Source of the DNA: Rhodothermia bacterium
Lineage (GTDB): Bacteria; Bacteroidota; Rhodothermia; Balneolales; Balneolaceae
Direction: 5' to 3'
NCBI GenBank assembly: GCA_030427885.1
Contig: JAUICM010000001.1
Coordinates: forward strand, 124,001 to 188,000
Length of the DNA: 64,000 nucleotides
This document shows, one piece after another, positions 1 through 64,000 of the stretch. The position numbers and the translations under genes were made by a program. A model generated the notes under the pieces. That model did no database searches and had not been told where the DNA came from. It saw only the letters and a list, made by a program, of their open reading frames with translations. Within the stretch, counting starts at the first letter, position 1. Each line of letters starts with the position of its first letter.

Positions 1-280
1 TACTTATATCTGAAATTACCCTGATCTCAAGCCCAAATTCATTTTTCCAGTATTCCAGTTGATCAAAGTCAGTATCCGGCAATAAAAGAGCGGAGGGAGT
101 ATCACCTTCACTTACACAAATAGAGCAGGCTGCCTGTACAGCTGAAATTGTGAGTGGGTATGAAACATTCTCGATACGAACACCAGCGTAAAACTTCCCG
201 CTTTTTCCCTGTATCAAACAACTTCTTTGTTTTCCGGAATAAGGGGTATAGGATCTGCTATTTAAGATATCCCAATTCAT
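1..280 (-). CDS. Cytidine-deaminase-like protein, 3' end cut off by the window; zinc site lost
   Basis: Reading the minus strand from the ATG at 280-278 gives about 93 residues with no stop before the window edge. The N-terminal half aligns by eye with homotetrameric cytidine deaminases: YTPYS (family YAPYS), GKFYAGVRIEN (family G..Y.G.N.EN) and VSEGDT. In true enzymes the next block is CAERTA, holding a zinc Cys and the catalytic Glu. Here it reads SAVQAA, and the later PCGAC zinc motif is also absent. It is therefore probably not a working deaminase. The start overlaps the stop of the upstream gene as TGATG, so translation is probably coupled to the GH3 fusion. The family call is fairly sure; the present role is unknown. 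A nucleoside-binding or structural role is possible but is only inference. Confidence 0.7.
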   Translation of the reverse strand, partial: MNWDILNSRSYTPYSGKQRSCLIQGKSGKFYAGVRIENVSYPLTISAVQAACSICVSEGDTPSALLLPDTDFDQLEYWKNEFGLEIRVISDIS

Positions 281-3144
281 CAGGGCTTAATTAACGCAGA
301 AAAGGCGGCATCAGCAACAGCGGCCCGAACACGACTGATTGTTTTACCATAAGAGCGGAAAGGATAGGTTCTGTTAGTGAGCAGGAACACCGCCATATTC
401 TTTTCACGGTCGATCCACATACTTGTACCGGTGAAGCCTAGATGTCCGAATGTATCATTACTGGCCAGCTGACCAGCAGTTGTAAATCCACTCGGGCTTT
501 TACGGTCGAAGCCATAACCGCGTCCGCTTATATCGGATTGTTTGGTAGTAAACTGATCAATGATCTCCGGAGTGAGGTATTGCTTTCCGGCATATGTACC
601 TCCATTCAATAACATATTGGCATATTTGGCCAGATCATCAACCGTTGCAAAGAGACCGGCGTGTCCGGCAATGCCATCCATATAAAAAGCACGTTCATCG
701 TTTACATCGGCCTGAATAAGTTGTTTTCGGTAAACAGTATCAATTTCAGTAGGAGGGATACGATCGACATACCATCTGCTCACCTTCTTTGGATTGAAGT
801 AAGCTCCGTACATTCCCATGGGATAGTAAAATTCACGTCGCATATATCCATCAATTCCACGGCCGGAAATTTGGGAAACGATCTCGGCCAGTAATATCAT
901 CCCCAGATCGCTGTATACATATTCAGTACCAGGCTCATAAATGAGTGGCTCGTTTTTGATAGCATCAATAATACTGTTCCGGTCATGTAGCTTATCAACA
1001 TATACTCTGAATGCAGGCAACCCTGACTGATGAAGCAGCAGATCCGCAATAGTGATATCACGTTTTGTATCGGTATCGAACTCAGGGATGAATTTCGATA
1101 CTTTGTCGTCCAGTGAAAGCTGATGTTCGTCGATCAGTTTCATTGTGGCTGTAGCAGTAGAAACTACTTTAGTGATGGAAGCAAGGTCAAATACATCAGA
1201 ATCTTTGAGTTCCCGGAGTTTGTCATAGTCATGGTACCCGAATGCTTCCCGGTATACTAAAACACCGTCTTTCAGAACTCCGGCAACCGCACCGGGAAAT
1301 ACAGAATCACTGATCGCTTTTCTGAGGATATCGTCAATTTCATATAATTTGGTTGAACTCAGATCCACTTCTTCAGGAGTTCCATATCGCACAGCTGTAT
1401 GTGGAAAGAACATTCCATCTCCGATCTCATACATTCCCGGTATCTGAATAGGCAGGTGACCATTCACACGGCTTGCACCGAACAGGGCAGGGGCCACGGC
1501 TTTCATCTGAAGTGAAGTGTTCGACCATGCCATAACATGTACATCGGTGTCGCTGAGTTCAGTAACCAGATACGGATTTCCAAACATAACCAGCACTGTT
1601 TTCTTACCGGTGTCCATCAATTTTCTGAGAAAAGCTGACTGTGTTCTGGTGAGTTGTATCGACTCCCTGAAACTCAGGCTTATGAATGAACCAATCACAA
1701 TAAGATCAGAGTCTTTGGCTTTGGCCAGAATCTTTGCCTCATCGTCATCATCAGATCGTTTATCATAAACAGAAAACGAGACATCCGGATGGTAATCCCG
1801 AAGTGCACGAACAAACGGGGAACCGGTAGAACCTGATTCATCATCCGCAATGGAGACCATCAGTACTTTTTTATGAACTGTAGGATCGATGGGCAGGATA
1901 TCGTTATCGTTTTTGAGAATAGTGATCGATTCCCTTGCGATCCGGTCCGCCACTGATTGATGATATTTAGTATTTACCCGTACATCCAGAAGATCAACAT
2001 CTACTGAATTATTTCCATCAAAGAGGCCGTATTGCTGTTTCCATTCCAGGATCTTACGATATGACTGATCGATCCTTTCTTCGGTTATCTCACCTTTTTT
2101 AACTGCATCCACTACTTCATTAATAGCAGTATAAATATCGGGACTGATGAGCATGATATCTGCGCCTGCATTAAGTGCTTTAACTACTGCCCGGCCAGGG
2201 GAAAATTTGGAAGTGATGCCTGACATTTCAAGACCGTCTGTTACTACCACTCCTTTAAAACCAAGTGAATCGTGAAGCAGGCTACCTATAATTGTGGAAT
2301 CGAGAGTTCCCGGAAGTTCCGGATGATCACTGATCTGTGGAAAGGAAATATGAGCACTCATGATACTTGGAATACCTGCCTGAATAGCCGAACGAAACGG
2401 AATCAGTTCAACTGAATCAAGTCGTTGATAGCTATGATCCAAAACAGGAAGGGCAATATGGGAATCGGTATCGGTATCGCCATGGCCCGGAAAGTGTTTG
2501 GCGGTTGAAACAATTCCTTCACTGTTTACCCCCTGGATAAATGCATTTCCATATTCAGAGACCATCTGTGGATCTCCGGAAAAAGAACGGACGTTGATCA
2601 CAGGATTATCAGGATTGTTATTCACATCCAGAACAGGAGCATAGATCTGATGAACGCCCAAAGCTTTGGCTTCAAGTGCTGTGATCTTACCCATCATAAA
2701 TGCATTTCTTTTATCTCCGGTTGCGGCAACTCCCATGGCAGGAGTGAAACGTGTAGAACCCGAAATACGCATTGCAGCCCCATACTCCATATCCTGAGTG
2801 ATCCAGAGTGGGACCGTTGAAAGCTTCTGTAATTTATTAGCTAATATTGCCTGACCGTAAATATCACCCCGCATAAAGATCAATCCACCAATATGCTGAT
2901 CAGTAATAAGATCTGATATCTCCTTGAATTTGTGGTCGTCTTTATTGAGAAATTGTCCTTCTATTGGTACGAAAAAAAGCTGTCCGATCTTTTCACGAAG
3001 GGTAGCATTGGCAACCAGAGAATCTACTATATCATAAGAATTGGACACAGGAGGTGCTGGTTCCGGGTCCTCTTTGCCAGGACCGCCGGCACCTGTTATT
3101 ATAATTGCCAGAAGGATGAAAGTGAGCAAACGGAAATTTTTCAT
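280..3144 (-). CDS. GH3 beta-N-acetylglucosaminidase fused to a beta-lactamase-family serine hydrolase (NagZ-AmiE type)
   Basis: A 954-residue exported protein. Residues 1-25 are a signal peptide without a lipobox cysteine. Residues about 40-390 are a GH3 domain with the NagZ signature KHFPGHGDTDTDSH (216-229), whose Asp-His pair is the acid/base in Bacillus NagZ, and the nucleophile Asp in VVTDGLEM (about 303). A GH3 C-terminal-like domain follows (about 400-590). The last 350 residues form a class C beta-lactamase/AmiE-like serine hydrolase with SITK as the SxxK motif and YSD in the Tyr position. In Bacillus subtilis NagZ and AmiE are separate neighbouring genes that remove GlcNAc and then cut MurNAc from the peptide. 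The fusion suggests both steps on exported muropeptides. The gene lies 84 bp downstream of the acylase and is coupled to the deaminase-like gene. Confidence 0.9.
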   Translation of the reverse strand: MKNFRLLTFILLAIIITGAGGPGKEDPEPAPPVSNSYDIVDSLVANATLREKIGQLFFVPIEGQFLNKDDHKFKEISDLITDQHIGGLIFMRGDIYGQAILANKLQKLSTVPLWITQDMEYGAAMRISGSTRFTPAMGVAATGDKRNAFMMGKITALEAKALGVHQIYAPVLDVNNNPDNPVINVRSFSGDPQMVSEYGNAFIQGVNSEGIVSTAKHFPGHGDTDTDSHIALPVLDHSYQRLDSVELIPFRSAIQAGIPSIMSAHISFPQISDHPELPGTLDSTIIGSLLHDSLGFKGVVVTDGLEMSGITSKFSPGRAVVKALNAGADIMLISPDIYTAINEVVDAVKKGEITEERIDQSYRKILEWKQQYGLFDGNNSVDVDLLDVRVNTKYHQSVADRIARESITILKNDNDILPIDPTVHKKVLMVSIADDESGSTGSPFVRALRDYHPDVSFSVYDKRSDDDDEAKILAKAKDSDLIVIGSFISLSFRESIQLTRTQSAFLRKLMDTGKKTVLVMFGNPYLVTELSDTDVHVMAWSNTSLQMKAVAPALFGASRVNGHLPIQIPGMYEIGDGMFFPHTAVRYGTPEEVDLSSTKLYEIDDILRKAISDSVFPGAVAGVLKDGVLVYREAFGYHDYDKLRELKDSDVFDLASITKVVSTATATMKLIDEHQLSLDDKVSKFIPEFDTDTKRDITIADLLLHQSGLPAFRVYVDKLHDRNSIIDAIKNEPLIYEPGTEYVYSDLGMILLAEIVSQISGRGIDGYMRREFYYPMGMYGAYFNPKKVSRWYVDRIPPTEIDTVYRKQLIQADVNDERAFYMDGIAGHAGLFATVDDLAKYANMLLNGGTYAGKQYLTPEIIDQFTTKQSDISGRGYGFDRKSPSGFTTAGQLASNDTFGHLGFTGTSMWIDREKNMAVFLLTNRTYPFRSYGKTISRVRAAVADAAFSALIKP

Positions 3145-3228
3145 CTAAATAATAGCCAGAGCGATGAATTTATATTGGTGGAATGTACATTTACAAAGAG
3201 CACCAACCAATCAATATTGCTGATAATT

Positions 3229-5691
3229 TCAATTATTAACAGGAATTAATTTCATACTGCTGAAATCAGCTTGTTTGAAAAAAGAGCTGTCCTGATAAAA
3301 AGTTCGGTATTGACCGTTCAGCCAGAGTTCAGTTTGATCTCCAAAATGAGCAGATAGTGGATTACCAGATTGTCCGGTTGGGATCACTGATTTGGTTTTA
3401 CTCAAATTAGAAAGATCAACAATACGTCTGACGGATGGTCCCAGAACCATTTGAAAAGGTTTGTCCCAGCTATACTGGCCATTGTTAACACTCATACCAT
3501 GACCTTTAACAGGGTAGGGGCCTTTGCTTAATACATTATTAACGATAAGCTTTAAAGCACCCGGAGCCTCAGGTTGTTCCGCAAATTCTCCAAATAATGG
3601 AGGTCTCAGGCTGATCGTGTGAAGCTGTTCCCATCTCCACTCAAAAGGTTCGCTTCCGAGGGAGTCACTGAGAAAATAGATCGCATCCTGCATGCTTTTA
3701 AGAACCATGTCCTTTTTTGATTCCCGAACCTCCGTATTTATGTCATCAAAGAATGAACTGCTGTCGCTGAGTAAATTCGTAAGTGCACGGACAGGCATAA
3801 GTTCATGCACCTCAAAGTTTTCATAAGCGGCATCTCCAAATTCATCTTTGAATGTATTTCGGGATAGACTCATGAAAAAAGTATCAAATATTGAAGCGGC
3901 GGTAGAGCTTTCATTGTATTTGAAATCCCAGTTCTCGAGATAGGATACAGGCAATGAGAAATCAAATTCATTCTGGTTTTTGATGATATCCAGGATCTTG
4001 GGAGTTACACTGGCAGCGAACTCAGAGTAAGAATCATTCTGCAGGGCGATCATATCTTCCTGGGTTAGGATCTGTTTGGCTGTGAGTCCTTTAGTGATAT
4101 GTTCGATTCGGGATGGCGGCTCCCAGAATGTTGCCAGATAATAAGGGTAATTATCGGTGGTTAATTTGTTATTAGCGTTTGCTATCCAACCTTTTTCAGG
4201 ATTTATGATGTGAGGCATTTGCTCCTGAGGGATGAATCCCTGCCAGTCATCTTTGGGTTCCCAGCCTCGTCTCATGGTTATCTTATCGCCACTTCGGATC
4301 GGGAGTTTAGCGGCAGAGAACATCGCAATATTGCCTTCCTTGTCGGCATACATCATGTTCTGGCCCGGTACATCGAAGTAATCGACAGCGTCTTTGAAAT
4401 CCTGAAAATTTTCACCCCAGTTGATCTGGTAAATAGCTTTTAATTCATTTGAGATCTCATAACCGGTCCACTGCATTGAAATCCCGTAATCACCCATTCC
4501 ATTCTCTAGCGGGAAAATGTCTGAAACCAGAGGGCCATGTTTAGTCAGACGTATCTCGAAAGCTTCGTCATCGGCATCTTTAACTTTTATGATCTCCCTT
4601 ATCTTTTCATAAGGCTGGAAGGCAACTTCTCCCGCTCGCGCTGAATCTACGATATAACGCCCCCGATCTTCAGGGTCAGTTTTCTCCAGAAAGAAATCAG
4701 TGTCATCGGCCATGATATTTGTGAACGACCAGGCATATTCGTCATTCTGCCCGATGATCACAGCCGGAGCCCCTGCAATACTGGTTCCCGATACATTTTT
4801 ACCTTTCAGGTTCAGGTGCACTTCATACCATTTACCGGGCATATCCAGTCCGAGGTGGGGATCACCGGCCAGGATCGGATACCCTGAATTAGTTTTACTT
4901 CCATCTACCACCCAGGCATTACTGCCCACATGAGTACCTTCAGCACTGAGAAGTTTTCGTTTCTGGATCTCCATCTGGAGCATTGGAAGTAAGGATGCGG
5001 AGATATTACCAAGTGCAATAGACTCATCATCATTTAAGGTAGTGGGAGCAGTATCATCCCAGCCCAGTCTGAGTTCTTCAAATTGTTCAGGGGGAAGGGT
5101 GGTTTTGAGGTAATTGTAAGTTGATTCACTCCACCAGCTCATATTAAGATCCCAGCCCATCAGGCGAACGATAGCCATGGATCTGGTTGGGGTCCATTCA
5201 AAGGGTTTGATGCCTGTCAATGCAAATTCAACTGGTAAACGGTTGCTGTTTTCTTCCACGAAAGCGTTAACACCATCTGAGTATGCCTGAAGTATTCCGC
5301 GCTCATGATCGTCAAGAGCTTCAGCTTCAAGTTTTTGAGCCATTCGCCAGAAACCGAGGGTTCGCTGATATTTGTCGTAAGGGACGAGCTCTTCGCCAAA
5401 GAACTCAGCAAAACGACCTTCCGCCGCGATCTGAGTCAGCGTCATCTGCCAGAGGCGATCCTGTGCATGAACATAGCCGAAGGCATAGTACAGATCTTTC
5501 TCAGTACTGGCATAAATATGGGGAACTCCAAATTCGTCCCAGTGAATATCAACTTCCTGCTCCAGACCGGGAGAATCGATTTCAGCTTCATAATCGGGCA
5601 GGGGTTTATAAAAGGTCCAGTAGAAAGCGAGTCCGGCAAAGCCAATGATCAGGATTAAAAAGAAAAGTAAAAGTTTGAGGAAGGTGTTCAT
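3229..5691 (-). CDS. Penicillin acylase family N-terminal-nucleophile hydrolase
   Basis: An 820-residue protein with one N-terminal membrane segment or signal (residues 5-25). The penicillin amidase fold shows the conserved start of the alpha subunit (VDIHWDEFGVPHIYA, residues 47-61) and FGYVHAQDRLWQM (71-83). The processing site is GSNAW (256-260), where Ser257 would become the N-terminal nucleophile after autocleavage. Length and layout match periplasmic or membrane-anchored acylases that cleave amides such as penicillins or N-acyl-homoserine lactones; the substrate cannot be told from sequence. It is first in a minus-strand run with the GH3 fusion and the deaminase-like gene, which hints at cell-wall or amide scavenging. 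Confidence 0.92.
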   Translation of the reverse strand: MNTFLKLLLFFLILIIGFAGLAFYWTFYKPLPDYEAEIDSPGLEQEVDIHWDEFGVPHIYASTEKDLYYAFGYVHAQDRLWQMTLTQIAAEGRFAEFFGEELVPYDKYQRTLGFWRMAQKLEAEALDDHERGILQAYSDGVNAFVEENSNRLPVEFALTGIKPFEWTPTRSMAIVRLMGWDLNMSWWSESTYNYLKTTLPPEQFEELRLGWDDTAPTTLNDDESIALGNISASLLPMLQMEIQKRKLLSAEGTHVGSNAWVVDGSKTNSGYPILAGDPHLGLDMPGKWYEVHLNLKGKNVSGTSIAGAPAVIIGQNDEYAWSFTNIMADDTDFFLEKTDPEDRGRYIVDSARAGEVAFQPYEKIREIIKVKDADDEAFEIRLTKHGPLVSDIFPLENGMGDYGISMQWTGYEISNELKAIYQINWGENFQDFKDAVDYFDVPGQNMMYADKEGNIAMFSAAKLPIRSGDKITMRRGWEPKDDWQGFIPQEQMPHIINPEKGWIANANNKLTTDNYPYYLATFWEPPSRIEHITKGLTAKQILTQEDMIALQNDSYSEFAASVTPKILDIIKNQNEFDFSLPVSYLENWDFKYNESSTAASIFDTFFMSLSRNTFKDEFGDAAYENFEVHELMPVRALTNLLSDSSSFFDDINTEVRESKKDMVLKSMQDAIYFLSDSLGSEPFEWRWEQLHTISLRPPLFGEFAEQPEAPGALKLIVNNVLSKGPYPVKGHGMSVNNGQYSWDKPFQMVLGPSVRRIVDLSNLSKTKSVIPTGQSGNPLSAHFGDQTELWLNGQYRTFYQDSSFFKQADFSSMKLIPVNN

Positions 5692-5755
5692 TTGAAGTAA
5701 TTAATATCGATCAAAGCTATTTGAAGTATATCGAAACTTAACATCATTACATGGA

Positions 5756-5876
5756 ATTATAAATGTAAGATTTTGAATTTTGAATTATAACTCAGCTTTT
5801 GAAGAATTAATTCAAAATTCAAAATATATAATTCATAATTTACAGTACTGAAAAAGCGCTACCAAATTCAAAATTC
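5756..5876. repeat. Heptad-word hairpin element A
   Basis: The divergent spacer between the acylase and the dehydrogenase is filled with tandem 7-bp words. Units of the type ATTTTGA/ATTATAA run from 5756 to 5790. After a 20-base loop, units of the type TTCAAAA/TTCATAA run from 5811 to 5845. The core arms 5770-5787 and 5808-5825 are perfectly complementary over 18 bp. A short extra run of the same word reappears at 5863-5876, just before the ribosome-binding site of the next gene. It is AT-rich with no coding potential. Its function is unknown. Confidence 0.75.
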
Positions 5877-5896
5877 ATCAAACAAAACGGAGACCA

Positions 5897-6751
5897 ATGG
5901 ACATCAGAAAAGTGGCAGTTATCGGAGGCGGAACTATGGGGAACGGCATTGCACATGTATTTGCAATGAATGGTTTTCCGGTGCACCTGATAGAAACCAA
6001 ACAGGAATTCGCAGACCGTGCTCTTGCAACCATCGATAAAAACCTGGGCAGGATGGTGGATAAAGAGAAAATCACTTCGGACCAGAAAGATGCTTCACTT
6101 AAAAATATCTCTGTATTTCTGGATGTGGATAAAGGGGTTGCCGATGCCGACCTAATTGTTGAGGCTGTACCTGAAAATTTCGGGATCAAAGAATCAGTGT
6201 GGAAAGCCGTTGACGGAGCTGCTAAAGAAGGGGCCATTTTTGCCAGTAATACTTCGTCCATTTCCATAACTAAGATCGCTGCTCTCACTTCCCGTCCCGA
6301 TAGATTCATAGGGATGCATTTCTTCAATCCGGTTCCGGTAATGAAGCTGGTCGAGATCGTGCGTGGATTGGATACCAGTGATGAAACGTATGCAATGGTG
6401 GAAGAGACCTCCAAAAAACTAGGAAAAGTTCCGGTTCCGGTGAACGACATGCCGGGTTTTGTAAGCAACCGGGTGCTGATGCCAATGATCAACGAAGCTA
6501 TTTTTGCAGTATATGAAGGAGTGGCAACGCCTGAGAACGTGGATGAAGTGATGAAACTGGGAATGGCGCATCCAATGGGACCTCTCCGACTGGCAGACTT
6601 TATCGGGCTGGATGTTTGCCTCGATATCCTGAACGTACTCTACGAAGGTTTCAAAGACCCCAAGTACCGTCCCTGTCCACTACTGGTTAAAATGGTGGAC
6701 GCTGGTAAGCTTGGTAACAAAACCGGGGAAGGATTTTTCAGTTATCAGTAA
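5897..6751 (+). CDS. 3-hydroxyacyl-CoA (3-hydroxybutyryl-CoA) dehydrogenase
   Basis: A 284-residue enzyme of the Hbd/PaaH family that oxidises L-3-hydroxyacyl-CoA with NAD+ in fatty-acid or butanoate metabolism. The N-terminal Rossmann domain shows GGGTMGNGIAH (residues 10-20) and an acidic residue ending beta-2 (HLIE). The active-site regions SNTSS, HFFNPVPVMKLVE and NDMPGFVSNR follow, and the C-terminal domain ends in GNKTGEGFFSYQ as is usual. Length is normal for the stand-alone enzyme. The ATG at 5897 has GGAGA about 6 bases upstream. It stands alone, with hairpin elements on both sides; the tail of the gene overlaps element B. The exact chain-length preference is not visible. Confidence 0.95.
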   Translation: MDIRKVAVIGGGTMGNGIAHVFAMNGFPVHLIETKQEFADRALATIDKNLGRMVDKEKITSDQKDASLKNISVFLDVDKGVADADLIVEAVPENFGIKESVWKAVDGAAKEGAIFASNTSSISITKIAALTSRPDRFIGMHFFNPVPVMKLVEIVRGLDTSDETYAMVEETSKKLGKVPVPVNDMPGFVSNRVLMPMINEAIFAVYEGVATPENVDEVMKLGMAHPMGPLRLADFIGLDVCLDILNVLYEGFKDPKYRPCPLLVKMVDAGKLGNKTGEGFFSYQ

Positions 6752-6825
6752 ACAGTGTACAGTTTTCAGTGAGAGTTGACTAACGAATCTCAACAAATTT
6801 CAACTCTCAACTTTCAACTCTCACC
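6739..6825. repeat. Heptad-word hairpin element B, starting inside the 3' end of the dehydrogenase gene
   Basis: Five consecutive 7-bp units of the form CAGTNNN occupy 6739-6773; the first overlaps the last codons of the preceding gene (stop at 6749-6751). Four units of the form TYTCAAC/TCTCACC occupy 6798-6825. The arms 6769-6779 and 6814-6824 pair perfectly over 11 bp. The element could act as a transcript-end hairpin, but it lacks a T-run. The rest of the spacer to 7035 shows nothing I can name. Confidence 0.7.
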
Positions 6826-7035
6826 AATCTTTTTACACTAAGTTTACACAGGTGCCTTGCATTTTCGCCTTTTTTGGGGTTCTTTTGAGTCGTTATGGTA
6901 TCTGAGCTACTCACTCATCTTCCATTCTTTTAGAGAGGTATATAAAAACAGAATGATAGGGAAATTCCATTTTGGGAGGGGGAAAGATGCTGTTTCAATT
7001 TTAGACTATTCTTGAAAAAACAAATAAAGGATTCT

Positions 7036-9867
7036 ATGAAGAAACTGTTACTGCTTTTGGGGCTTTTCACACTTTTCACAAATTACGCCTACGCTCAAAC
7101 TCCCGCTCCCGGAGATATCATCATTACAGAATTTATGGCCAATCCGGCGGCTTCGCCGGAAAGTGGAGGTGAATACATTGAACTCTATAATAAACGTTCA
7201 GTTTCATTTGATTTGGAAGGGTTTGTAATTAAAGATGATGATTCTGATTTACACACCATTACCGGATCTTTAGTAATTCCAGCAGAAGGTTTTATAGTTT
7301 TAGCGGCTGTCTCAGATCCACTTGGAAATTCAAGTAACGTTGCTGATTACACAAGTCTTGATATGACACTGGCAAACTCAGTAGATGAAATAGTGTTAAC
7401 AACTTCATCCGGAACTGAAATAGCTCGTGTTACCTATGATCTTTCAACTTCAAATGGTACTTCCAAAGAACTAGATGCCATCAGTAATGTCGAATCAGAT
7501 GGATCTGTAGATGATTCTCACTACAGTAATTCAGTTACTTCAATTTCAGGAGGTATAGAATCAAATGGCTCTCCAGGCGCTGCGGGAAGTACAGATCTTA
7601 CCGAAACAGCAACCGTGCGATTTAGCAGCAGTGGATCAACCGTTGACGAAACGGCTGGGGAGGTTTCAATAACTGTAATACTGGAAGACCCGGATGGTAA
7701 TGCCGTGGATGTGGATGTGAGTTACAATGAAGGAGGAAGTTCTACAGAACCCAGTGACTTTACCAGTGTTTCTACTGTTACTGTTTCATTCGGAGCAGGT
7801 GCCTCCGATGGTGATACTCAAACCGCTACATTCGAAGTACACAGCGACTCAGATTATGAAGGAACAGAGTATGGTTTTTTTGAATTGAGTAATGTGTCAA
7901 CATCCGGTAATGCAGTTATAGATGGAGATACAACCTATACGCTTACTATTAGTGATGATGATACTCCAAGCGTGGTTATCAATGAAGTTTACGGAAATCC
8001 CGATGATGATGCAGATGGAAATGGAGTAGTTAGTACGTCCGCAGATGAATTTGTGGAAATTTATAACAACGAAGGAGTTAATATCGATATAGGTGGTTGG
8101 TATATTAATGATGCGTTAAGTACCAAAATAACATTTGCGACCGGAACAATTATAAAAGCTAACTCCGCTATTGTGGTTTTTGGAGATAATGGATCTTCAC
8201 CTGTCGGCACATTTGGGGGGAGTACTGTATTACCTAGTTCAGCAGCAAATTTAGGCCTGAATAATGGAGCTGAAACTGTAACATTATTTGATTCTGATGA
8301 TGCACAAATAGATCAAGTGTCATGGTCAAGTAGCCCAAGTGGTGAGTCATTAACTCGGGATCCTGATGGAACCGGAGCATTTGGTACTGGTCACTCATCA
8401 GCTTCAGGTTCAACTGGAGATATTTCCCCCGGCACCAAAGTAGATGGCTCATGGTTCACAAACTCTATTGTAATTGAAGGAACTGCAGGTTGGAGGCTGC
8501 TTTCTATTCCCATGTCCGGAGCGGACGTTACTGAGATATCAGATGATACTCCGGTACAGGGAGTGAGTGGAGGTACGGCACCCGATTCGGCTGCTAATTT
8601 ATATACCTATGATGAGGATGGCTCCTGGGAAGTTCCGGCTAGCACAAGCGCTGCGATAGGTGGTGGAACCGGATTTGCTCTCTACTTCTATAACAATGAT
8701 GATGCAAACAGTTTGCATTTGCCTGTAACGCTGGATGCGTCTGGTTCAGAGCCTTCATCAGACGTAACAGTAAATCTGAGCTCTACCGATCTGGATGGAT
8801 CTTTTTACACCTTAGTTGGAAATCCATTCTCCTATAATTTTGATCTGAGTGCTGCTACTTCAAATAATGATGGAATTCAGGCTAATGTGCATTTCTGGGA
8901 TAATGAAGCCGGTTCTTACGAGGCGGTGGATCGGACTACCCCATCCATAGTAAGTGCGTGGCAGGGTTTCTTTGTGGAAGTAACTAACTCGGGAACTCCT
9001 TCTACAACCATCACTTTCCCTGAAAGTGGAAAGACCTTTTCTGCCGTAACTGATTTCCATGTTTCAAAGACGGCTCGCAAACGTGCTGATATCTCATTTA
9101 CAATGGCATCAAAGAATTCTTTTGACAAAGCTATTCGTCTTAGTTTCAGAGAAGAAGCCTCTGCAGGGATGGACATTTACGATGCATCGAAGTTCGTGCC
9201 TTTGATTGAGAAATATGCAACCATGGCTTTTGAATCCAATGACCGACTAAAATCTGTTGAATCGCTGCCTTATGGTTTGAAGGATGTTACCAATGTTCAA
9301 TTGGTACCACAACTTGTTGGAGTGGAAGGTGAGTTTACTCTTACCTGGGAAGGTTTGAAAAGTATACCTGCTGACTGGAAGCTGATGCTGAATGACGCTT
9401 TGACCGGAAAAAGTGTAGATATGAGATCCGTTTCAGAGTATACATTCAGAGCACTTGCTCCAGAGGATGCAGAGGTGAATCCACTTACGATTCTGAATGG
9501 TCCGGTCGCGACTCCTCAAAAAGCTAAAGATGCAGAGGAGGGAAGGTTTACCATTAGTATAGATCCTTCCATTCTTTCTTCAAATGAAAATGATGACAAT
9601 CCGGAAGGATTCACCCTTTCCCAAAACTACCCGAATCCATTCAACCCAAGTACGAATATCCGTTACTCCGTGGCTGAGCCTGGGAATGTGAATATCACCG
9701 TGTATAATCTCATGGGACAGAAAGTAGCTGAGCTGGTGAATGAAACTAAGTCGGCCGGTGCTTACAACGTGACCTGGAATGCTTCGCAAATGGCCAGTGG
9801 TATGTATTACTACCGCCTCACTTCGGCAGGACAAACCATTACCCGAAAAATGACCCTTATCAAGTAG
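7036..9867 (+). CDS. Secreted lamin-tail/Calx-beta protein with T9SS sorting domain
   Basis: About 943 residues from the ATG at 7036, chosen because AAAGGA lies 6 bases upstream; the upstream in-frame TTG at 7012 has no such site and would bury the signal peptide. Order of parts: Sec signal ending AYAQ; lamin-tail domain (PGDIIITEFMANPAA... to about residue 150); Calx-beta-like repeat (about 190-300, ending in TLTISDDDTPS); a second lamin-tail domain (VVINEVYGNPDDDADGNG...); a long beta-rich region; and a C-terminal T9SS type A domain starting at [14 protein letters not shown] and ending KMTLIK. It is predicted to be exported across the outer membrane and attached or released by T9SS. Lamin-tail domains are often found with nucleases or adhesins, but no catalytic domain is visible here. 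Confidence 0.85.
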   Translation: MKKLLLLLGLFTLFTNYAYAQTPAPGDIIITEFMANPAASPESGGEYIELYNKRSVSFDLEGFVIKDDDSDLHTITGSLVIPAEGFIVLAAVSDPLGNSSNVADYTSLDMTLANSVDEIVLTTSSGTEIARVTYDLSTSNGTSKELDAISNVESDGSVDDSHYSNSVTSISGGIESNGSPGAAGSTDLTETATVRFSSSGSTVDETAGEVSITVILEDPDGNAVDVDVSYNEGGSSTEPSDFTSVSTVTVSFGAGASDGDTQTATFEVHSDSDYEGTEYGFFELSNVSTSGNAVIDGDTTYTLTISDDDTPSVVINEVYGNPDDDADGNGVVSTSADEFVEIYNNEGVNIDIGGWYINDALSTKITFATGTIIKANSAIVVFGDNGSSPVGTFGGSTVLPSSAANLGLNNGAETVTLFDSDDAQIDQVSWSSSPSGESLTRDPDGTGAFGTGHSSASGSTGDISPGTKVDGSWFTNSIVIEGTAGWRLLSIPMSGADVTEISDDTPVQGVSGGTAPDSAANLYTYDEDGSWEVPASTSAAIGGGTGFALYFYNNDDANSLHLPVTLDASGSEPSSDVTVNLSSTDLDGSFYTLVGNPFSYNFDLSAATSNNDGIQANVHFWDNEAGSYEAVDRTTPSIVSAWQGFFVEVTNSGTPSTTITFPESGKTFSAVTDFHVSKTARKRADISFTMASKNSFDKAIRLSFREEASAGMDIYDASKFVPLIEKYATMAFESNDRLKSVESLPYGLKDVTNVQLVPQLVGVEGEFTLTWEGLKSIPADWKLMLNDALTGKSVDMRSVSEYTFRALAPEDAEVNPLTILNGPVATPQKAKDAEEGRFTISIDPSILSSNENDDNPEGFTLSQNYPNPFNPSTNIRYSVAEPGNVNITVYNLMGQKVAELVNETKSAGAYNVTWNASQMASGMYYYRLTSAGQTITRKMTLIK

Positions 9868-9942
9868 TGCTTAGTTTTAAGTGATGAGTTTTGAATTGAT
9901 TGACCACTCAAAACTCAACACTGAGCACTCAAAACTAAAGAA
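9866..9942. repeat. Heptad-word hairpin element C, starting at the stop codon
   Basis: From the stop codon at 9865-9867 the sequence continues in strict 7-bp units. AGTNNTN-type units run over 9866-9893 and inverted TCANNAC-type units over 9908-9935, with a short loop region at 9894-9907. The arms are complementary if one 7-base unit is bulged out. The run ends at the ribosome-binding region of the next small gene. Confidence 0.72.
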
Positions 9943-9945
9943 ATT

Positions 9946-10131
9946 ATGAAATCAACGAATCTGCTCTTTTTGACACTTTTATTTTTAGTAATTGCATCCG
10001 GAGTCTTAATGGCCCAACCAGGTCTGCCGAACTCCCCAAGTCAGGCTCCTATCGATGGTGGCCTCGGGCTGCTTGCAGCAGCGGGCGGTATGTATGCATG
10101 GAAAAAGCTTCGTAATAAAACGGAAGCCTGA
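9946..10131 (+). CDS. 61-residue PID-CTERM-like sorting-signal protein
   Basis: The product is almost only targeting signals. Residues 1-23 are a Sec signal ending VLMAQ. A Pro/Ser-rich linker of about 12 residues follows, then PIDGG (35-39), a short hydrophobic stretch (LGLLAAAGGMYAW) and a basic end (KKLRNKTEA). PIDGG plus membrane segment plus basic tail is the layout I know as the PID-CTERM sorting signal of Bacteroidota, thought to be handled by an exosortase-like enzyme; no such enzyme lies in this window. Mature product after two cuts would be a tiny peptide. It follows a T9SS-secreted protein but is separated from it by element C. The gene call is likely; its role is unknown. Confidence 0.7.
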   Translation: MKSTNLLFLTLLFLVIASGVLMAQPGLPNSPSQAPIDGGLGLLAAAGGMYAWKKLRNKTEA

Positions 10132-10169
10132 TCCGGCTCATTATCCACCAAAACTTTATGTACAGGTCG

Positions 10170-10230
10170 GCTTGCAGCAGCGGGCGGTATGTATGCATGG
10201 AAAAAGCTCCGAAGCAAAAGTGAAAAGTAA
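10170..10230 (+). pseudogene. Duplicated C-terminal tail of the PID-CTERM-like gene
   Basis: Positions 10170-10208 repeat 10071-10109 exactly (39 bases, offset 99). Because 99 is a multiple of three, the copy stays in the same frame as the upstream gene: it would encode LAAAGGMYAWKKL and a basic tail ending at the TAA at 10228-10230. It has lost the PIDGG part, signal peptide and start. The 33 codons between the upstream TGA and this copy contain no other stop. It is most simply a remnant of a tandem duplication. Confidence 0.65.
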
Positions 10231-10280
10231 AAAGTGAAAGTAACTTTCTTTCACTTTTCCCATTTGCCTTTTTACTTAAA
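10218..10280. repeat. Heptad-word hairpin element D
   Basis: Units of the type AAGTGAA/AAGTAAA (10218-10238) start inside the decayed tail copy and span its TAA. Inverted units of the type TTNNCTT fill 10250-10277. The arms 10230-10240 and 10248-10258 pair perfectly over 11 bp around a 7-base loop. It lies about 50 bp before the next start codon. Confidence 0.7.
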
Positions 10281-10326
10281 TACAATCTGCTAAAATCAGT
10301 CGGTAAAATTCCCTATCATCGGAGGC

Positions 10327-11142
10327 ATGGGAAAGCAGAAAAAAACAGTCTACAGTTTTATTGGAACCATTGTGGTTCTGTACATAGGAGTGTGTGTTTA
10401 TTTTTATGCCATTCAGAATAAGATACTCTTCCATCCCAGTGTGTTAGATCAGGATCATCAGTACAGCTATTCCTTTGATTTTGAAGAGCGAACCTTTGAA
10501 GTGGAAGAAGGGATCAGGATCCATGCCATTCATGCCAAAGCACCGGATTCAACAAAAGGACTCATCTTCTTTTGTCACGGTAATGCCAGAAGTAATGAAA
10601 CCAATCCAGCCGTATTTGAGATTTTTCTGAATCAGGGTTACGATGTACTGTATCCTGATTACCGGGGCTTCGGAAAAAGCAGTGGCGAGCTGGAAGATGA
10701 GGGTGATCTGATCGGGGACTTTCTGACGATCTACTCACGGATGAAAAGGGAATACAATGAAAAAGATATTGTTGTAGTAGGCTATTCTCTTGGTTCAGGA
10801 GTGGCAGCCCAGGTCGCTGCGGCCAACGATCCAAAAGCGCTAATGATATGGACTCCGTATTATAGTATGGTTGATATGAAGGACAGTTCATATCCGTTTT
10901 TACCTACATTTTTGCTCAAATACCGGCTCCGTACCGATCTTGCTTTGCCAAAGGTAGAAGAACCCATTACGATCTTTTATGCACGAAATGATGAGATCCT
11001 GCCTATAGAGCGCTCACTGAATCTTACCAAACTTTTAAAAGAAGATGATGAGTATTTCATCCTCGAAAATCAGGGGCATAATCACGTGTACACCAATCAG
11101 GAGCTTGTAAGCAGACTCCCCGAAATTTTAGAAAGGAACTAA
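10327..11142 (+). CDS. Membrane-anchored alpha/beta hydrolase (BEM46/YfhR-like)
   Basis: A 271-residue protein with one N-terminal transmembrane helix (residues 9-29) followed by the ILFHPS element common in this group. The hydrolase fold shows an oxyanion region FFCHGNA (81-87), DYRGFGKS (111-118), the nucleophile Ser154 in GYSLGSG, a likely acid in ARNDEILP (about 223) and a catalytic His in GHNH near residue 252. All triad residues are present. The substrate is unknown; the family includes lipases, thioesterases and peptidases. It is only 6 bases upstream of rmuC and is probably co-transcribed. GGAG sits only 2-3 bases before the ATG, a rather short spacing. Confidence 0.88.
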   Translation: MGKQKKTVYSFIGTIVVLYIGVCVYFYAIQNKILFHPSVLDQDHQYSYSFDFEERTFEVEEGIRIHAIHAKAPDSTKGLIFFCHGNARSNETNPAVFEIFLNQGYDVLYPDYRGFGKSSGELEDEGDLIGDFLTIYSRMKREYNEKDIVVVGYSLGSGVAAQVAAANDPKALMIWTPYYSMVDMKDSSYPFLPTFLLKYRLRTDLALPKVEEPITIFYARNDEILPIERSLNLTKLLKEDDEYFILENQGHNHVYTNQELVSRLPEILERN

Positions 11143-11148
11143 CAGAAG

Positions 11149-12462
11149 ATGGAACCCATCATCGTAGCAATAATCAGTGTAGTACTTGGAGCCATAGCAG
11201 GATTCTTTATTTCACACTTTAAGTCAAAGTCTGAGAGCTCACGGCTGGAAGAGCGAAATGCTAATCTGAATGAACAGCTTGAGGAAACCGAGTCGAAACT
11301 TACACTGCTTACTAATCAAAAAGAGGAAGAGGTATCAAAGGAACGGGATCGTGCTAATTCGCTGGATAAACAGCTGGCAGAGCTGAATGCCGATTACCGT
11401 AACCTCAAAGAACGACTGGATGAGCAGAAGAATGAGCTGTCGGAAATGCAGGAGCAATTGAAGGTCCAGTTTGAGAACCTGGCGAATAAGATCATGGATG
11501 AGAAATCAGAGAAATTTGCGAAGCAAAACAAGGAAAGCCTGGATCAGATCCTGAAACCACTGGGCGAGAATCTGGAGTCGTTCAAGAAAAAAGTAGAGGA
11601 GACGTACAACGAGGAAAACCGCCAGAGAGCGACACTGAAAGAACAGATCCGGCAAATGGCGGAACTTAACCAGAAGATGAGTGACGACGCCAAGAATCTC
11701 ACTAAAGCCCTGAAAGGGGACAGCAAAGCCCAGGGAAACTGGGGGGAAGTGATCCTTGAGCGTATATTGGAACGTTCAGGTCTGACCAAAGGTCGTGAGT
11801 ACGAAGTTCAGCAGAGTGCAACCACGGAAGAAGGGAAAAGATTACAACCCGATGTGGTGGTTCATCTGCCCGACGAGAAATTTCTGATCATTGATTCAAA
11901 AGTATCACTAACAGCCTATGAACGGTTTTCATCTGCAGATGATGAAGCAGAGGCGGAGTCAGCTCTGAAAATGCATGTTACATCCATTCGTTCCCATGTA
12001 AAGGGATTAAGTGCCAAGAACTATCAGCATATACATGGTGATCGCAGTCCTGATTTCGTACTTCTGTTTGTACCCATAGAATCCGCGTTTGGGGTAGCAC
12101 TTCAATCCGACCCGAATCTCTATTACGAAGCCTTCGACCGGAATATCGTGATCGTGAGTCCTTCTACTTTATTGGCAACACTGGCTACCATAGATAGCGT
12201 TTGGAAGCAGGAATATCAGAATAAGAATGCCCTGGAGATCGCACAGAGGGGTGGTGCCTTGTATGATAAGTTTGTGCTGTTCGTGGAAAGCTTGGATCAA
12301 ATAGGGGATCGGATCAGACAGACTCAAAAAAGTTATGATGATGCACGTACCAGACTTTCGGAAGGTTCTGGAAATCTAATTCGACAGGCAGAAATGTTGA
12401 AAGAACTTGGTGCCAAGGCTACAAAAAAGCTTCCGGATGGTTTTTCTGATTCGGGGGAGTAG
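11149..12462 (+). CDS. rmuC: DNA recombination protein RmuC
   Basis: A 437-residue protein with an N-terminal membrane anchor (residues 3-22), a long charged coiled coil (about 30-190) and the RmuC domain. Its core block GNWGEVILERILERSGL begins near residue 195, and FLIIDSKVSLTAYERF lies near 245. RmuC limits inversion and recombination at short inverted repeats in E. coli and has a PD-(D/E)XK-like nuclease fold; the D-S-K in LIIDSKVSL fits that core. It probably forms an operon with the upstream hydrolase. In a region rich in inverted-repeat hairpins its presence is noteworthy, but this is a housekeeping gene in many bacteria. Confidence 0.95.
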   Translation: MEPIIVAIISVVLGAIAGFFISHFKSKSESSRLEERNANLNEQLEETESKLTLLTNQKEEEVSKERDRANSLDKQLAELNADYRNLKERLDEQKNELSEMQEQLKVQFENLANKIMDEKSEKFAKQNKESLDQILKPLGENLESFKKKVEETYNEENRQRATLKEQIRQMAELNQKMSDDAKNLTKALKGDSKAQGNWGEVILERILERSGLTKGREYEVQQSATTEEGKRLQPDVVVHLPDEKFLIIDSKVSLTAYERFSSADDEAEAESALKMHVTSIRSHVKGLSAKNYQHIHGDRSPDFVLLFVPIESAFGVALQSDPNLYYEAFDRNIVIVSPSTLLATLATIDSVWKQEYQNKNALEIAQRGGALYDKFVLFVESLDQIGDRIRQTQKSYDDARTRLSEGSGNLIRQAEMLKELGAKATKKLPDGFSDSGE

Positions 12463-12504
12463 TCTAGCTTCTTTAATACTCGATTAAAAGTTAATATTGA
12501 ACGT

Positions 12505-12612
12505 TAACCCTCCTCTTTGTTTCTCCTCCCAAGGAGGAGAATACTCATTATTTATGAGAAGAAGTCTGATCAAAGAGCTTCCCCTCCGTGGAGGGGATTG
12601 AGGGGAGGGTTA
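12505..12612. repeat. REP/MITE-like composite palindrome
   Basis: A 108-bp intergenic element with 9-bp terminal inverted repeats, TAACCCTCC at 12505-12513 and GGAGGGTTA at 12604-12612. Inside are three hairpins: TTCTCCTCC/GGAGGAGAA (12521-12541), CTCAT/ATGAG (12544-12558) and CCCCTCC/GGAGGGG (12581-12596). CCCCTC-rich intergenic repeats like this are common in Bacteroidota. No coding capacity. It sits between rmuC and mtgA. Confidence 0.65.
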
Positions 12613-12730
12613 GAGGACTCGATGATTTGCTTACTTTAAAAATATTGGAGTTTTGTTAGATCCAGAAACATTTTTTTTGAACCCCTACTAAAAGTGAAAT
12701 AATTGCGTTTAAAGAGCGTAAATTCACTTT

Positions 12731-13516
12731 ATGGAATCACTCAGGAACAAGTTCACTTTTTCAAAAATTGCTAAGATCGGTGCCGGGATTCTGTCCGTAT
12801 GGGCAGTCTGGTTTACGTGTTTTATACTGATTCTTCGCTGGGTTAATCCGCCATTCACAGCCTTTACCCTTCAGGAAGACTGGCCGGAATTGAATGCAGA
12901 TTCTTATGATCTGAGGGATGAATGGGTTTCATATGAGGACATCCCGGAAAACATCAAGTGGGCAGTAATTGCATCCGAGGATCAGCGTTTCTGGCAACAT
13001 AGCGGATTGGATATAGCAGCTATCGCCAAAGCCATAGAAGAGAATGAAGAAGGAGGACGAGTCCGGGGAGCCAGCACGATCTCACAACAGGTGGCTAAAA
13101 ATCTGTTTTTATGGAGCGGTAAGTCTTATTTCAGAAAAGGACTTGAGGCGGGTATTACGCTGTCTATAGAGACTCTTTGGCCTAAGGAACGAATCCTGGA
13201 GGTATATCTGAACATCGCAGAGTTTGGTCCGGGAGTATTTGGCATTGGAAAAGCATCGGATCATTTTTTCGCTAAGAAGGCTCCTGAACTTACCAATGAT
13301 GAAGCTGCAAGGATGGCGGTTGTATTACCAAATCCTAAACGAATGAGGGTGGAGCCACCAAGTCCGTTTGTAGCAGATCGTAAAGATTGGGTACTGAGAA
13401 ATATGACTCAATTAAGTGGAATAGCTTATGCCCCAAACCGGATCCAGTGCCTGAAGTCAATTATCGGGATTCGATGTCAATATCACGTGCCAGCTATGAA
13501 GCTCTTCAACCAATGA
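12731..13516 (+). CDS. mtgA: Monofunctional peptidoglycan glycosyltransferase, C-terminus probably frameshifted
   Basis: A 261-residue GT51 enzyme that polymerises lipid II into glycan strands. It has a membrane helix at about residues 14-35, the catalytic Glu in IASEDQRFWQHSG (about 80), the conserved GASTISQQVAKNLFLW, ERILEVYLNIAEFGPGVFGI, and the final GT51 block AVVLPNPKRM. After GIAYAP the reading frame gives a Cys/His/Ile-rich tail unlike the rest. The neighbouring frame gives an acidic, Ala/Ser-rich tail ending at 13572. One extra C in the CCCC run at 13431-13434 would join them. The enzyme core is complete, so activity may survive either way. Confidence 0.9.
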   Translation: MESLRNKFTFSKIAKIGAGILSVWAVWFTCFILILRWVNPPFTAFTLQEDWPELNADSYDLRDEWVSYEDIPENIKWAVIASEDQRFWQHSGLDIAAIAKAIEENEEGGRVRGASTISQQVAKNLFLWSGKSYFRKGLEAGITLSIETLWPKERILEVYLNIAEFGPGVFGIGKASDHFFAKKAPELTNDEAARMAVVLPNPKRMRVEPPSPFVADRKDWVLRNMTQLSGIAYAPNRIQCLKSIIGIRCQYHVPAMKLFNQ

Positions 13517-13568
13517 TGTGGATCAGTGCGGAAGATTCTGCCGCCTATGCTGACAGCCTGATGCAGTT

Positions 13569-14441
13569 TTAAACAGGTTTATAGCGCTGGATGTAGAATC
13601 CGCTTAGAATAGGCAACTTGATCTCATTTTTCTTCAGGAATTCTTCTCTCATCAGCTTGTAAGAGATCTCGTCAGTAAGTTTATATCCCAGTTCTTCAAG
13701 CAGCTCAACAAATTCTTCCCGTACCAGCTTGAATTTCAAAGCCTCACCTACCATTCTCACACCAGTTCGGAAAACCACCCGGTGGAACAAACTGAGTTCG
13801 TCTAAGGAAAAGAAAGTGGTTAAAAGTTCATTACTGGAATTAAGTTCCCTGATATCATTGAATATGTTCTCGGAAGGAGAAAGGGAGAGGTAGTCGAAAA
13901 AACCTTCGGCAACAAAGAGTGTTTTCTTCTTGCGGTCAAATTCTTCTGAACCAAGTAATAAGGACTTTACACTGGCTTCCCGGACATCGATCTCCCCAAA
14001 GTGGAGATGTATACTTTCGTAGCCTGCAGATTCCATAAAATGCTTCTTAGGCCTGATCATATAGTCGTGATCCAGTTCGAAACAATGAGTCCCTTTTTGT
14101 GATATATACGCACCAAGATGATCAAATCCTGAACCCAGGATAACGAACTGCTCAAATCCTTCTTCAAGAGCCAGATCTATTTTCTGAGTGATGTAATGCT
14201 TTCTGCAAATGATATGCATCAGGTCACCGGGGAGCAGCATTTCTTCCGAGAGTATGAAGACCTTTCGCCAGAAGGGAGAAGTAAGGGAATCGTGATACCA
14301 GCTCAGGTGCTTTGGAAGAAAGTCCACCATCTTCTCATAGAACTCCAGGATAGATGGGGCAAAATGCCGTCCCAGTTTATCATCAAGTGTGAGGCCATAG
14401 AACTTGACAGCGATGTAGGCGGCAGTGTGTGAAATTTTCAT
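13569..14441 (-). CDS. Leucine-carboxyl-methyltransferase-like SAM-dependent methyltransferase
   Basis: A 290-residue class I methyltransferase of the LCM/PPM1 group. The SAM site appears as QFVILGSGFDHLGAYIS (about 98-114) with an acidic loop FELDHDYMIRPKKHF (about 120-134), as in this family; AEGFFDYLS corresponds to the family's G.. YL segment. Substrates of bacterial members range from small carboxylates to polyketides and cannot be told here. Its ATG overlaps the stop of the RluA-type gene (TAATG), so the two are translated together. Its 3' end meets the mtgA 3' end tail to tail; with the frameshift repaired the two would overlap by 4 bases. Confidence 0.8.
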   Translation of the reverse strand: MKISHTAAYIAVKFYGLTLDDKLGRHFAPSILEFYEKMVDFLPKHLSWYHDSLTSPFWRKVFILSEEMLLPGDLMHIICRKHYITQKIDLALEEGFEQFVILGSGFDHLGAYISQKGTHCFELDHDYMIRPKKHFMESAGYESIHLHFGEIDVREASVKSLLLGSEEFDRKKKTLFVAEGFFDYLSLSPSENIFNDIRELNSSNELLTTFFSLDELSLFHRVVFRTGVRMVGEALKFKLVREEFVELLEELGYKLTDEISYKLMREEFLKKNEIKLPILSGFYIQRYKPV

Positions 14442-15133
14442 TAATACTCGAAAATATCCCAGGGTTGTTGTTTGGGAGGCTTCACTGAAAACTTCATCAT
14501 TTTATCGAGGGTCGGATGTTTGAACTCAAGTCTCACAGCTCTGAGGGCCAGACTTTTACCCGGTCCGGTATCTTCTTCGGCATACTTGTAATCACCCCAG
14601 ATCGGATGCCCGATCTTTTCAAGCTGTACACGTATCTGGTGGGGTCGGCCGGTGACCAGGTCAACTTCAACCACACTGTAATGTGCACTTTGTTTAATGG
14701 TCTCAAAGTGAAGTTTGGCTTCTTTGGTCTTCTTTTTGCTCGATTTGTACGCCTTTACAGTATTTGTTCGCCGGTCTTTTTGTAGGTGATGAACCAGAGT
14801 TGAGTCCATGGGAGTCATGCCGTACACCAAAGCCCAGTACGTTTTATTCATTCTGTTCTTACGAATCTCTTCGGATATCCTGGAGGCAGCTTTAGATGTT
14901 TTTGCCAAAACCATCAGGCCACTTACCGGACGGTCAAGACGATGTACCAGTCCAAGCCATACATCACCGGGTTTCTTGTATTCTTTTTTGATGTATTCCT
15001 TGCAAAGATTCAGAATATCAGGATCTCCGGTATGATCTTCCTGAGAAAGTACACCTGCGGGCTTATCAATGACCAAAAGGTGGTTATCTTCGTAAATAAT
15101 AGGGATGTTGGGACGGGTGCGGGTGCTTTTCAT
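14441..15133 (-). CDS. RluA-family pseudouridine synthase
   Basis: About 230 residues from the ATG at 15133; the TTG three codons upstream is inside the promoter-like box and is less likely. Typical RluA blocks are seen: PIIYEDNHLLVIDKPAGVLSQ at the N-terminus, GLVHRLDRPVSGL with the catalytic Asp, KTYWALVYG, LVTGRPHQIRVQL and a short IWGDYKY. No S4 domain precedes the catalytic domain, so it resembles the RluA/TruC branch that modifies 23S rRNA or tRNA. The target position cannot be assigned. It leads a two-gene unit with the methyltransferase, making a second RNA-related role for that enzyme thinkable but unproved. Confidence 0.9.
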   Translation of the reverse strand: MKSTRTRPNIPIIYEDNHLLVIDKPAGVLSQEDHTGDPDILNLCKEYIKKEYKKPGDVWLGLVHRLDRPVSGLMVLAKTSKAASRISEEIRKNRMNKTYWALVYGMTPMDSTLVHHLQKDRRTNTVKAYKSSKKKTKEAKLHFETIKQSAHYSVVEVDLVTGRPHQIRVQLEKIGHPIWGDYKYAEEDTGPGKSLALRAVRLEFKHPTLDKMMKFSVKPPKQQPWDIFEY

Positions 15134-15139
15134 AGAAAA

Positions 15140-15147
15140 CAAAGATA
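15140..15147 (-). promoter_or_regulatory. TATCTTTG -7 box directly before the RluA-type start
   Basis: On the minus strand TATCTTTG matches the Bacteroidota -7 consensus TAnnTTTG and ends 6 bases before the ATG at 15133. Transcription would then begin at or next to the start codon, leaving no room for a ribosome-binding site. No clear -33 TTTG is seen. Confidence 0.4.
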
Positions 15148-15204
15148 CGAGGTTATCGAACTCTTATCATCTTTGTTTTGGGAATGTACTACAAGAATAA
15201 ACCA

Positions 15205-15446
15205 GTCATTGCGAGCGAAAGCGAAGCAATCTTGTTGATCAGGGTGTGCGTCTGGTTCCGGAGATCGCCGCGTCGAATAAGCATCTATGCCCTGAATACT
15301 ACACTCCTCCTCGCGATGACCGAAAGTGAGTCATTGCGAGCGAAAGCGAAGCAATCTCGTTGATCAGGGTGTGCGTCTGGTACCAGGAGATCGCCGCGTC
15401 GAATAAGCGTCTATGCCCTGAATAGTGCAATCCTCCTCGCGATGAC
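15205..15446. repeat. Tandem pair of GTCATTGCGAG intergenic repeats
   Basis: Two near-identical copies, 15205-15320 and 15330-15446, separated by 9 bases. Each begins GTCATTGCGAG and ends CTCGCGATGAC, almost perfect inverted ends. Copy 2 differs from copy 1 by a few substitutions and one extra base near the middle. The GTCATTGCGAGCGAAAGCGA end is a known dispersed intergenic repeat type in many bacteria. Together with flanks it fills the 300-bp gap between the RluA-type gene and the GH127 gene, the only gap of that size in the window. Short open frames through it are artefacts of the repeat. Confidence 0.85.
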
Positions 15447-15451
15447 AAATT

Positions 15452-17803
15452 CTACTCTTCTTCTAATAACCGGATCTCAAATACCCCACCTGCATAGGAA
15501 TTTTCGTGAGCCTCAAACCGGACGGTCATGGTCTCTGCAAGCATCGATTCCGGAATTGTATAATCCACATCAAAGAAAAGGTCTTTATGGCCGGTAGAGC
15601 TTACCGTTTCCAAAACCTTTCCATTTATGAGAATATCAAATGTTCGTCCGCTGTCTCCACCCGAATAGGTCACACGGAGTATCTTTCCTTCTTTATCAGG
15701 ATTACTTAAGTCGTAGCTGAACCATCCTGTAGCATGCCTCCAGTATCGGCTGTTATGGATCCCTGATTCAGTTCGTTCGCCTTTAAAATTATGTTCAGAC
15801 TCTGGCTGTTGTTCTCCGGTTGCCACCATATCAACGGTAATTTCATTCAGGGCGATCATAGCCGCTTCCTGCTTTCTCACTTCCTCCTGCCGTTCATCCA
15901 TTTCTTGTTTACTCAGTACCGGCCAGTACATCATATACCGAGCATCATGAATTGTGAAGAAGGGGACTAATTTCAGGTCAGAAAAAGATGCCGGGTATAA
16001 CAGCGAATCAAAGCTAAAAGATAAAGGACCTGTTTTAGATAATTTTTCGATGATTCCCTCTGGTTGATCTGTTAGCAGAATGGGTGCTTCATCAATTGGA
16101 TAGAATTTGTCGCTGGCCACATGAGCCATTCTTCCGTCATCAGCGAACAAACCTCCCAGATCTGTTGTATCTGTAACTGCTGCCAGTACGACCGGGCCTC
16201 GTACAAAAGCTGCCCAGTTCGAGCCATCAGGCAGATATTCCAGCTTGGTTTTCATAGGTAAGCTAACAGTGATCACATCACCGGACTCCCATGTTCTTTC
16301 AATGCTTATATATGATAGGGAATTGGTTGAATGATCCCAGGTATCTCCGTTTATGTTGACTTGTGCATCACCATTAACCCAGTCTGGTTTACGGATAGAA
16401 ATAGCAAACTTCTTAGGTTCATCGACCCGGACCTGTAAACGGGTGCTTTCCTCAAATGGGAATTTTGTTGTTTGAGTGATACTGACACCTTGTTCTGCCC
16501 AATCCAGTTCAGACGGAATAAAAAGGTTTACGAAGAGATCTTCTCTATTGTGAGCGTAGATCAATTCTCCATATTTACCATGGTTTTCGAGGCCGGAACC
16601 CACACAACACCAGAAACTGGTTTGAGCTTGAGAATACACACGATAATGCCGTGGGCGGAGAGGAGTGAAATAAACAAACCCACCATCCGGGTGCTGTGAT
16701 GAAAGTATGTGGTTGTATAAAGCCCGTTCGTAAAAATTAATGTATTTAGCCTGAGGATCGTCCGTGAAAAGCAGTTTGGTCAATTTCAGCATGTTATAGG
16801 TATTGCAAGTCTCAGGGCCCTGATTGGAATTAATCATGGTCGAGAAATCATCAACAGGATTAAAGTGCTCGCTAACACTATTTCCACCAAAAGCCACGGA
16901 GCGTTTCTCTACCACATTATCCCAAAATCTTTTAGCGGCACCTTTCCAGGCTTCATTATTTGTGATCTCAGCAACTCTTTCATAACCGATCACTTTAGGG
17001 ATCTGGGTGTTGGCATGTTTACCGGTCAGATCGTCTTCTCCTGCAATAAGGGGATCAAGAATTGCTTTATGAGAATATCGTTTAGCCAGGTCCAGATACT
17101 CCTTATTTCCCGTAATGGAATACACATCTGCAAACACTTCGTTCAGGCCACCATGTTCGCTTCGGAGCATATCCTGAATTTGTTCATCCGTGAGGTTCTT
17201 ATTGATATCAACGAACCAATCAGTAAGCTGGATGAGCATGTCTTTTGCTTTAGGAATGCCAGCGATAAGGTAAGCATCTTTAAGCCCGGCAAAGAGTTTG
17301 TGAATATTATACAAGGGCACCCAGCCACCATTCAGAGAAAATCCACCGGCATTGATCTTACCTTCAGAAACTTCTTTCCAGATCTTTTGTCCGTTTGGAA
17401 TACCACCCACATATCCGTTTCCATTAGCGACCTGACATCGCTCCAGCTCATCAATGAAATAGTTCAGGCGCTCCAGCATTTCAGTATCACCGGTGGAGGC
17501 ATACATCTGTGCAACAGCCGTTAAATAATGTCCTCCTATGTGTCCGTTCAACCCTGTGTTTTCCCAGTTTCCATACAAGGGAGCTTTTGGTTCGAGTCCT
17601 GCATCGATCAGGTAAGGTGCCAGGAGACGATCAGGATCAAGTTCAGAAATATATTCTGCATCGGTTTCCTGAGCTTCAAGAAAAGGGCTGTCCAACAGAG
17701 TAACTGAAGAAAGGTGAAAAGCTTGAAGGTGTTCAGGTGCAGGTTTTTCGCATCCTGCAAAGAAGATCACAAATAATAAGAAAGCGGAGATAGATCTCTT
17801 CAT
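15452..17803 (-). CDS. GH127 beta-L-arabinofuranosidase-type lipoprotein
   Basis: About 783 residues from the ATG at 17803, which opens a clear lipoprotein signal (MKRSISAFLL... FFAGC); 34 more in-frame codons upstream lack a signal and are not favoured. The alpha/alpha barrel of GH127 (DUF1680) is recognised by LNGHIGGHYLTA, NGGWVPLYNIHK, QGPETCNTYNML and SFWCCVGSGLENHG. In the Bifidobacterium enzyme HypBA1 the equivalent Glu and three Cys bind zinc and one Cys is the nucleophile; all are present. An extra C-terminal beta domain (about 660-783) ends in AGGVFEIRLLEE. It probably removes L-arabinofuranose or a related sugar from plant or algal glycans at the cell surface. No sugar-uptake partners are adjacent. 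Confidence 0.88.
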   Translation of the reverse strand: MKRSISAFLLFVIFFAGCEKPAPEHLQAFHLSSVTLLDSPFLEAQETDAEYISELDPDRLLAPYLIDAGLEPKAPLYGNWENTGLNGHIGGHYLTAVAQMYASTGDTEMLERLNYFIDELERCQVANGNGYVGGIPNGQKIWKEVSEGKINAGGFSLNGGWVPLYNIHKLFAGLKDAYLIAGIPKAKDMLIQLTDWFVDINKNLTDEQIQDMLRSEHGGLNEVFADVYSITGNKEYLDLAKRYSHKAILDPLIAGEDDLTGKHANTQIPKVIGYERVAEITNNEAWKGAAKRFWDNVVEKRSVAFGGNSVSEHFNPVDDFSTMINSNQGPETCNTYNMLKLTKLLFTDDPQAKYINFYERALYNHILSSQHPDGGFVYFTPLRPRHYRVYSQAQTSFWCCVGSGLENHGKYGELIYAHNREDLFVNLFIPSELDWAEQGVSITQTTKFPFEESTRLQVRVDEPKKFAISIRKPDWVNGDAQVNINGDTWDHSTNSLSYISIERTWESGDVITVSLPMKTKLEYLPDGSNWAAFVRGPVVLAAVTDTTDLGGLFADDGRMAHVASDKFYPIDEAPILLTDQPEGIIEKLSKTGPLSFSFDSLLYPASFSDLKLVPFFTIHDARYMMYWPVLSKQEMDERQEEVRKQEAAMIALNEITVDMVATGEQQPESEHNFKGERTESGIHNSRYWRHATGWFSYDLSNPDKEGKILRVTYSGGDSGRTFDILINGKVLETVSSTGHKDLFFDVDYTIPESMLAETMTVRFEAHENSYAGGVFEIRLLEEE

Positions 17804-17952
17804 AATGCTAAAACGGGTTAGGCTGTTATCGGTGTCATGTATACACTTAATATTGAATGTGGCTATTCTTTCTTCAAGTTTCAACATGAAATGAGTTAAA
17901 TACAATCAAAGTATTGCATTTCATCGCAGAAGCTGATTTTTTCCACATAAAA

Positions 17953-18786
17953 ATGAGCGACAAGAACTACGACGAGAAAGGACGGCTTAAAAAGGATATT
18001 TATGAAAACGAACTTTTTCGGCTGCAACAGGAGCTGTTAAAGCTTCAGTACTGGATCAAGGAAAAAGGGCTTAAGGTTTGCGTGATCTTTGAAGGCAGAG
18101 ATGCTGCAGGAAAAGGGGGAGTGATCAAACGAATCACCGAAATGCTGAACCCGAGAACCGTACGGGTTGTTGCACTTCAGAAGCCCACAGAAAAAGAAAA
18201 GAGTGAGTGGTATTTTCAGCGCTATGTGAAGCAGCTTCCCACAGCTGGTGAAATGGTGTTGTTCGACCGAAGCTGGTACAACAGGGCAGGAGTGGAAAAG
18301 GTAATGGGATTCTGCACGGAAGAGGAATATCAGGAGTTTTTGAAAAGCTGTCCCATTTTTGAAGAAATGATCATGCGCTCTGGTGTGATACTCATCAAAT
18401 ACTGGTTTTCGATAAGTGACAAAGAGCAGAAGAAACGATTCATTGCCCGCAACGAGGACCCGATGAAGCGCTGGAAATTAAGTCCCATGGATGTCCAGGC
18501 CCGCGTTAAATGGGCAGATTATTCTAAGGCGAAGGATAATATGTTCAGGTACACCGATACCGAGAAATCACCCTGGTATGTGGTTAATGCCGACATCAAG
18601 CGACATGCGCGTTTGAACTGTATCAGTCACCTGTTGAGTCAGATCGAATATGAAGACCTGACCCCTGATCCCATTGAATTTCCGAAGATCACCAAAGCTC
18701 CGGAATACAAGCGTCCACCGATCGAAGATCAGAACTGGGTTCCATCCATTTATGGGGAAAATCCTGTAGATGATGAGCGAAGTTAA
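17953..18786 (+). CDS. ppk2: Polyphosphate kinase 2 family protein
   Basis: About 277 residues from the ATG at 17953 (MSDKNYDEKG); a TTG 13 codons upstream is possible but not needed by the family. PPK2 transfers phosphate between polyphosphate and nucleoside di- or monophosphates. Walker A is EGRDAAGKGGVIKRI, Walker B is LFDRSWYNRAGVE, and the lid region carries RNEDPMKRWKLSPMD. It is a single-domain enzyme of usual length, ending in a Pro-rich tail. Class I (ADP/GDP-using) seems likely from the N-terminal YENELFRLQQELLKLQYWI. It is divergent from the GH127 gene and overlaps the next gene tail to tail by 4 bases. Confidence 0.92.
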   Translation: MSDKNYDEKGRLKKDIYENELFRLQQELLKLQYWIKEKGLKVCVIFEGRDAAGKGGVIKRITEMLNPRTVRVVALQKPTEKEKSEWYFQRYVKQLPTAGEMVLFDRSWYNRAGVEKVMGFCTEEEYQEFLKSCPIFEEMIMRSGVILIKYWFSISDKEQKKRFIARNEDPMKRWKLSPMDVQARVKWADYSKAKDNMFRYTDTEKSPWYVVNADIKRHARLNCISHLLSQIEYEDLTPDPIEFPKITKAPEYKRPPIEDQNWVPSIYGENPVDDERS

Positions 18787-19526
18787 TTTTCTCCGGTTAG
18801 TTCTGATACCACATTACCTTCTTCATCATAGAATTGAATGCGGCCGGTATTGGTTGAATCAATGAATATTCCCATTCTTTTATTTCCATGAAGATCGTTC
18901 ATGGTGAGTTGGGGGACTTCATTTTTGCTTCCAAGGAAAAGGCGCTCTCCACCAAGACCTCTGTTTGAGGCCAGAGCTCTGAGAGAATCCCGAAGCATTG
19001 TACGTTCTTCCTGTGACAGAGAATCCTGATAAAGCTTACTGATCAGATCCATGGATAACGAAAAGGAGCCATCACCAGGTCTATCAAAAATTGTTAGTCC
19101 CGATCTGACACCATTCCGGTTTTCATTGTATTGAAGGGCGAGCACCTGATTATCTCTGAATCTGTCAAAAGAAAGGTGCCCAACTCCGGCGGTGGCACCA
19201 TCCGGAAATTGAAAACTGTTGAACAACAATCCTCCCATTTCATCGCCATTCTGATTAAAGAAAATCATCCCTGCTAAATATTGTCGTCCACCAGCGATCT
19301 CTACCGGATATTCAACTCCGTCCATTACAGGTGGTGCAACACGTTCATTATTGGCAATGGCTATAACGGTAGTTCCATCTTCGTTTACGATATTGAGGCG
19401 TTCAGCCGTGATCACGTCAAATTCAGATGACGTGTGATTTTCAGAGATCAACAAATAAGTGATAAGTCCCAGACATAGAATATTACTGAGTACGAGAAGT
19501 CTGAATTGAAGGATTGAAATATTCAT
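18783..19526 (-). CDS. Membrane-anchored protein of unknown function
   Basis: A 247-residue protein with one N-terminal transmembrane helix (about residues 8-27) and an exported beta-rich part. The pattern AERLNIVNEDGTTVIAIANNE near residue 41 and MNDLHGNKRMGIFIDSTNTGRIQFYDEEGNVV near the end look like related strands that repeat the same fold (I/V-x-D-x-x-G). I do not recognise a named family and see no catalytic motif. It follows the alpha/beta hydrolase by 11 bases and is probably in the same transcript. Confidence 0.75.
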   Translation of the reverse strand: MNISILQFRLLVLSNILCLGLITYLLISENHTSSEFDVITAERLNIVNEDGTTVIAIANNERVAPPVMDGVEYPVEIAGGRQYLAGMIFFNQNGDEMGGLLFNSFQFPDGATAGVGHLSFDRFRDNQVLALQYNENRNGVRSGLTIFDRPGDGSFSLSMDLISKLYQDSLSQEERTMLRDSLRALASNRGLGGERLFLGSKNEVPQLTMNDLHGNKRMGIFIDSTNTGRIQFYDEEGNVVSELTGEN

Positions 19527-19537
19527 AAAATAAAACC

Positions 19538-20380
19538 TCAGTTGTCATTTGAAAACAATTGTCCTGCCATCATTGTGGCAATTTGTACGGTAGAAGGGGA
19601 TTTAAATTCATCCTTCAGACTTTTTATCCAAAACACAAGAGGATCGGGATCAGAAAGGAAATGACTGGTTCCGGGGAGTATGCAGAGGTTTGCGCGGGGA
19701 ATGGCGTTGAAAATCTCCAGGGTATGCTCAATTTTGATTGCATCGCGGTCGCCAGCCATCACAATAACCGGAGGTTTTATTTTTTGGATATCCTCGATCG
19801 GAATGTTCGGCTGATCTGACATGAGCTTGAATTGCTTGCGAAGCAGTGGATCAGCGATCTCGGGGTATTTTTGAATAAAACCAACGATCTCAGGTTTAAG
19901 AGCAGTTGTATCGGGCCTGATATTAGCTCCTGAAATCAGCATTGAGTTAATTCGGTCAGGGTACTTATAACCGAGAATAAGTCCAATGATGCCCCCGTCA
20001 CTATGACCCCAGATTCGAAGATCGTCTATATCCAGGTGTTCGATCAGATTGTTTACATCGTCGGCCATATCCATGTAGTCCAGATCTTTATCCGGACAGG
20101 AGCTTTGGCCATGGCAGCGGGCGTCCATGGCAATAACCTGAAATTCCTGTGTTAAATCCTCAAGTAATCGATATACACTCTTTGCAGATCCTCCATTGCC
20201 ATGTAATACAAGCAAAGGGGTACCTTTACCAAAGATCTCGTAGTGAATATTTATTCCATTAGATTCCATGGAATAACTGTGACCGGTGATGTTACCAACC
20301 TGAATTGGTTGCTGTGCAAAAATTATAGCCGGTAACAATAGCGCAATTGATAACGTAAGGGTGCGTTTGAATTTCATCAT
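19538..20380 (-). CDS. Secreted alpha/beta hydrolase
   Basis: A 280-residue protein with a Sec signal peptide (ends about FAQQ, residue 24). The fold is plain: VLHGNGGSAKS (oxyanion loop, about 57-67), MDARCHGQSS, nucleophile Ser in WGHSDGG (about 125-131), an acid in MAGDRDAIK (about 217) and a His in GTSHFL (about 243). It could be an esterase, lactonase or peptidase; the substrate is not visible. It is read divergently from the AraC-type regulator, 63 bp apart, a classic arrangement for a regulator and its target. The downstream unknown membrane protein is likely part of the same unit. Confidence 0.88.
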   Translation of the reverse strand: MMKFKRTLTLSIALLLPAIIFAQQPIQVGNITGHSYSMESNGINIHYEIFGKGTPLLVLHGNGGSAKSVYRLLEDLTQEFQVIAMDARCHGQSSCPDKDLDYMDMADDVNNLIEHLDIDDLRIWGHSDGGIIGLILGYKYPDRINSMLISGANIRPDTTALKPEIVGFIQKYPEIADPLLRKQFKLMSDQPNIPIEDIQKIKPPVIVMAGDRDAIKIEHTLEIFNAIPRANLCILPGTSHFLSDPDPLVFWIKSLKDEFKSPSTVQIATMMAGQLFSNDN

Positions 20381-20443
20381 CTAAATAATTTGGTTTCCAG
20401 ATACTAAGATCCAATAGAAAGAATTAATTGTAAAAATCAGACA

Positions 20444-21259
20444 ATGAAGCTCATTGAGGCTAAACCGGAATCGCAGGTATTAAAGAAGTACATCGACAGG
20501 TACCAATTATTTGATATCCCTGATACCTATTTTCTGAAAACTATTCCGAATGCTAAAATTGAGCTTTATACTGTTCTGGAAGGGGGACTTGAGATATGGA
20601 ACTCCCGGCTTGAGATCTTTGAAGAAATGCCGAAAAAGGGATTTATACCCGCGACAAATAAGTCCTCTCTATTACGTATCAAAAGTCATTTGGTCTGCTT
20701 GAATATTAAACTCGACCTCACAGTGCTGGCACTACCCTGGTTCCGTAAATTGTATTCTGGCAATGTAAATCCAGCCACAGAAGGGTATATATGGGATGAT
20801 GTTTCTTCAGTAGTTAACCCACAATATTTTTTAAAGAACAATGGATTGATCGTTTCTGATCTTGATACCTCTTTGTCGAGAACTTTTCGGGATAACGATG
20901 AGGATAAAATGGTTCTTCAGATTATTGAGTGTATTGAGAAGATGCCACAGTTTTCAGTTTCAGAATTGGCAGAGGAACTTTATGTCTCATCAAGAACATT
21001 AAACAGATTAACTAAAAAGTATTTTAATCTTGCTCCGAAAGATCTTGCCAATATCCTTAGATTCGAAAAAACGACCTCTTATTTAAAAGAAAATGAATCG
21101 GAAAGTTTGATCGAAGCATTGTCATTTGGATACTATGATCAGTCACATTTTATAAAAGAATGCAGAAAGATAACAGGAACCTCTCCTAAGAAATTATTCG
21201 GAAAGATGAAGCTCTCAACTAATGATCTGTTGGTTGGGAGCACGCCAGGTAGTATTTAA
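20444..21259 (+). CDS. AraC-family transcriptional regulator
   Basis: A 271-residue protein. The N-terminal 150 residues resemble the DUF6597-type sensor of AraC regulators (EAKPESQVLKKYIDRYQLFDIP). The C-terminal double helix-turn-helix covers about 165-260: FSVSELAEELYVSSRTLNRLTKKYFNLAPKD and then a second HTH ending IEALSFGYYDQSHFIKECRKITGTSPKKLF. It probably controls the divergent hydrolase gene across the 63-bp spacer. The ligand is unknown. Its 3' end is 4 bases from the 3' end of the symporter gene. Confidence 0.9.
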   Translation: MKLIEAKPESQVLKKYIDRYQLFDIPDTYFLKTIPNAKIELYTVLEGGLEIWNSRLEIFEEMPKKGFIPATNKSSLLRIKSHLVCLNIKLDLTVLALPWFRKLYSGNVNPATEGYIWDDVSSVVNPQYFLKNNGLIVSDLDTSLSRTFRDNDEDKMVLQIIECIEKMPQFSVSELAEELYVSSRTLNRLTKKYFNLAPKDLANILRFEKTTSYLKENESESLIEALSFGYYDQSHFIKECRKITGTSPKKLFGKMKLSTNDLLVGSTPGSI

Positions 21260-21263
21260 TGAC

Positions 21264-22742
21264 TCATAGCGAAGTATAGCGTTTGATACGATCTAACTTC
21301 TCAGGTTTAGTTGAAAAACTCACAATTGTTAAAAGAACTACGTTCACGATCAGCCCATAAATACCTTCGTGCATAGGTAGTGGCTTCAGATCCGGGAAGT
21401 ACAAAAAGATCAGGGTGGTGATGATCCCGCCGATCAATCCTGCCAATGCGCCTTTTCCATTTGCCCGTGGCCAGTAGAACATGGCAAAAGTGAGGGGGAA
21501 GAGTTGAGCAATACCACCATAAGCGGCCAGCAATAGAGAAACGATATCCTTTTCAGAGAAAACGGCATAGTAGTATGCGATCAGGCTGATGATGATCACA
21601 AGTACCCGGATGATGGTTCGCTCGTTGGATCCGGATCTGATCCAGTTATTTAATGAAGGAATGTTAGCTAATCCGTCACGGGTGGCAATGGAAGCAGCTG
21701 CGTGAACGATAGCATCTCCGGAGGACATGGAGGCAGCTAATGTTCCGGCACAAACCAATCCGATCAAAACAACAGGCAGATCCATCTGCACTAAAACATG
21801 TGGAAGGATGGTATCGGATGGACTTACCCCCGGAAATTGTAGTACGGCTGAAAACCCAATGATCAATATCGGAACAAGGAAGATCAGGAAAGTAGGGTAG
21901 AGCACTACGGTCAGCTTAATAGTCCGATCACTTTTTGCTGCAAATGCCTTCATGAAGAAATGCGGCCACATAGTAAACCCGATCGCAGAAATGATCACCG
22001 AGGAGTTAAATCCCCACCAGTTCCAGGGCTCCCCATTGGATTGAAGGCCTGGTGCAGTAAGGGCTTGCCTGAAGTCGGAGTTAATAAGCTGTTCAAACAT
22101 CGGATCGATACCGCCATACATTTTTTCGGGAAGATAGATTCCCAGAAACCATGCGATACCAAGCATAAATATCCCCTGGAAAGTATTGGTCCATCCAACT
22201 CCCATAACTCCACTGAAATAGACATATATCAGAACTACTAAATAAGCAATGCCAGCTCCCATCCAGTCAGGAATGGCTCCATTGCTGATGGTGCTCAGGA
22301 CCAGTCCGGCACCTTTCATTTGTAAAGTAAGATAGGGCACCAGAACAACCACTGTGGTTATAGAAAGTAAAACAGAGAGGGTCCGGCTGTTGAACCTGTC
22401 CGCCAGAAGTTCCGCTTGTGTTACAAATCCATATTTCTGTCCGATCTTCCGGGCTTTAGGACCAAAAAAGTAAAAAGGGATGATCCCTGCCGAAGAATAC
22501 GCCAGGATATAAAATGCTGCCGCTCCCCGGGAATAAGCCCAGCCCGGCCCGCCAAGAAATGCAAAGGATGAGAAAATGGAAGCACCGATCACAAAGTAAA
22601 GAATCAGTAAATTCATGGACCGGTCGCCTGCCACATAACCGTCGGTACTATGTGTGACCTTTAAACCAGGCACAATCCCCATCGCCAAAGAAATGAGGAG
22701 GTAGATCCCGCAGATAAGCAGAATGATCATCCAGTCTTCCAA
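21264..22742 (-). CDS. Sodium:solute symporter family transporter
   Basis: A 492-residue membrane protein with about 13 transmembrane helices and SSS family signatures: VAGDRSMN, FSSFAFLGGPGWAYSRGAAAF, VTQAELLADRF, and the later SGDAIVHAAASIATRD. It resembles the pantothenate/monocarboxylate branch (PanF-like) rather than the sugar branch. The reading frame begins with TTG right after the stop of the small upstream gene; an ATG four codons later, preceded by GGAAGA, could also be the start. The substrate cannot be told. Together with the DUF3311-like protein it forms the usual two-gene transporter unit. Confidence 0.9.
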   Translation of the reverse strand: MEDWMIILLICGIYLLISLAMGIVPGLKVTHSTDGYVAGDRSMNLLILYFVIGASIFSSFAFLGGPGWAYSRGAAAFYILAYSSAGIIPFYFFGPKARKIGQKYGFVTQAELLADRFNSRTLSVLLSITTVVVLVPYLTLQMKGAGLVLSTISNGAIPDWMGAGIAYLVVLIYVYFSGVMGVGWTNTFQGIFMLGIAWFLGIYLPEKMYGGIDPMFEQLINSDFRQALTAPGLQSNGEPWNWWGFNSSVIISAIGFTMWPHFFMKAFAAKSDRTIKLTVVLYPTFLIFLVPILIIGFSAVLQFPGVSPSDTILPHVLVQMDLPVVLIGLVCAGTLAASMSSGDAIVHAAASIATRDGLANIPSLNNWIRSGSNERTIIRVLVIIISLIAYYYAVFSEKDIVSLLLAAYGGIAQLFPLTFAMFYWPRANGKGALAGLIGGIITTLIFLYFPDLKPLPMHEGIYGLIVNVVLLTIVSFSTKPEKLDRIKRYTSL

Positions 22743-23006
22743 TTACTTCTCCTCCGATTCATTAGACGAATCCAGGCGGTAGTAGATGACCAGTGTTATA
22801 AATGAAAGCAGTATGATCAGGATCATCCAGGCGAAGGAAAGAGGAAATCCAAGAACCAGGGGAATGGGAGACGAAAAAAGAGAATAGACCGGCCAGATAA
22901 CCGATAGCTGGAGCAGTAGTACTATCCAGAACAAAATAAAGCTCCGCTTTCTCTTTGCGGGATCATTTTTTGAAAAGACCAGTCCGGAGGGAATTTCTTT
23001 GCTCAT
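22743..23006 (-). CDS. DUF3311-like small membrane partner of the symporter
   Basis: An 87-residue protein with two transmembrane helices (about 22-45 and 50-74) and charged ends. Small two-helix proteins of the DUF3311/YhdT kind are regularly found directly upstream of PanF-like sodium symporters, and the motif PLVLGFPLSFAWMI fits. Its stop abuts the symporter start with no gap. Role in transport is inferred from position only. Confidence 0.75.
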   Translation of the reverse strand: MSKEIPSGLVFSKNDPAKRKRSFILFWIVLLLQLSVIWPVYSLFSSPIPLVLGFPLSFAWMILIILLSFITLVIYYRLDSSNESEEK

Positions 23007-23217
23007 AGAATTTGGTTTGAGCTAATGTAACGGAAGCGGGGAAGAGTTCAAATATCAGTTATCTATGCGATATGGTGCGGAGTCGAGTTTCATTAAAATT
23101 TCAGTAAGTTGGCAATTCTGATTTTAACACCAGAGGTGCAAATTTAGCGTGAAAAAGAAAGAGTTATACTTTAGGTGAGGAAAGCCAAGAAGCTAAGAAA
23201 TCATATTTGAATGAATT

Positions 23218-24249
23218 TCAGATCACCGAAATCAGTGGATTGGACTTCGGAACTAATCTTCCGAATGGAACAGGATTGATACCGTTGGCTTTCAGCAGAG
23301 CTTCCACTTCTGTACAGGCATTATTTTCTACCGCGATCAACAATCCGCCGCTGGTCTGAGGATCACATAAAATAGCCCTGGTACCTTCATCTTTTAATTG
23401 TATATGGTGCCCGTAGCTGTTCCAGTTCCGGTTCGTTCCTCCGGGGATACAACCTTGGGTTATATACTGTTCTGCCTCTTTAAAAACCGGAACCTTATCG
23501 AACTCAATTTCCGCAGACACTTCACTTCCTTCACATAATTCAGCAAGGTGACCGAGCAGCCCAAACCCGGTTACATCGGTCATGGCTTTTACACCTTCAA
23601 TTGCTCCAAGTTTCTCTCCAATAACGTTAGGGGCAGTCATGGATTCGGGCGCTATGTTTTCGTGTTCAGGGAGTAGTTTGCCCTGTTTCTGTGCCGTGGT
23701 AAAAATACCAACCCCAAGGGCTTTGGTGAGGTAGAGCTTACATCCGGGCTCAGCGGTGTTATTTCGTTTGAGTTTACTGATATCCACACGGCCGCTTACA
23801 GCCAGACCGAATATTGGTTCGGGGCTGTCAATACTATGTCCACCCGAAAGCGGGATACCGGCATCCATACACGCTTGCCGACCACCTTCAAGTACCTGCT
23901 GAGCAACTTCGGGTGACAGTTTATCAACGGGCCAGCCCAGGATCGCAATTGCCATCAGTGGAGAGCCTCCCATGGCGTAAACGTCACTAATGGCATTGGT
24001 GGCAGCTATCTTTCCAAAGCTGAAAGGATCATCTACAATAGGCATGAAGAAATCTGTGGTGCTGATGAGGGCGGTGCCATCTCCCAGATCGTACACAGCT
24101 GCGTCATCACGACTATCGTTGCCCACAAGTAATCGTGCATCGTAAACAGGAGGGAGGCTTGTTTCCAGAATTGTGGTTAACACACTGGGTGATATTTTGC
24201 ATCCGCACCCTGCACCATGACTGTATTGTGTTAGTTTAACATCATTCAT
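23218..24249 (-). CDS. selD: Selenide, water dikinase (selenophosphate synthetase)
   Basis: A 343-residue enzyme that makes selenophosphate from selenide and ATP. The N-terminus has [13 protein letters not shown], with Cys where E. coli has catalytic Cys17; it is thus the Cys, not selenocysteine, form. [34 protein letters not shown] and [17 protein letters not shown] are the usual ATP and metal-binding segments. Its ATG overlaps the mnmH stop (ATGA), so both are translated together, which points to selenouridine in tRNA as the use of the product. No selA or selB is in the window. Confidence 0.97.
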
Positions 24250-25265
24250 GCCTGTAATAATTTTTCGAGTTCTAATGCATTTTTATGGTGATCAACAGTT
24301 GGCAGGGGAATCTTAACCACGTTCTCGCGATCCCGTTGCTTCATGCCTCTTAAATAAGATTTATCGTAGTAATGAAGTGTGATCAAGGCTACCTCATAAT
24401 AATTTTCCTGATCCAGTTCTTCGATTGCATTACGTTCTTTGAGTCCTCCCAGGCGTTCAGAGATCTTATGGATTGACTCAGCCAGTGAGCGGTCATCGCA
24501 ACCGGCATATTCTTCTACCAGGTGTCCGGCACGTTCCTCCTTGGGTATATCGATGAAGTATAGCGGAGCCTCGCGCATCTGGTTGAACAAGGGCAGTGGT
24601 ATTTTGTTCTTCCCTATTTTCATGCTTTCATCCTCCACCCAGATCGGCTGTGTGAGATCCAGTTTTGACCACTCAGAGTAAAGGTTGTTTTCAAACTGTT
24701 CGGTTGTTGGTTGGGCTCCCTGTCCAATTCCTCCAAAAGCAGATCCTTTATGATTAGCCAGCCCTTCCAGATCGATCACCTGTTTGCCTAATCGTTCCAG
24801 TTCATGAAGAATATAAGTTTTACCACTGCCAGTATATCCTCCCAATATCTTCAGGTTTGCAGTTTTGGCCAGGGAATTCAGGACATGATTTCGAAAAGCT
24901 TTATATCCCCCCTCAACTACTCTGACATCACTAAATCCATTTTCCGAAAGATGCTGAGCAAAGGCCTGGCTGCGTTGTCCGCCCCGCCAGCAATGCACGA
25001 CTACCTTTTTATCCGGAGCTACTTTGGAGGATTCCGTAATGAAATGTTCCAGCTTTGGGGTTACGAAGGTATACCCGAGTTTTTTTGCTTCTTCCGGAGA
25101 TCTTTTTTTGTAGGTAGTTCCAACCGCTGCCCGTTCATCATCTGAAAATAATGGGATATTTACTGCTCCGGGGATATGACCTTTTTTAAACTCCCCGGGC
25201 GACCGGACATCAATCACCGGCCATTCAATGGTTAACGCTTCTCTGATATCTGTTTTTGAAACCAT
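24246..25265 (-). CDS. mnmH: tRNA 2-selenouridine synthase
   Basis: A 339-residue protein (SelU/YbbB) that replaces sulfur by selenium in the 2-thiouridine at the wobble position of some tRNAs. The N-terminal rhodanese domain carries the active Cys in [12 protein letters not shown] (about 91-102); the C-terminal P-loop domain has [12 protein letters not shown] (about 142-153) followed by [14 protein letters not shown]. Both parts look intact and the length is normal. It precedes selD with a 4-base ATGA overlap in one transcript. Confidence 0.96.
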
Positions 25266-25429
25266 ACCCCAAAGTAAGCGATTTAAAGGAAGATGTAAGG
25301 GGAGAGTTCAGGGTTTTTAAAGTGGAGGGTTTGAAAGGAAAGGCATAGTAATAAAATTCCGGGCAAACATAATAGCTAAGGATCTTGCCCTGTAAAAATT
25401 TCATTAGGAAGATATTTAATGAATTTATA

Positions 25430-25482
25430 TTTTGATACCTAAGGGTATCAAAACGATACTCAAAATTATCTAAAAGATACCT
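25430..25482. promoter_or_regulatory. Palindrome and 21-bp-spaced GATACC repeats before the XRE pair
   Basis: Perfect 10-bp arms TTTTGATACC (25430-25439) and GGTATCAAAA (25444-25453) flank a 4-base centre. GATACC/GATACT words recur at 25434, 25455 and 25476, each 21 bp apart, i.e. two helical turns, on the same face of DNA. They lie 26-78 bp before the first gene of the pair that ends with an XRE-type regulator, which is the likely binder (autoregulation inferred). Confidence 0.6.
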
Positions 25483-25507
25483 AAATTAATCACTAAATAA
25501 GTAATCA

Positions 25508-25990
25508 ATGGAAAATAAAAGTCGATCAAGTGCCGATCATGCGGATATACACAGACGTCTGATATCCATCACAATACTGGTATTCTCACTAATCTATGCC
25601 GCGAAAGTAGCCTCTTATATTGTGGGTAATGAGCTAATGCAATATGTAACGTATGCGGGATATGGCTTCGCAGGACTTGCACTGGTTTTAATGCTCACTA
25701 CTATTTACTGGAAGCTTAAGTTTATTCCGGGTAAAGACCGTTACCAGTTATTGTATTCTGAGGATAGCTATGCAAATGCCATGATGAATAAATCATTTAA
25801 AAACTCCTGGATGGTTACATTGCTGTTGTTATTCCTGGTTTCGAGCCTGATCAATAAGCAGAGTTCTGTATTCCCGGATCAATTCTATTTAGATGTGTGT
25901 GTGTTCATCATGCTTTCAACCTTTAGCCTGAATTTCATCTTCATGTTCAGGGGAGATAAAGAAGATCTTACAGAAAGGGATATGGTATGA
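25508..25990 (+). CDS. Four-helix membrane protein paired with an XRE regulator
   Basis: A 160-residue protein with about four transmembrane helices arranged as two hairpins (roughly 20-41, 48-68, 98-116 and 124-144). No catalytic motif is visible. Small membrane proteins of this size and topology (DUF2178-like) often stand next to short Cro/CI-type regulators; here the regulator start overlaps this gene's stop (ATGA). It may sense a membrane signal or be a target of the regulator; this is inference from context. Confidence 0.8.
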   Translation: MENKSRSSADHADIHRRLISITILVFSLIYAAKVASYIVGNELMQYVTYAGYGFAGLALVLMLTTIYWKLKFIPGKDRYQLLYSEDSYANAMMNKSFKNSWMVTLLLLFLVSSLINKQSSVFPDQFYLDVCVFIMLSTFSLNFIFMFRGDKEDLTERDMV

Positions 25991-26199
25991 ATGTGAAGTT
26001 AGAGAATCGCATTCATGTATTCAGAGCAGAGCACAGGATGAGTCAGAGTGATCTTGCAAATGAAATAGGAGTTTCACGCAAAACCATTAGTACTATTGAA
26101 GTCGGAAGGTTTGTTCCTTCAACAGTAATAGCGTTAAAAATTGCTCAGTATTTTAAGGTTCCGGTAGAAGATATTTTTTCATTAGAGGAGATTTCCTGA
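25987..26199 (+). CDS. Short XRE-family helix-turn-helix regulator
   Basis: A 70-residue single-domain regulator. The HTH spans about residues 6-60: RIHVFRAEHRMSQSDLANEI, then GVSRKTISTIEVGRFVPS and TVIALKIAQYFKVPVEDIFS, the standard form of the YozG/Cro-like group. It has no ligand domain. It is translationally coupled to the upstream membrane protein and probably binds the GATACC palindrome and repeats 5' of the pair. Confidence 0.92.
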   Translation: MNVKLENRIHVFRAEHRMSQSDLANEIGVSRKTISTIEVGRFVPSTVIALKIAQYFKVPVEDIFSLEEIS

Positions 26200-26249
26200 T
26201 GGCCCCGACTTAATAGTTCAGATGGTCTTAAAAGAGTTTAAATTTCTGT

Positions 26250-26257
26250 TATCTTTG
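26250..26257 (+). promoter_or_regulatory. TATCTTTG -7 box just before uvrC
   Basis: TATCTTTG ends 4 bases before the uvrC ATG at 26262. With a TAnnTTTG-type -7 element the transcript would start at or inside the first codon, i.e. a leaderless message. No ribosome-binding site is seen. No good -33 TTTG is found at the usual distance. Confidence 0.42.
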
Positions 26258-26261
26258 CTAA

Positions 26262-28106
26262 ATGAGTGAGGAATCAAGTCGCATTGATGTATCTGAAAAA
26301 GTAGCAAATCTGCCTTTGTCGCCAGGAGTGTATATCTACCGGGATAAAGACGGAAGTGTGCTTTATGTTGGTAAGGCTAAGAAACTGAGAAACAGGGTTC
26401 GTTCTTATTTCCAGGAATCTCATGTGCCGGATGGACGCATTAAACTGATGGTTTCCAAGATTGATGACCTGGAAGTTATTGTTACTGATTCAGAAGCAGA
26501 GGCACTCATTCTTGAGAATAACCTGATCAAGCAATATCACCCGAGATACAATATTATGTACCGGGATGATAAGTCTTACCCCTATATCTGCATCACGAAC
26601 GAGGCCAAACCCCGGGTGTATCCAACACGCACACTCATTAAAGACGGAAGTAAATATTACGGTCCGTACGACAGTGTAGTGAACATGAAGAGAATGCTGG
26701 AAACAATCCGGAAAGCATTCGATCTGTGTACCTGTGCGGTTTCCATTAAGAATATTGATAAAACCCGAAGCATTCCTAAGTGGCATTCCTGTTTTGATGA
26801 TTATCTGCAGAATTGTTCCGGAGATTGGGAGAACGACCGGTATGTCGACACGATCAAAAAAGTAGAACGATTACTGAACGGACAGACAGAAGTGCTGATC
26901 CGCGAAATAAAGGAAGAGATGCAGATCGCTTCTGATGCACTGGCTTTTGAGGAGGCAGCCAAACTTCGTGATAGTCTCATTGCAGTAGAACGATATAGCC
27001 AGAAAATGAAGATCGTAGCCGATAAAAAAGTAGATCGTGATGTATTTGGTGTTAGTATTGCGGAGGATCTGAATGAAGCTTGTGGTGTGTTATTCAAGAT
27101 AAGAGAAGGTAAAATGATCGGTAAATTCCATCGTTACCTGAAGAATATTGATGGCCTGAAGATCGGAGATCTGATACAGTCTTTTGTGGAGGATTATTAC
27201 ACCGGGCAGTATACTGCTGCTATCCCTGATGAAGTTTATTTAAGTCACGCTATGACCGACGATGAACCCCTTGTGGATTATCTGTACCAGGAGCGGGGTA
27301 AGAAGGTGCCGGTTCATGTACCACAGATTGGTGAGAAAGCTCAGCTGATCAAGATGTCGCTTGCCAATGCCCGCCTTCATCTTCAGGAACGCAGGCTGGA
27401 AAAGGAGAAATCTGAAAAAGAACGTATACCACATGCCGTTAAAGAACTGAAAGAGCACCTTCGACTTCAGCGGTTGCCCAGAAGGATCGAATGTTTTGAT
27501 AACTCCAACTTTCAGGGCACCGATCCGGTAGCTTCTATGGTTTGTTTTGTAGATGCGAAACCAAGAAAGAGCGAATACAAGAAATTTCATATCAAAACAG
27601 TAGAGGGGCCGGATGATTTTGCCTCTATGCGGGAGATACTGACCCGGCGCTATTCTAAGGTTATGAAAGACGGATTACAGATCCCGGATCTCATTGTGGT
27701 TGACGGAGGAAAAGGCCAGCTCAGTGCCGCAGTGGAAGCCTTGAAGGAGATCGGGTTTTACGGTGAGTGTGAGATCATAGGTCTTGCTAAGAGACTGGAA
27801 GAAGTTTTTCTGCCCGGAAGTTCAGATCCTGTGATGATCCCAAAAAAATCTACCGCGCTTAAATTATTACAACAGGCCAGAGATGAAGCTCACCGGTTTG
27901 CGATTACATTTCACCGACAGAAACGCGCTAAGCGAACTTTTGTAACCGAGTTAACTGATATTGAAGGAGTAGGGGAGAAAACAGCTCAGTTATTACTGAA
28001 AGAGCTGGGTTCAGTCAAAAAGATCAAAAAAGCAGAGCTCTCAAAACTGCAGGAACTGGCTGGGAAAAAGCTGGGTGAAAGAATTTACAACTACTTTAGG
28101 GGTTAG
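26262..28106 (+). CDS. uvrC: Excinuclease ABC subunit C
   Basis: A 614-residue nucleotide-excision repair nuclease that makes both cuts around a lesion. Domains in order: GIY-YIG nuclease (about 15-95, with GVYIYRDKDGSVLYVGKAKKL), a Cys-containing linker (LCTCAVSIK... CSGDW), a UVR motif (about 205-240), the RNase H-like nuclease (CFDNSNFQGTDPVASMVCF and later VVDGGKGQL), and a C-terminal helix-hairpin-helix pair (IEGVGEKTAQLLLKELGS). All are intact and the length is normal. It stands as a single gene between the XRE pair and the sigma factor. Confidence 0.97.
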   Translation: MSEESSRIDVSEKVANLPLSPGVYIYRDKDGSVLYVGKAKKLRNRVRSYFQESHVPDGRIKLMVSKIDDLEVIVTDSEAEALILENNLIKQYHPRYNIMYRDDKSYPYICITNEAKPRVYPTRTLIKDGSKYYGPYDSVVNMKRMLETIRKAFDLCTCAVSIKNIDKTRSIPKWHSCFDDYLQNCSGDWENDRYVDTIKKVERLLNGQTEVLIREIKEEMQIASDALAFEEAAKLRDSLIAVERYSQKMKIVADKKVDRDVFGVSIAEDLNEACGVLFKIREGKMIGKFHRYLKNIDGLKIGDLIQSFVEDYYTGQYTAAIPDEVYLSHAMTDDEPLVDYLYQERGKKVPVHVPQIGEKAQLIKMSLANARLHLQERRLEKEKSEKERIPHAVKELKEHLRLQRLPRRIECFDNSNFQGTDPVASMVCFVDAKPRKSEYKKFHIKTVEGPDDFASMREILTRRYSKVMKDGLQIPDLIVVDGGKGQLSAAVEALKEIGFYGECEIIGLAKRLEEVFLPGSSDPVMIPKKSTALKLLQQARDEAHRFAITFHRQKRAKRTFVTELTDIEGVGEKTAQLLLKELGSVKKIKKAELSKLQELAGKKLGERIYNYFRG

Positions 28107-28343
28107 CTCGTCGTAGTGTGTAAGAGCAATGTGAGGCGTCACATCATCATGTGATTTGTAGCACAGTTACTGAATTGTACTATAAACCCAAGCCAATGAG
28201 CATTGTTCTTCGTAGTAATAGAAAACAAATATAAACTCTTTGGTTAAATCGTTCTTTGTTAAAGTGTGTATAACTGAATTATAAAGGGACTAATTGAGTT
28301 ATATTCATACAGAGAGCATAACCCAAAAAAGAGGGTGACTACT

Positions 28344-28988
28344 ATGGAATTATTGAAAAGACATACAGGCAATCAATCATATAAAGATCTTAAAGATCGT
28401 GAACTGGTTAAGCTCTTCAGACGCAAAGCCGACGAATCTGCCTTCAACGAGTTGATGAATCGTCATCAATCAAAGATCTATTCTTACATTTACAGTATGG
28501 TTAATAATCCTGAGATCGCTAACGATATCTTTCAGGAAACCTTTACTAAGGTGGTCAGCAAGATGGATGATACGTATAATGAGCAGGGCAAATGGATCGC
28601 CTGGGTTATGAGAATTGCTCATAATGCAACAATTGATCATATTAGAAAACAAAAACGATTTATTGACGTTAATTCCTGGTACGACGAGGAAGACTCGCGT
28701 TCTGATTACTTCGACAGACTTACTGATGAGAGCGTGGTAGACGCTGATGATCAGATGGTAGACAAGGAAATGAAATCCAGTCTGCTTAGTCACATTTCGA
28801 AGTTACCGGAAGAACAGAGAACCGTTGTGCTTTTAAGGCATTATTACGAAATGCCCTTTAAAGAAATCGCAGAATTGACTAATGTCTCAATAAATACGGC
28901 CCTCGGACGTATGAGATATGCATTAATTAATCTTCGAAAACACTTTGAAGAAGAAAGACAACAAGAATTGAAACATGCAAAACAATGA
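28344..28988 (+). CDS. ECF-type RNA polymerase sigma factor
   Basis: About 214 residues. The ATG at 28344 is chosen because GAGGGTG lies 6 bases upstream; the GTG at 28335 falls within that site. Region 2 is seen in FNELMNRHQSKIYSYIYSMV and EIANDIFQETFTKV, region 2.4 in WVMRIAHNATIDHIRKQKR, and region 4 in LPEEQRTVVLLRHYYEMPFKEIAELTNVSINTALGRMRYA. It overlaps the following gene by 14 bases, the usual coupling of an ECF sigma to its anti-sigma. The 228-bp spacer to uvrC holds only short hairpins and presumably its promoter. The signal is unknown. Confidence 0.93.
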   Translation: MELLKRHTGNQSYKDLKDRELVKLFRRKADESAFNELMNRHQSKIYSYIYSMVNNPEIANDIFQETFTKVVSKMDDTYNEQGKWIAWVMRIAHNATIDHIRKQKRFIDVNSWYDEEDSRSDYFDRLTDESVVDADDQMVDKEMKSSLLSHISKLPEEQRTVVLLRHYYEMPFKEIAELTNVSINTALGRMRYALINLRKHFEEERQQELKHAKQ

Positions 28989-29541
28989 AGATGGATGTAT
29001 TCGGTATCTGATGAAGGAGATGGATCCTTCTGAAGAACTCGAATTCGAACGTGAAATGATGGAGGACGAAAACCTTCTCATTGAAGTGGAAAGTCTCAGA
29101 AAAACATTTCAACACCTTGGGAAGTTACCCGTCCTCGATCCACCTAAAACTTTAACCGACAAGATATCAGAAACAGCTACTAGTACCCAAAAACAACGCC
29201 TGGACCAATCAAGAAGATGGGCAACATTAATGGCCAAATCAGTAGCAGTAGCTGCTGTCTTTCTGATGATAGCGTCCACTGGTATTTATTTTTACGGCAA
29301 TAGTAACTCTACTGGTATTGATACCCGGAATACTCCGGCGTCAGCTTCAGTTAGTGGTGTTCAGCCATGGGTAAATCGAAACAATGTGATCCGATTTGCC
29401 GGTACTGCATCTCAGGGAACCAATCCCCAGCCACTGCAGGATGATGTTGATCAGAGCTTTAAAAAACTGAAACTGGTTAACGATGAAACCGGGTTTGAGC
29501 AAACAACGAAGAAGATTCTTCTGACCAGCTCATCAAATTAA
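28975..29541 (+). CDS. Probable membrane-bound anti-sigma factor
   Basis: A 188-residue protein with an acidic N-terminal helical part (residues 1-50; RYLMKEMDPSEELEFEREMMED), one transmembrane helix at about 88-107 (SVAVAAVFLMIASTGIYFYG) and an exported tail. The order cytosolic helix bundle, single helix, outer tail fits an anti-sigma factor. It lacks the HxxxCxxC of zinc-binding anti-sigmas. The start overlaps the sigma gene, and a terminator follows the stop, so the two form a closed operon. The function is inferred from this context. Confidence 0.8.
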   Translation: MQNNEDGCIRYLMKEMDPSEELEFEREMMEDENLLIEVESLRKTFQHLGKLPVLDPPKTLTDKISETATSTQKQRLDQSRRWATLMAKSVAVAAVFLMIASTGIYFYGNSNSTGIDTRNTPASASVSGVQPWVNRNNVIRFAGTASQGTNPQPLQDDVDQSFKKLKLVNDETGFEQTTKKILLTSSSN

Positions 29542-29544
29542 ATG

Positions 29545-29571
29545 AAAGGCAGCCAACAGGTTGCCTTTTTT
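29545..29571 (+). terminator. Rho-independent terminator after the sigma/anti-sigma operon
   Basis: Stem AAGGCAGCC (29546-29554) pairs with GGTTGCCTT (29559-29567) with one G-U, loop AACA, followed by a T-run to 29571. Confidence 0.88.
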
Positions 29572-29682
29572 ATGTGGATAACTCACCCCCAATGTGTTAA
29601 TAAGTATTTTTGTATGGGAGAACGCCTCGCTTTATATTAAAATTTGATACAAATCAGTCATTGTTAACGCAGGAATTTATTA

Positions 29683-30480
29683 ATGGGTAAAGTTATCTCA
29701 ATTGCCAATCAGAAAGGTGGAGTCGGAAAAACAACCACGGCAATTAACCTCGCAGCGAGTTTAGCTGCAATAGAACACCCAACGCTTGTAATAGATATTG
29801 ATCCACAGAGCAATACCACAAGCGGACTAGGAATAGACTCTAAAACCGTCACTAATTCTATCTATGAGATCATGATAGGAAGTGCAGAAGTAAGTGAGTC
29901 GATCAGGCAGACTGAACTCGATTTTCTGGATCTCATCCCCGCACATATAAACCTTGTGGGTGCCGAAATTGAAATGATCGACAGGGAAGAGAGAGAAAGG
30001 ATCTTAAAAAAGGCGATCGCTGATGTACGTGAGAGATATGATTTTGTGATCATTGACTGTCCACCCTCATTGGGTCTGCTCACTATTAATGCACTTACAG
30101 CTTCTGATTCTATCGTTATTCCGGTACAGTGTGAATATTTTGCACTCGAAGGACTCGGCCAGCTATTGAATACCATTAAGATCGTTCGTCAGCACCTGAA
30201 CCCTGAGCTGGATATAGAAGGGGTTTTACTTACCATGTACGATACACGTACAAGACTATCGAACCAGGTAGCTGAAGAAGTTAAAAGATATTTTGATGAC
30301 AGAGTTTTTAAATCGGTGATTGCCAGAAACGTTCGCCTTGCTGAAGCACCTAGTTTTGGTAAGCCGGCCTTGCTGTATGATTCTACAAGTATCGGGTCTA
30401 AAAATTATCTGGCGCTCGCCAGAGAGATCATCAAGAAAAACAGAAAGCTGTTCAAGAACAGCCCTGTTCTTTCTAACTAA
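29683..30480 (+). CDS. parA: Chromosome-partitioning ATPase ParA/Soj
   Basis: A 265-residue deviant Walker ATPase: [15 protein letters not shown] at about 10-24, [16 protein letters not shown] at about 36-51, and [10 protein letters not shown] at about 124-133. It moves ParB-bound origin DNA over the nucleoid. It is followed by parB after 8 bases. A promoter of the form TTTTTG, 19 bp, then TTATATTA can be drawn in the 110-bp spacer after the upstream terminator. No canonical parS (TGTTTCACGTGAAACA) was seen in the window. Confidence 0.96.
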
Positions 30481-30488
30481 GGGAAATT

Positions 30489-31424
30489 ATGGCAACCAGC
30501 AAAAAGGTACTAGGACGTGGATTAGGAGCTTTTTTCCCTGAGTATGAATCTGAGGATTCTGATTCAAAAAAGAAATCATCCAAACCTAAGGAAAAAGAAG
30601 GTGTTGAGAAAAATATTGTTAGCCCGGAGGAACGGGTCAATATTGTACTCAATGTGCCGGTAGATCATATCCGGGCAAATCCAAATCAGCCCCGTAAAGA
30701 ATTTGATGAAGAGCGCCTCGATGAATTGGCTGATTCTATTAAAAAACATGGCCTGATACAGCCCATTACAGTAAGATACATCGGAGAGAAGCGATTTGAA
30801 CTGATCAGTGGAGAACGTCGTCTCAGAGCTGCTAAACTTGCTGGTATTGCCGAGATCCCGGCATATATCAGAGAAGCAGATGATGAGCAAAGTATGGCGT
30901 TCGCGCTTATTGAGAATATCCAGCGTGAAGAACTGAATCCACTGGAAGTGGCATTGGGGTATAAGAGATTACTGGAAGAATTTGACTACACCCAGGCCGA
31001 AGTTGCAAACCGGGTGGGCAAGAACAGAACGACTGTTACCAATATGCTCCGCTTACTTGGATTACCGGATTTCATTCAGGCAGCTTTGGCTTCAAATGCA
31101 ATATCTGTTGGCCACGCAAGAGCTTTGATCACGGTGGAAAGTAAATCAGACCAGCAAAAGCTTTTGAGTAAGATCATAAAATTAGGCTGGTCGGTTCGAC
31201 AGGTAGAAGAAGCTGTTCGTGCACTTTCTTCATCCACATCTAAAAAGAAGCCTGCAAAGAAAGAACCGGCAAATCCTTTTTATGATGAAATTTCTGCACG
31301 TTTACGTCGTACATTCAGTACCAAAGTGAATATCAAACCCAAAGCGAACGGTGGAGAAATTAAGATCGAATATTATTCTGAAGATGATCTGGAACGAATC
31401 CTGTCGATCTTTGACTCGATCTGA
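30489..31424 (+). CDS. parB: Chromosome-partitioning protein ParB/Spo0J
   Basis: A 311-residue protein. It begins with the common signature KVLGRGLGAFFP. After a charged linker (20-50) come the ParB N-domain (VDHIRANPNQPRKEFDEERLDELADSI; CTP-binding block GERRLRAAKLAG and ENIQREELNPLE), the HTH (YTQAEVANRVGKNRTTVTNMLRLL) and a C-terminal dimer domain with NPFYDEISARLRRTFSTKVNI. It is coupled to parA and overlaps the 5' end of the DUF5683 gene. Confidence 0.96.
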   Translation: MATSKKVLGRGLGAFFPEYESEDSDSKKKSSKPKEKEGVEKNIVSPEERVNIVLNVPVDHIRANPNQPRKEFDEERLDELADSIKKHGLIQPITVRYIGEKRFELISGERRLRAAKLAGIAEIPAYIREADDEQSMAFALIENIQREELNPLEVALGYKRLLEEFDYTQAEVANRVGKNRTTVTNMLRLLGLPDFIQAALASNAISVGHARALITVESKSDQQKLLSKIIKLGWSVRQVEEAVRALSSSTSKKKPAKKEPANPFYDEISARLRRTFSTKVNIKPKANGGEIKIEYYSEDDLERILSIFDSI

Positions 31425-32022
31425 TCTGATTATAATCCTGATATTATTTGCAGCTGTGAACACTGCCAAAGCACAGCAGGCCAGCCCTTTTCAGGAACTA
31501 CGGTTTTTACCATCCAGCTATGAACGCGTTATTCAAAATCAGGAAGAGCTGGAGTTTCCGGATCCTAAGATGGTGATGCATCGTTCGATGATCATTCCGG
31601 GATGGGGACAGATCACTAACCGGCAAGTCTGGAAAGTTCCTATAGTATATGGACTTCTGGGTGGGTTGACCTATTACAGTATTTATCTGACGAAGCAGTA
31701 CCATGATTACCGTGCTGCTTTTTATAATTTGAGCAATTCGGATAAGAAATTTGGTGAAACTCCCCTACATCTGGTTGGAGTAAGTCAGGGATCGCTGGAA
31801 TCAAATCGAAATTTTTTAAGGAACCGAAGAGATTTCATCTATGTTACCATCGGGCTGGCATATGTACTTAATGTGGTGGATGCCTATGTATTTGCCCATC
31901 TGAGATCATTTGACGTATCGGATGATCTGTCATTAAATACACATATAAAACCAGATATTATACCGGTTACAACACTTGGTAACGTGCCATCGGTTTCAAT
32001 AAGTTTTTCACTAAGTAAATAG
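31384..32022 (+). CDS. DUF5683 membrane protein
   Basis: About 212 residues. The start is uncertain: the ATG at 31384 and the TTG at 31411 both lead into the signal-like stretch LIIILILFAAVNTAKAQ; the longer frame from 31351 is less likely because it lies further inside parB. After the signal, MIIPGWGQITNRQVWKVPIVYGLLGGLTYY is the typical DUF5683 core with a Pro-Gly-Trp-Gly-Gln motif and two or three membrane segments, then NRRDFIYVTIGLAYVLNVVDAYVFAHL. This family lies after parB in many Bacteroidota; its job is unknown. The next gene begins 2 bases after its stop. Confidence 0.85.
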   Translation: MIWNESCRSLTRSDLIIILILFAAVNTAKAQQASPFQELRFLPSSYERVIQNQEELEFPDPKMVMHRSMIIPGWGQITNRQVWKVPIVYGLLGGLTYYSIYLTKQYHDYRAAFYNLSNSDKKFGETPLHLVGVSQGSLESNRNFLRNRRDFIYVTIGLAYVLNVVDAYVFAHLRSFDVSDDLSLNTHIKPDIIPVTTLGNVPSVSISFSLSK

Positions 32023-32024
32023 AT

Positions 32025-32735
32025 ATGCAAGAAATTGAGAATGGAAATAACTTCCCGATCCCTGAAAATTATAAAGCAGGGAATGAAGGTGACTTGTGGA
32101 GTATCTTCAAGATCATGGGGGAGTTTGTTGAAGGATATGATAAACTATTTAAGATAGGCCCTTGTGTGTCGGTATTTGGCTCTGCACGCACAAAACCCGG
32201 AGCGGAGTATTATGAAAAAGCAACTGAGTTGGCGGGAAAGATAACGGCCAAAGGTTTTGGGGTTATTACCGGAGGTGGGCCCGGGATCATGGAAGCGGCA
32301 AATAAGGGTGCTTCAGAATCGAAAGGTAAATCAGTAGGAGTAGGGATTCAATTACCTCATGAACAGGGCATTAATGAATTTGTAGATCCACGGTACTCCA
32401 TCTATTTCAACTACTTTTTTGTGAGAAAAGTGATGTTTGTGAAATACGCACAGGCACTGGTTGTTTTCCCGGGTGGGTTTGGCACTCTGGATGAACTATT
32501 TGAAAGCTTGACACTGGTACAAACAAACAAGATCTCCAGGATCCCAATTGTACTTTTTGGTTCAGAATACTGGGATGGATTAGTCGAATGGATTAACTCC
32601 ACAATGAAAGAATGGGGGACTATTTCAGATAAAGATTCAGATCTTTTCTATGTAACCGACGACACTACCGAAGCGGTTGATCATATTTGTGATTTCTATA
32701 AAAAACAGGAACCCATGCCCAATTTTTATTTCTAA
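32025..32735 (+). CDS. LOG-family nucleotide phosphoribohydrolase
   Basis: A 236-residue member of the TIGR00730/LOG family, enzymes that split nucleoside 5'-monophosphates into base and ribose 5-phosphate. Seen are VSVFGSARTKPG, GGGPGIMEAANKGA and the signature PGGFGTLDELFE with its catalytic Glu. The N-terminal 40 residues extend beyond the minimal domain, as in the bacterial type II group. It is 2 bases behind the DUF5683 gene, so it ends the parAB transcript. The physiological substrate in bacteria of this kind is not settled. Confidence 0.92.
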   Translation: MQEIENGNNFPIPENYKAGNEGDLWSIFKIMGEFVEGYDKLFKIGPCVSVFGSARTKPGAEYYEKATELAGKITAKGFGVITGGGPGIMEAANKGASESKGKSVGVGIQLPHEQGINEFVDPRYSIYFNYFFVRKVMFVKYAQALVVFPGGFGTLDELFESLTLVQTNKISRIPIVLFGSEYWDGLVEWINSTMKEWGTISDKDSDLFYVTDDTTEAVDHICDFYKKQEPMPNFYF

Positions 32736-32868
32736 AGTTGTCAGGGCATCGCATTTTTGTGTTAGATTAACAATAATTTGAAATTTTAGTGTGTTATAGG
32801 GTTTAAATAAAAGGGCATTTTTTATTAACTTGCCCACTTCGTTGAATCGAACTAAATAAATAATAGGT

Positions 32869-33885
32869 ATGAAGGATAATAAGAGAATAATTTTAGTTGC
32901 TGTTTTTGCTCTGTTTTCAATTGGTGTAATGGCTCAGACCGAGGCTGATGCCATCAATACATATAATGAAGCCAGGGAACTGGCAACATCCAAAGATTAC
33001 AGTGCGGCAATCGAAAAGTATGTAGAAGCTATTTCAGTAGCTGGAGCGCTGGGTGCAGATGGCGATGATATTAAGCAACGTGCAGAAAAAGCTATTCCTC
33101 AAATATATTTTAAGAAAGCTGCTGAGTCATTTGGAGAATTCCAGTCTAAAAAAACGATGGAATCTCTGGATAACACAATTTTAGTTTTCAAAGATGCTCA
33201 AAAAGCTGGCACAGATTACAATGATACTCAGGTATACAACAGATCTACCAATGTATTGGCTCAGTTGTACTACCAAAAGGCAACAATCTATTTTCAGATG
33301 GAAGAGTATGAGAATGCTGACGCTGCTTTAAACGATGCACTAAGTACCAATTCGAACTATGCTAAAGCCTATTACCAAAAGGGTTTGGTATACAAGAAGC
33401 TGAGTCCTGAAGATACAGATGGTATCACCAACTGGTTCGACCAGGCTATTAACGTTGCAATGAACGTGAACGATAGTGAGGTAGAGCGTCAGGCTACAGA
33501 AGCTGCACATGCTGAATTATTATACAGAGGTTCTAAATTGGTGGAGCAGGGAAAATTTGCTGAAGGTACAGAAGTACTTAAACTCTCCCTTTCTTACGAT
33601 GCTGAGTCATCAGATTCTTATTACAGACTTTCTGAAGCTGCAAATAAAGCAGGTAAACGTGATGACGCTATCAAGTACGCAAATCAGGCTCTAAAGTATG
33701 AGCAGGGCGGTAGTACTGATAAAGCTAAGATCTATTTCGAACTGGGTGTTGCATATCAGGCCAAAGACAGCAAAGGGCCAGCTTGTGAAGCTCTTAAGAA
33801 TGCATCTTACGGATCATTCAAAGCTCCTGCTGAGCATAAGATCGAATTCGAATTGAAGTGTGAAAGTGCTTCACCTTCTAACTGA
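32869..33885 (+). CDS. Exported TPR-repeat protein
   Basis: A 338-residue protein with a Sec signal (residues 1-22, ends VMAQ) and then helical repeats. TPR-like units are visible as AINTYNEARELATSKDYSAAIEKYVEAI, QLYYQKATIYFQMEEYENADAALNDAL, AKAYYQKGLVYKKL and KAKIYFELGVAYQAKD. No enzyme domain is present. It is probably a periplasmic scaffold for protein-protein contacts; partners are unknown. It stands alone, with its own strong terminator. Confidence 0.85.
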   Translation: MKDNKRIILVAVFALFSIGVMAQTEADAINTYNEARELATSKDYSAAIEKYVEAISVAGALGADGDDIKQRAEKAIPQIYFKKAAESFGEFQSKKTMESLDNTILVFKDAQKAGTDYNDTQVYNRSTNVLAQLYYQKATIYFQMEEYENADAALNDALSTNSNYAKAYYQKGLVYKKLSPEDTDGITNWFDQAINVAMNVNDSEVERQATEAAHAELLYRGSKLVEQGKFAEGTEVLKLSLSYDAESSDSYYRLSEAANKAGKRDDAIKYANQALKYEQGGSTDKAKIYFELGVAYQAKDSKGPACEALKNASYGSFKAPAEHKIEFELKCESASPSN

Positions 33886-33902
33886 TAGAAGTAATTGAAT
33901 TG

Positions 33903-33932
33903 AGCCCCGGACAAAAGTTCGGGGCTTTTTTT
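33903..33932 (+). terminator. Rho-independent terminator after the TPR gene
   Basis: Stem AGCCCCGGAC (33903-33912) pairs with GTTCGGGGCT (33917-33926) with one G-U, loop AAAA, then a run of seven T. Confidence 0.92.
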
Positions 33933-33945
33933 ATGCGCAAAATTC

Positions 33946-33996
33946 TCTCAAAATTTTGAGATATTTTGCTCAATAAAATATTTATCTTACAGATGT
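33946..33996 (+). promoter_or_regulatory. 16-bp palindrome and promoter-like boxes before tkt
   Basis: TCTCAAAATTTTGAGA (33946-33961) is a perfect 16-bp palindrome. Immediately after it come TTTTG and, about 16 bp on, TATCTTAC, which resemble the -33/-7 pair of Bacteroidota promoters; the tkt ATG is about 40 bp further. The palindrome could be an operator, but no candidate regulator is adjacent. Confidence 0.4.
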
Positions 33997-34027
33997 TAAA
34001 AATCTAAAATAAACCTGACCTAACTAC

Positions 34028-36010
34028 ATGTCTTCAAGTTCAATTGATCAACTTTGTGTGAATACCATCAGAACCCTTTCGATGGACGCTGTTCAAAAAG
34101 CTAATTCGGGACACCCAGGTATGCCAATGGGTATGGCTGATGTTGCTTATGTTCTATGGACCAAATACCTGAAACATAATCCAAAGAATCCAGACTGGTC
34201 TGACAGAGATAGATTTATCTTATCTGCAGGACATGGTTCAATGCTTATTTACAGCTTGCTCCATCTAACCGGATATGATCTGTCTCTTGATGAATTAAAG
34301 AATTTCCGCCAAATGGGAAGTAAAACACCAGGCCATCCTGAATTTGGATTAACAGCCGGAGTAGAGACTACCACTGGTCCACTGGGACAGGGTTTTGCCA
34401 CTGGCGTTGGAATGGCAATGGCTGAGAATCATCTCGCAGCCCGTTTCAATAAAGCGGGGCATACTATTGTTGATCACTATACTTATGCCATTGTAAGTGA
34501 CGGAGACCTGATGGAAGGAGTATCTCATGAAGCTGCTTCTCTCGCCGGACATTTGAAACTTGGTAAACTCATCTACCTGTATGATTCAAATATGATCTCA
34601 ATTGAGGGATCAACAGAGCTCGCATTTACAGAAGATGTAAGTAAAAGATTTGAGGCATACGGATGGCATGTGACCGAGATCGACGGTCACAACCACGAGC
34701 AGATCGCTTCTGCTATCGAGGAATCTCAATCGGTAAAAGATAAGCCATCACTGGTGGTCTGTAAGACTAAAATTGGATTTGGTTCTCCGAACAAAGAAGG
34801 AAAAGAAAGCTCTCATGGCTCTCCATTGGGTGAGGATGAGATCAAACTTACAAAAGAAGCTTATGGCTGGGATCCTGAAAAGAAATTCTATATTCCGGAA
34901 GAAGCACTTGAAGTCTTCAGAAATGAAGTGGTTAAGGGAGCTGAATCAGAAGCAGCCTGGGATGCAAAATTTGCTGAATATGAAAGCGAATTAGCCGGGG
35001 ATGCTGCTGCTTTCAAAGCATGGATTAGCAGAGATATCTCTGGTCTCGATACCGCACTGCCAGTATTTCCTGAATCGGAAAGAGGGACCGCAAGTCGTGC
35101 AGCTTCGGGTAAAGTTATTGCTGAGATCAAAGATGCAGTCCCTAGTTTATTTGGTGGTTCAGCTGATCTTTCTCCAAGTACTAAAACAGATATTGAAGGT
35201 TCGTATAGTTCCGAAACTCCGGATGGCAGAACCATTCATTTTGGGGTTCGTGAATTTGGGATGTCGGCTGCTGTAAATGGAATGGCATTGCATGGCGGTG
35301 TGATTCCTTTTGGGGCGACTTTCTTTGTATTCACTGATTATATGCGCCCAGCATTAAGGCTGGCAGCATTGATGGGTGCTCCTTCCATATTTGTGATGAC
35401 CCATGATAGTATAGGACTAGGAGAAGACGGACCAACCCATCAGCCGGTTGAACATCTTGCAAGTATCAGAGCAATGCCTAATGTACTGGTACTTCGTCCG
35501 GGAGATGCTAATGAAGTATCACATGCATGGAAAGCAGCTATCGAAAATACAACGGGACCAAGTGTTCTCGTATTAACTCGTCAAAATATGCCAACTTATG
35601 CGAGAACCGAAGCTAATGCAGCATCTCTGGTTTCAAAAGGAGCCTATATTTTTGCAGATTCTGATAAAGAAACTCCGGATGCTATTATCATTGGAACAGG
35701 ATCTGAGCTTCATCTGGCTGTGAATGCCAGAGCAGCACTCAAAGAAAAAGGGGTGGACGCCAGAGTGGTTAGTATGCCAAGCTGGGAATTATTCAAAAAG
35801 CAAACAGCCGATTATAGAGAAAGTGTACTTCCTTCTTCTGTAACCAAGCGGGTTTCCATTGAGGCAGGTTCTACCTTCGGGTGGGCTCAGTGGGTAGGCC
35901 AGGAAGGAAAAGCAATCGGTATCGATACCTTTGGTGAGTCTGCTCCATACGAGGAACTGTATGATCACTTTGGCATCACTACTGAAAAGATCGTTGAAGC
36001 ATTAAGCTGA
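34028..36010 (+). CDS. tkt: Transketolase
   Basis: A 660-residue thiamine-diphosphate enzyme of the pentose phosphate pathway that moves two-carbon units between sugar phosphates. N-terminal domain: [53 protein letters not shown] and the ThDP motif [20 protein letters not shown] written here as SDGDLMEG. Pyrimidine domain: [20 protein letters not shown] (catalytic Glu) and [22 protein letters not shown]-terminal domain: [15 protein letters not shown]. Full length and intact. Single gene between two terminators. Confidence 0.97.
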
Positions 36011-36029
36011 TATAGATCGTAAAAGATTT

Positions 36030-36062
36030 AAGGCTCTGGAGTTTACTTCAGAGCCTTTTTTG
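36030..36062. terminator. Terminator between tkt and the convergent membrane-protein gene
   Basis: Stem AAGGCTCTGGAG (36030-36041) pairs with CTTCAGAGCCTT (36046-36057) with one G-U around a 4-base loop, then T-run. The A-run on the other side is weak, so it mainly serves tkt. Confidence 0.88.
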
Positions 36063-36066
36063 TTTC

Positions 36067-36894
36067 TTATCGCTTCATTTCTTTTTCTTCAAGATCATCC
36101 AATTTTATTTTAGAATGTAAACTGAAAGAATAACAAAAAGTTACTGTTATAATTCCTTCAATCAGAAAAATATAAAAAGATTGAAACCACAATTGGACGT
36201 TCGAAAGAACAAAGGGAAGGAAAAGAATCCAATTTAGCAGACTAAGGATAATAGACTGAGAAAAGAAGTTCTCTTTGCTTCTATATACCGAAAAAATAGA
36301 TCCAAACGTAAGTAAAAAATGCTCAAAATAATTTAATTGTAGAGTGTAATCAGAATGAGTAGCTATTTCAAAATGCTGAAGGACTCCAAAAACTACACCA
36401 ATACCTAAAGAGAGTAATAATATAAAACCTCTTATTAGTACAGAATCACGAAAAGCTATTCTAAAATTAAATCTCTTCCATTTCTTAAGGTCTCTTGTTA
36501 ACTGATCTGATTCATGAACTGTAGTTTTAAGTAATGATATGAAGAAGAAAGATCCGATTAAGGAAAGAGAGAGATGCCTTAATACATTAAAGAGTTGAAA
36601 TTTAGTGTGATCAGCTTTGGTTTCGTCTAAGAAAAAAAGCAACCAATTTAAGAGGATTGAAAGAACTCCAGAAATAGAACCTATTGCTATTAGTCCAAAT
36701 AAAAGTAAACCAATTCTTCGATATAATTTATTGCTTGTACTGAACAGAATAATAAATAAACATTGAAATAAAATTGGGAAAAGAGATAAATAGACTCCTG
36801 TATACAGGTAGTAAAGATTCAGGAATATTAAGAAGCCAAGAATTCCAAAAGCAGCTAAATGGATACTCTTTTTGTCAAAACTAATTCCACTCAT
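36067..36894 (-). CDS. Polytopic membrane protein of unknown function, AT-rich
   Basis: A 275-residue protein with about eight hydrophobic segments, rich in Phe, Leu and Ile, ending in a charged KIKLDDLEEKEMKR. I recognise no family. The gene is visibly richer in A and T than its neighbours (not computed), and its codons favour A/T in third positions, which may reflect transfer or weak selection. It lies 12 bases downstream of the SpoIIE-type phosphatase gene on the same strand and may be co-transcribed with it, perhaps as a membrane partner. Confidence 0.75.
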   Translation of the reverse strand: MSGISFDKKSIHLAAFGILGFLIFLNLYYLYTGVYLSLFPILFQCLFIILFSTSNKLYRRIGLLLFGLIAIGSISGVLSILLNWLLFFLDETKADHTKFQLFNVLRHLSLSLIGSFFFISLLKTTVHESDQLTRDLKKWKRFNFRIAFRDSVLIRGFILLLSLGIGVVFGVLQHFEIATHSDYTLQLNYFEHFLLTFGSIFSVYRSKENFFSQSIILSLLNWILFLPFVLSNVQLWFQSFYIFLIEGIITVTFCYSFSLHSKIKLDDLEEKEMKR

Positions 36895-36906
36895 TTTATA
36901 ACTAAT

Positions 36907-38100
36907 CTACCCTTTAACCTCAGTCGTTTCAGCTATGGCTTTCGTAGCGGCTGTGGCCGGTGATTCCGGACGGTGGATACAGGTGAAGGTAATGTCATCA
37001 GCAGGTTCTTCAGTGCCAATAAATGCTTCCAGTGATGACTGGATCTTTTTAACAACGGTTTTGGAGTGGAGGGACCCGTAGATCTCCATCAAGGATTCTA
37101 TGCGTTCGGTGCCGTATTCCTCGCCGCGTGTATTACGGGCTTCACTTAATCCATCAGTATAAAGTAGTACAGAATCACCCGGTTTGAAATGGAATCTCTT
37201 TACTTCGAGATGTTGTCCCAGCATACTGGTAGAGGTCATACCGAGTGCAAAACCATTGGCTTTAAGATTGAAGGTGGCATCCCGCTCACGGCTGTAGTAA
37301 ACGGGAATATTATGTCCCGCCCGGACATACTCGAACTCTTCCTTATCATTAGGAAAGAATGCCACACAGCCAGTAACAAAAGTTTTGTCTTTGCTGTTAC
37401 TTTTTACAAAATCATTTAATTGGAGGAAGAGATCCTTTGGAGATGGCTGTTCCTTATGGATCAATAAATTTACCAGTGCCTGCATCCGAACCATATAAAG
37501 TGCGGCACTTAAGCCTTTTCCTGATACATCAGCAATGATCACATAGGTTCCCTTATCAGTTTCGATCACATCAAGATAATCCCCGCCAACATCTTTAGCA
37601 GTGTGTGCAAAAGAATAGACTTCCAGGTTTTCTTTATTCAGGGACGTTCCCGGAAGCAGACTTAATTGAATATCGCGGGCAAGATCGATCTCTTTTTGTA
37701 CATCTGATTTTTCGAGTAGTTCAACAAGCAGAAGCAAAAACATCGAAATAAATCCAAAAGGAAGAAGAAGCCCGGAGAAGAACACAACATTTGTTAAACC
37801 AAAGAAGCTAAGCAGATAATGAACCACAAAACTAGCTGATCCAAGTCCAAATGCCAATCTACGGGTGGGATTGAGCCTCTGTGTCAGGTCCGAAAACAAT
37901 TGCATGAACTTCACATGGCCCGGAAGATGCTGTCCCTGCTGACGTTCAATATCCTCAACTGCTTCTTTATACAAAAGCTTCAGGCGCTCAGTATCAGCAG
38001 AAAGTTCCTTGGAGATACGTTCCCGACTCATACCCGAAACATATTCCTGGTAAAACTTCCTGGTACCGTAGCCCGATTGTGCTTCGTTCTTTAAACTCAA
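36907..38100 (-). CDS. SpoIIE/RsbU-type PP2C phosphatase with membrane segments
   Basis: About 397 residues if started at the TTG at 38100; the frame is open to 38220, but that part runs through hairpin element E and is unlikely to be coding. ATG 38031 is a shorter option. An N-terminal helical part is followed by two hydrophobic segments (about 95-150), a linker with VQKEIDLARDIQLSLLPG (a known RsbU-type linker) and the phosphatase domain: AKDVGGDYLDVIE, YVIIADVSGKGLSAALYM, VRAGHNIPVYY, LLYTDGLSEARN and ADDITFTCI; the metal-binding Asp residues are present. Such enzymes dephosphorylate anti-anti-sigma-like (STAS) proteins. No partner is nearby. Confidence 0.88.
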   Translation of the reverse strand: MSLKNEAQSGYGTRKFYQEYVSGMSRERISKELSADTERLKLLYKEAVEDIERQQGQHLPGHVKFMQLFSDLTQRLNPTRRLAFGLGSASFVVHYLLSFFGLTNVVFFSGLLLPFGFISMFLLLLVELLEKSDVQKEIDLARDIQLSLLPGTSLNKENLEVYSFAHTAKDVGGDYLDVIETDKGTYVIIADVSGKGLSAALYMVRMQALVNLLIHKEQPSPKDLFLQLNDFVKSNSKDKTFVTGCVAFFPNDKEEFEYVRAGHNIPVYYSRERDATFNLKANGFALGMTSTSMLGQHLEVKRFHFKPGDSVLLYTDGLSEARNTRGEEYGTERIESLMEIYGSLHSKTVVKKIQSSLEAFIGTEEPADDITFTCIHRPESPATAATKAIAETTEVKG

Positions 38101-38174
38101 AAGTGTATTGAATCTGTTTTTGATTGGGGAATGTGTTCGTAATAATAGGCAAAAAGTTTTGTTTTTCTGAACGA

Positions 38175-38244
38175 GTTTCGTGTTACAGGTTTCGGGTTTA
38201 CAAAGGAGCGAAACCCCCAACCTGTAACCTTAGTTTCAACCCGC
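38175..38244. repeat. Heptad-word hairpin element E
   Basis: Units of the type GTTTCGG/GTTACAG occupy 38175-38202 and inverted units of the type GTAACCT/CCAACCT occupy 38210-38230. The arms 38182-38200 and 38210-38228 are complementary at 17 of 19 positions. It lies in the divergent spacer between the phosphatase gene and polA. Confidence 0.72.
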
Positions 38245-38306
38245 ATCTGTGAATTAAAAATCTTAGCTTCCTGAAAATCATAACAAGCCTAATTATTGCT
38301 GCTACA

Positions 38307-41066
38307 ATGTCAAAAAAACTTCTCTTCTTGTTGGATGGAATGGCGCTTATTTATCGTGCTCACTTTGGATTGATCAATGCGCGACTTAAAAGTCCGGATG
38401 GCACCCCAACAGGGCCGGTGTTCGGCTTCGCGAATACTGTTGATAAAATGCTTGCCGAGGAGAAGCCAACTCATATTGCTGTTGCATGGGATACCCACGC
38501 TCCCACATTCCGTCATGAAGCTGATGAAACTTATAAAGCCCAGCGGCCTCCACAACCAGAGGAGATCACCGTTGGAATACCATTGGTGAAGGAAATGCTG
38601 GAAGCATGGGGAATACCTAGCATAGAGCAGGATGGTTATGAAGCTGACGACATTATAGGAACAATAGCATCCGGGGCTAATGCTGATGATGTGGATGTTT
38701 TATTAGTCACTCCGGACAAAGATTTCATGCAATTGGTTCATGACCACATCAAATTAATGAAGCCAAACAATAAAGATGGTGGATTTGATATTGTTGACAG
38801 AGAAGGGGTGATGGATTACTTCGGAGTTTATCCTGAACAGGTGATAGATGTACTGGCGATCCTGGGCGATAGCGTTGATAATGTACCCGGTGTGCCTGGC
38901 ATCGGTAAGAAAGGAGCTCCTAAGCTGATTGAAGAGTTTGGGTCACTGGAAGAATGTATTGCACAGGCAGAAACCATATCCGCGAAAAGACAGCGTGAGA
39001 ATTTACAGGAATATGCCGATCAGGCTATGCATGCCAAGTTCATGGTTACCATTAAAACAGACGTTCCTGATACGCTGGATTGGGAAGAATTAGAATGGAA
39101 AGGCGCTGACAATAAAAAGCTTGGTACCTTCTTCAAGCGAATGGGATTCAGGACACTGTCTGCGAAATTTATAGGTGAGCAAGGTCCGGTTGCAGAAAAT
39201 GAAGGAGATCAGGTAGATCTGTTTGGTTCGGTAGGGGAAGGAGAAAAAGAAGATTTTAAAAAACTGGATGAAGAGAATAATAAATACGAGCTGGTTAAAT
39301 CTCTGGAAAGGGTAAAAGAGATCGCAGATCAGTATTCAAAACTGGATGTTTTTTGTTTTGATACCGAGACTGATTCTCCGGATCCCATGAGTGCCGGTCT
39401 GGTTGGTGTTTCCTTTTCAGCTGAAAAGGGGAAAGGAGTTTATATCCCGGTGAATGTGGAAGGGGGATTAAATGAAAAAGAAGTGCTGGATATACTTAAA
39501 CCAGTATTCGCAAATGAGAAGTCTGTAAAAGTAGCCCATAACTATAAATTTGATTACACCATCTTGTTCAGGCACGGAATTCGGATCGGAGGAAAGGCAT
39601 TCGATACTATGGTTGCTGCGTATTTGGTAGATGCCTCTCAGAAGATAAAAATGGATGAGCTGGCTAAGAAGTATCTGGGTTACTCACCAGTTCCTATTGT
39701 TGATCTGATCGGGAAAGGCAAAGCTCAGAAATCAATGGCAGACCTTACACCGGAAGAGGTGTATCAGTATGCTTGTGAAGATGCTGATGTAACCTTCCAG
39801 CTGTATGAGATACTGAGCGCTCAGATGAAGAAAGATGAACTCGAAGAGATAGCCAATACGGTTGACTTCCCATTAATGGAAGTGCTCGGTGATATCGAAT
39901 ACCAGGGGATCAAACTGGATGTGGCTATGCTCGAAGGATTTTCGAAAGATCTTGAGACTGACATAAGGGAATTGGAGAAAGAGATCTATGAGAAAGCCGG
40001 GGAGGAATTCAATATCAATTCCCCTTCCCAATTAGGAGATATCCTTTTTGATAAACTTGGATTACCTGCTGGTAAGAAGACCAAAACCGGTAAATATTCC
40101 ACCAATGAGGCTGTTCTAACCAAACTGGCGGTGAAATATGAGATCCCGAGTCTGATCCTGGATTACAGGCAACTTGCCAAGCTTAAATCCACTTATGTGG
40201 ATGCTTTGCCATCCATGGTTAACAAAGAAACCGGCAGGGTTCATACAGACTTCAATCAAAGTGTTGCTGCTACGGGCCGTCTGGCATCATCAAATCCAAA
40301 CCTGCAGAATATCCCGATCCGGACGGAAAGAGGGAGAGAGATCAGGAAAGCTTTTATTGCTGAAGAAGGATATAAGATCATGTCTGCTGATTACTCGCAG
40401 GTGGAACTTCGGGTGATCGCTCACATTGCTAAAGATGAAGCAATGATACAGGCCTTTAAGGACGGGGAAGACATCCATTCCAGAACAGCCAAAGAGATAT
40501 TCAATCTGGAGTCTCTGGATGAAGTTACACAGGATCACCGGCGAAAAGCTAAGGAAGTAAATTTCGGGATCCCATATGGACTAAGTGCGTATGGCTTAGC
40601 TCAGAATCTGGGTATTGAGAATAGTGAAGGCAAAGAAATGATCGATGAATACTTTAGCCGGTTCCCGAATATTCAGGATTACATTGCTGAGACTCAGGCT
40701 TTCGCCAAGGAACATGGATATGTAAGAACCCTGTTGGGACGCAGGCGTTATATTCCGGACATCAATTCAGGTAACTGGAACGTGCGGGCCTTTGCCGAAC
40801 GGGTAGCCATCAACATGCCGATACAGGGAACAGCTGCGGACATCATCAAGCTGGCTATGATACAGATCCACAACTGGCTTCTTTCAAACAAGAAGAAAAG
40901 CCGGATGCTGCTTCAGGTACATGATGAACTGATCTTCGAGATCCACGAATCCGAAATGGATGAAGTTCCGGACAAGATAACGGAGCTTATGGAAAATGCT
41001 ATGCAGATGGATGTTCCGCTTAAAGTGGAAGCGGGAATAGGAGATAACTGGTTAGAGGCGCATTAA
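38307..41066 (+). CDS. polA: DNA polymerase I
   Basis: A 919-residue three-domain enzyme for Okazaki processing and repair. The 5'-3' exonuclease (about 1-290) starts LLFLLDGMALIYRAHFG and has YEADDIIGT and ILGDSVDNVPGVPGIGKKGA. The 3'-5' exonuclease (about 330-510) keeps its metal residues: CFDTETDSPD, HNYKFDYTIL and YACEDADVTFQL, so proofreading should be active. The polymerase has motif A (SADYSQVELRVIAHIA), motif B (RRKAKEVNFGIPYGLS) and motif C (LLQVHDELIFEI). Intact and of usual length. An upstream TAATTATTG, 8 bases before the ATG, may be a -7 box. Confidence 0.98.
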   Translation: MSKKLLFLLDGMALIYRAHFGLINARLKSPDGTPTGPVFGFANTVDKMLAEEKPTHIAVAWDTHAPTFRHEADETYKAQRPPQPEEITVGIPLVKEMLEAWGIPSIEQDGYEADDIIGTIASGANADDVDVLLVTPDKDFMQLVHDHIKLMKPNNKDGGFDIVDREGVMDYFGVYPEQVIDVLAILGDSVDNVPGVPGIGKKGAPKLIEEFGSLEECIAQAETISAKRQRENLQEYADQAMHAKFMVTIKTDVPDTLDWEELEWKGADNKKLGTFFKRMGFRTLSAKFIGEQGPVAENEGDQVDLFGSVGEGEKEDFKKLDEENNKYELVKSLERVKEIADQYSKLDVFCFDTETDSPDPMSAGLVGVSFSAEKGKGVYIPVNVEGGLNEKEVLDILKPVFANEKSVKVAHNYKFDYTILFRHGIRIGGKAFDTMVAAYLVDASQKIKMDELAKKYLGYSPVPIVDLIGKGKAQKSMADLTPEEVYQYACEDADVTFQLYEILSAQMKKDELEEIANTVDFPLMEVLGDIEYQGIKLDVAMLEGFSKDLETDIRELEKEIYEKAGEEFNINSPSQLGDILFDKLGLPAGKKTKTGKYSTNEAVLTKLAVKYEIPSLILDYRQLAKLKSTYVDALPSMVNKETGRVHTDFNQSVAATGRLASSNPNLQNIPIRTERGREIRKAFIAEEGYKIMSADYSQVELRVIAHIAKDEAMIQAFKDGEDIHSRTAKEIFNLESLDEVTQDHRRKAKEVNFGIPYGLSAYGLAQNLGIENSEGKEMIDEYFSRFPNIQDYIAETQAFAKEHGYVRTLLGRRRYIPDINSGNWNVRAFAERVAINMPIQGTAADIIKLAMIQIHNWLLSNKKKSRMLLQVHDELIFEIHESEMDEVPDKITELMENAMQMDVPLKVEAGIGDNWLEAH

Positions 41067-41073
41067 CAGGAGT

Positions 41074-42156
41074 TCAGGCCCGGTACACAATAGCATTCAC
41101 ATTCATGCCGGCACCAACAGAAGCAAAGACGATAATATCACCAGGTTCGATCGAGTATCCTTCCATCTTACCTCTGGAGATGAGATCCATCAATGTAGGA
41201 ACGGTAGCCACAGAAGAATTACCTAACCACGAAACTGTCATGGGCATGATATGTTCAGGTAATTTATCAATACCGTATAAACCAAAAAGACGCTGGATTA
41301 TGGCATCATCCATTTTACCATTGGCTTGATGTATTAGAACATGCTTCACTTCCGATATATCAATATCAGCTTGTTCCAGACATGCTTTTATAGATTTTGG
41401 AACAGTTTGAAGAGCATATTGATATAGTTTACGACCATTCATCTTTAGAAAAAGATCATCCTGATTTTCATAATCCGGATTATCAGATTTGTCCATGTAC
41501 AACATCTGGGAGAATTCCAGTGTATCAGACCGGGTTTTATGGGCTAATATTCCTTCCGGGGCTACACTTACTTTTGATTCTAACACTACTGCACCTGCTC
41601 CATCGGCATAGATCATTCCATCTCTGTCATGGGGGTCATAGATCCTTGAGAGGGTCTCAGCTCCAATCACCAGGATCTTTGAAGCATCGCCGGATTTGAT
41701 ATAGTAGTTTGCCTGAATCATGGCCTGCACCCAGCCGGGACATCCGAAGGGGAGGTCATAGGCAACGGTATCAGGATTTTCAATTCCCAACTTATACTTA
41801 ACGCGAGCTGCCAGAGTGGGGACCATGTCGGAGCGATTACTATCTTTTCTAACATCACCGAAATTATGAGCTACGATCACATAGTCTAATTCTTCCATCT
41901 CGATCTCAGCATTCTCGATAGCAGCCTTCGCAGCATAATATGCAATATCGGAGGTATTCAGGTCATCACTCACGTAACGCCGTTCCGATATGGTCGTGAT
42001 CTCCTGAAACTTGTTTACAATATATTCCGGTTCCTTCTGGAGCTTATTCCCTGCTGAATCATAAAATTCAGATTGAAGAAATTCGTGGTTTTCGATTCGG
42101 TTAGGTGGTATGTAACTCCCGGTTCCCGTGATTACACTATTGATAGAACCGTTCAT
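41074..42156 (-). CDS. FabH-like 3-oxoacyl-ACP synthase III family protein
   Basis: A 360-residue thiolase-fold condensing enzyme. The catalytic triad is visible: Cys in YDLPFGCPGWVQAM (about 139), His in VLIHQANGKMDDAI (about 288) and Asn in WLGNSSVATVPTL (about 325). It begins ITGTGSYIPPNRIENHEF as in FabH, but insertions near residue 30 (NKLQKEPEYIVNKFQEIT) set it apart from housekeeping FabH; it may belong to a starter-unit or ketone-forming branch. Substrate unknown. It is convergent with polA (7-bp gap). Confidence 0.88.
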   Translation of the reverse strand: MNGSINSVITGTGSYIPPNRIENHEFLQSEFYDSAGNKLQKEPEYIVNKFQEITTISERRYVSDDLNTSDIAYYAAKAAIENAEIEMEELDYVIVAHNFGDVRKDSNRSDMVPTLAARVKYKLGIENPDTVAYDLPFGCPGWVQAMIQANYYIKSGDASKILVIGAETLSRIYDPHDRDGMIYADGAGAVVLESKVSVAPEGILAHKTRSDTLEFSQMLYMDKSDNPDYENQDDLFLKMNGRKLYQYALQTVPKSIKACLEQADIDISEVKHVLIHQANGKMDDAIIQRLFGLYGIDKLPEHIMPMTVSWLGNSSVATVPTLMDLISRGKMEGYSIEPGDIIVFASVGAGMNVNAIVYRA

Positions 42157-42288
42157 AGTTTAGTTATTAAAGCCAGTTTACTGTCCCTTTATTTGAGTGA
42201 GTCAATAACGTACTGTTTGAAATTTTTAAATCAAATTATGACAGTGATTTTTTTTGAAGAAAATTGAAATGCGGAAAATGTACCCGAT

Positions 42289-42489
42289 TCAGGAGGATTT
42301 ACTGGTGAAATCTGATGTAGAACCATCCCAAAAGCATTTTAAGCATCTTCCGTTTTTGAACTCATGCTCACAATTCTTATACCCATAAAGTTTATGGGCA
42401 CATTCGGGACACAGAGAACTCATGTCGGAAGAATCTGGATAGAATGTACTTCCGCATTCGTCACAGGTTTTGATCGTTTTCATATTCAT
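42289..42489 (-). CDS. 66-residue zinc-ribbon-like protein
   Basis: The sequence carries CDECG, CPECAH and, further on, NCEHEF and CLKCF, i.e. two or three Cys pairs spaced as in zinc ribbons. It has no signal or membrane segment. AAAGGAAC-like purines precede the ATG at 42489. I do not know a named family; a small metal-binding protein is the safe description. Confidence 0.65.
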   Translation of the reverse strand: MNMKTIKTCDECGSTFYPDSSDMSSLCPECAHKLYGYKNCEHEFKNGRCLKCFWDGSTSDFTSKSS

Positions 42490-42579
42490 AAGAAAGTTCC
42501 TTTCAGGAAAGTATACATATAATTACAAATGATTTGTTATAGCGGGAACAAAGTAGTGTGATACTGATGTTATGCTGCC

Positions 42580-44079
42580 ATGAAAGAACAGATTGGCTAT
42601 GATGTAATTGTGATGGGTTCCGGGATGGGAGGGCTCAGTGTGGCTTCGATGCTGGCTTCGGATGGATATAAGGTATTGATACTGGAAGCTGCTTTGCACC
42701 CAGGGGGGTGCAGTTCTTCTTATCCCAGGAAAGGATATATATTTGAATCCGGTGCTACTACCTTGATCGGATTTGATGAGCATCAGCCCCTTCGAACTTT
42801 AGAGCGTAAAACGGGAATCCACATCCCAAAGGAAGAATTGGATCCGTCAATGAGTGTTTGGTTTGAGGGTCAAAGGGTAATTCGATACAAAAATAAAAAG
42901 CAATGGATTGAAGAAGCGATACGGGTTTTTGGTGAACCCGAAGCTCAGCGTTCGTTTTGGGAATTGGCTTATCAGGTCTCAGATATGGTATGGAGCGCTT
43001 CGGAACGAAATAAATTTTTTCCTCCTGAAAATGTAATTGAATGGTTCAAGCTTGCCTTGAAGAATCCTGTCAAAGATGCCTTGAAACTAAAGTACGCTTT
43101 CAGATCCGTTAGTGATGTTATGCATTCATGTGGGTGCAGTAATCCAAAATTTGAGGCTTTTTTGGATGAACAGTTGATGATAACTGCCCAGGCAAGTGCC
43201 GCTGAAACACCCTTCCTGTTTGGTGCTGCCGGTATTACGTATACAAATTATAGTAATTATTATGTGCCGGGTGGTTTGATAAATATGATTAACACCATAA
43301 TTGACTACATCAGATCCAAAAATGGAGAGATACATACGAAAGAAAAAGCAGTTGAAATCAAAAAATCAAAGGGAGGTTATGTAGTCAGTACCTCTAAGAA
43401 TAAAAGCTATCATGCTCCGGTTGTCATCTCGAATATACCTGTTTGGAATATGAGTGGTATTACTGATGGAGAGATATGTTCTTACTTTCAAAAAGAGTCT
43501 GATAAGTACCAGAAAGCATGGGGGGCAATTACAATGGGTATTGCTATGAAAGATGACTTTCCAGAAGAAATGAGTTTGCATAATCAGATTCACTTGAAAG
43601 AAGGAGAAACTATTCCATTCACATCATCTGGATCACTTTTTGTTAGTATGTCCAAACGGGGAGATGAAAAACGAGCACCAATTGGTGAACGGGTTTTGAA
43701 CATATCTTGCCATACTGATCCGGAAATCTGGTTTAATATGAAACAGGATTACGACCGGAACAAGGAGATTGTACAGGAGTTTCTATTAGAACAGCTTGCT
43801 CAAAAGTTACCCGGATTTAGCAAAGAGAATATATTGCTTGTGGATTTGGCAACACCGGTAAGCTGGGAAAAATGGGTGTACCGAAAAAAAGGCAGAGTGG
43901 GTGGAATTCCACAAAATATGGCACGAAGCTTGCTCGACTGGACATCCAATGAAACTCCATTTGAAGGTTTATATATGGTAGGTGATACTACATTTCCGGG
44001 ACAAGGAATTCCTGGCGTAACTTTAAGTGGTATCAACGTATATTATCGCGTTGTCAAAAATCTAAAAAAACAGAATTAG
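42580..44079 (+). CDS. Phytoene-desaturase/retinol-saturase-type FAD oxidoreductase
   Basis: A 499-residue flavoprotein. N-terminal FAD site VIVMGSGMGGLSVASMLASDGYKVLILEAALHPGGCSSSY, which must be read as a dinucleotide fold followed by the GG motif (residues 9-49); the C-terminal FAD block is GLYMVGDTTFPGQGIPGVTLSGINVY. These fit the CrtI/CrtO/CrtH superfamily (carotenoid desaturases, isomerases and retinol saturases). Exact reaction unknown; the CrtH/CrtO-like branch is more likely than plain phytoene desaturase. Neighbouring ispG supplies isoprenoid precursors, which fits a carotenoid role by context. It is 3 bases before the first rhomboid gene. Confidence 0.82.
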   Translation: MKEQIGYDVIVMGSGMGGLSVASMLASDGYKVLILEAALHPGGCSSSYPRKGYIFESGATTLIGFDEHQPLRTLERKTGIHIPKEELDPSMSVWFEGQRVIRYKNKKQWIEEAIRVFGEPEAQRSFWELAYQVSDMVWSASERNKFFPPENVIEWFKLALKNPVKDALKLKYAFRSVSDVMHSCGCSNPKFEAFLDEQLMITAQASAAETPFLFGAAGITYTNYSNYYVPGGLINMINTIIDYIRSKNGEIHTKEKAVEIKKSKGGYVVSTSKNKSYHAPVVISNIPVWNMSGITDGEICSYFQKESDKYQKAWGAITMGIAMKDDFPEEMSLHNQIHLKEGETIPFTSSGSLFVSMSKRGDEKRAPIGERVLNISCHTDPEIWFNMKQDYDRNKEIVQEFLLEQLAQKLPGFSKENILLVDLATPVSWEKWVYRKKGRVGGIPQNMARSLLDWTSNETPFEGLYMVGDTTFPGQGIPGVTLSGINVYYRVVKNLKKQN

Positions 44080-44082
44080 CTT

Positions 44083-44706
44083 TTGGATCAGTTCCAGCCA
44101 AATACACGATTTTCAATATTTCCTCCAGGTATTAAATACCTGCTCATCGCAAACGGTATCATCTTTTTGATCACAAAGAGTATGTTTACCGGCCAGTGGA
44201 CTCCCATTGGAGAGTTTGTGGCAACACATTTTGCATTATGGTCCTTCGGGGATGGTTTTGCACCCTGGCAGTTAGTTACTTATATGTTTTTGCATGCTGA
44301 CCTGTCTCACATTTTCTTCAACCTTTTTGCGCTCTGGATATTTGGCCAGGCGATTGAAAACCTATGGGGGACCAAGCGATTCCTGGTGTACTATTTGTTG
44401 ACCGGAATAGGAGCGGCACTGGTACATATGCTGGTCGGCGGATACTTTACCTATACCATTGGTGCTTCAGGTGCGGTGTATGGAATATTGCTGGCTTTTG
44501 GGATGATGTTTCCAAACCAGTACATCATTTTGTTATTTCCTCCGATACCGATCAAGGCAAAATATTTTGTAGCCATTTATGGTGGAATTGAGCTATTCTC
44601 GGGACTAACACGGTCTGATTCGGGAGTAGCCCATTTTGCTCACCTTGGTGGTTTACTGGTAGGATTTATTTTAATTAAGCTCTGGAAGATCAAACGTCCG
44701 GGATAA
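44083..44706 (+). CDS. Rhomboid-family intramembrane serine protease (first of two)
   Basis: A 207-residue membrane protein with about six helices. The catalytic Ser is in [16 protein letters not shown] (about 130) and the His in HFAHLGGLLVGF (about 188); the HADLSHIFFNLFALWIFG segment is the usual helix 2. Translation seems to use the TTG at 44083, 3 bases after the previous stop, as no ATG occurs before the first helix. It runs in one transcript with the desaturase, a second rhomboid and ispG. Confidence 0.9.
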   Translation: MDQFQPNTRFSIFPPGIKYLLIANGIIFLITKSMFTGQWTPIGEFVATHFALWSFGDGFAPWQLVTYMFLHADLSHIFFNLFALWIFGQAIENLWGTKRFLVYYLLTGIGAALVHMLVGGYFTYTIGASGAVYGILLAFGMMFPNQYIILLFPPIPIKAKYFVAIYGGIELFSGLTRSDSGVAHFAHLGGLLVGFILIKLWKIKRPG

Positions 44707-44755
44707 TAGATCGATAAATATTACGTATGATCTTTAGTAGAAAGTAGGATAGGAT

Positions 44756-45619
44756 ATGGCTTATAATTCATTCGGAAATTCAGCTAAGAGAGGCTTCATG
44801 GCTATGCCTGTGGCATTAAGAACTATCATTGGCCTTAATACCATATTCTTTGTTGCTCAGTTTTTCTTTGCCGCTTTTTTTAAGATCAGTCTGATCAATT
44901 ATCTGGCTTTTGTACCAGACCTGACCACTTCCATCACACAACCGTGGAGACTCATTACCTATATGTTTCTGCATTCAATGCAGAATCCATTCCATTTCAT
45001 ATTTAATATGCTATGGCTTTGGTGGATGGGGCGTCCGGTAGAACAGGCACTGGGACCAAGAAGTTTCACCACCATTTATATCGGCGCAGGACTTACTGGA
45101 GCGGTTGTTGATGTAATCATGAGTATGGCCGGGGTTCCCGTTCCGGTGATAGGGGCCTCAGGTGCGGTTTATGGGGTGATGGTTGCATTCGCAATGCTTT
45201 TTCCGAGAACGCCAATCATGCTTTTGTTGTTACCTCCCATTGAAGCCCGGTACGTGATCGGAGGATTTATCGCACTAGATGTATTGTTATTAAGCAGTGC
45301 AGATGGGGTGGCCCGGTTAGTTCACCTGGGTGGAGCTCTTGGTGGTTACTTATTGATGCGGGCCCACAAGAATGGATTTGATCTGAGTCTGATCCCGAGA
45401 TATTTTGAATTCTTGTTCAGGAAGCTTAAGCCGTCACCTGGTTCTAAACCAGGGAAAAGCCGGAATAAGAAAATGAGCATAGTAAGTGATGCAGAGATCA
45501 TTGAGGAAGTAGAGCAATCAGAGTTGGATGAAATTCTGGAAAAGATATCGAAACATGGATATGATGCTCTTACTAAAGAAGAGAAAAGAAAACTATTTGA
45601 ATTAAGTAAAAAAGATTAG
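44756..45619 (+). CDS. Rhomboid-family intramembrane serine protease (second, with C-terminal extension)
   Basis: A 287-residue protein, again about six helices, with catalytic Ser in [16 protein letters not shown] (about 135) and His in [14 protein letters not shown] (about 187). A cytosolic tail of about 90 residues ends with [22 protein letters not shown], a DUF6576-like motif known at the end of Bacteroidota rhomboids. A good ribosome-binding site (AGGATAGGA) precedes the ATG. It probably arose by tandem duplication with the first, but the two differ clearly in sequence. Confidence 0.92.
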
Positions 45620-45627
45620 GGCAATTA

Positions 45628-46848
45628 ATGGCTGCTATTGAACGAAGAAAATCCATTCAGGTAATGGTTGGGGATGTTCCTGTTGGAGGTGGAGCTCCTA
45701 TTGTTATTCAGTCGATGACAAACACTGACACTGCGGATGTTGACGAAACAGTTGATCAGATTGATCATTTGAATAAAGCCGGATCTGAATTGGTTCGGAT
45801 CACGGTAAACAATGATCAGGCGGCACAGGCAGTGCCATTTATCAAAGAAAAACTATTGAACAGGGGGATAGCCGTTCCTGTGATCGGAGATTTTCATTAC
45901 AACGGGCATGTATTGCTTACCAAATACCCGGATATGGCTCGATCGCTGGCGAAATTCAGGATCAACCCTGGAAATACCGGAACCAAGACCAGAGATAAGA
46001 ATTTTTCAACTATTGTAGAGCAGGCGATCAAATATGATAAACCTGTTAGGATTGGAGTAAACTGGGGGTCGCTGGACCAACAACTCCTGGCAGAGAAGAT
46101 GGATGCCAATAATAAACTTTCAGCACCTAAGTCAGCCAAAGAAGTTATGTTCGATACTATGATCGAAAGCGCGAAGCGATCTTCTGCACTTGCTCAAGAT
46201 GTAGGACTCGGTTCAGATAAGATCATAATCAGTTGTAAAATGTCAGGAGTTCAGGATGTGATCGAAGTTTATACCCGGTTAGCTGAAGAAGTTCCATATC
46301 CATTGCATGTGGGGCTTACTGAAGCAGGAATGGGCATGAAAGGAATGGTAGCGAGTTCTGCTGCACTGTCAGTGATCCTGCAAAGGGGAATAGGAGATAC
46401 CATCAGGGTTTCGCTAACACCGCAGCCCGGAGCAGATCGCGCATTGGAAGTTCAGGTAGCCCAGCAGGTGCTGCAATCCTTAGGTATCAGGAGTTTCCTT
46501 CCCCAGGTGACATCATGTCCCGGTTGCGGAAGAACTAAGAGTACCTACTTTCAGGAACTGGCAGAAGAGATCCAGGAATACATCGTAGATTCAATGCCGG
46601 TTTGGAGACAGATCTACCCGGGGGTGGAAGAAATGGATGTCGCAGTAATGGGCTGTGTGGTGAATGGACCAGGGGAATCCAGGGCTGCCAACATTGGAAT
46701 TTCACTTCCCGGCACCTTCGAGGAACCTAAAGCTCCGGTTTATATTGACGGGGAACATTCCACTACTTTAAAAGGAGATAATATAGGTTCGGAATTCAGA
46801 AAAATTCTGAACGATTATATTGTAAAGAACTACAGTGGGAATACCTAG
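45628..46848 (+). CDS. ispG: 4-hydroxy-3-methylbut-2-enyl diphosphate synthase
   Basis: A 406-residue MEP-pathway enzyme that converts MEcPP to HMBPP. The TIM-barrel part shows [31 protein letters not shown] and [16 protein letters not shown]; the C-terminal 4Fe-4S domain has [15 protein letters not shown] and [12 protein letters not shown] with the cluster Cys residues. This is the two-domain bacterial form without the insert of plant and some other types. It begins 8 bases after the second rhomboid gene. Its product feeds isoprenoid and carotenoid synthesis. Confidence 0.97.
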
Positions 46849-46895
46849 CAATGACTGAACTTCCGCTCTAAAATTAAGTGTATTACATACATTTT

Positions 46896-46911
46896 ATGTA
46901 AGCTCTTACAT
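46896..46911. promoter_or_regulatory. LacI-type operator O1
   Basis: ATGTAAGCTCTTACAT, arms TGTAAG/CTTACA around a 2-base centre, one asymmetry in the middle. It shares its arms with O2 and begins 186 bp before it, about 240 bp before the TonB receptor gene. Confidence 0.6.
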
Positions 46912-47073
46912 TTTCTCAATAAATTTGAGTAAATGCCCTTAAGCTATCCCTCGTCAAGAAAAAAACCGCTTTTCCGGAATAGGTTTATAATATAAATGAA
47001 ATTGGCGAGTATATCCTTAAAAATTAAAGCTGTACTCGAGGAGGGGAAATTCAAAAAAAAAGTAGAATTAGAC

Positions 47074-47106
47074 TTGAAATAATGTAAGCGCTTACATAAT
47101 TTTTTG
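47074..47106 (+). promoter_or_regulatory. Operator O2 inside the receptor-operon promoter
   Basis: ATGTAAGCGCTTACAT (47082-47097) is a perfect 16-bp palindrome with the central CG typical of LacI/GalR operators. It lies between TTG (47074-47076) and TAATTTTTTG (47097-47106), which resemble the -33 and -7 boxes of Bacteroidota promoters, so binding there should block transcription. The receptor ATG is 30 bases further. The likely binder is the LacI protein encoded at 56790-57779. Confidence 0.6.
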
Positions 47107-47136
47107 CGCAAACCGAACACCTAGTGAGTCACTACC

Positions 47137-49833
47137 ATGGTATTAAGTAAAAGAAGGTTCTCTCTTTTTCTATTTCTTTTCCTAACGCTCTCAATTTCAG
47201 TACAAGCACAATACGGTAAAATCAGGGGAGTGATCACTGATTCCGAGACTGGTGAAACCATTATAGGTGCAAGTATTCTTATCGATGGTACCACCAAAGG
47301 TACAGCAACAAATGTTGATGGTGAATATATAATTCTGGCTGTTTCTCCGGGAGAGTACAAGCTCAGAGTTTCTTACATCGGATATAATACTACGTACATA
47401 GAGGATGTGAGAGTTAATATTGACCTGACTACAGAAATAAATGTAAGTCTTACACCTCAGACTATAGAAGGGCAGGAAGTAGTAGTTGTTGCAGAACGTG
47501 AATTGGTGAGAAAGGATGTAACTGCAAGTATGGCTTCCGTCGGCTCAAAAGAGATAGAAGCAATTCCGGTTGAGAATTTTAGTGAAGTAGTTGAATTGCA
47601 GGCTGGTGTGGTTGATGGTCACTTCAGGGGAGGGCGGTCTGGTGAGGTTGGTTACTGGGTTGATGGCGTTCCCGTAACGGATTCATTTGATGGTAGTTTA
47701 TCTGCAGGAGTGGAGAATTCCTCCGTTCAGGAAGTTCAGGTAGTAACAGGGGCATTTAACGCCGAATATGGTCAGGCGATGAGTGGTATTGTAAATATCG
47801 TTACCAAAGACGGGAGTAATGAATTTTCAGGTAGCGTAAATGCTTTCACGGGTGATTACATCTCTTCCCGGAATAACCTTTTTACCAGGATCGATAATTA
47901 TAATCCTGCTGCAGTTAAGAATATTGAGACCAGTCTTAGTGGTCCTGTTATAAAGGATAAGTTATTTTTCTTCGGAACTGTCAGATATTTTAATAATGAA
48001 GGATGGTTGTACGGCCAAAATGTATTCTCAAAAGAGGATGTGGGGGTTAACAGTCTGGGGCAGATCGCATTACTTGATACAACGGGAACAGGAGATTCAT
48101 CTTATGTAAGCATGAACCCATATGAGAAGATCAATGGCCAGATGAAACTTACATGGAATGCGTTCAAAGGATTTAAACTATCTGTTAATGGTATCATTGG
48201 TAAGGATGAGTCAAAAGGATATGAGCACGAAAAAAGATTTATGCCATCTTTTGATCAAAAGAATTTTTCTCTGAACCGCAGCTTTTATGTAAAAGCAACT
48301 CACCTTATTTCAGACAAGACATTTTATGATTTCAGTATCTCTAACAACTACAAGAATTTTGAGTCCTATGTATACGAAGATCCATATGACCCACGCTATG
48401 CGGTAAACGATTATGCTGGCTACCGGGCCAATAATGTTACCTCTGGTTTCATAGTTGGAGGTACTGATAATGGGCGTTACACCAGAACAACAAGTACTTA
48501 CATTGCAAAACTTGATCTGAACAGCCAGGTTAATAATCAGAATCAGATGAAGATGGGTGCTGAGTTCAGGTATCACTCTCTAAAACAGGAAGATCTGACT
48601 TCAATAGTGGTGAGTCCGAACAGTGGAGTGATCACCTTATTTGATAATGGCTCTTATGATGTGAATCCTATCGAGTTCTCAGGTTATATTCAGGATAAAC
48701 TGGAAGTGGGGAGTTTGATTATTAATGCCGGCGTTCGATTCGATTATTTCGATGCCAAATTCAAGGTATTTACGGATCCAACCGATCCCGAAGTAGTATT
48801 CCCGGAGCTTCGTCCAAACCCGGATGATGAAAGTACCTATTTCAAAGATTCAGATGCGTCTTATAAGATAAGTCCACGGCTTGGTATCGCATTCCCGGTT
48901 TCTGATGCAGGAGTGGTTCACTTTTCATACGGTCATTTCTTTCAGATCCCGAATTTCTCTTTGCTATACCAGAATCCTGAATTCAGACTTAATACAGGTG
49001 GTTCCGGTCTTATCGGCCTTCTTGGCAATGCAAACCTGAAACCTCAGCAGACAGTAAATGGTGAGCTTGGTTATAAGCAGGAGCTTAATTCGAGTACAGC
49101 GATCGAGATCACAGCGTTTTTCCGTGATATCAGGAATCTGGCCGGAACAGCTACAGAAGCTACCGATGTTTCTGGTACTTCAGCTAACTACGGTATTATT
49201 ACTAACTCAGATTTCGGCTTCATCAAAGGGATCGTACTGGCTTTCGATAAAAGCTTCGGACCAAATTTCTTTGTAACAGCCGATTATACTTTCCAGGTAG
49301 CAAAAGGTAATTCATCTGATCCGGCTCAGGCATACAATGCAGCCGCAGCAAAAACTCCTCTTGAAAAAGTGATCGTGCCGCTAAACTGGGATCAGCTTCA
49401 GACCTTCAATGCAACCGGTTCATACAGAACAGCTAATGGCTGGGGAGTTGGAGCAGTATTTACTGTTGGATCCGGATTCCCTTATACCAGAGATTATGCA
49501 AGTATTGTAACCGGATTAGTTCCGCCTTCCGAGATCAATCTGAATGCCAATAAAAGGCCTGTTAAATACAATCTTGATCTAAATGTAACCAAAGATATTG
49601 AACTCAGCGGTTCACAAAGCATTCAGCTATACGCGAAGCTTGATAACATTCTGGATCACGGCAATGAGCAGGGAGTGTATGGAGATACCGGAAGAGCAAC
49701 CTATTCATTGTACAAGAATGTGGATGCCAAAACCTACTTCGGGGATGAGGTTTTTATAAATCAGAATTATTCCCGTCCTGATTTTTATAACGAGCCCCGT
49801 CGTGTTGTAGTCGGGTTCAGATACAGATTTTAA
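47137..49833 (+). CDS. TonB-dependent receptor with carboxypeptidase-like N-domain
   Basis: An 898-residue outer-membrane receptor for TonB-driven uptake. Sec signal to about residue 26 (VQAQ); a CarboxypepD-regulatory-like domain (about 28-110: GKIRGVITDSETGETIIGASI... SYIGYNTTYI); plug (about 125-240; VDGVPVTDSFDGSL and GAFNAEYGQAMSGIVNIVTKDG); 22-strand barrel to the end, closing in Arg-Tyr-Arg-Phe as barrel proteins do. It is shorter than typical SusC and no SusD follows. First gene of the alpha-glucan locus and directly behind the LacI-type operator. Cargo is presumably maltodextrin, by context. Confidence 0.92.
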   Translation: MVLSKRRFSLFLFLFLTLSISVQAQYGKIRGVITDSETGETIIGASILIDGTTKGTATNVDGEYIILAVSPGEYKLRVSYIGYNTTYIEDVRVNIDLTTEINVSLTPQTIEGQEVVVVAERELVRKDVTASMASVGSKEIEAIPVENFSEVVELQAGVVDGHFRGGRSGEVGYWVDGVPVTDSFDGSLSAGVENSSVQEVQVVTGAFNAEYGQAMSGIVNIVTKDGSNEFSGSVNAFTGDYISSRNNLFTRIDNYNPAAVKNIETSLSGPVIKDKLFFFGTVRYFNNEGWLYGQNVFSKEDVGVNSLGQIALLDTTGTGDSSYVSMNPYEKINGQMKLTWNAFKGFKLSVNGIIGKDESKGYEHEKRFMPSFDQKNFSLNRSFYVKATHLISDKTFYDFSISNNYKNFESYVYEDPYDPRYAVNDYAGYRANNVTSGFIVGGTDNGRYTRTTSTYIAKLDLNSQVNNQNQMKMGAEFRYHSLKQEDLTSIVVSPNSGVITLFDNGSYDVNPIEFSGYIQDKLEVGSLIINAGVRFDYFDAKFKVFTDPTDPEVVFPELRPNPDDESTYFKDSDASYKISPRLGIAFPVSDAGVVHFSYGHFFQIPNFSLLYQNPEFRLNTGGSGLIGLLGNANLKPQQTVNGELGYKQELNSSTAIEITAFFRDIRNLAGTATEATDVSGTSANYGIITNSDFGFIKGIVLAFDKSFGPNFFVTADYTFQVAKGNSSDPAQAYNAAAAKTPLEKVIVPLNWDQLQTFNATGSYRTANGWGVGAVFTVGSGFPYTRDYASIVTGLVPPSEINLNANKRPVKYNLDLNVTKDIELSGSQSIQLYAKLDNILDHGNEQGVYGDTGRATYSLYKNVDAKTYFGDEVFINQNYSRPDFYNEPRRVVVGFRYRF

Positions 49834-49845
49834 TTGAAGAAATTA

Positions 49846-52800
49846 ATGAATAACAGCAGCGTAATCATGAAAATTCGAAAGCTAACCAGTCTGTTTGCAT
49901 TTGTTCTGATGCTACAGGGGTTTGTATATGCTCAAAATACCATTCCGGATTTCTTAAGAGATCCGCAATACCGTTCGAGCAGAACCTATGAAAAGGACGC
50001 TACCTCAGATGGAAACCGGGTGAATATTACTTTTGCCAATACTGGATTATTAGGCGGGGTGGGTAAAGTAAGAGGGGAATGGCCAAGAGGATCGGATGTG
50101 AACTACATTGGTGATGTTTCTCCGGTTGTTGCTCTCGAAATTCCGGTAGATACTGATAACGATGGTGTTGCAGATACGCTGTTTCAACATGCGCTTACAA
50201 ACCGTGGGCCAAGAGCTGGACAAGGCACACGTCCCGGTCAATCTGCTTTCTGGGGTTTTGAACCTATGGGTGGTTTTGCAAAAAATGATGGTGAAAATGA
50301 ACGCCCTGCTTTAAGTACAGATCCGGATACCTGGCCGGATTACTGGCCTGATGAACCTACCTGGCTGGATGGACAAGGCAGACCGGAATGGAACGGATTT
50401 TTCGGACGTGATATCTTCAATGCTGACTTTGAGACCTACTTCTGGGTGGATGATCACAATGACAAATATATGCAGACATCGAGCTACAATCCCTATGGTT
50501 TTCAACCGGATTCTACAAGTCCGGGAAGAGATGGCCAGGGACTTGCGATGAGCGTTCGTGGTATGCAGTGGAGCCAGTTCCTGGCTCAGGATGCTATGTT
50601 CTATATTTACGAGCTTACAAACACCAGTACCACAACATACCCAAGAGTTTCAGTAGGACTGGTTGTGGGAACGGCTGCTGGAGAAAGTGCAATAAGTGGT
50701 AGTGGGGATACTCAGGATGACCTTGCTTTCTTTGACCAGGCGAACAGGATCGTGTATTCCTGGGATGCTGATGCTACAAATGCTGATGGTAATGATGTAG
50801 GTTATGTCGGTTACGCGTTTATGGAAAGTCCCGGCGATCCAAATGATGGAATTGATAATGATGGTGATGGTGACCCCAATAAATTAAATGTAAATGGATT
50901 TCCTTATGTAGATCCGGCATTAGCGGGTTCTGATAATACTTTTACCAGTTTAGATTTTGAGCCAAGAACCCTCGCGGAAGGTGATCCACTTATTCTTATT
51001 GATCAGCAGACCGGAAAGAGATCTGCCGTATTCGTAGGAAACAGCAACATGACGGTCACTTCACAAGGGATAGATTATGTGATTGGACCGGGAGCTATCA
51101 TTCAGGAAAAGCAGAAAACCATTCAGGGACAAATCGAAACCGTAACGGTAACTGAGAAAAACCTGATCGATGAAGATCTTGACGGAATTATTGATGAAGA
51201 TGTAAACCTGCACTTCGAGCGTCGTCAGCAGGAACTGACGGGTGGTGTTAGAATATTGCCAGCACTTAGGTATAAAAACTATGTAGGTATGGCTGAAGCA
51301 GTTGGTAATAGTGTTCCAACCCGGGCTGATTCAATTCAATATGGAATATTGAATAATATGATCGATGAAGCCGGCGATGACGGAATTGATAATGACGGCG
51401 ACTGGGACGCGATCACAGATGATGTGGGAGCTGACGGTAGAGCAGGTACAGGTGATGCCGGAGAAGGAGATGGTAAGCCATCTGCAGGAGAGCCAAATTT
51501 TGATGCACTGGATAAAGATGAAACCGATCAGGTTGGACTTTCCAGTTTCTATTATTTCACCCCTCCGGGAGCGGTACCTTTAACTACCGATGCAACTGTC
51601 TGGAATGCAATGGCACCCGGATTTTTCACTACCAATGATGAATTGCAATTCCAGCAGGCAAATGGTGGGGTTGATGGCGACTTTATTTTCAGTTCCGGGT
51701 ATTTCAGACTGGAACCGGGTCAAACCATTCGTTTCTCTCTGGCGCTGGTATTTGGGGAAGATCTGGCAAACATTACCAATAATGTGACCACCATTCAGGA
51801 GATCTACGACAGGAATTATAACTTTGCCAGACCACCAGATAAGCCAACATTGAAAGCTGCAGTTGGTGATGAAAAAGTGACTTTGTACTGGAATAGTCTT
51901 TCAGAGGAAAGTGAGGACGCGGTATTAGGGAAGGATTTCGAGGGTTATAAGCTGTTCAAAAGTACAGACCCTAATTTCCTTGATCCAAGCAGAATTACAG
52001 ATGCTTTCGGTAACGATGCTATCCTGAAGCCAATTGCACAGTTTGACCTTGATAATGATATCAATGGTTTGTGGCAGGCTTACGAAGATACTTCAACAGG
52101 ACAGAACGATCCTGCATATGTATTCAATCCAGATCTTGCTGAACGGGTAAGAGGAGTTCCCTTCTTCCTGGGAGATGATACAGGACTGGAACATTCCTAT
52201 GTGGATACCAACGTGGTTAACGGACAGAAATATTATTACGCTCTGGTAGCTTATGACCGGGGAAGTATTGAGTTCTATCCTGCGGAAAACAATTTCTCCG
52301 TTACAGTGCGGGAAGACGGTTCTGTGCTCACAGATATCAATGTGGTGGAAGTTGAACCAAATACCAGTGTCCTAGGATATCAGGCAGGAGCTGTAGCAGG
52401 TGATATCACGCATCCAAGTGGAGCAGCCACAGGAGATGTTTTTATCGAGGTATTAGATCCGTTGTTCCTGGGTGATAACACCCAATATGATATTGAATTC
52501 GATGGGTCGGAATTAGGAGCAGAAACTTTCTCTGTACGGGCAGATGGTAATTATCTTGTGACCGATGCAGAAATTGGAAATTCCGGGTCAAGTATTTTTG
52601 ATGGTATGCGAATAGCATTCAGAAATGACGCGAACCGTTTTGATCCTGATAGTTCAGCCTGGACTGCAAACGAACCTGATAGTATGGTGGTAGTAAGGGT
52701 AAGAGAAGGAGTCCTGAGTAATTCACCTTTCTGGCAGTTCCAGGGTATAAAAGCTCCGTATGATTACGCAATTACTTTCAGCGATCAGAATATTGCTACC

Positions 52801-53499
52801 TCACTGGATACCGTGAATGGATCGGGGTTTGGAGCAAGAAACACACCAGCAGTTCAAACCAATTTCAAGGTTACAAATCTGACGACTGGTGAAGATGTTC
52901 CTTTTGCTTTTGACGAATCACAGGGAACAGCAAACGGAAGGATCGGTGAAAATGAATATGTCTATATCTACGATACTTTCGGTGATTCATTACATGCCAC
53001 TTATGAGTTTAGTTTCAGATATGAAAATGTGATTGGTCAGGGAAGAATTCCAACAGGAGATCTGCCAGTAGGAGGTGAAACGTATACCTTGCGCACATAC
53101 AAAGCTTTCCGAAGCAATGATGTGTATTCGTATTCAACTACTGCTTCAAAAGTAGATAACGACGAAGCCAAGTCGCAGCTTGATATGGTGAGGGTTGTTC
53201 CAAACCCATACGTAGCTGCTGCCAGCTGGGAGGGTAAATTACCACCAACTATTACAAGTGGACGTGGTGAGAGGAAGATTCAGTTTCAGAATGTGCCGGC
53301 AAACTCCACCATTAGGATATTCAGTGTGAGAGGAGAGCTGGTCAGGGAACTCAAGCACGAAAGTTCGATCGACCGCGGAGTAGTTGATTGGGATCTAAAG
53401 ACCAGGGAAAACCTGGAGATAGCTTATGGTGTGTACTACTATCATTTAGAAGCACCGGGTGTAGGTACAAAAACAGGAAAAATTGCACTTATCAAATAG
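49846..53499 (+). CDS. Large secreted protein with Asp-rich repeats, FN3-like domain and C-terminal sorting-like domain
   Basis: About 1217 residues from the ATG at 49846; another ATG at 49867 gives the tight signal MKIRKLTSLFAFVLMLQG ending VYAQ. Asp-rich loops like dockerin or thrombospondin-3 calcium sites recur: DTDNDGVADTLF, GIDNDGDGDPNK, DEDLDGIIDEDVN, GIDNDGDWDAITDD. A fibronectin-III-like part begins PDKPTLKAAVGDEKVTLYW (about 670). The end, VVPNPYVAAASW to VKTGKIALIK-like KTGKIALIK, resembles a variant T9SS sorting domain. I know no named function. It stands 12 bases after the receptor and before the PorV-like gene, where SusD would be in a Sus locus, so a glycan-capture role at the surface is my inference. 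Confidence 0.8.
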   Translation: MNNSSVIMKIRKLTSLFAFVLMLQGFVYAQNTIPDFLRDPQYRSSRTYEKDATSDGNRVNITFANTGLLGGVGKVRGEWPRGSDVNYIGDVSPVVALEIPVDTDNDGVADTLFQHALTNRGPRAGQGTRPGQSAFWGFEPMGGFAKNDGENERPALSTDPDTWPDYWPDEPTWLDGQGRPEWNGFFGRDIFNADFETYFWVDDHNDKYMQTSSYNPYGFQPDSTSPGRDGQGLAMSVRGMQWSQFLAQDAMFYIYELTNTSTTTYPRVSVGLVVGTAAGESAISGSGDTQDDLAFFDQANRIVYSWDADATNADGNDVGYVGYAFMESPGDPNDGIDNDGDGDPNKLNVNGFPYVDPALAGSDNTFTSLDFEPRTLAEGDPLILIDQQTGKRSAVFVGNSNMTVTSQGIDYVIGPGAIIQEKQKTIQGQIETVTVTEKNLIDEDLDGIIDEDVNLHFERRQQELTGGVRILPALRYKNYVGMAEAVGNSVPTRADSIQYGILNNMIDEAGDDGIDNDGDWDAITDDVGADGRAGTGDAGEGDGKPSAGEPNFDALDKDETDQVGLSSFYYFTPPGAVPLTTDATVWNAMAPGFFTTNDELQFQQANGGVDGDFIFSSGYFRLEPGQTIRFSLALVFGEDLANITNNVTTIQEIYDRNYNFARPPDKPTLKAAVGDEKVTLYWNSLSEESEDAVLGKDFEGYKLFKSTDPNFLDPSRITDAFGNDAILKPIAQFDLDNDINGLWQAYEDTSTGQNDPAYVFNPDLAERVRGVPFFLGDDTGLEHSYVDTNVVNGQKYYYALVAYDRGSIEFYPAENNFSVTVREDGSVLTDINVVEVEPNTSVLGYQAGAVAGDITHPSGAATGDVFIEVLDPLFLGDNTQYDIEFDGSELGAETFSVRADGNYLVTDAEIGNSGSSIFDGMRIAFRNDANRFDPDSSAWTANEPDSMVVVRVREGVLSNSPFWQFQGIKAPYDYAITFSDQNIATSLDTVNGSGFGARNTPAVQTNFKVTNLTTGEDVPFAFDESQGTANGRIGENEYVYIYDTFGDSLHATYEFSFRYENVIGQGRIPTGDLPVGGETYTLRTYKAFRSNDVYSYSTTASKVDNDEAKSQLDMVRVVPNPYVAAASWEGKLPPTITSGRGERKIQFQNVPANSTIRIFSVRGELVRELKHESSIDRGVVDWDLKTRENLEIAYGVYYYHLEAPGVGTKTGKIALIK

Positions 53500-53511
53500 G
53501 TAGGATCGACC

Positions 53512-54537
53512 ATGTATAAAAGATTTAAGACATACAGCTGCAGTTTATTACTGGTACTTACATTAGCCAGCCTTGATGCCTTTGCACAGGATAAGGTAGG
53601 TAGTACAGCAGCTCAGTTTTTAGGGATTACAGCCGGAGCGCGCTCATCTGGTATGGGTGGAGCATATGTAGCAATCAGTGACGATGGAAGCGGAATGTAC
53701 TGGAACCCGGGAGGACTTGCACGTACTACCGGAAACCGGGTTACATTCTCTAATATGAACTGGTTTGTTGGAAGTCAGATCCAGGATGCTTCTGTTGTGA
53801 TCAATGGAGAGAATTCTGGTAATTTCGGACTTTCAGTTCGCTCACTCGATTATGGTGAGATCGCTGTAACCACGATTGATAATCCTGAAGGAACAGGAGA
53901 ACGATTTACCCCAACTGATTTGTCAGTGGCATTTTCATATTCCAGGTTTGTTACAGAAAAATTCTCGATCGGAGCCAGTACAAGATTTGTACAGCAAAAG
54001 ATATGGAATGAATCAGCAACAGGTTTTGCGTTCGATTTGGGTATGATTTACACCACTGATTTTAAAAACATGAGAATAGGGATGTCAATCCTCAACTTTG
54101 GTGGCGATATGCAGCTACAAGGTGATGACCTCAGACGTCCGATTGATGTTGATGAAGGTATCAATGGAAACAATGGAAGGGTGGAAGGGTATCTTGGTAC
54201 CAAAGCCTGGCCGATGCCTCTGATATTCAGAGTTGGGATTGCAATTGATCTGATCGACACAGAATATCACAAAATAGAATTTGCGGTAGACGCAAAACAT
54301 CCAAACGACAACTCAGAAAGTTTGGATGTAGGAATGGAATACGGGTTTCACGATCTTGTATTCTTCAGAGGAGGCTACAGAAGTCTCTTCTCCTCACGCA
54401 CCGAGGATCAAAACATGACTGCAGGTTTCGGCCTGAAGTATGCGATAGGTGGAGTAACTGCAAATCTCGGGGCTGCATACATGACCCACGAGTATTTGGA
54501 TAACCCACTTCTCTGGACCCTCGAAATCGAATTTTAA
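53512..54537 (+). CDS. PorV/PorQ-family outer-membrane protein
   Basis: A 341-residue barrel protein with a Sec signal (ends FAQD, residue 26) and the family start STAAQFLGITAGARSSGMGGAYVAISDDGSGMYWNPGGLA. The FadL-like barrel continues to a C-terminal LWTLEIEF with terminal Phe. PorV/PorQ proteins act in T9SS: they shuttle cargo from the translocon to the attachment complex. This copy is tied to a single locus, 12 bases after the large secreted protein, so it may serve that cargo only. The core T9SS genes are not in the window. Confidence 0.9.
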   Translation: MYKRFKTYSCSLLLVLTLASLDAFAQDKVGSTAAQFLGITAGARSSGMGGAYVAISDDGSGMYWNPGGLARTTGNRVTFSNMNWFVGSQIQDASVVINGENSGNFGLSVRSLDYGEIAVTTIDNPEGTGERFTPTDLSVAFSYSRFVTEKFSIGASTRFVQQKIWNESATGFAFDLGMIYTTDFKNMRIGMSILNFGGDMQLQGDDLRRPIDVDEGINGNNGRVEGYLGTKAWPMPLIFRVGIAIDLIDTEYHKIEFAVDAKHPNDNSESLDVGMEYGFHDLVFFRGGYRSLFSSRTEDQNMTAGFGLKYAIGGVTANLGAAYMTHEYLDNPLLWTLEIEF

Positions 54538-54588
54538 AACATAAACAAACTGCAAAAGCAGACAATAATCACAAAAAAAGGAGCAAAC

Positions 54589-56718
54589 ATGAATAAGGTT
54601 ACAACCTTTATCTGTGTGCTATTCGCTTTACTAATTAGTACAACAGCGGTAAACGCACAGGATTTGTTTTTTTCAGAATTCATAGAAGGTTCTGGTCAAA
54701 ACAAAGCATTCGAGATTTATAACCCTACTGGGGATACTTTAGATCTTGGAAATTATATTGTTCTTGGAAACTATAATGGTAATCCATGGAACGATACTCT
54801 AAGATTTGAAATGGGTACTCATCTTCTTCCCGGAGATGTATACGTAGTGGCTCATGAAGATGCAGATTCAGTGATCGCAGCAAATGCTGATTCGCTGATT
54901 GAAGATCCATTCGCCGCTGGTACATCTTTTATCACTGTATTTAACGGTGATGATGCGAGAGGCCTCTTCAAAATCAGTGGTACAGATACTACCTTGATCG
55001 ATCTTTTTGGATCTCCAAACATTGATCCGGGTTCAGGATGGGATGTAGCTGGTGTATCTGGTGGAACACAAGACCATACTCTGTTAAGAAAATTTGGTAC
55101 CATGATGGGTAATCCTGATTCAGTTGCATCTTTTGGTACAACTGCTGAAAATTCAGAGTGGATTGTATGGGCAAAAGATAGCCTCAGTAATATTGGAGCT
55201 CCTACTCCTCAACCATTTTACGATGTAACGTTCAATGTAAATATGAATGATATCATCGATTCTGCTGCATTCCTGCCTAATGAGCATTATGTAACAGTTG
55301 TGGGTGGTTTCAACGATTGGAGTACTACTGCTGATACACTTACTGATAGTGACGAAGATGGTATTTACAGTACAACCTTAAGTATTGGAGGCGGACAAGA
55401 GTGGGCATACAAGTACTTTGTACACTCAAACCGTATCAACGGTGACGGTTGGGAAGCAGATCCAAACTACTTTATTACAGTAAGTTCTGATACTACTTTT
55501 ACTGCTGATGAAATCAGGGTTGATTACAATGACCTTACCAATGCGGTATTTGGTGATGTTAAATTCTTTTTCCAGGTGAACATGAATGTTCAAATCCTGA
55601 GTGGAGCGTTTGACCCAACAAATGCAGAGCATTCTGTTACGGTTGCCGGTGGATTTAATGGTTGGAATACAACTTCAGACCCACTGACTGAATCTCAAAC
55701 AGAAGGTGTATATGAAACTACAATCACACTCGAAGATCAGCCAATACCATCTGAGTGGACCTATAAATTCGTTCTGAATAATGGTGAAACTGTTTGGGAA
55801 TCTGGTGATGATCATCCCATCTCTGCTACTGAAGCAAGTCTTTCAGAAGGTTTTTACGTAGGAATCAACCATACTGGTACTCCACCTTTCTTTGACGGTA
55901 TTACCTTTGAAGATATCTTCGCAGAAGATACTGAAGTGACATTTGAAGTAGATCTCAGACCCGCGTTCTATTATCTTAATGATAATGACTCTCTGCCAAA
56001 TGACGTGCAGACTGGTGGTACTACTACCTCTATCGACTTCCTGGCAGGTAACGGTCCGCTTATTGCAGGTACCTGGGAAACCTGGGGTGTTGAACTTGGA
56101 AACGATGCAAGTTTAGTATTCAATGATGCTGGTGAAGGCGGAGACGTTACTGCTAGTGATACTGTTTACACTTTAACTAAGACCTTTAAAGCTGGTATGG
56201 CTAAAAGAGGTGCTTTCAAACTAGGTGTGAATGGTAATGATAACGAAAGTGGTTTCGGTGCTGATCACAGTATCAAAGTAGAATCAGATCATATATCTCT
56301 GATATTCGGTGCGATCGTTCGTGCTGATACTGTATATGATGATCTCTATGACGAGTACATCCTTGCTACTGAGTCAGGCCCTGTTGTTGTAAGAAGAGGT
56401 GGTTCTGGTGATAACGGCGTTATCATTCCTATCGAGGATGAACCAACTACTCCTGGCGAATTTGCCCTGGAGCAAAACTATCCAAACCCATTCAACCCAA
56501 GCACAAACATCAGATTCAATCTACCTGCTTCATCTCAGGTAACTCTGACTGTTTACAACCTGCTTGGTCAGGAAGTGGCTACTCTTGTAAATGGCCGACT
56601 TTCTGCGGGAACTCACAACGTCAAATTTGACGCTAGTGGATTATCATCAGGTATGTACCTGTACAGAATCGAAGCCGGTTCTTTCGTGCAGAACAAGAAA
56701 ATGATGCTAATCAAATAA
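54589..56718 (+). CDS. Secreted lamin-tail and starch-binding E-set protein with T9SS sorting domain
   Basis: A 709-residue protein, ATG preceded by a strong AAAGGAG. Order: Sec signal (ends NAQD, residue 24); lamin-tail domain ([24 protein letters not shown], about 26-190); two glycogen-binding-like E-set/CBM domains (about 208-320 with [15 protein letters not shown] and 325-430 with [15 protein letters not shown]); a third beta domain (about 440-600); T9SS type A domain from [14 protein letters not shown] to KMMLIK. No catalytic site. The G-F-N-x-W motif is the mark of AMPK/CBM48-type binding sheets, so binding of alpha-glucan at the cell surface is likely (a SusE/F-like role by analogy). 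Confidence 0.88.
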
Positions 56719-56745
56719 TCTTTATTAGTTAAGATATATACATAT

Positions 56746-56776
56746 CACAGGTGCCCTGACCGGCACCTGTGTTTTT
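56746..56776 (+). terminator. Strong terminator between the starch-binding protein and lacI
   Basis: Stem CACAGGTGCC (56746-56755) pairs perfectly with GGCACCTGTG (56762-56771), loop of 6, then TTTTT. It separates the receptor/binding-protein transcript from the regulator and enzymes, although part of transcription may pass. Confidence 0.9.
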
Positions 56777-56789
56777 AAATCACTCCGAT

Positions 56790-57779
56790 TTGGCTTCCAC
56801 TATATACGACATAGCAAAAAAAGCAGGGGTAAGCATTGCAACTGTTTCCAGGGTTTTTAACCAGAGCAGCAGTGTATCTGATGCTACCCGGAAAAAGGTT
56901 CTGGAAGTAGCTGATAAAGTAGGCTATCACCCCCAAGCTTATGCTCAAGGTCTGGCAAGCCGCAAGAGTAACACGATCATGGCGGTTGTACCAGTGATCT
57001 CGAATTACTTCTTTATGGAAGTATTAAGTGGAATTCAGGATAAACTCAGCGAAATGGGTTATGAGCTGAATATCTTTAATGTAACTGCCGGAGATAGTCT
57101 TTTTGAAGAAGTTGAGCATGTCATAAAAAGACGCTGGTCGGAAGGCTATTTGTTTATCTCGATACATCTCGATGAAAGCCAGTGGAGACATCTCACCAAG
57201 TATAATATTCCGATCACACTTATTGATGAGCACTATGAAGGATTCGATTCTGTGAGTGTGGATAATGTTCAGGGGGCATACAGAGCCACCAAATCTCTGC
57301 TCGAAAAAGGATTTAAGCGTATTGCCATGCTTTCGGCATTACGTTCTTCAAAACCAATACGTGACCGGATGATCGGTTATAAGAGAGCTCTTTCCGAGAA
57401 AGGAATCGAGTTTTGCGATACCCTCGTTGTTTCCGGTGATACTGAATACAGAGATGGGTTCACCGAGAAAGGCGGATATGAGGCAATGAGGAAAATGCTG
57501 AAGATGAAAGAACCTCCGGAAGCCTGTTTCTGTGCTTCTGATATACAAGCGGTTGGAGCATTGAAGGCAATGAAAGATACCGGGCAGCGCATTCCTATCA
57601 TCGGTTATGATGATATAGAATTATCTGAATATATAGGTCTGTCAACCGTACGGCAGCCAATGAGAGATATGGGTTATTTTGCCACACAGAACCTCATTGA
57701 AAGAATGAGAAATAAAGATAAAGCTGTTTCACAGACCATTTACTCGCCGGAGCTGATCCTAAGATCCTCAACTGACTAA
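56790..57779 (+). CDS. LacI-family transcriptional regulator of the alpha-glucan locus
   Basis: About 330 residues. The TTG at 56790 (giving MASTIYDIAKKAGVSIATVS) fits the family's N-terminus; the GTG at 56769 lies in the stem of the preceding terminator and adds residues not seen in relatives. HTH at 4-24, hinge HPQAYAQGLASRKS, then the periplasmic-binding-like sensor: MAVVPVISNYFFMEVLSGIQD, LIDEHYEGFDSVSVDNVQGAYRA, and IIGYDDIELSEYIGLSTVRQPMRDMG. The effector is probably a malto-oligosaccharide (MalR/CcpA-like group). Expected sites are the TGTAAG..CTTACA palindromes upstream of the TonB receptor. The GH13 gene follows after 17 bases. Confidence 0.92.
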   Translation: MASTIYDIAKKAGVSIATVSRVFNQSSSVSDATRKKVLEVADKVGYHPQAYAQGLASRKSNTIMAVVPVISNYFFMEVLSGIQDKLSEMGYELNIFNVTAGDSLFEEVEHVIKRRWSEGYLFISIHLDESQWRHLTKYNIPITLIDEHYEGFDSVSVDNVQGAYRATKSLLEKGFKRIAMLSALRSSKPIRDRMIGYKRALSEKGIEFCDTLVVSGDTEYRDGFTEKGGYEAMRKMLKMKEPPEACFCASDIQAVGALKAMKDTGQRIPIIGYDDIELSEYIGLSTVRQPMRDMGYFATQNLIERMRNKDKAVSQTIYSPELILRSSTD

Positions 57780-57796
57780 CATTATTATTCATCATC

Positions 57797-60700
57797 ATGA
57801 CTGACCTGAAAAGCTGCAGATCTATACTACTTACTATGTTTATATATCTGGCTTCGGCGCCAGTATCAGCGCAGGATTCGGTGGACGTTACCTTCCGGTT
57901 CTATCCGAATAAAAATGCAGAAAGGGCATACGTTCCGGGAGAATTTAATGGCTGGGGACCCAATAACAGTGGTACTATTGCCGTAAATGCACCTTCACTT
58001 ATGGAAGAGGATGCAGAAAATGGATTCTGGTATAAAACAATCCGGTTGGATCTTCAGGGCGGTAATACCATTATTAATGGTACCAATGGATATGCCTATA
58101 AATTTCATGAACAATACAATGCGTCCGGAACTGAATGGCAATGGTTTTCTGATCCGCTTAATCCAATAACGGTAGGATCTGATAATAATTCATTTCTGGA
58201 ACTGAAGCATCCAAACATTTTCCAGATGGAGCCTCAGGCAGGGAAGCTTTTTACCGCTGATGATATCCAGTTCTGGGTTAATGTTTCCGGAACTCAGTCT
58301 GATCCTATTGATCCGGGCGCATCTGAAATATATATCAACGATGAATTACTGGATACTTTCGAAGCGAACTGGGATGCAGAGCGTTCCTTGTTGCACTTTG
58401 ATCTGAGTTCTCAGCCATCGCTGGACACAATGCTTGTAAGTGGACAGAATGAATTTCGGATAGAAGCAATCACAGAAAATGGGGTTAGTCGCTCGGCATC
58501 ATCCGTGTTTACTTACATCTTGAATATTGAGACAATCGATGAGCCAAGACCGGCAGCATTAAAAGACGGGATCACCTACAAGGATGGAGAACCTACTAAA
58601 GCACTGCTTTCGCTATTTGCACCAGGAAAGGAAAATGTATTTGTAATTGGTGATTTCAATAACTGGACGGTTGATACAGACTTCCAGATGAAAAGAGATT
58701 CACTGAATGCAGACAGTGTCTGGTTCTGGATCGAATTGACAGGAATGACACCGGGTCTTCAATACGGGTATCAGTATGTGGTGGATCAAAGCATAGTAAT
58801 TGCAGATCCATATGCTCCGTTATTGCTGCACCCAACCGAGGATCAAAGTATTCCGGGTTCAACTTTCCCAGAACTTAAATCATATCCTGCAGATAAAACT
58901 ACCGGGTATGTTGGTATTCTTGAGCCTGGTAAAGGGGAATTCGATTGGCAGATCACCAATTTCGAAAAACCTGCAAAGGAAGATTTGGTCATTTATGAGT
59001 TACTGCTCAGAGATTTTCTGGCTGATCACAGCTACAACACGCTTATTGATACCCTGAATTATCTGGAAAGGCTGGGTATTAATGCTATTGAATTGATGCC
59101 GGTAACAGAATTTGATGGAAATGAAAGCTGGGGATATAATCCCGCTTCACACATCGCCCTTGATAAAGCTTATGGTTCCCCGGAGGCATTTAAAAGCTTT
59201 GTAGATGAAGCTCATAAAAGGGGAATAGCGGTGATCCTGGATGTGGTATACAATCATGCAACCGGCCGTAACTCGTTGTACAAGATGTATAGTAAGGGTT
59301 CAAATCCATATTTCAACGAGGAAGCTACTCATACATATAGCGTATTCGAAGATTTCAACCATTCATATTCAGGAACTCAGGCGTATGTAAAAAGAACAGT
59401 TCAGTATCTGATCAATGAATATAAGATAGACGGATTTCGCTGGGATCTGACGAAAGGATTTACCCAAAATTGTACTTCATCAAATGCAGGATGTACAGGT
59501 GCCTATCAGTCAGACCGCGTTGCTGTCCTTAAAAAATATGCTGATTACCAGTGGGATATTGATCCTGATTTTTATGTGATCTTTGAGCATTTGGGAGGCA
59601 ATCAAGAAGAAAAAGAATGGGCTGATTACAGAGTGGATGAAGGAAAAGGAATCATGCTTTGGGGCAATATGAATAATGCCTATAACGAAGCGACCATGGG
59701 CTATGGTGGAGACCTGACCGGAGTGTTGTCTTCCAGCAGAGGATTCCAGGAGAAGAGGCTTATTGGATACATGGAAAGTCATGACGAGCAATGGCTGATG
59801 TTCAAGAACATTGCATTTGGAAACAGTTCCGGTGATTACGATGTGAAAGACTGGGGAACAGCACTGGCAAGACAAAAGCTGGCAGGGGCCTTCTTTCTCA
59901 CCCTGCCCGGACCAAAAATGATCTGGCAGTTCGGTGAGTTGGGTTATGGTTATGGAAATAGTGGTGAACAGTGTCTCAACGACCAGGACTACTGTCCATC
60001 CAGTGCTCCATCCAGAACCGGCAATAAACCGATTCGGTGGGATTACTGGAACAGCCCTGATTATCCAACAAGAGTTACCCTTTATAAAACATGGGCTGCT
60101 ATACTGAAATTGAGAAACGAGGCTGATGCAATAACAGACCCGGATCTTATTTCTAACGATCTTTCATCAGATGTGAAATGGATAAAAATGGTTGGCTCTG
60201 ATACGGATGTAGCGATAGTTGGTAATTTTGGGGTGGAAAAAGATTCACTGAACCTTGTATTCAGCAGGACGGGAACATGGAATAACTACTTTGAAGGAAC
60301 AGAATTCATTGTTGATGACGCGAATGTCCATTTTGAACTGGAACCGGGTGAATTCAGGATCTATACCACAAAGAAGTTCTCAACACCGGAAGCAGGAATC
60401 ACTGTTTCAAATGAAATTTCCACGGTGGATTCACCTCTCGAATTCAAGCTGCTGAATAATTATCCAAACCCGTTTAATCCATCTACAAATATCACATTTG
60501 ATATTGCTAATGCAGGACAGGTGACATTGGAAGTGTTTGATATTACAGGTAGAAAAGTAGCTGATCTTGTAAATGAAATGAAAAGCCCTGGTACTTATAC
60601 CATAAATTTTGATGCTTCAGGCTTAAGCAGCGGGATCTATTTTGCACGCCTGAAATCAGGTACTCAGATCGGGATACAGAAAATGACTTTGCTCAAATGA
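57797..60700 (+). CDS. GH13 alpha-amylase family enzyme with two E-set domains and T9SS sorting domain
   Basis: A 967-residue secreted enzyme. Sec signal (ends VSAQD, residue 27); a first E-set/CBM48-like domain (FRFYPNKNAERAYVPGEFNGW, about 30-150); an Ig-like part (150-250); a second CBM48 (VFVIGDFNNWTVDTDF, about 270-360); the GH13 barrel with region I DVVYNHA, region II GFRWDLTKGF (nucleophile Asp), region III FEHLGG (acid Glu) and region IV MESHDEQ; then a T9SS type A domain from [14 protein letters not shown] to KMTLLK. Catalytic residues are complete. CBM48 plus this architecture fits a branching/debranching or alpha-amylase activity; exact specificity is open. It acts outside the cell and makes oligosaccharides for the receptor. 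Confidence 0.92.
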   Translation: MTDLKSCRSILLTMFIYLASAPVSAQDSVDVTFRFYPNKNAERAYVPGEFNGWGPNNSGTIAVNAPSLMEEDAENGFWYKTIRLDLQGGNTIINGTNGYAYKFHEQYNASGTEWQWFSDPLNPITVGSDNNSFLELKHPNIFQMEPQAGKLFTADDIQFWVNVSGTQSDPIDPGASEIYINDELLDTFEANWDAERSLLHFDLSSQPSLDTMLVSGQNEFRIEAITENGVSRSASSVFTYILNIETIDEPRPAALKDGITYKDGEPTKALLSLFAPGKENVFVIGDFNNWTVDTDFQMKRDSLNADSVWFWIELTGMTPGLQYGYQYVVDQSIVIADPYAPLLLHPTEDQSIPGSTFPELKSYPADKTTGYVGILEPGKGEFDWQITNFEKPAKEDLVIYELLLRDFLADHSYNTLIDTLNYLERLGINAIELMPVTEFDGNESWGYNPASHIALDKAYGSPEAFKSFVDEAHKRGIAVILDVVYNHATGRNSLYKMYSKGSNPYFNEEATHTYSVFEDFNHSYSGTQAYVKRTVQYLINEYKIDGFRWDLTKGFTQNCTSSNAGCTGAYQSDRVAVLKKYADYQWDIDPDFYVIFEHLGGNQEEKEWADYRVDEGKGIMLWGNMNNAYNEATMGYGGDLTGVLSSSRGFQEKRLIGYMESHDEQWLMFKNIAFGNSSGDYDVKDWGTALARQKLAGAFFLTLPGPKMIWQFGELGYGYGNSGEQCLNDQDYCPSSAPSRTGNKPIRWDYWNSPDYPTRVTLYKTWAAILKLRNEADAITDPDLISNDLSSDVKWIKMVGSDTDVAIVGNFGVEKDSLNLVFSRTGTWNNYFEGTEFIVDDANVHFELEPGEFRIYTTKKFSTPEAGITVSNEISTVDSPLEFKLLNNYPNPFNPSTNITFDIANAGQVTLEVFDITGRKVADLVNEMKSPGTYTINFDASGLSSGIYFARLKSGTQIGIQKMTLLK

Positions 60701-60704
60701 TCTA

Positions 60705-63065
60705 ATGTTGAAATCAAGAATCATAAGTGTACTGGTATTGGCGACGATTATAAGTTCATGTGATAAAGTAGTGATCACTCCTGATTCTTCACAGATCGTT
60801 GGCCTTGGTAGTCCGGTTACCCTTGGATTCGACAGAACAGAACTGGTTCTGGAAGATTATTTCATGGATATAAGCAGCATTGAGAAGATCATTTTACCGG
60901 AAGGACTTCAGCAAGAAGAAATGAAAAAGGGAATCCTGGTATTCTCAGGTACCTTAAGCAAGCCCTTGGGGGTTATAAAAGTGATCGCAAATAATCATGA
61001 GTATGCACTTCTGGTAAAGCGATCTGAAAAAGAAAAGATTGAGCTTACATTTGATCCCGGATCTAAAGAGTACGATAAAGTCCAGCTAAAAGGAGAGATG
61101 AACAGCTGGAACCCAACCTCAACAGAGCTCGAATATGATGGTGATGTTTGGAAAACTTCCATGTTGGTTAATAAAGGGATCTACCAGTATCTCTTTGTAG
61201 CCGATGGTAAAGAAGTACTTGATCCTGATAATTCGGAGAAGGTTTCGAATGGGATGGGTGGCTACAATTCCTTGCTGACAGTGGGGAAAACAGATACACC
61301 AAAGCCTGTACTTAGAACAGGCTGGGTTGAAAAAGATGAAATTCATTTACGATTGACGAATGCTTCCCAACTGGTCGTATTCTGGCAAAATGAGCAGCTT
61401 GAGGTAGACTCTGCTCAAAATGGGTATATGGTTTCAATACCGGAAGAAGCCAGTGCTTTTGAACGGTCATATATCCGGGCTTGGGGTGCAAATGATCAGG
61501 CGATCTCAAATGATGTGCTTATTCCTTTGTCAGATGGAAAAGTGGTAATGGATCCTTCAGTGCTGAACCGTTTCGACTATCAAACATGGAATATGTATTT
61601 CGTGCTCATCGACCGGTTTAAAGATGGGAATCCTGCCAACACACGTAAAGTCAATGACCCGGATATCCACCCGAAAGCTAATTACTATGGGGGAGATTTC
61701 GCGGGTATCACCCAAACAATAGAAAGCGGTTATTTTGAAAAGATTGGTGTAAACACTCTTTGGTTATCACCCATCACTCAAAACCCTGAAACCGCATACG
61801 GACTTTGGGATAAGGGAGGTCCGGTCACAAAATTCTCAGGTTACCACGGATACTGGCCGATATCTTCAACAAAAACGGATGATCGTTTCGGGACGGAAGA
61901 AGAATTCCGCGAGTTACTTGAAGTGGCTCATGACCATGGAATGAGTGTGATCCTGGATTATGTGGCGAATCATGTACATGAAGAGCATCCTGTGTACAAA
62001 CAACACCCCGATTGGGTGACTGATCTGTATCTACCTGATGGAAGACTGAATACGGAACTGTGGGAAGAACAACGTCTTACAACCTGGTTTGATACCTTCA
62101 TGCCTACGCTGGATTTCTCAAAGCCGGAAGTAATTGATGCGATGACAGACACAGCTTTATTCTGGGTTAAAGAATACGACCTGGATGGCTTCCGTCATGA
62201 TGCCACTAAACATATTCAACTGGAATTCTGGAGAACGCTTACCCGAAAGATCAGAGAACAGGTAACAAAAGAAACCGGAAAACAGATCTATCAGGTTGGG
62301 GAGACCTATGGCAGCCGTGAGCTGATCTCCAGCTATATAAATTCAGGAATGCTGGATGCTCAGTTTGATTTCAATATGTACGATGCTGCGCTAAATGCAT
62401 TTGGGCAGAATACTTCCTTTAGAGCTCTCCGGGATCAGCTGAACGAGAGCTTTAATTATTATGGCTATCACAATTTGATGGGATACATATCCGGAAATCA
62501 TGATAAGCCCCGTTTCATCACCTTAACCAGCGGTGAAGTTTCCTGGAATGAAGATGCGAAACTTGCAGGCTGGACCAGAGAGATCGGCAACCCACAGGAG
62601 TTTGCCTATGACAAGCTTAATATGCTACACGCCTGGAATATGACCATACCGGGTATCCCTGTTACCTATTATGGAGATGAATTCGGGATGCCGGGGGCAA
62701 ACGATCCGGATAACCGAAGATGGATGGTGTTCGATGATAATAAGCTTGATGCTTTTGAACTCAGAAACAGGAGTATATTCAGCAAGCTCACAGAACTCAG
62801 GAATACTAATATGCCATTACTCTATGGTGATTTTGAATTCCATCTTGTGGAAGATGAAGTATTGGCGTATTCAAGAGCTTATTTCAATAAACAGGTGGTG
62901 ATAGTGATGAATAAATCCGGAAAAGAAGTCCATACACAAGTCCCCTTAAGAGATGATTTTGATTATACTTCACTGGAAAGTCATTTCGGTTATGAATTTG
63001 TACTGGATGGAACAACTCTTCAGATCACATTACCGGCAAACAGTTTCGAAATTTTAACGCTATAA
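60705..63065 (+). CDS. GH13 cyclomaltodextrinase/alpha-amylase-type lipoprotein
   Basis: A 786-residue lipoprotein (MLKSRIISVLVLATIISSC). An N-terminal domain (25-110), then an AMPK-type E-set (VQLKGEMNSWNPTSTELEYD, about 125-195), an Ig-like part and the GH13 barrel: start MYFVLIDRFKDGN, region I DYVANHVHEEHP, region II GFRHDATKHI, region III QVGETYG, region IV SGNHDKPRF. Complete active site. The order of elements recalls neopullulanase/SusA-like enzymes that degrade malto-oligosaccharides in the periplasm or at the surface. It begins 4 bases after the previous stop, so it is in the same operon. Confidence 0.92.
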   Translation: MLKSRIISVLVLATIISSCDKVVITPDSSQIVGLGSPVTLGFDRTELVLEDYFMDISSIEKIILPEGLQQEEMKKGILVFSGTLSKPLGVIKVIANNHEYALLVKRSEKEKIELTFDPGSKEYDKVQLKGEMNSWNPTSTELEYDGDVWKTSMLVNKGIYQYLFVADGKEVLDPDNSEKVSNGMGGYNSLLTVGKTDTPKPVLRTGWVEKDEIHLRLTNASQLVVFWQNEQLEVDSAQNGYMVSIPEEASAFERSYIRAWGANDQAISNDVLIPLSDGKVVMDPSVLNRFDYQTWNMYFVLIDRFKDGNPANTRKVNDPDIHPKANYYGGDFAGITQTIESGYFEKIGVNTLWLSPITQNPETAYGLWDKGGPVTKFSGYHGYWPISSTKTDDRFGTEEEFRELLEVAHDHGMSVILDYVANHVHEEHPVYKQHPDWVTDLYLPDGRLNTELWEEQRLTTWFDTFMPTLDFSKPEVIDAMTDTALFWVKEYDLDGFRHDATKHIQLEFWRTLTRKIREQVTKETGKQIYQVGETYGSRELISSYINSGMLDAQFDFNMYDAALNAFGQNTSFRALRDQLNESFNYYGYHNLMGYISGNHDKPRFITLTSGEVSWNEDAKLAGWTREIGNPQEFAYDKLNMLHAWNMTIPGIPVTYYGDEFGMPGANDPDNRRWMVFDDNKLDAFELRNRSIFSKLTELRNTNMPLLYGDFEFHLVEDEVLAYSRAYFNKQVVIVMNKSGKEVHTQVPLRDDFDYTSLESHFGYEFVLDGTTLQITLPANSFEILTL

Positions 63066-63076
63066 AGAGCAATGCT

Positions 63077-64000
63077 ATGAAAAGATATTATCAAACCTTT
63101 TTAGTCTGTTCGGTAACACTTTCACTTTTTTTTGGTTCCTGTTCAAAACCTGCCGAAAGAGAACAGAAAGTTGTAATCAGCTCTGTTGAACACCCGGAAT
63201 GGAGCCGGAATGCAAATATTTATGAAGTAAACATTCGTCAATATTCTCCGGAGGGGACTTTTAATGCCTTCAAAAAAGACCTGCCACGATTGAGAGATAT
63301 GGGAGTGGATATTTTATGGCTTATGCCGATCCATCCAATCGGACTCAAAAACAGAAAAGAGACCGAAGAAAGTAAAGGAAGCTACTATTCTGTACAGAAC
63401 TACACAGAGGTTAATCCTGAATTCGGTACTAAAGAAGATTTTAAAGCATTGGTGGCGGAGGCCCACGAAATGGGATTCAAGCTTATTATAGACTGGGTTG
63501 CCAATCACAGTGCCTGGGATAACCCATGGACAGAAAACCCTGATTGGTATGAATTGGATAAGGATGGAAATTTCACACCTCCTCATGGCACCGACTGGAC
63601 CGATGTAATACAGTTGGATTACAGCAATCAGGATATGCGCCGCGCTATGACCGATGCCATGAAATACTGGGTAAGTGAGTTTGATATTGACGGATTCCGG
63701 TGCGATGTGGCTGGAATGGTGCCCACTGATTTCTGGGTAGCAACTCACAAAGAACTGGACAAGGTAAAAGATGTATTCATGTTAGCGGAAGACGGGGAGC
63801 CAGAGTTATTAGCTGATGCCTTTGATATGAACTATGCCTGGGAATATGCTCATGTGATTCGGGAGATCGCAAAAGGGGACATGAACTTCGATGATCTGGA
63901 TGATCTTTTCGAAAGAGACGCGAAGAGCTTCCCTTCAAATGCCTACCGAATGTATTTTACTTCAAACCACGATGAGAATTCGTGGAATGGAACTGATCCG
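63077..64000 (+). CDS. GH13 alpha-amylase-type lipoprotein, 3' end beyond the window
   Basis: Open from the ATG at 63077 to the edge, about 308 residues so far. Lipoprotein signal MKRYYQTFLVCSVTLSLFFG followed by SCSKP. The GH13 catalytic part starts soon after (NANIYEVNIRQYSPEGTFNAF); region I is DWVANHSAWDNPW, region II GFRCDVAGMV with nucleophile Asp, region III MLAEDGE with acid Glu, region IV TSNHDENSW. No CBM precedes the barrel. It starts 11 bases after the previous gene: third GH13 enzyme of the operon. The C-terminal part is outside the window. Confidence 0.92.
   Translation, partial: MKRYYQTFLVCSVTLSLFFGSCSKPAEREQKVVISSVEHPEWSRNANIYEVNIRQYSPEGTFNAFKKDLPRLRDMGVDILWLMPIHPIGLKNRKETEESKGSYYSVQNYTEVNPEFGTKEDFKALVAEAHEMGFKLIIDWVANHSAWDNPWTENPDWYELDKDGNFTPPHGTDWTDVIQLDYSNQDMRRAMTDAMKYWVSEFDIDGFRCDVAGMVPTDFWVATHKELDKVKDVFMLAEDGEPELLADAFDMNYAWEYAHVIREIAKGDMNFDDLDDLFERDAKSFPSNAYRMYFTSNHDENSWNGTDP

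Follow-up and report, generated by a model that had tools for sequence, protein, structure and literature searches.

The mini-gene at positions 9946–10131 of the window (the whole stretch of DNA analysed, 64,000 nucleotides) encodes a 61-residue PID-CTERM protein and forms a cassette with a type IX secretion system (T9SS) type A cargo gene that bears a specific pre-tail module. This coupling of the mini-gene to T9SS cargo genes is the main point of our analysis and was missed by an earlier preliminary description of the locus. Our favored explanation, to which we assign a probability of about 0.6, is that the mini-gene product is a substrate dedicated to the XrtX exosortase and that a glycan tagged with its peptide serves the neighboring T9SS cargo. 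The relevant features, all on the forward strand, are the following.

7012–9867, forward: partner gene encoding a large T9SS type A cargo protein, 951 aa in frame, likely start ATG at ~7036 (TIGR04183, Pfam)
8389–9606, forward: pre-tail module common to mini-gene partners, predicted all-beta (HMM, alignment, AlphaFold model)
9628–9852, forward: T9SS type A sorting tail of the partner (55.4 bits; G000:C2:133628-133852)
9865–9937, forward: imperfect inverted repeat with 30-nt arms, located between the cargo stop and the mini-gene (fold z −3.6)
9946–10131, forward: PID-CTERM mini-gene, 61 aa (ORF from ATG to TGA, NF046080 match, copies elsewhere in the genome)
9946–10014, forward: signal peptide, residues 1–23 of the mini-protein (by eye and homologue pattern; cut expected at LMA / Q)
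10015–10047, forward: expected mature segment QPGLPNSPSQA (sequence, homologue pattern)
10048–10128, forward: PID motif, hydrophobic helix, and basic tail KKLRNKTEA (NF046080, residues 34–58)
10165–10230, forward: remnant of a second mini-gene tail (RLAAAGGMYAWKKLRSKSEK, stop), lacking an in-frame start codon and a PID motif (repeat comparison, profile score)

The mini-protein reads MKSTNLLFLTLLFLVIASGVLMA-QPGLPNSPSQA-PID-GGLGLLAAAGGMYAW-KKLRNKTEA (hyphens are inserted division marks) and matches the NCBIfam model PID_CTERM (NF046080) with 43 bits against a cut-off of 26, residues 34–58 covering the full profile (1–25). Its C-terminus has the PID-CTERM layout, in which a hydrophobic helix follows the motif and basic residues close the chain; the N-terminal signal peptide is evident by eye only, and a Pfam search of the protein gave nothing over cut-off. 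The preliminary description had claimed a protein made only of sorting signals that would leave a short peptide after both cuts, and this was borne out: in the 61 residues, the signal peptide is separated from the PID motif, helix, and basic tail by a Pro-rich stretch of about 11 residues, the count being 11 from the expected cut to PID. Both cleavage sites are putative and guessed from the sequence. Among the homologues, Pro accounts for 32% of the residues of the mature segments, and S/D-Q-A/T recurs before PID. An N-terminal Gln follows the predicted cut in 83 of 90 modelled homologues (of 99), a figure biased by the signal-peptide rule, under which only Q, D, or C could follow the cut.

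The same properties bear on whether a peptide is released at all. The mini-protein might act uncut or as a helix stub, yielding no peptide product of its own; it would then be a small protein of the inner membrane with a role in regulating XrtX or in aiding the export of its neighbor. This would suit the very short part between the two signals (with PID counted in, its median length is 15 residues), which varies in sequence while PID, helix, and basic tail are constant. However, the mature segment is patterned and co-varies with the module of the partner protein, and we regard an uncut or stub function as unlikely.

The source genome (13 contigs, 4.15 Mb) contains four intact copies of the mini-gene, namely the one in the window, a copy with 87% identity on contig C8, and two with 60% identity on C10. 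A further candidate at locus L006 (44% identity) has an internal stop and was excluded. Over codons 1–56, the window gene and its C8 paralogue are separated by 15 synonymous and 6 non-synonymous codon changes, a pattern such as would arise under purifying selection; the final five codons, which form the chimeric part, add 3 non-synonymous changes. Named relatives come no closer than 76% identity over part of the mini-protein. Within the phylum, PID_CTERM matches are present in 57 of 296 genomes and exceed the cut-off in 48. The preliminary description had proposed a search for PIDGG-tail mini-genes in relatives, absence of which would count against its reading, and the mini-gene proved to be conserved in 28 of the 36 genomes of its own family (Balneolaceae). 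Separately, a recurring neighborhood (pdxA and fabH by eye) away from T9SS genes surrounds the weak PID-like matches at L229, L231, L233, and L234 (family f26), and polysaccharide export-like genes also occur nearby at L233 and L238.

Nearly all detected PID_CTERM targets are mini-proteins. By hand count over the 296 genomes, the frame is no longer than 183 aa for 138 of the 139 matches above the cut-off, and the sole frame longer than 200 aa (L269:3118-6102, genome G166) encodes a multi-helix membrane protein of 995 aa with a VPIDGE variant tail. The suggestion in the preliminary description that the gene is a donor cassette of sorting tails could draw on the copying of tail pieces between loci, but with this single long frame recipients are nearly absent, which largely refutes it and leaves it scarcely credible.

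A matching exosortase, also proposed as a search target in the preliminary description, is present. The only exosortase match with PF09721 in the source genome is an XrtX (NF046081, 185 bits, cut-off 170); it stays below the cut-offs of the XrtF model (TIGR04128, 82 bits, cut-off 90) and of the XrtA model (TIGR03109, 17.1 bits, cut-off 208). It contains the motifs DGCTG, NILRV, and THDY, which we take to resemble the exosortase Cys/Arg/His set. With the exosortase present and the mini-gene conserved, the peptide-precursor reading of the preliminary description fits well and is well supported, and the mini-protein is very probably a substrate of XrtX.

The PID-CTERM protein and XrtX co-occur tightly across genomes. 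XrtX-like genes, defined by an E-value ≤1e-5 and thereby including relatives of XrtF type, occur in 90 of the 296 genomes. These 90 include all 48 genomes with a PID match over cut-off vs. 42 of the 248 others (p = 1.4e-30, Fisher, a value that overstates independence given the kinship of the genomes). The association holds within the family (28 of 28 over-cut-off PID genomes vs. 1 of 8 others) and outside the order (14 of 14 vs. 41 of 240). When any PID match is counted, 55 of 57 genomes are XrtX-like-positive, the exceptions G035 and G152 having sub-cut-off matches only, and G147 is the only family genome with XrtX and no detected PID gene. An XrtX-like gene does not imply a PID gene, since 35 genomes with an XrtX-like gene lack any PID match, many of them having XrtF-like scores.

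The gene directly upstream of the mini-gene encodes a protein that has two lamin-tail (LTD) matches and a Calx-beta domain in its front part, besides the pre-tail module and a T9SS-A tail (Por_Secre_tail); this C-terminal tail scores 49.3 bits against TIGR04183 (cut-off 23). The T9SS sortase PorU is also encoded in the source genome (NF033707, 1077 bits, cut-off 420). All four mini-genes of this genome are located directly downstream of a T9SS type A cargo gene on the same strand, two of the other partners lying in open frames of 3213 and 5187 aa. With 77 T9SS-A tails in 4.15 Mb, simple arithmetic gives a random site a chance of ~0.14% of having such a tail end ≤150 nt upstream on the same strand. 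We rely on this genome-wide count because the adjacency control, in which a T9SS gene was upstream in 46 of 293 other same-strand pairs, is biased upward (loci picked around mini-genes, frames <90 aa omitted).

Over all genomes, the source genome included, 78 of 98 mini-gene frames directly follow a T9SS-A gene. Within the family this holds for 63 of 67 frames, elsewhere in the order for 6 of 11, and in genomes outside the order for 9 of 20. These frames are a subset of the PID matches in the 296 genomes, chosen mostly by E-value order, and remain from 100 (80 linked) after removal of the window remnant and a degenerate frame in L107. For the 11 of 20 frames outside the order the neighbor was undetected, and some of them (G273, G045, and G072) sit beside xrtX by their coordinates. 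A set of 22 named loci, which overlaps the main set in species, has a T9SS-A neighbor in 19 cases, each with the module. T9SS-A tails occur in 36 of 36 family genomes, so the T9SS itself is independent of XrtX.

The partners differ in their front part and share ~380 aa before the T9SS tail, including GNPF and PFQGFFV-like motifs. Neither Pfam nor NCBIfam gave a match over this stretch (8389–9606). An HMM built from the four source partners detected the module in 72 of 73 other partners and in 2 of 28 non-partner source T9SS-A ORFs of L167–L196; among the 31 source T9SS-A ORFs of these loci it retrieved three partners together with L174 and L188, neither of which is followed by a mini-gene. The module is found in 95 of the 296 genomes and is not confined to the XrtX/PID system, as all eight PID-negative family genomes encode 1–3 copies each (counted among the best six scored candidates per genome). 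An XrtX-like gene is present in 74 of the 95 genomes with the module vs. 16 of the 201 without it. The AlphaFold model of the window module is all-beta (pLDDT 79.7, pTM 0.55); searches for a known fold gave no Foldseek match at E ≤0.001 and no VIA-align Z ≥5 (best 4.2), which does not prove a new fold. Two variations of gene and module arrangement were seen: contig C13 of the source genome (L236:6078-15442) encodes two adjacent large T9SS proteins with the module and no mini-gene match, and one partner (L248:1-3924) has two tandem module copies before its tail.

Peptide and module distances are correlated over 61 family cassettes (r = 0.40). Re-pairing the mini-genes within genomes lowers the correlation to 0.157 ± 0.042, and none of 2000 re-pairings reached 0.40. 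Several giant-partner modules accompany a longer peptide of the GLPMFPDDPAAA or GIPGPPGFP type. Cassette duplication alone could be the source of the observed correlation. The window and C8 cassettes have in common a 521-nt block of T9SS tail, spacer, and mini-gene that is 83% identical, and nothing else; their mini-proteins are 87% identical and their modules 27% identical. Because such near-identical mini-proteins stand beside divergent modules, with only the tail-spacer-mini-gene block in common, fine peptide-module matching is not needed. The copying of this block between cassettes with unrelated modules, together with the existence of solitary mini-genes, would also agree with hitch-hiking, in which duplication and gene conversion keep the mini-gene next to T9SS genes and XrtX processes its product without any functional tie to the cargo. 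Yet the link holds across families and with both small and giant partners, and it involves one module type of T9SS cargo, so we consider hitch-hiking rather improbable and a functional partnership between mini-gene and T9SS cargo likely.

Copying is also evident immediately behind the mini-gene. The preliminary description had reported an exact repeat of 39 nt of the tail region at an offset of 99 nt, in the same frame after a TGA with no other stop between, and had taken it as recent duplication. The coordinates and the repeat are correct as described; the entire 60-nt pair is 87% identical, and the frame is open from the TGA at 10129–10131 to the TAA at 10228–10230. This open frame is no evidence in itself, since a stop-free run of 32 codons is expected in about 1 in 5 cases by simple codon arithmetic and a shared frame in 1 in 3. 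The 39-nt identity, by contrast, is far beyond chance. Scoring 19.7 bits against PID_CTERM, under the cut-off of 26, the second copy is not a family member in its own right. Differences between the tail copies are concentrated in the final 21 nt, the window mini-gene ending in KKLRNKTEA and the remnant in KKLRSKSEK, the same as the C8 paralogue. A 39-nt spacer lies between mini-gene and remnant, and its first 18 nt are absent from the other fetched loci. Intact tandem mini-gene pairs are found in relatives (L094 of G286 and L121 of G069). The remnant is probably the second member of a former tandem pair that lost its front while its core was kept identical by conversion. The 99-nt repeat looks like the remnant of a second tandem mini-gene rather than a fresh in-gene duplication, and the claim of recent duplication stands only for the 521-nt block common to the window and C8 cassettes.

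The neighborhood of xrtX may indicate the acceptor. In the source genome, xrtX adjoins a gene for SLBB export; farther out lie a sugar transferase gene and WbpB-like and WbpD-like genes. At four loci of relatives (L151, L152, L153, and L163) a WbpE-like aminotransferase gene abuts xrtX upstream, preceded by a WbpD-like gene; in L153 the amino-sugar genes span 904–4954 and xrtX follows at 4959–5483 after a 4-nt gap. In L154, an SLBB gene is placed between the WbpE-like gene and xrtX. A WbpB-like gene is found within the fetched stretch in three of the four former loci and in L154. Wbp-type neighbors are not universal, a WbpD-like gene being present at 6 of 15 order-level xrtX loci, the source locus included. 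For the L153 aminotransferase, WbpE is among the top four PDB matches (3nyu, 3e-71), and the best PDB matches for this locus also include a dehydrogenase (3q2i, 7e-56) and an acetyltransferase (3mqg, 9e-73), presumably WlbA and WlbB. A further gene in this neighborhood (L147:5449-5964) encodes a membrane protein of ~170 aa that overlaps the end of xrtX and has no NCBIfam match; similar genes occur at eight compared loci, in a position like that of the exosortase F system-associated gene. In Porphyromonas gingivalis, the Wbp pathway makes the linking sugar of T9SS cargo, and exosortase systems have been speculated to use amino-acid-modified sugars like this one (PMC7468200). The Wbp genes beside xrtX might connect the acceptor of the exosortase with the linking sugar of the T9SS, and XrtX may use a Wbp-type sugar.

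In the favored explanation, the mini-protein would be exported via its signal peptide, cleavage of which would leave an N-terminal Gln, and would be held in the inner membrane by its hydrophobic helix. XrtX would then cut near PID and attach the Pro-rich peptide (~11–14 residues) to an acceptor that the nearby polysaccharide or Wbp-type amino-sugar genes would make. At the surface, the resulting peptide-tagged glycan would serve the adjacent T9SS cargo, whose pre-tail module would most likely dock or be anchored to it. Cleavage, acceptor, and role for the cargo are inferred, and the particular version with a Wbp-type acceptor and a docking role is tentative and, in our view, somewhat doubtful. 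The peptide could instead be released by XrtX as an extracellular messenger, as it is short and conserved, starts with Gln, and is encoded by several paralogues; against this, no receptor gene was noticed beside the mini-gene, paralogues of one genome yield near-identical peptides, and the partner is a large surface protein, making a secreted signal very unlikely.

Both signal and enzyme were already known as named models, and the likeness to the XrtX/PID-CTERM system (NF046081/NF046080) is one of membership, mini-protein and exosortase both scoring over curated cut-offs. Within the searchable literature, the mini-protein-only target set and its placement behind module-bearing T9SS cargo genes are not described: searches on PID-CTERM, XrtX, exosortases and type IX secretion, and Balneolaceae and type IX secretion returned no report of either, subscription papers lying mostly outside the search. 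The PEP-CTERM/EpsH (XrtA) system is similar in its tripartite C-terminal signal and in an exosortase encoded near exopolysaccharide genes (the SLBB export and sugar transferase genes at the source xrtX), but the PID system described here has no PEP motif and almost no large detected targets. XrtJ/PExPT-CTERM (TIGR04200) also has a tiny exosortase target (57-position model), but the mini-protein reaches 13.4 bits vs. a cut-off of 40. With PorU and the Wbp/Vim linking sugar the system has in common the Wbp-type genes, found beside xrtX in several relatives; what sets it apart is the pairing of T9SS cargo genes with the very gene that encodes the exosortase substrate.

XrtF of Flavobacterium johnsoniae is a related exosortase that belongs to another subfamily by the TIGR04128 cut-off. 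An xrtF deletion behaved like porU, porV, and sprA deletions in biofilm and zorb assays, and the same study leaves the XrtF substrates to future work (PMC10936215). A flavobacterial-type genome (G218, L230:400-5093) has, behind the gene of a module-bearing protein, a mini-gene with PINGK that is a weak PID-like match and a candidate XrtF substrate. PFE-CTERM was considered as a flavobacterial counterpart and dismissed, with 0 of 35 genomes over cut-off. A broader proposal, speculative and on balance improbable, would have two sortases serve one surface structure, the peptide on its Wbp-type sugar carrier being a dedicated dock, anchor, or stub of the next-door T9SS cargo; type IX secretion would then include the exosortase as an accessory branch, and the XrtF substrates of flavobacteria would come from related mini-genes. 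XrtX is now matched to almost exclusively mini-protein substrates tied to one T9SS cargo class. This joins two surface-sorting systems usually handled apart and yields a short gene list and a specific peptide for future research.

Finally, the spacer between cargo gene and mini-gene folds strongly in many cassettes, with z under −2 in 32 of 44 spacers vs. 9 of 51 control gaps. In a fixed 90-nt window after T9SS stops, strong folds were found in 26 of 55 cases without a mini-gene vs. 37 of 74 linked cases. A cassette-specific RNA element was rejected in view of this similar folding, and we take the spacer fold to be a generic gene-end hairpin after T9SS genes. Strong hairpins follow many T9SS genes, and their sequences are unrelated between genomes.
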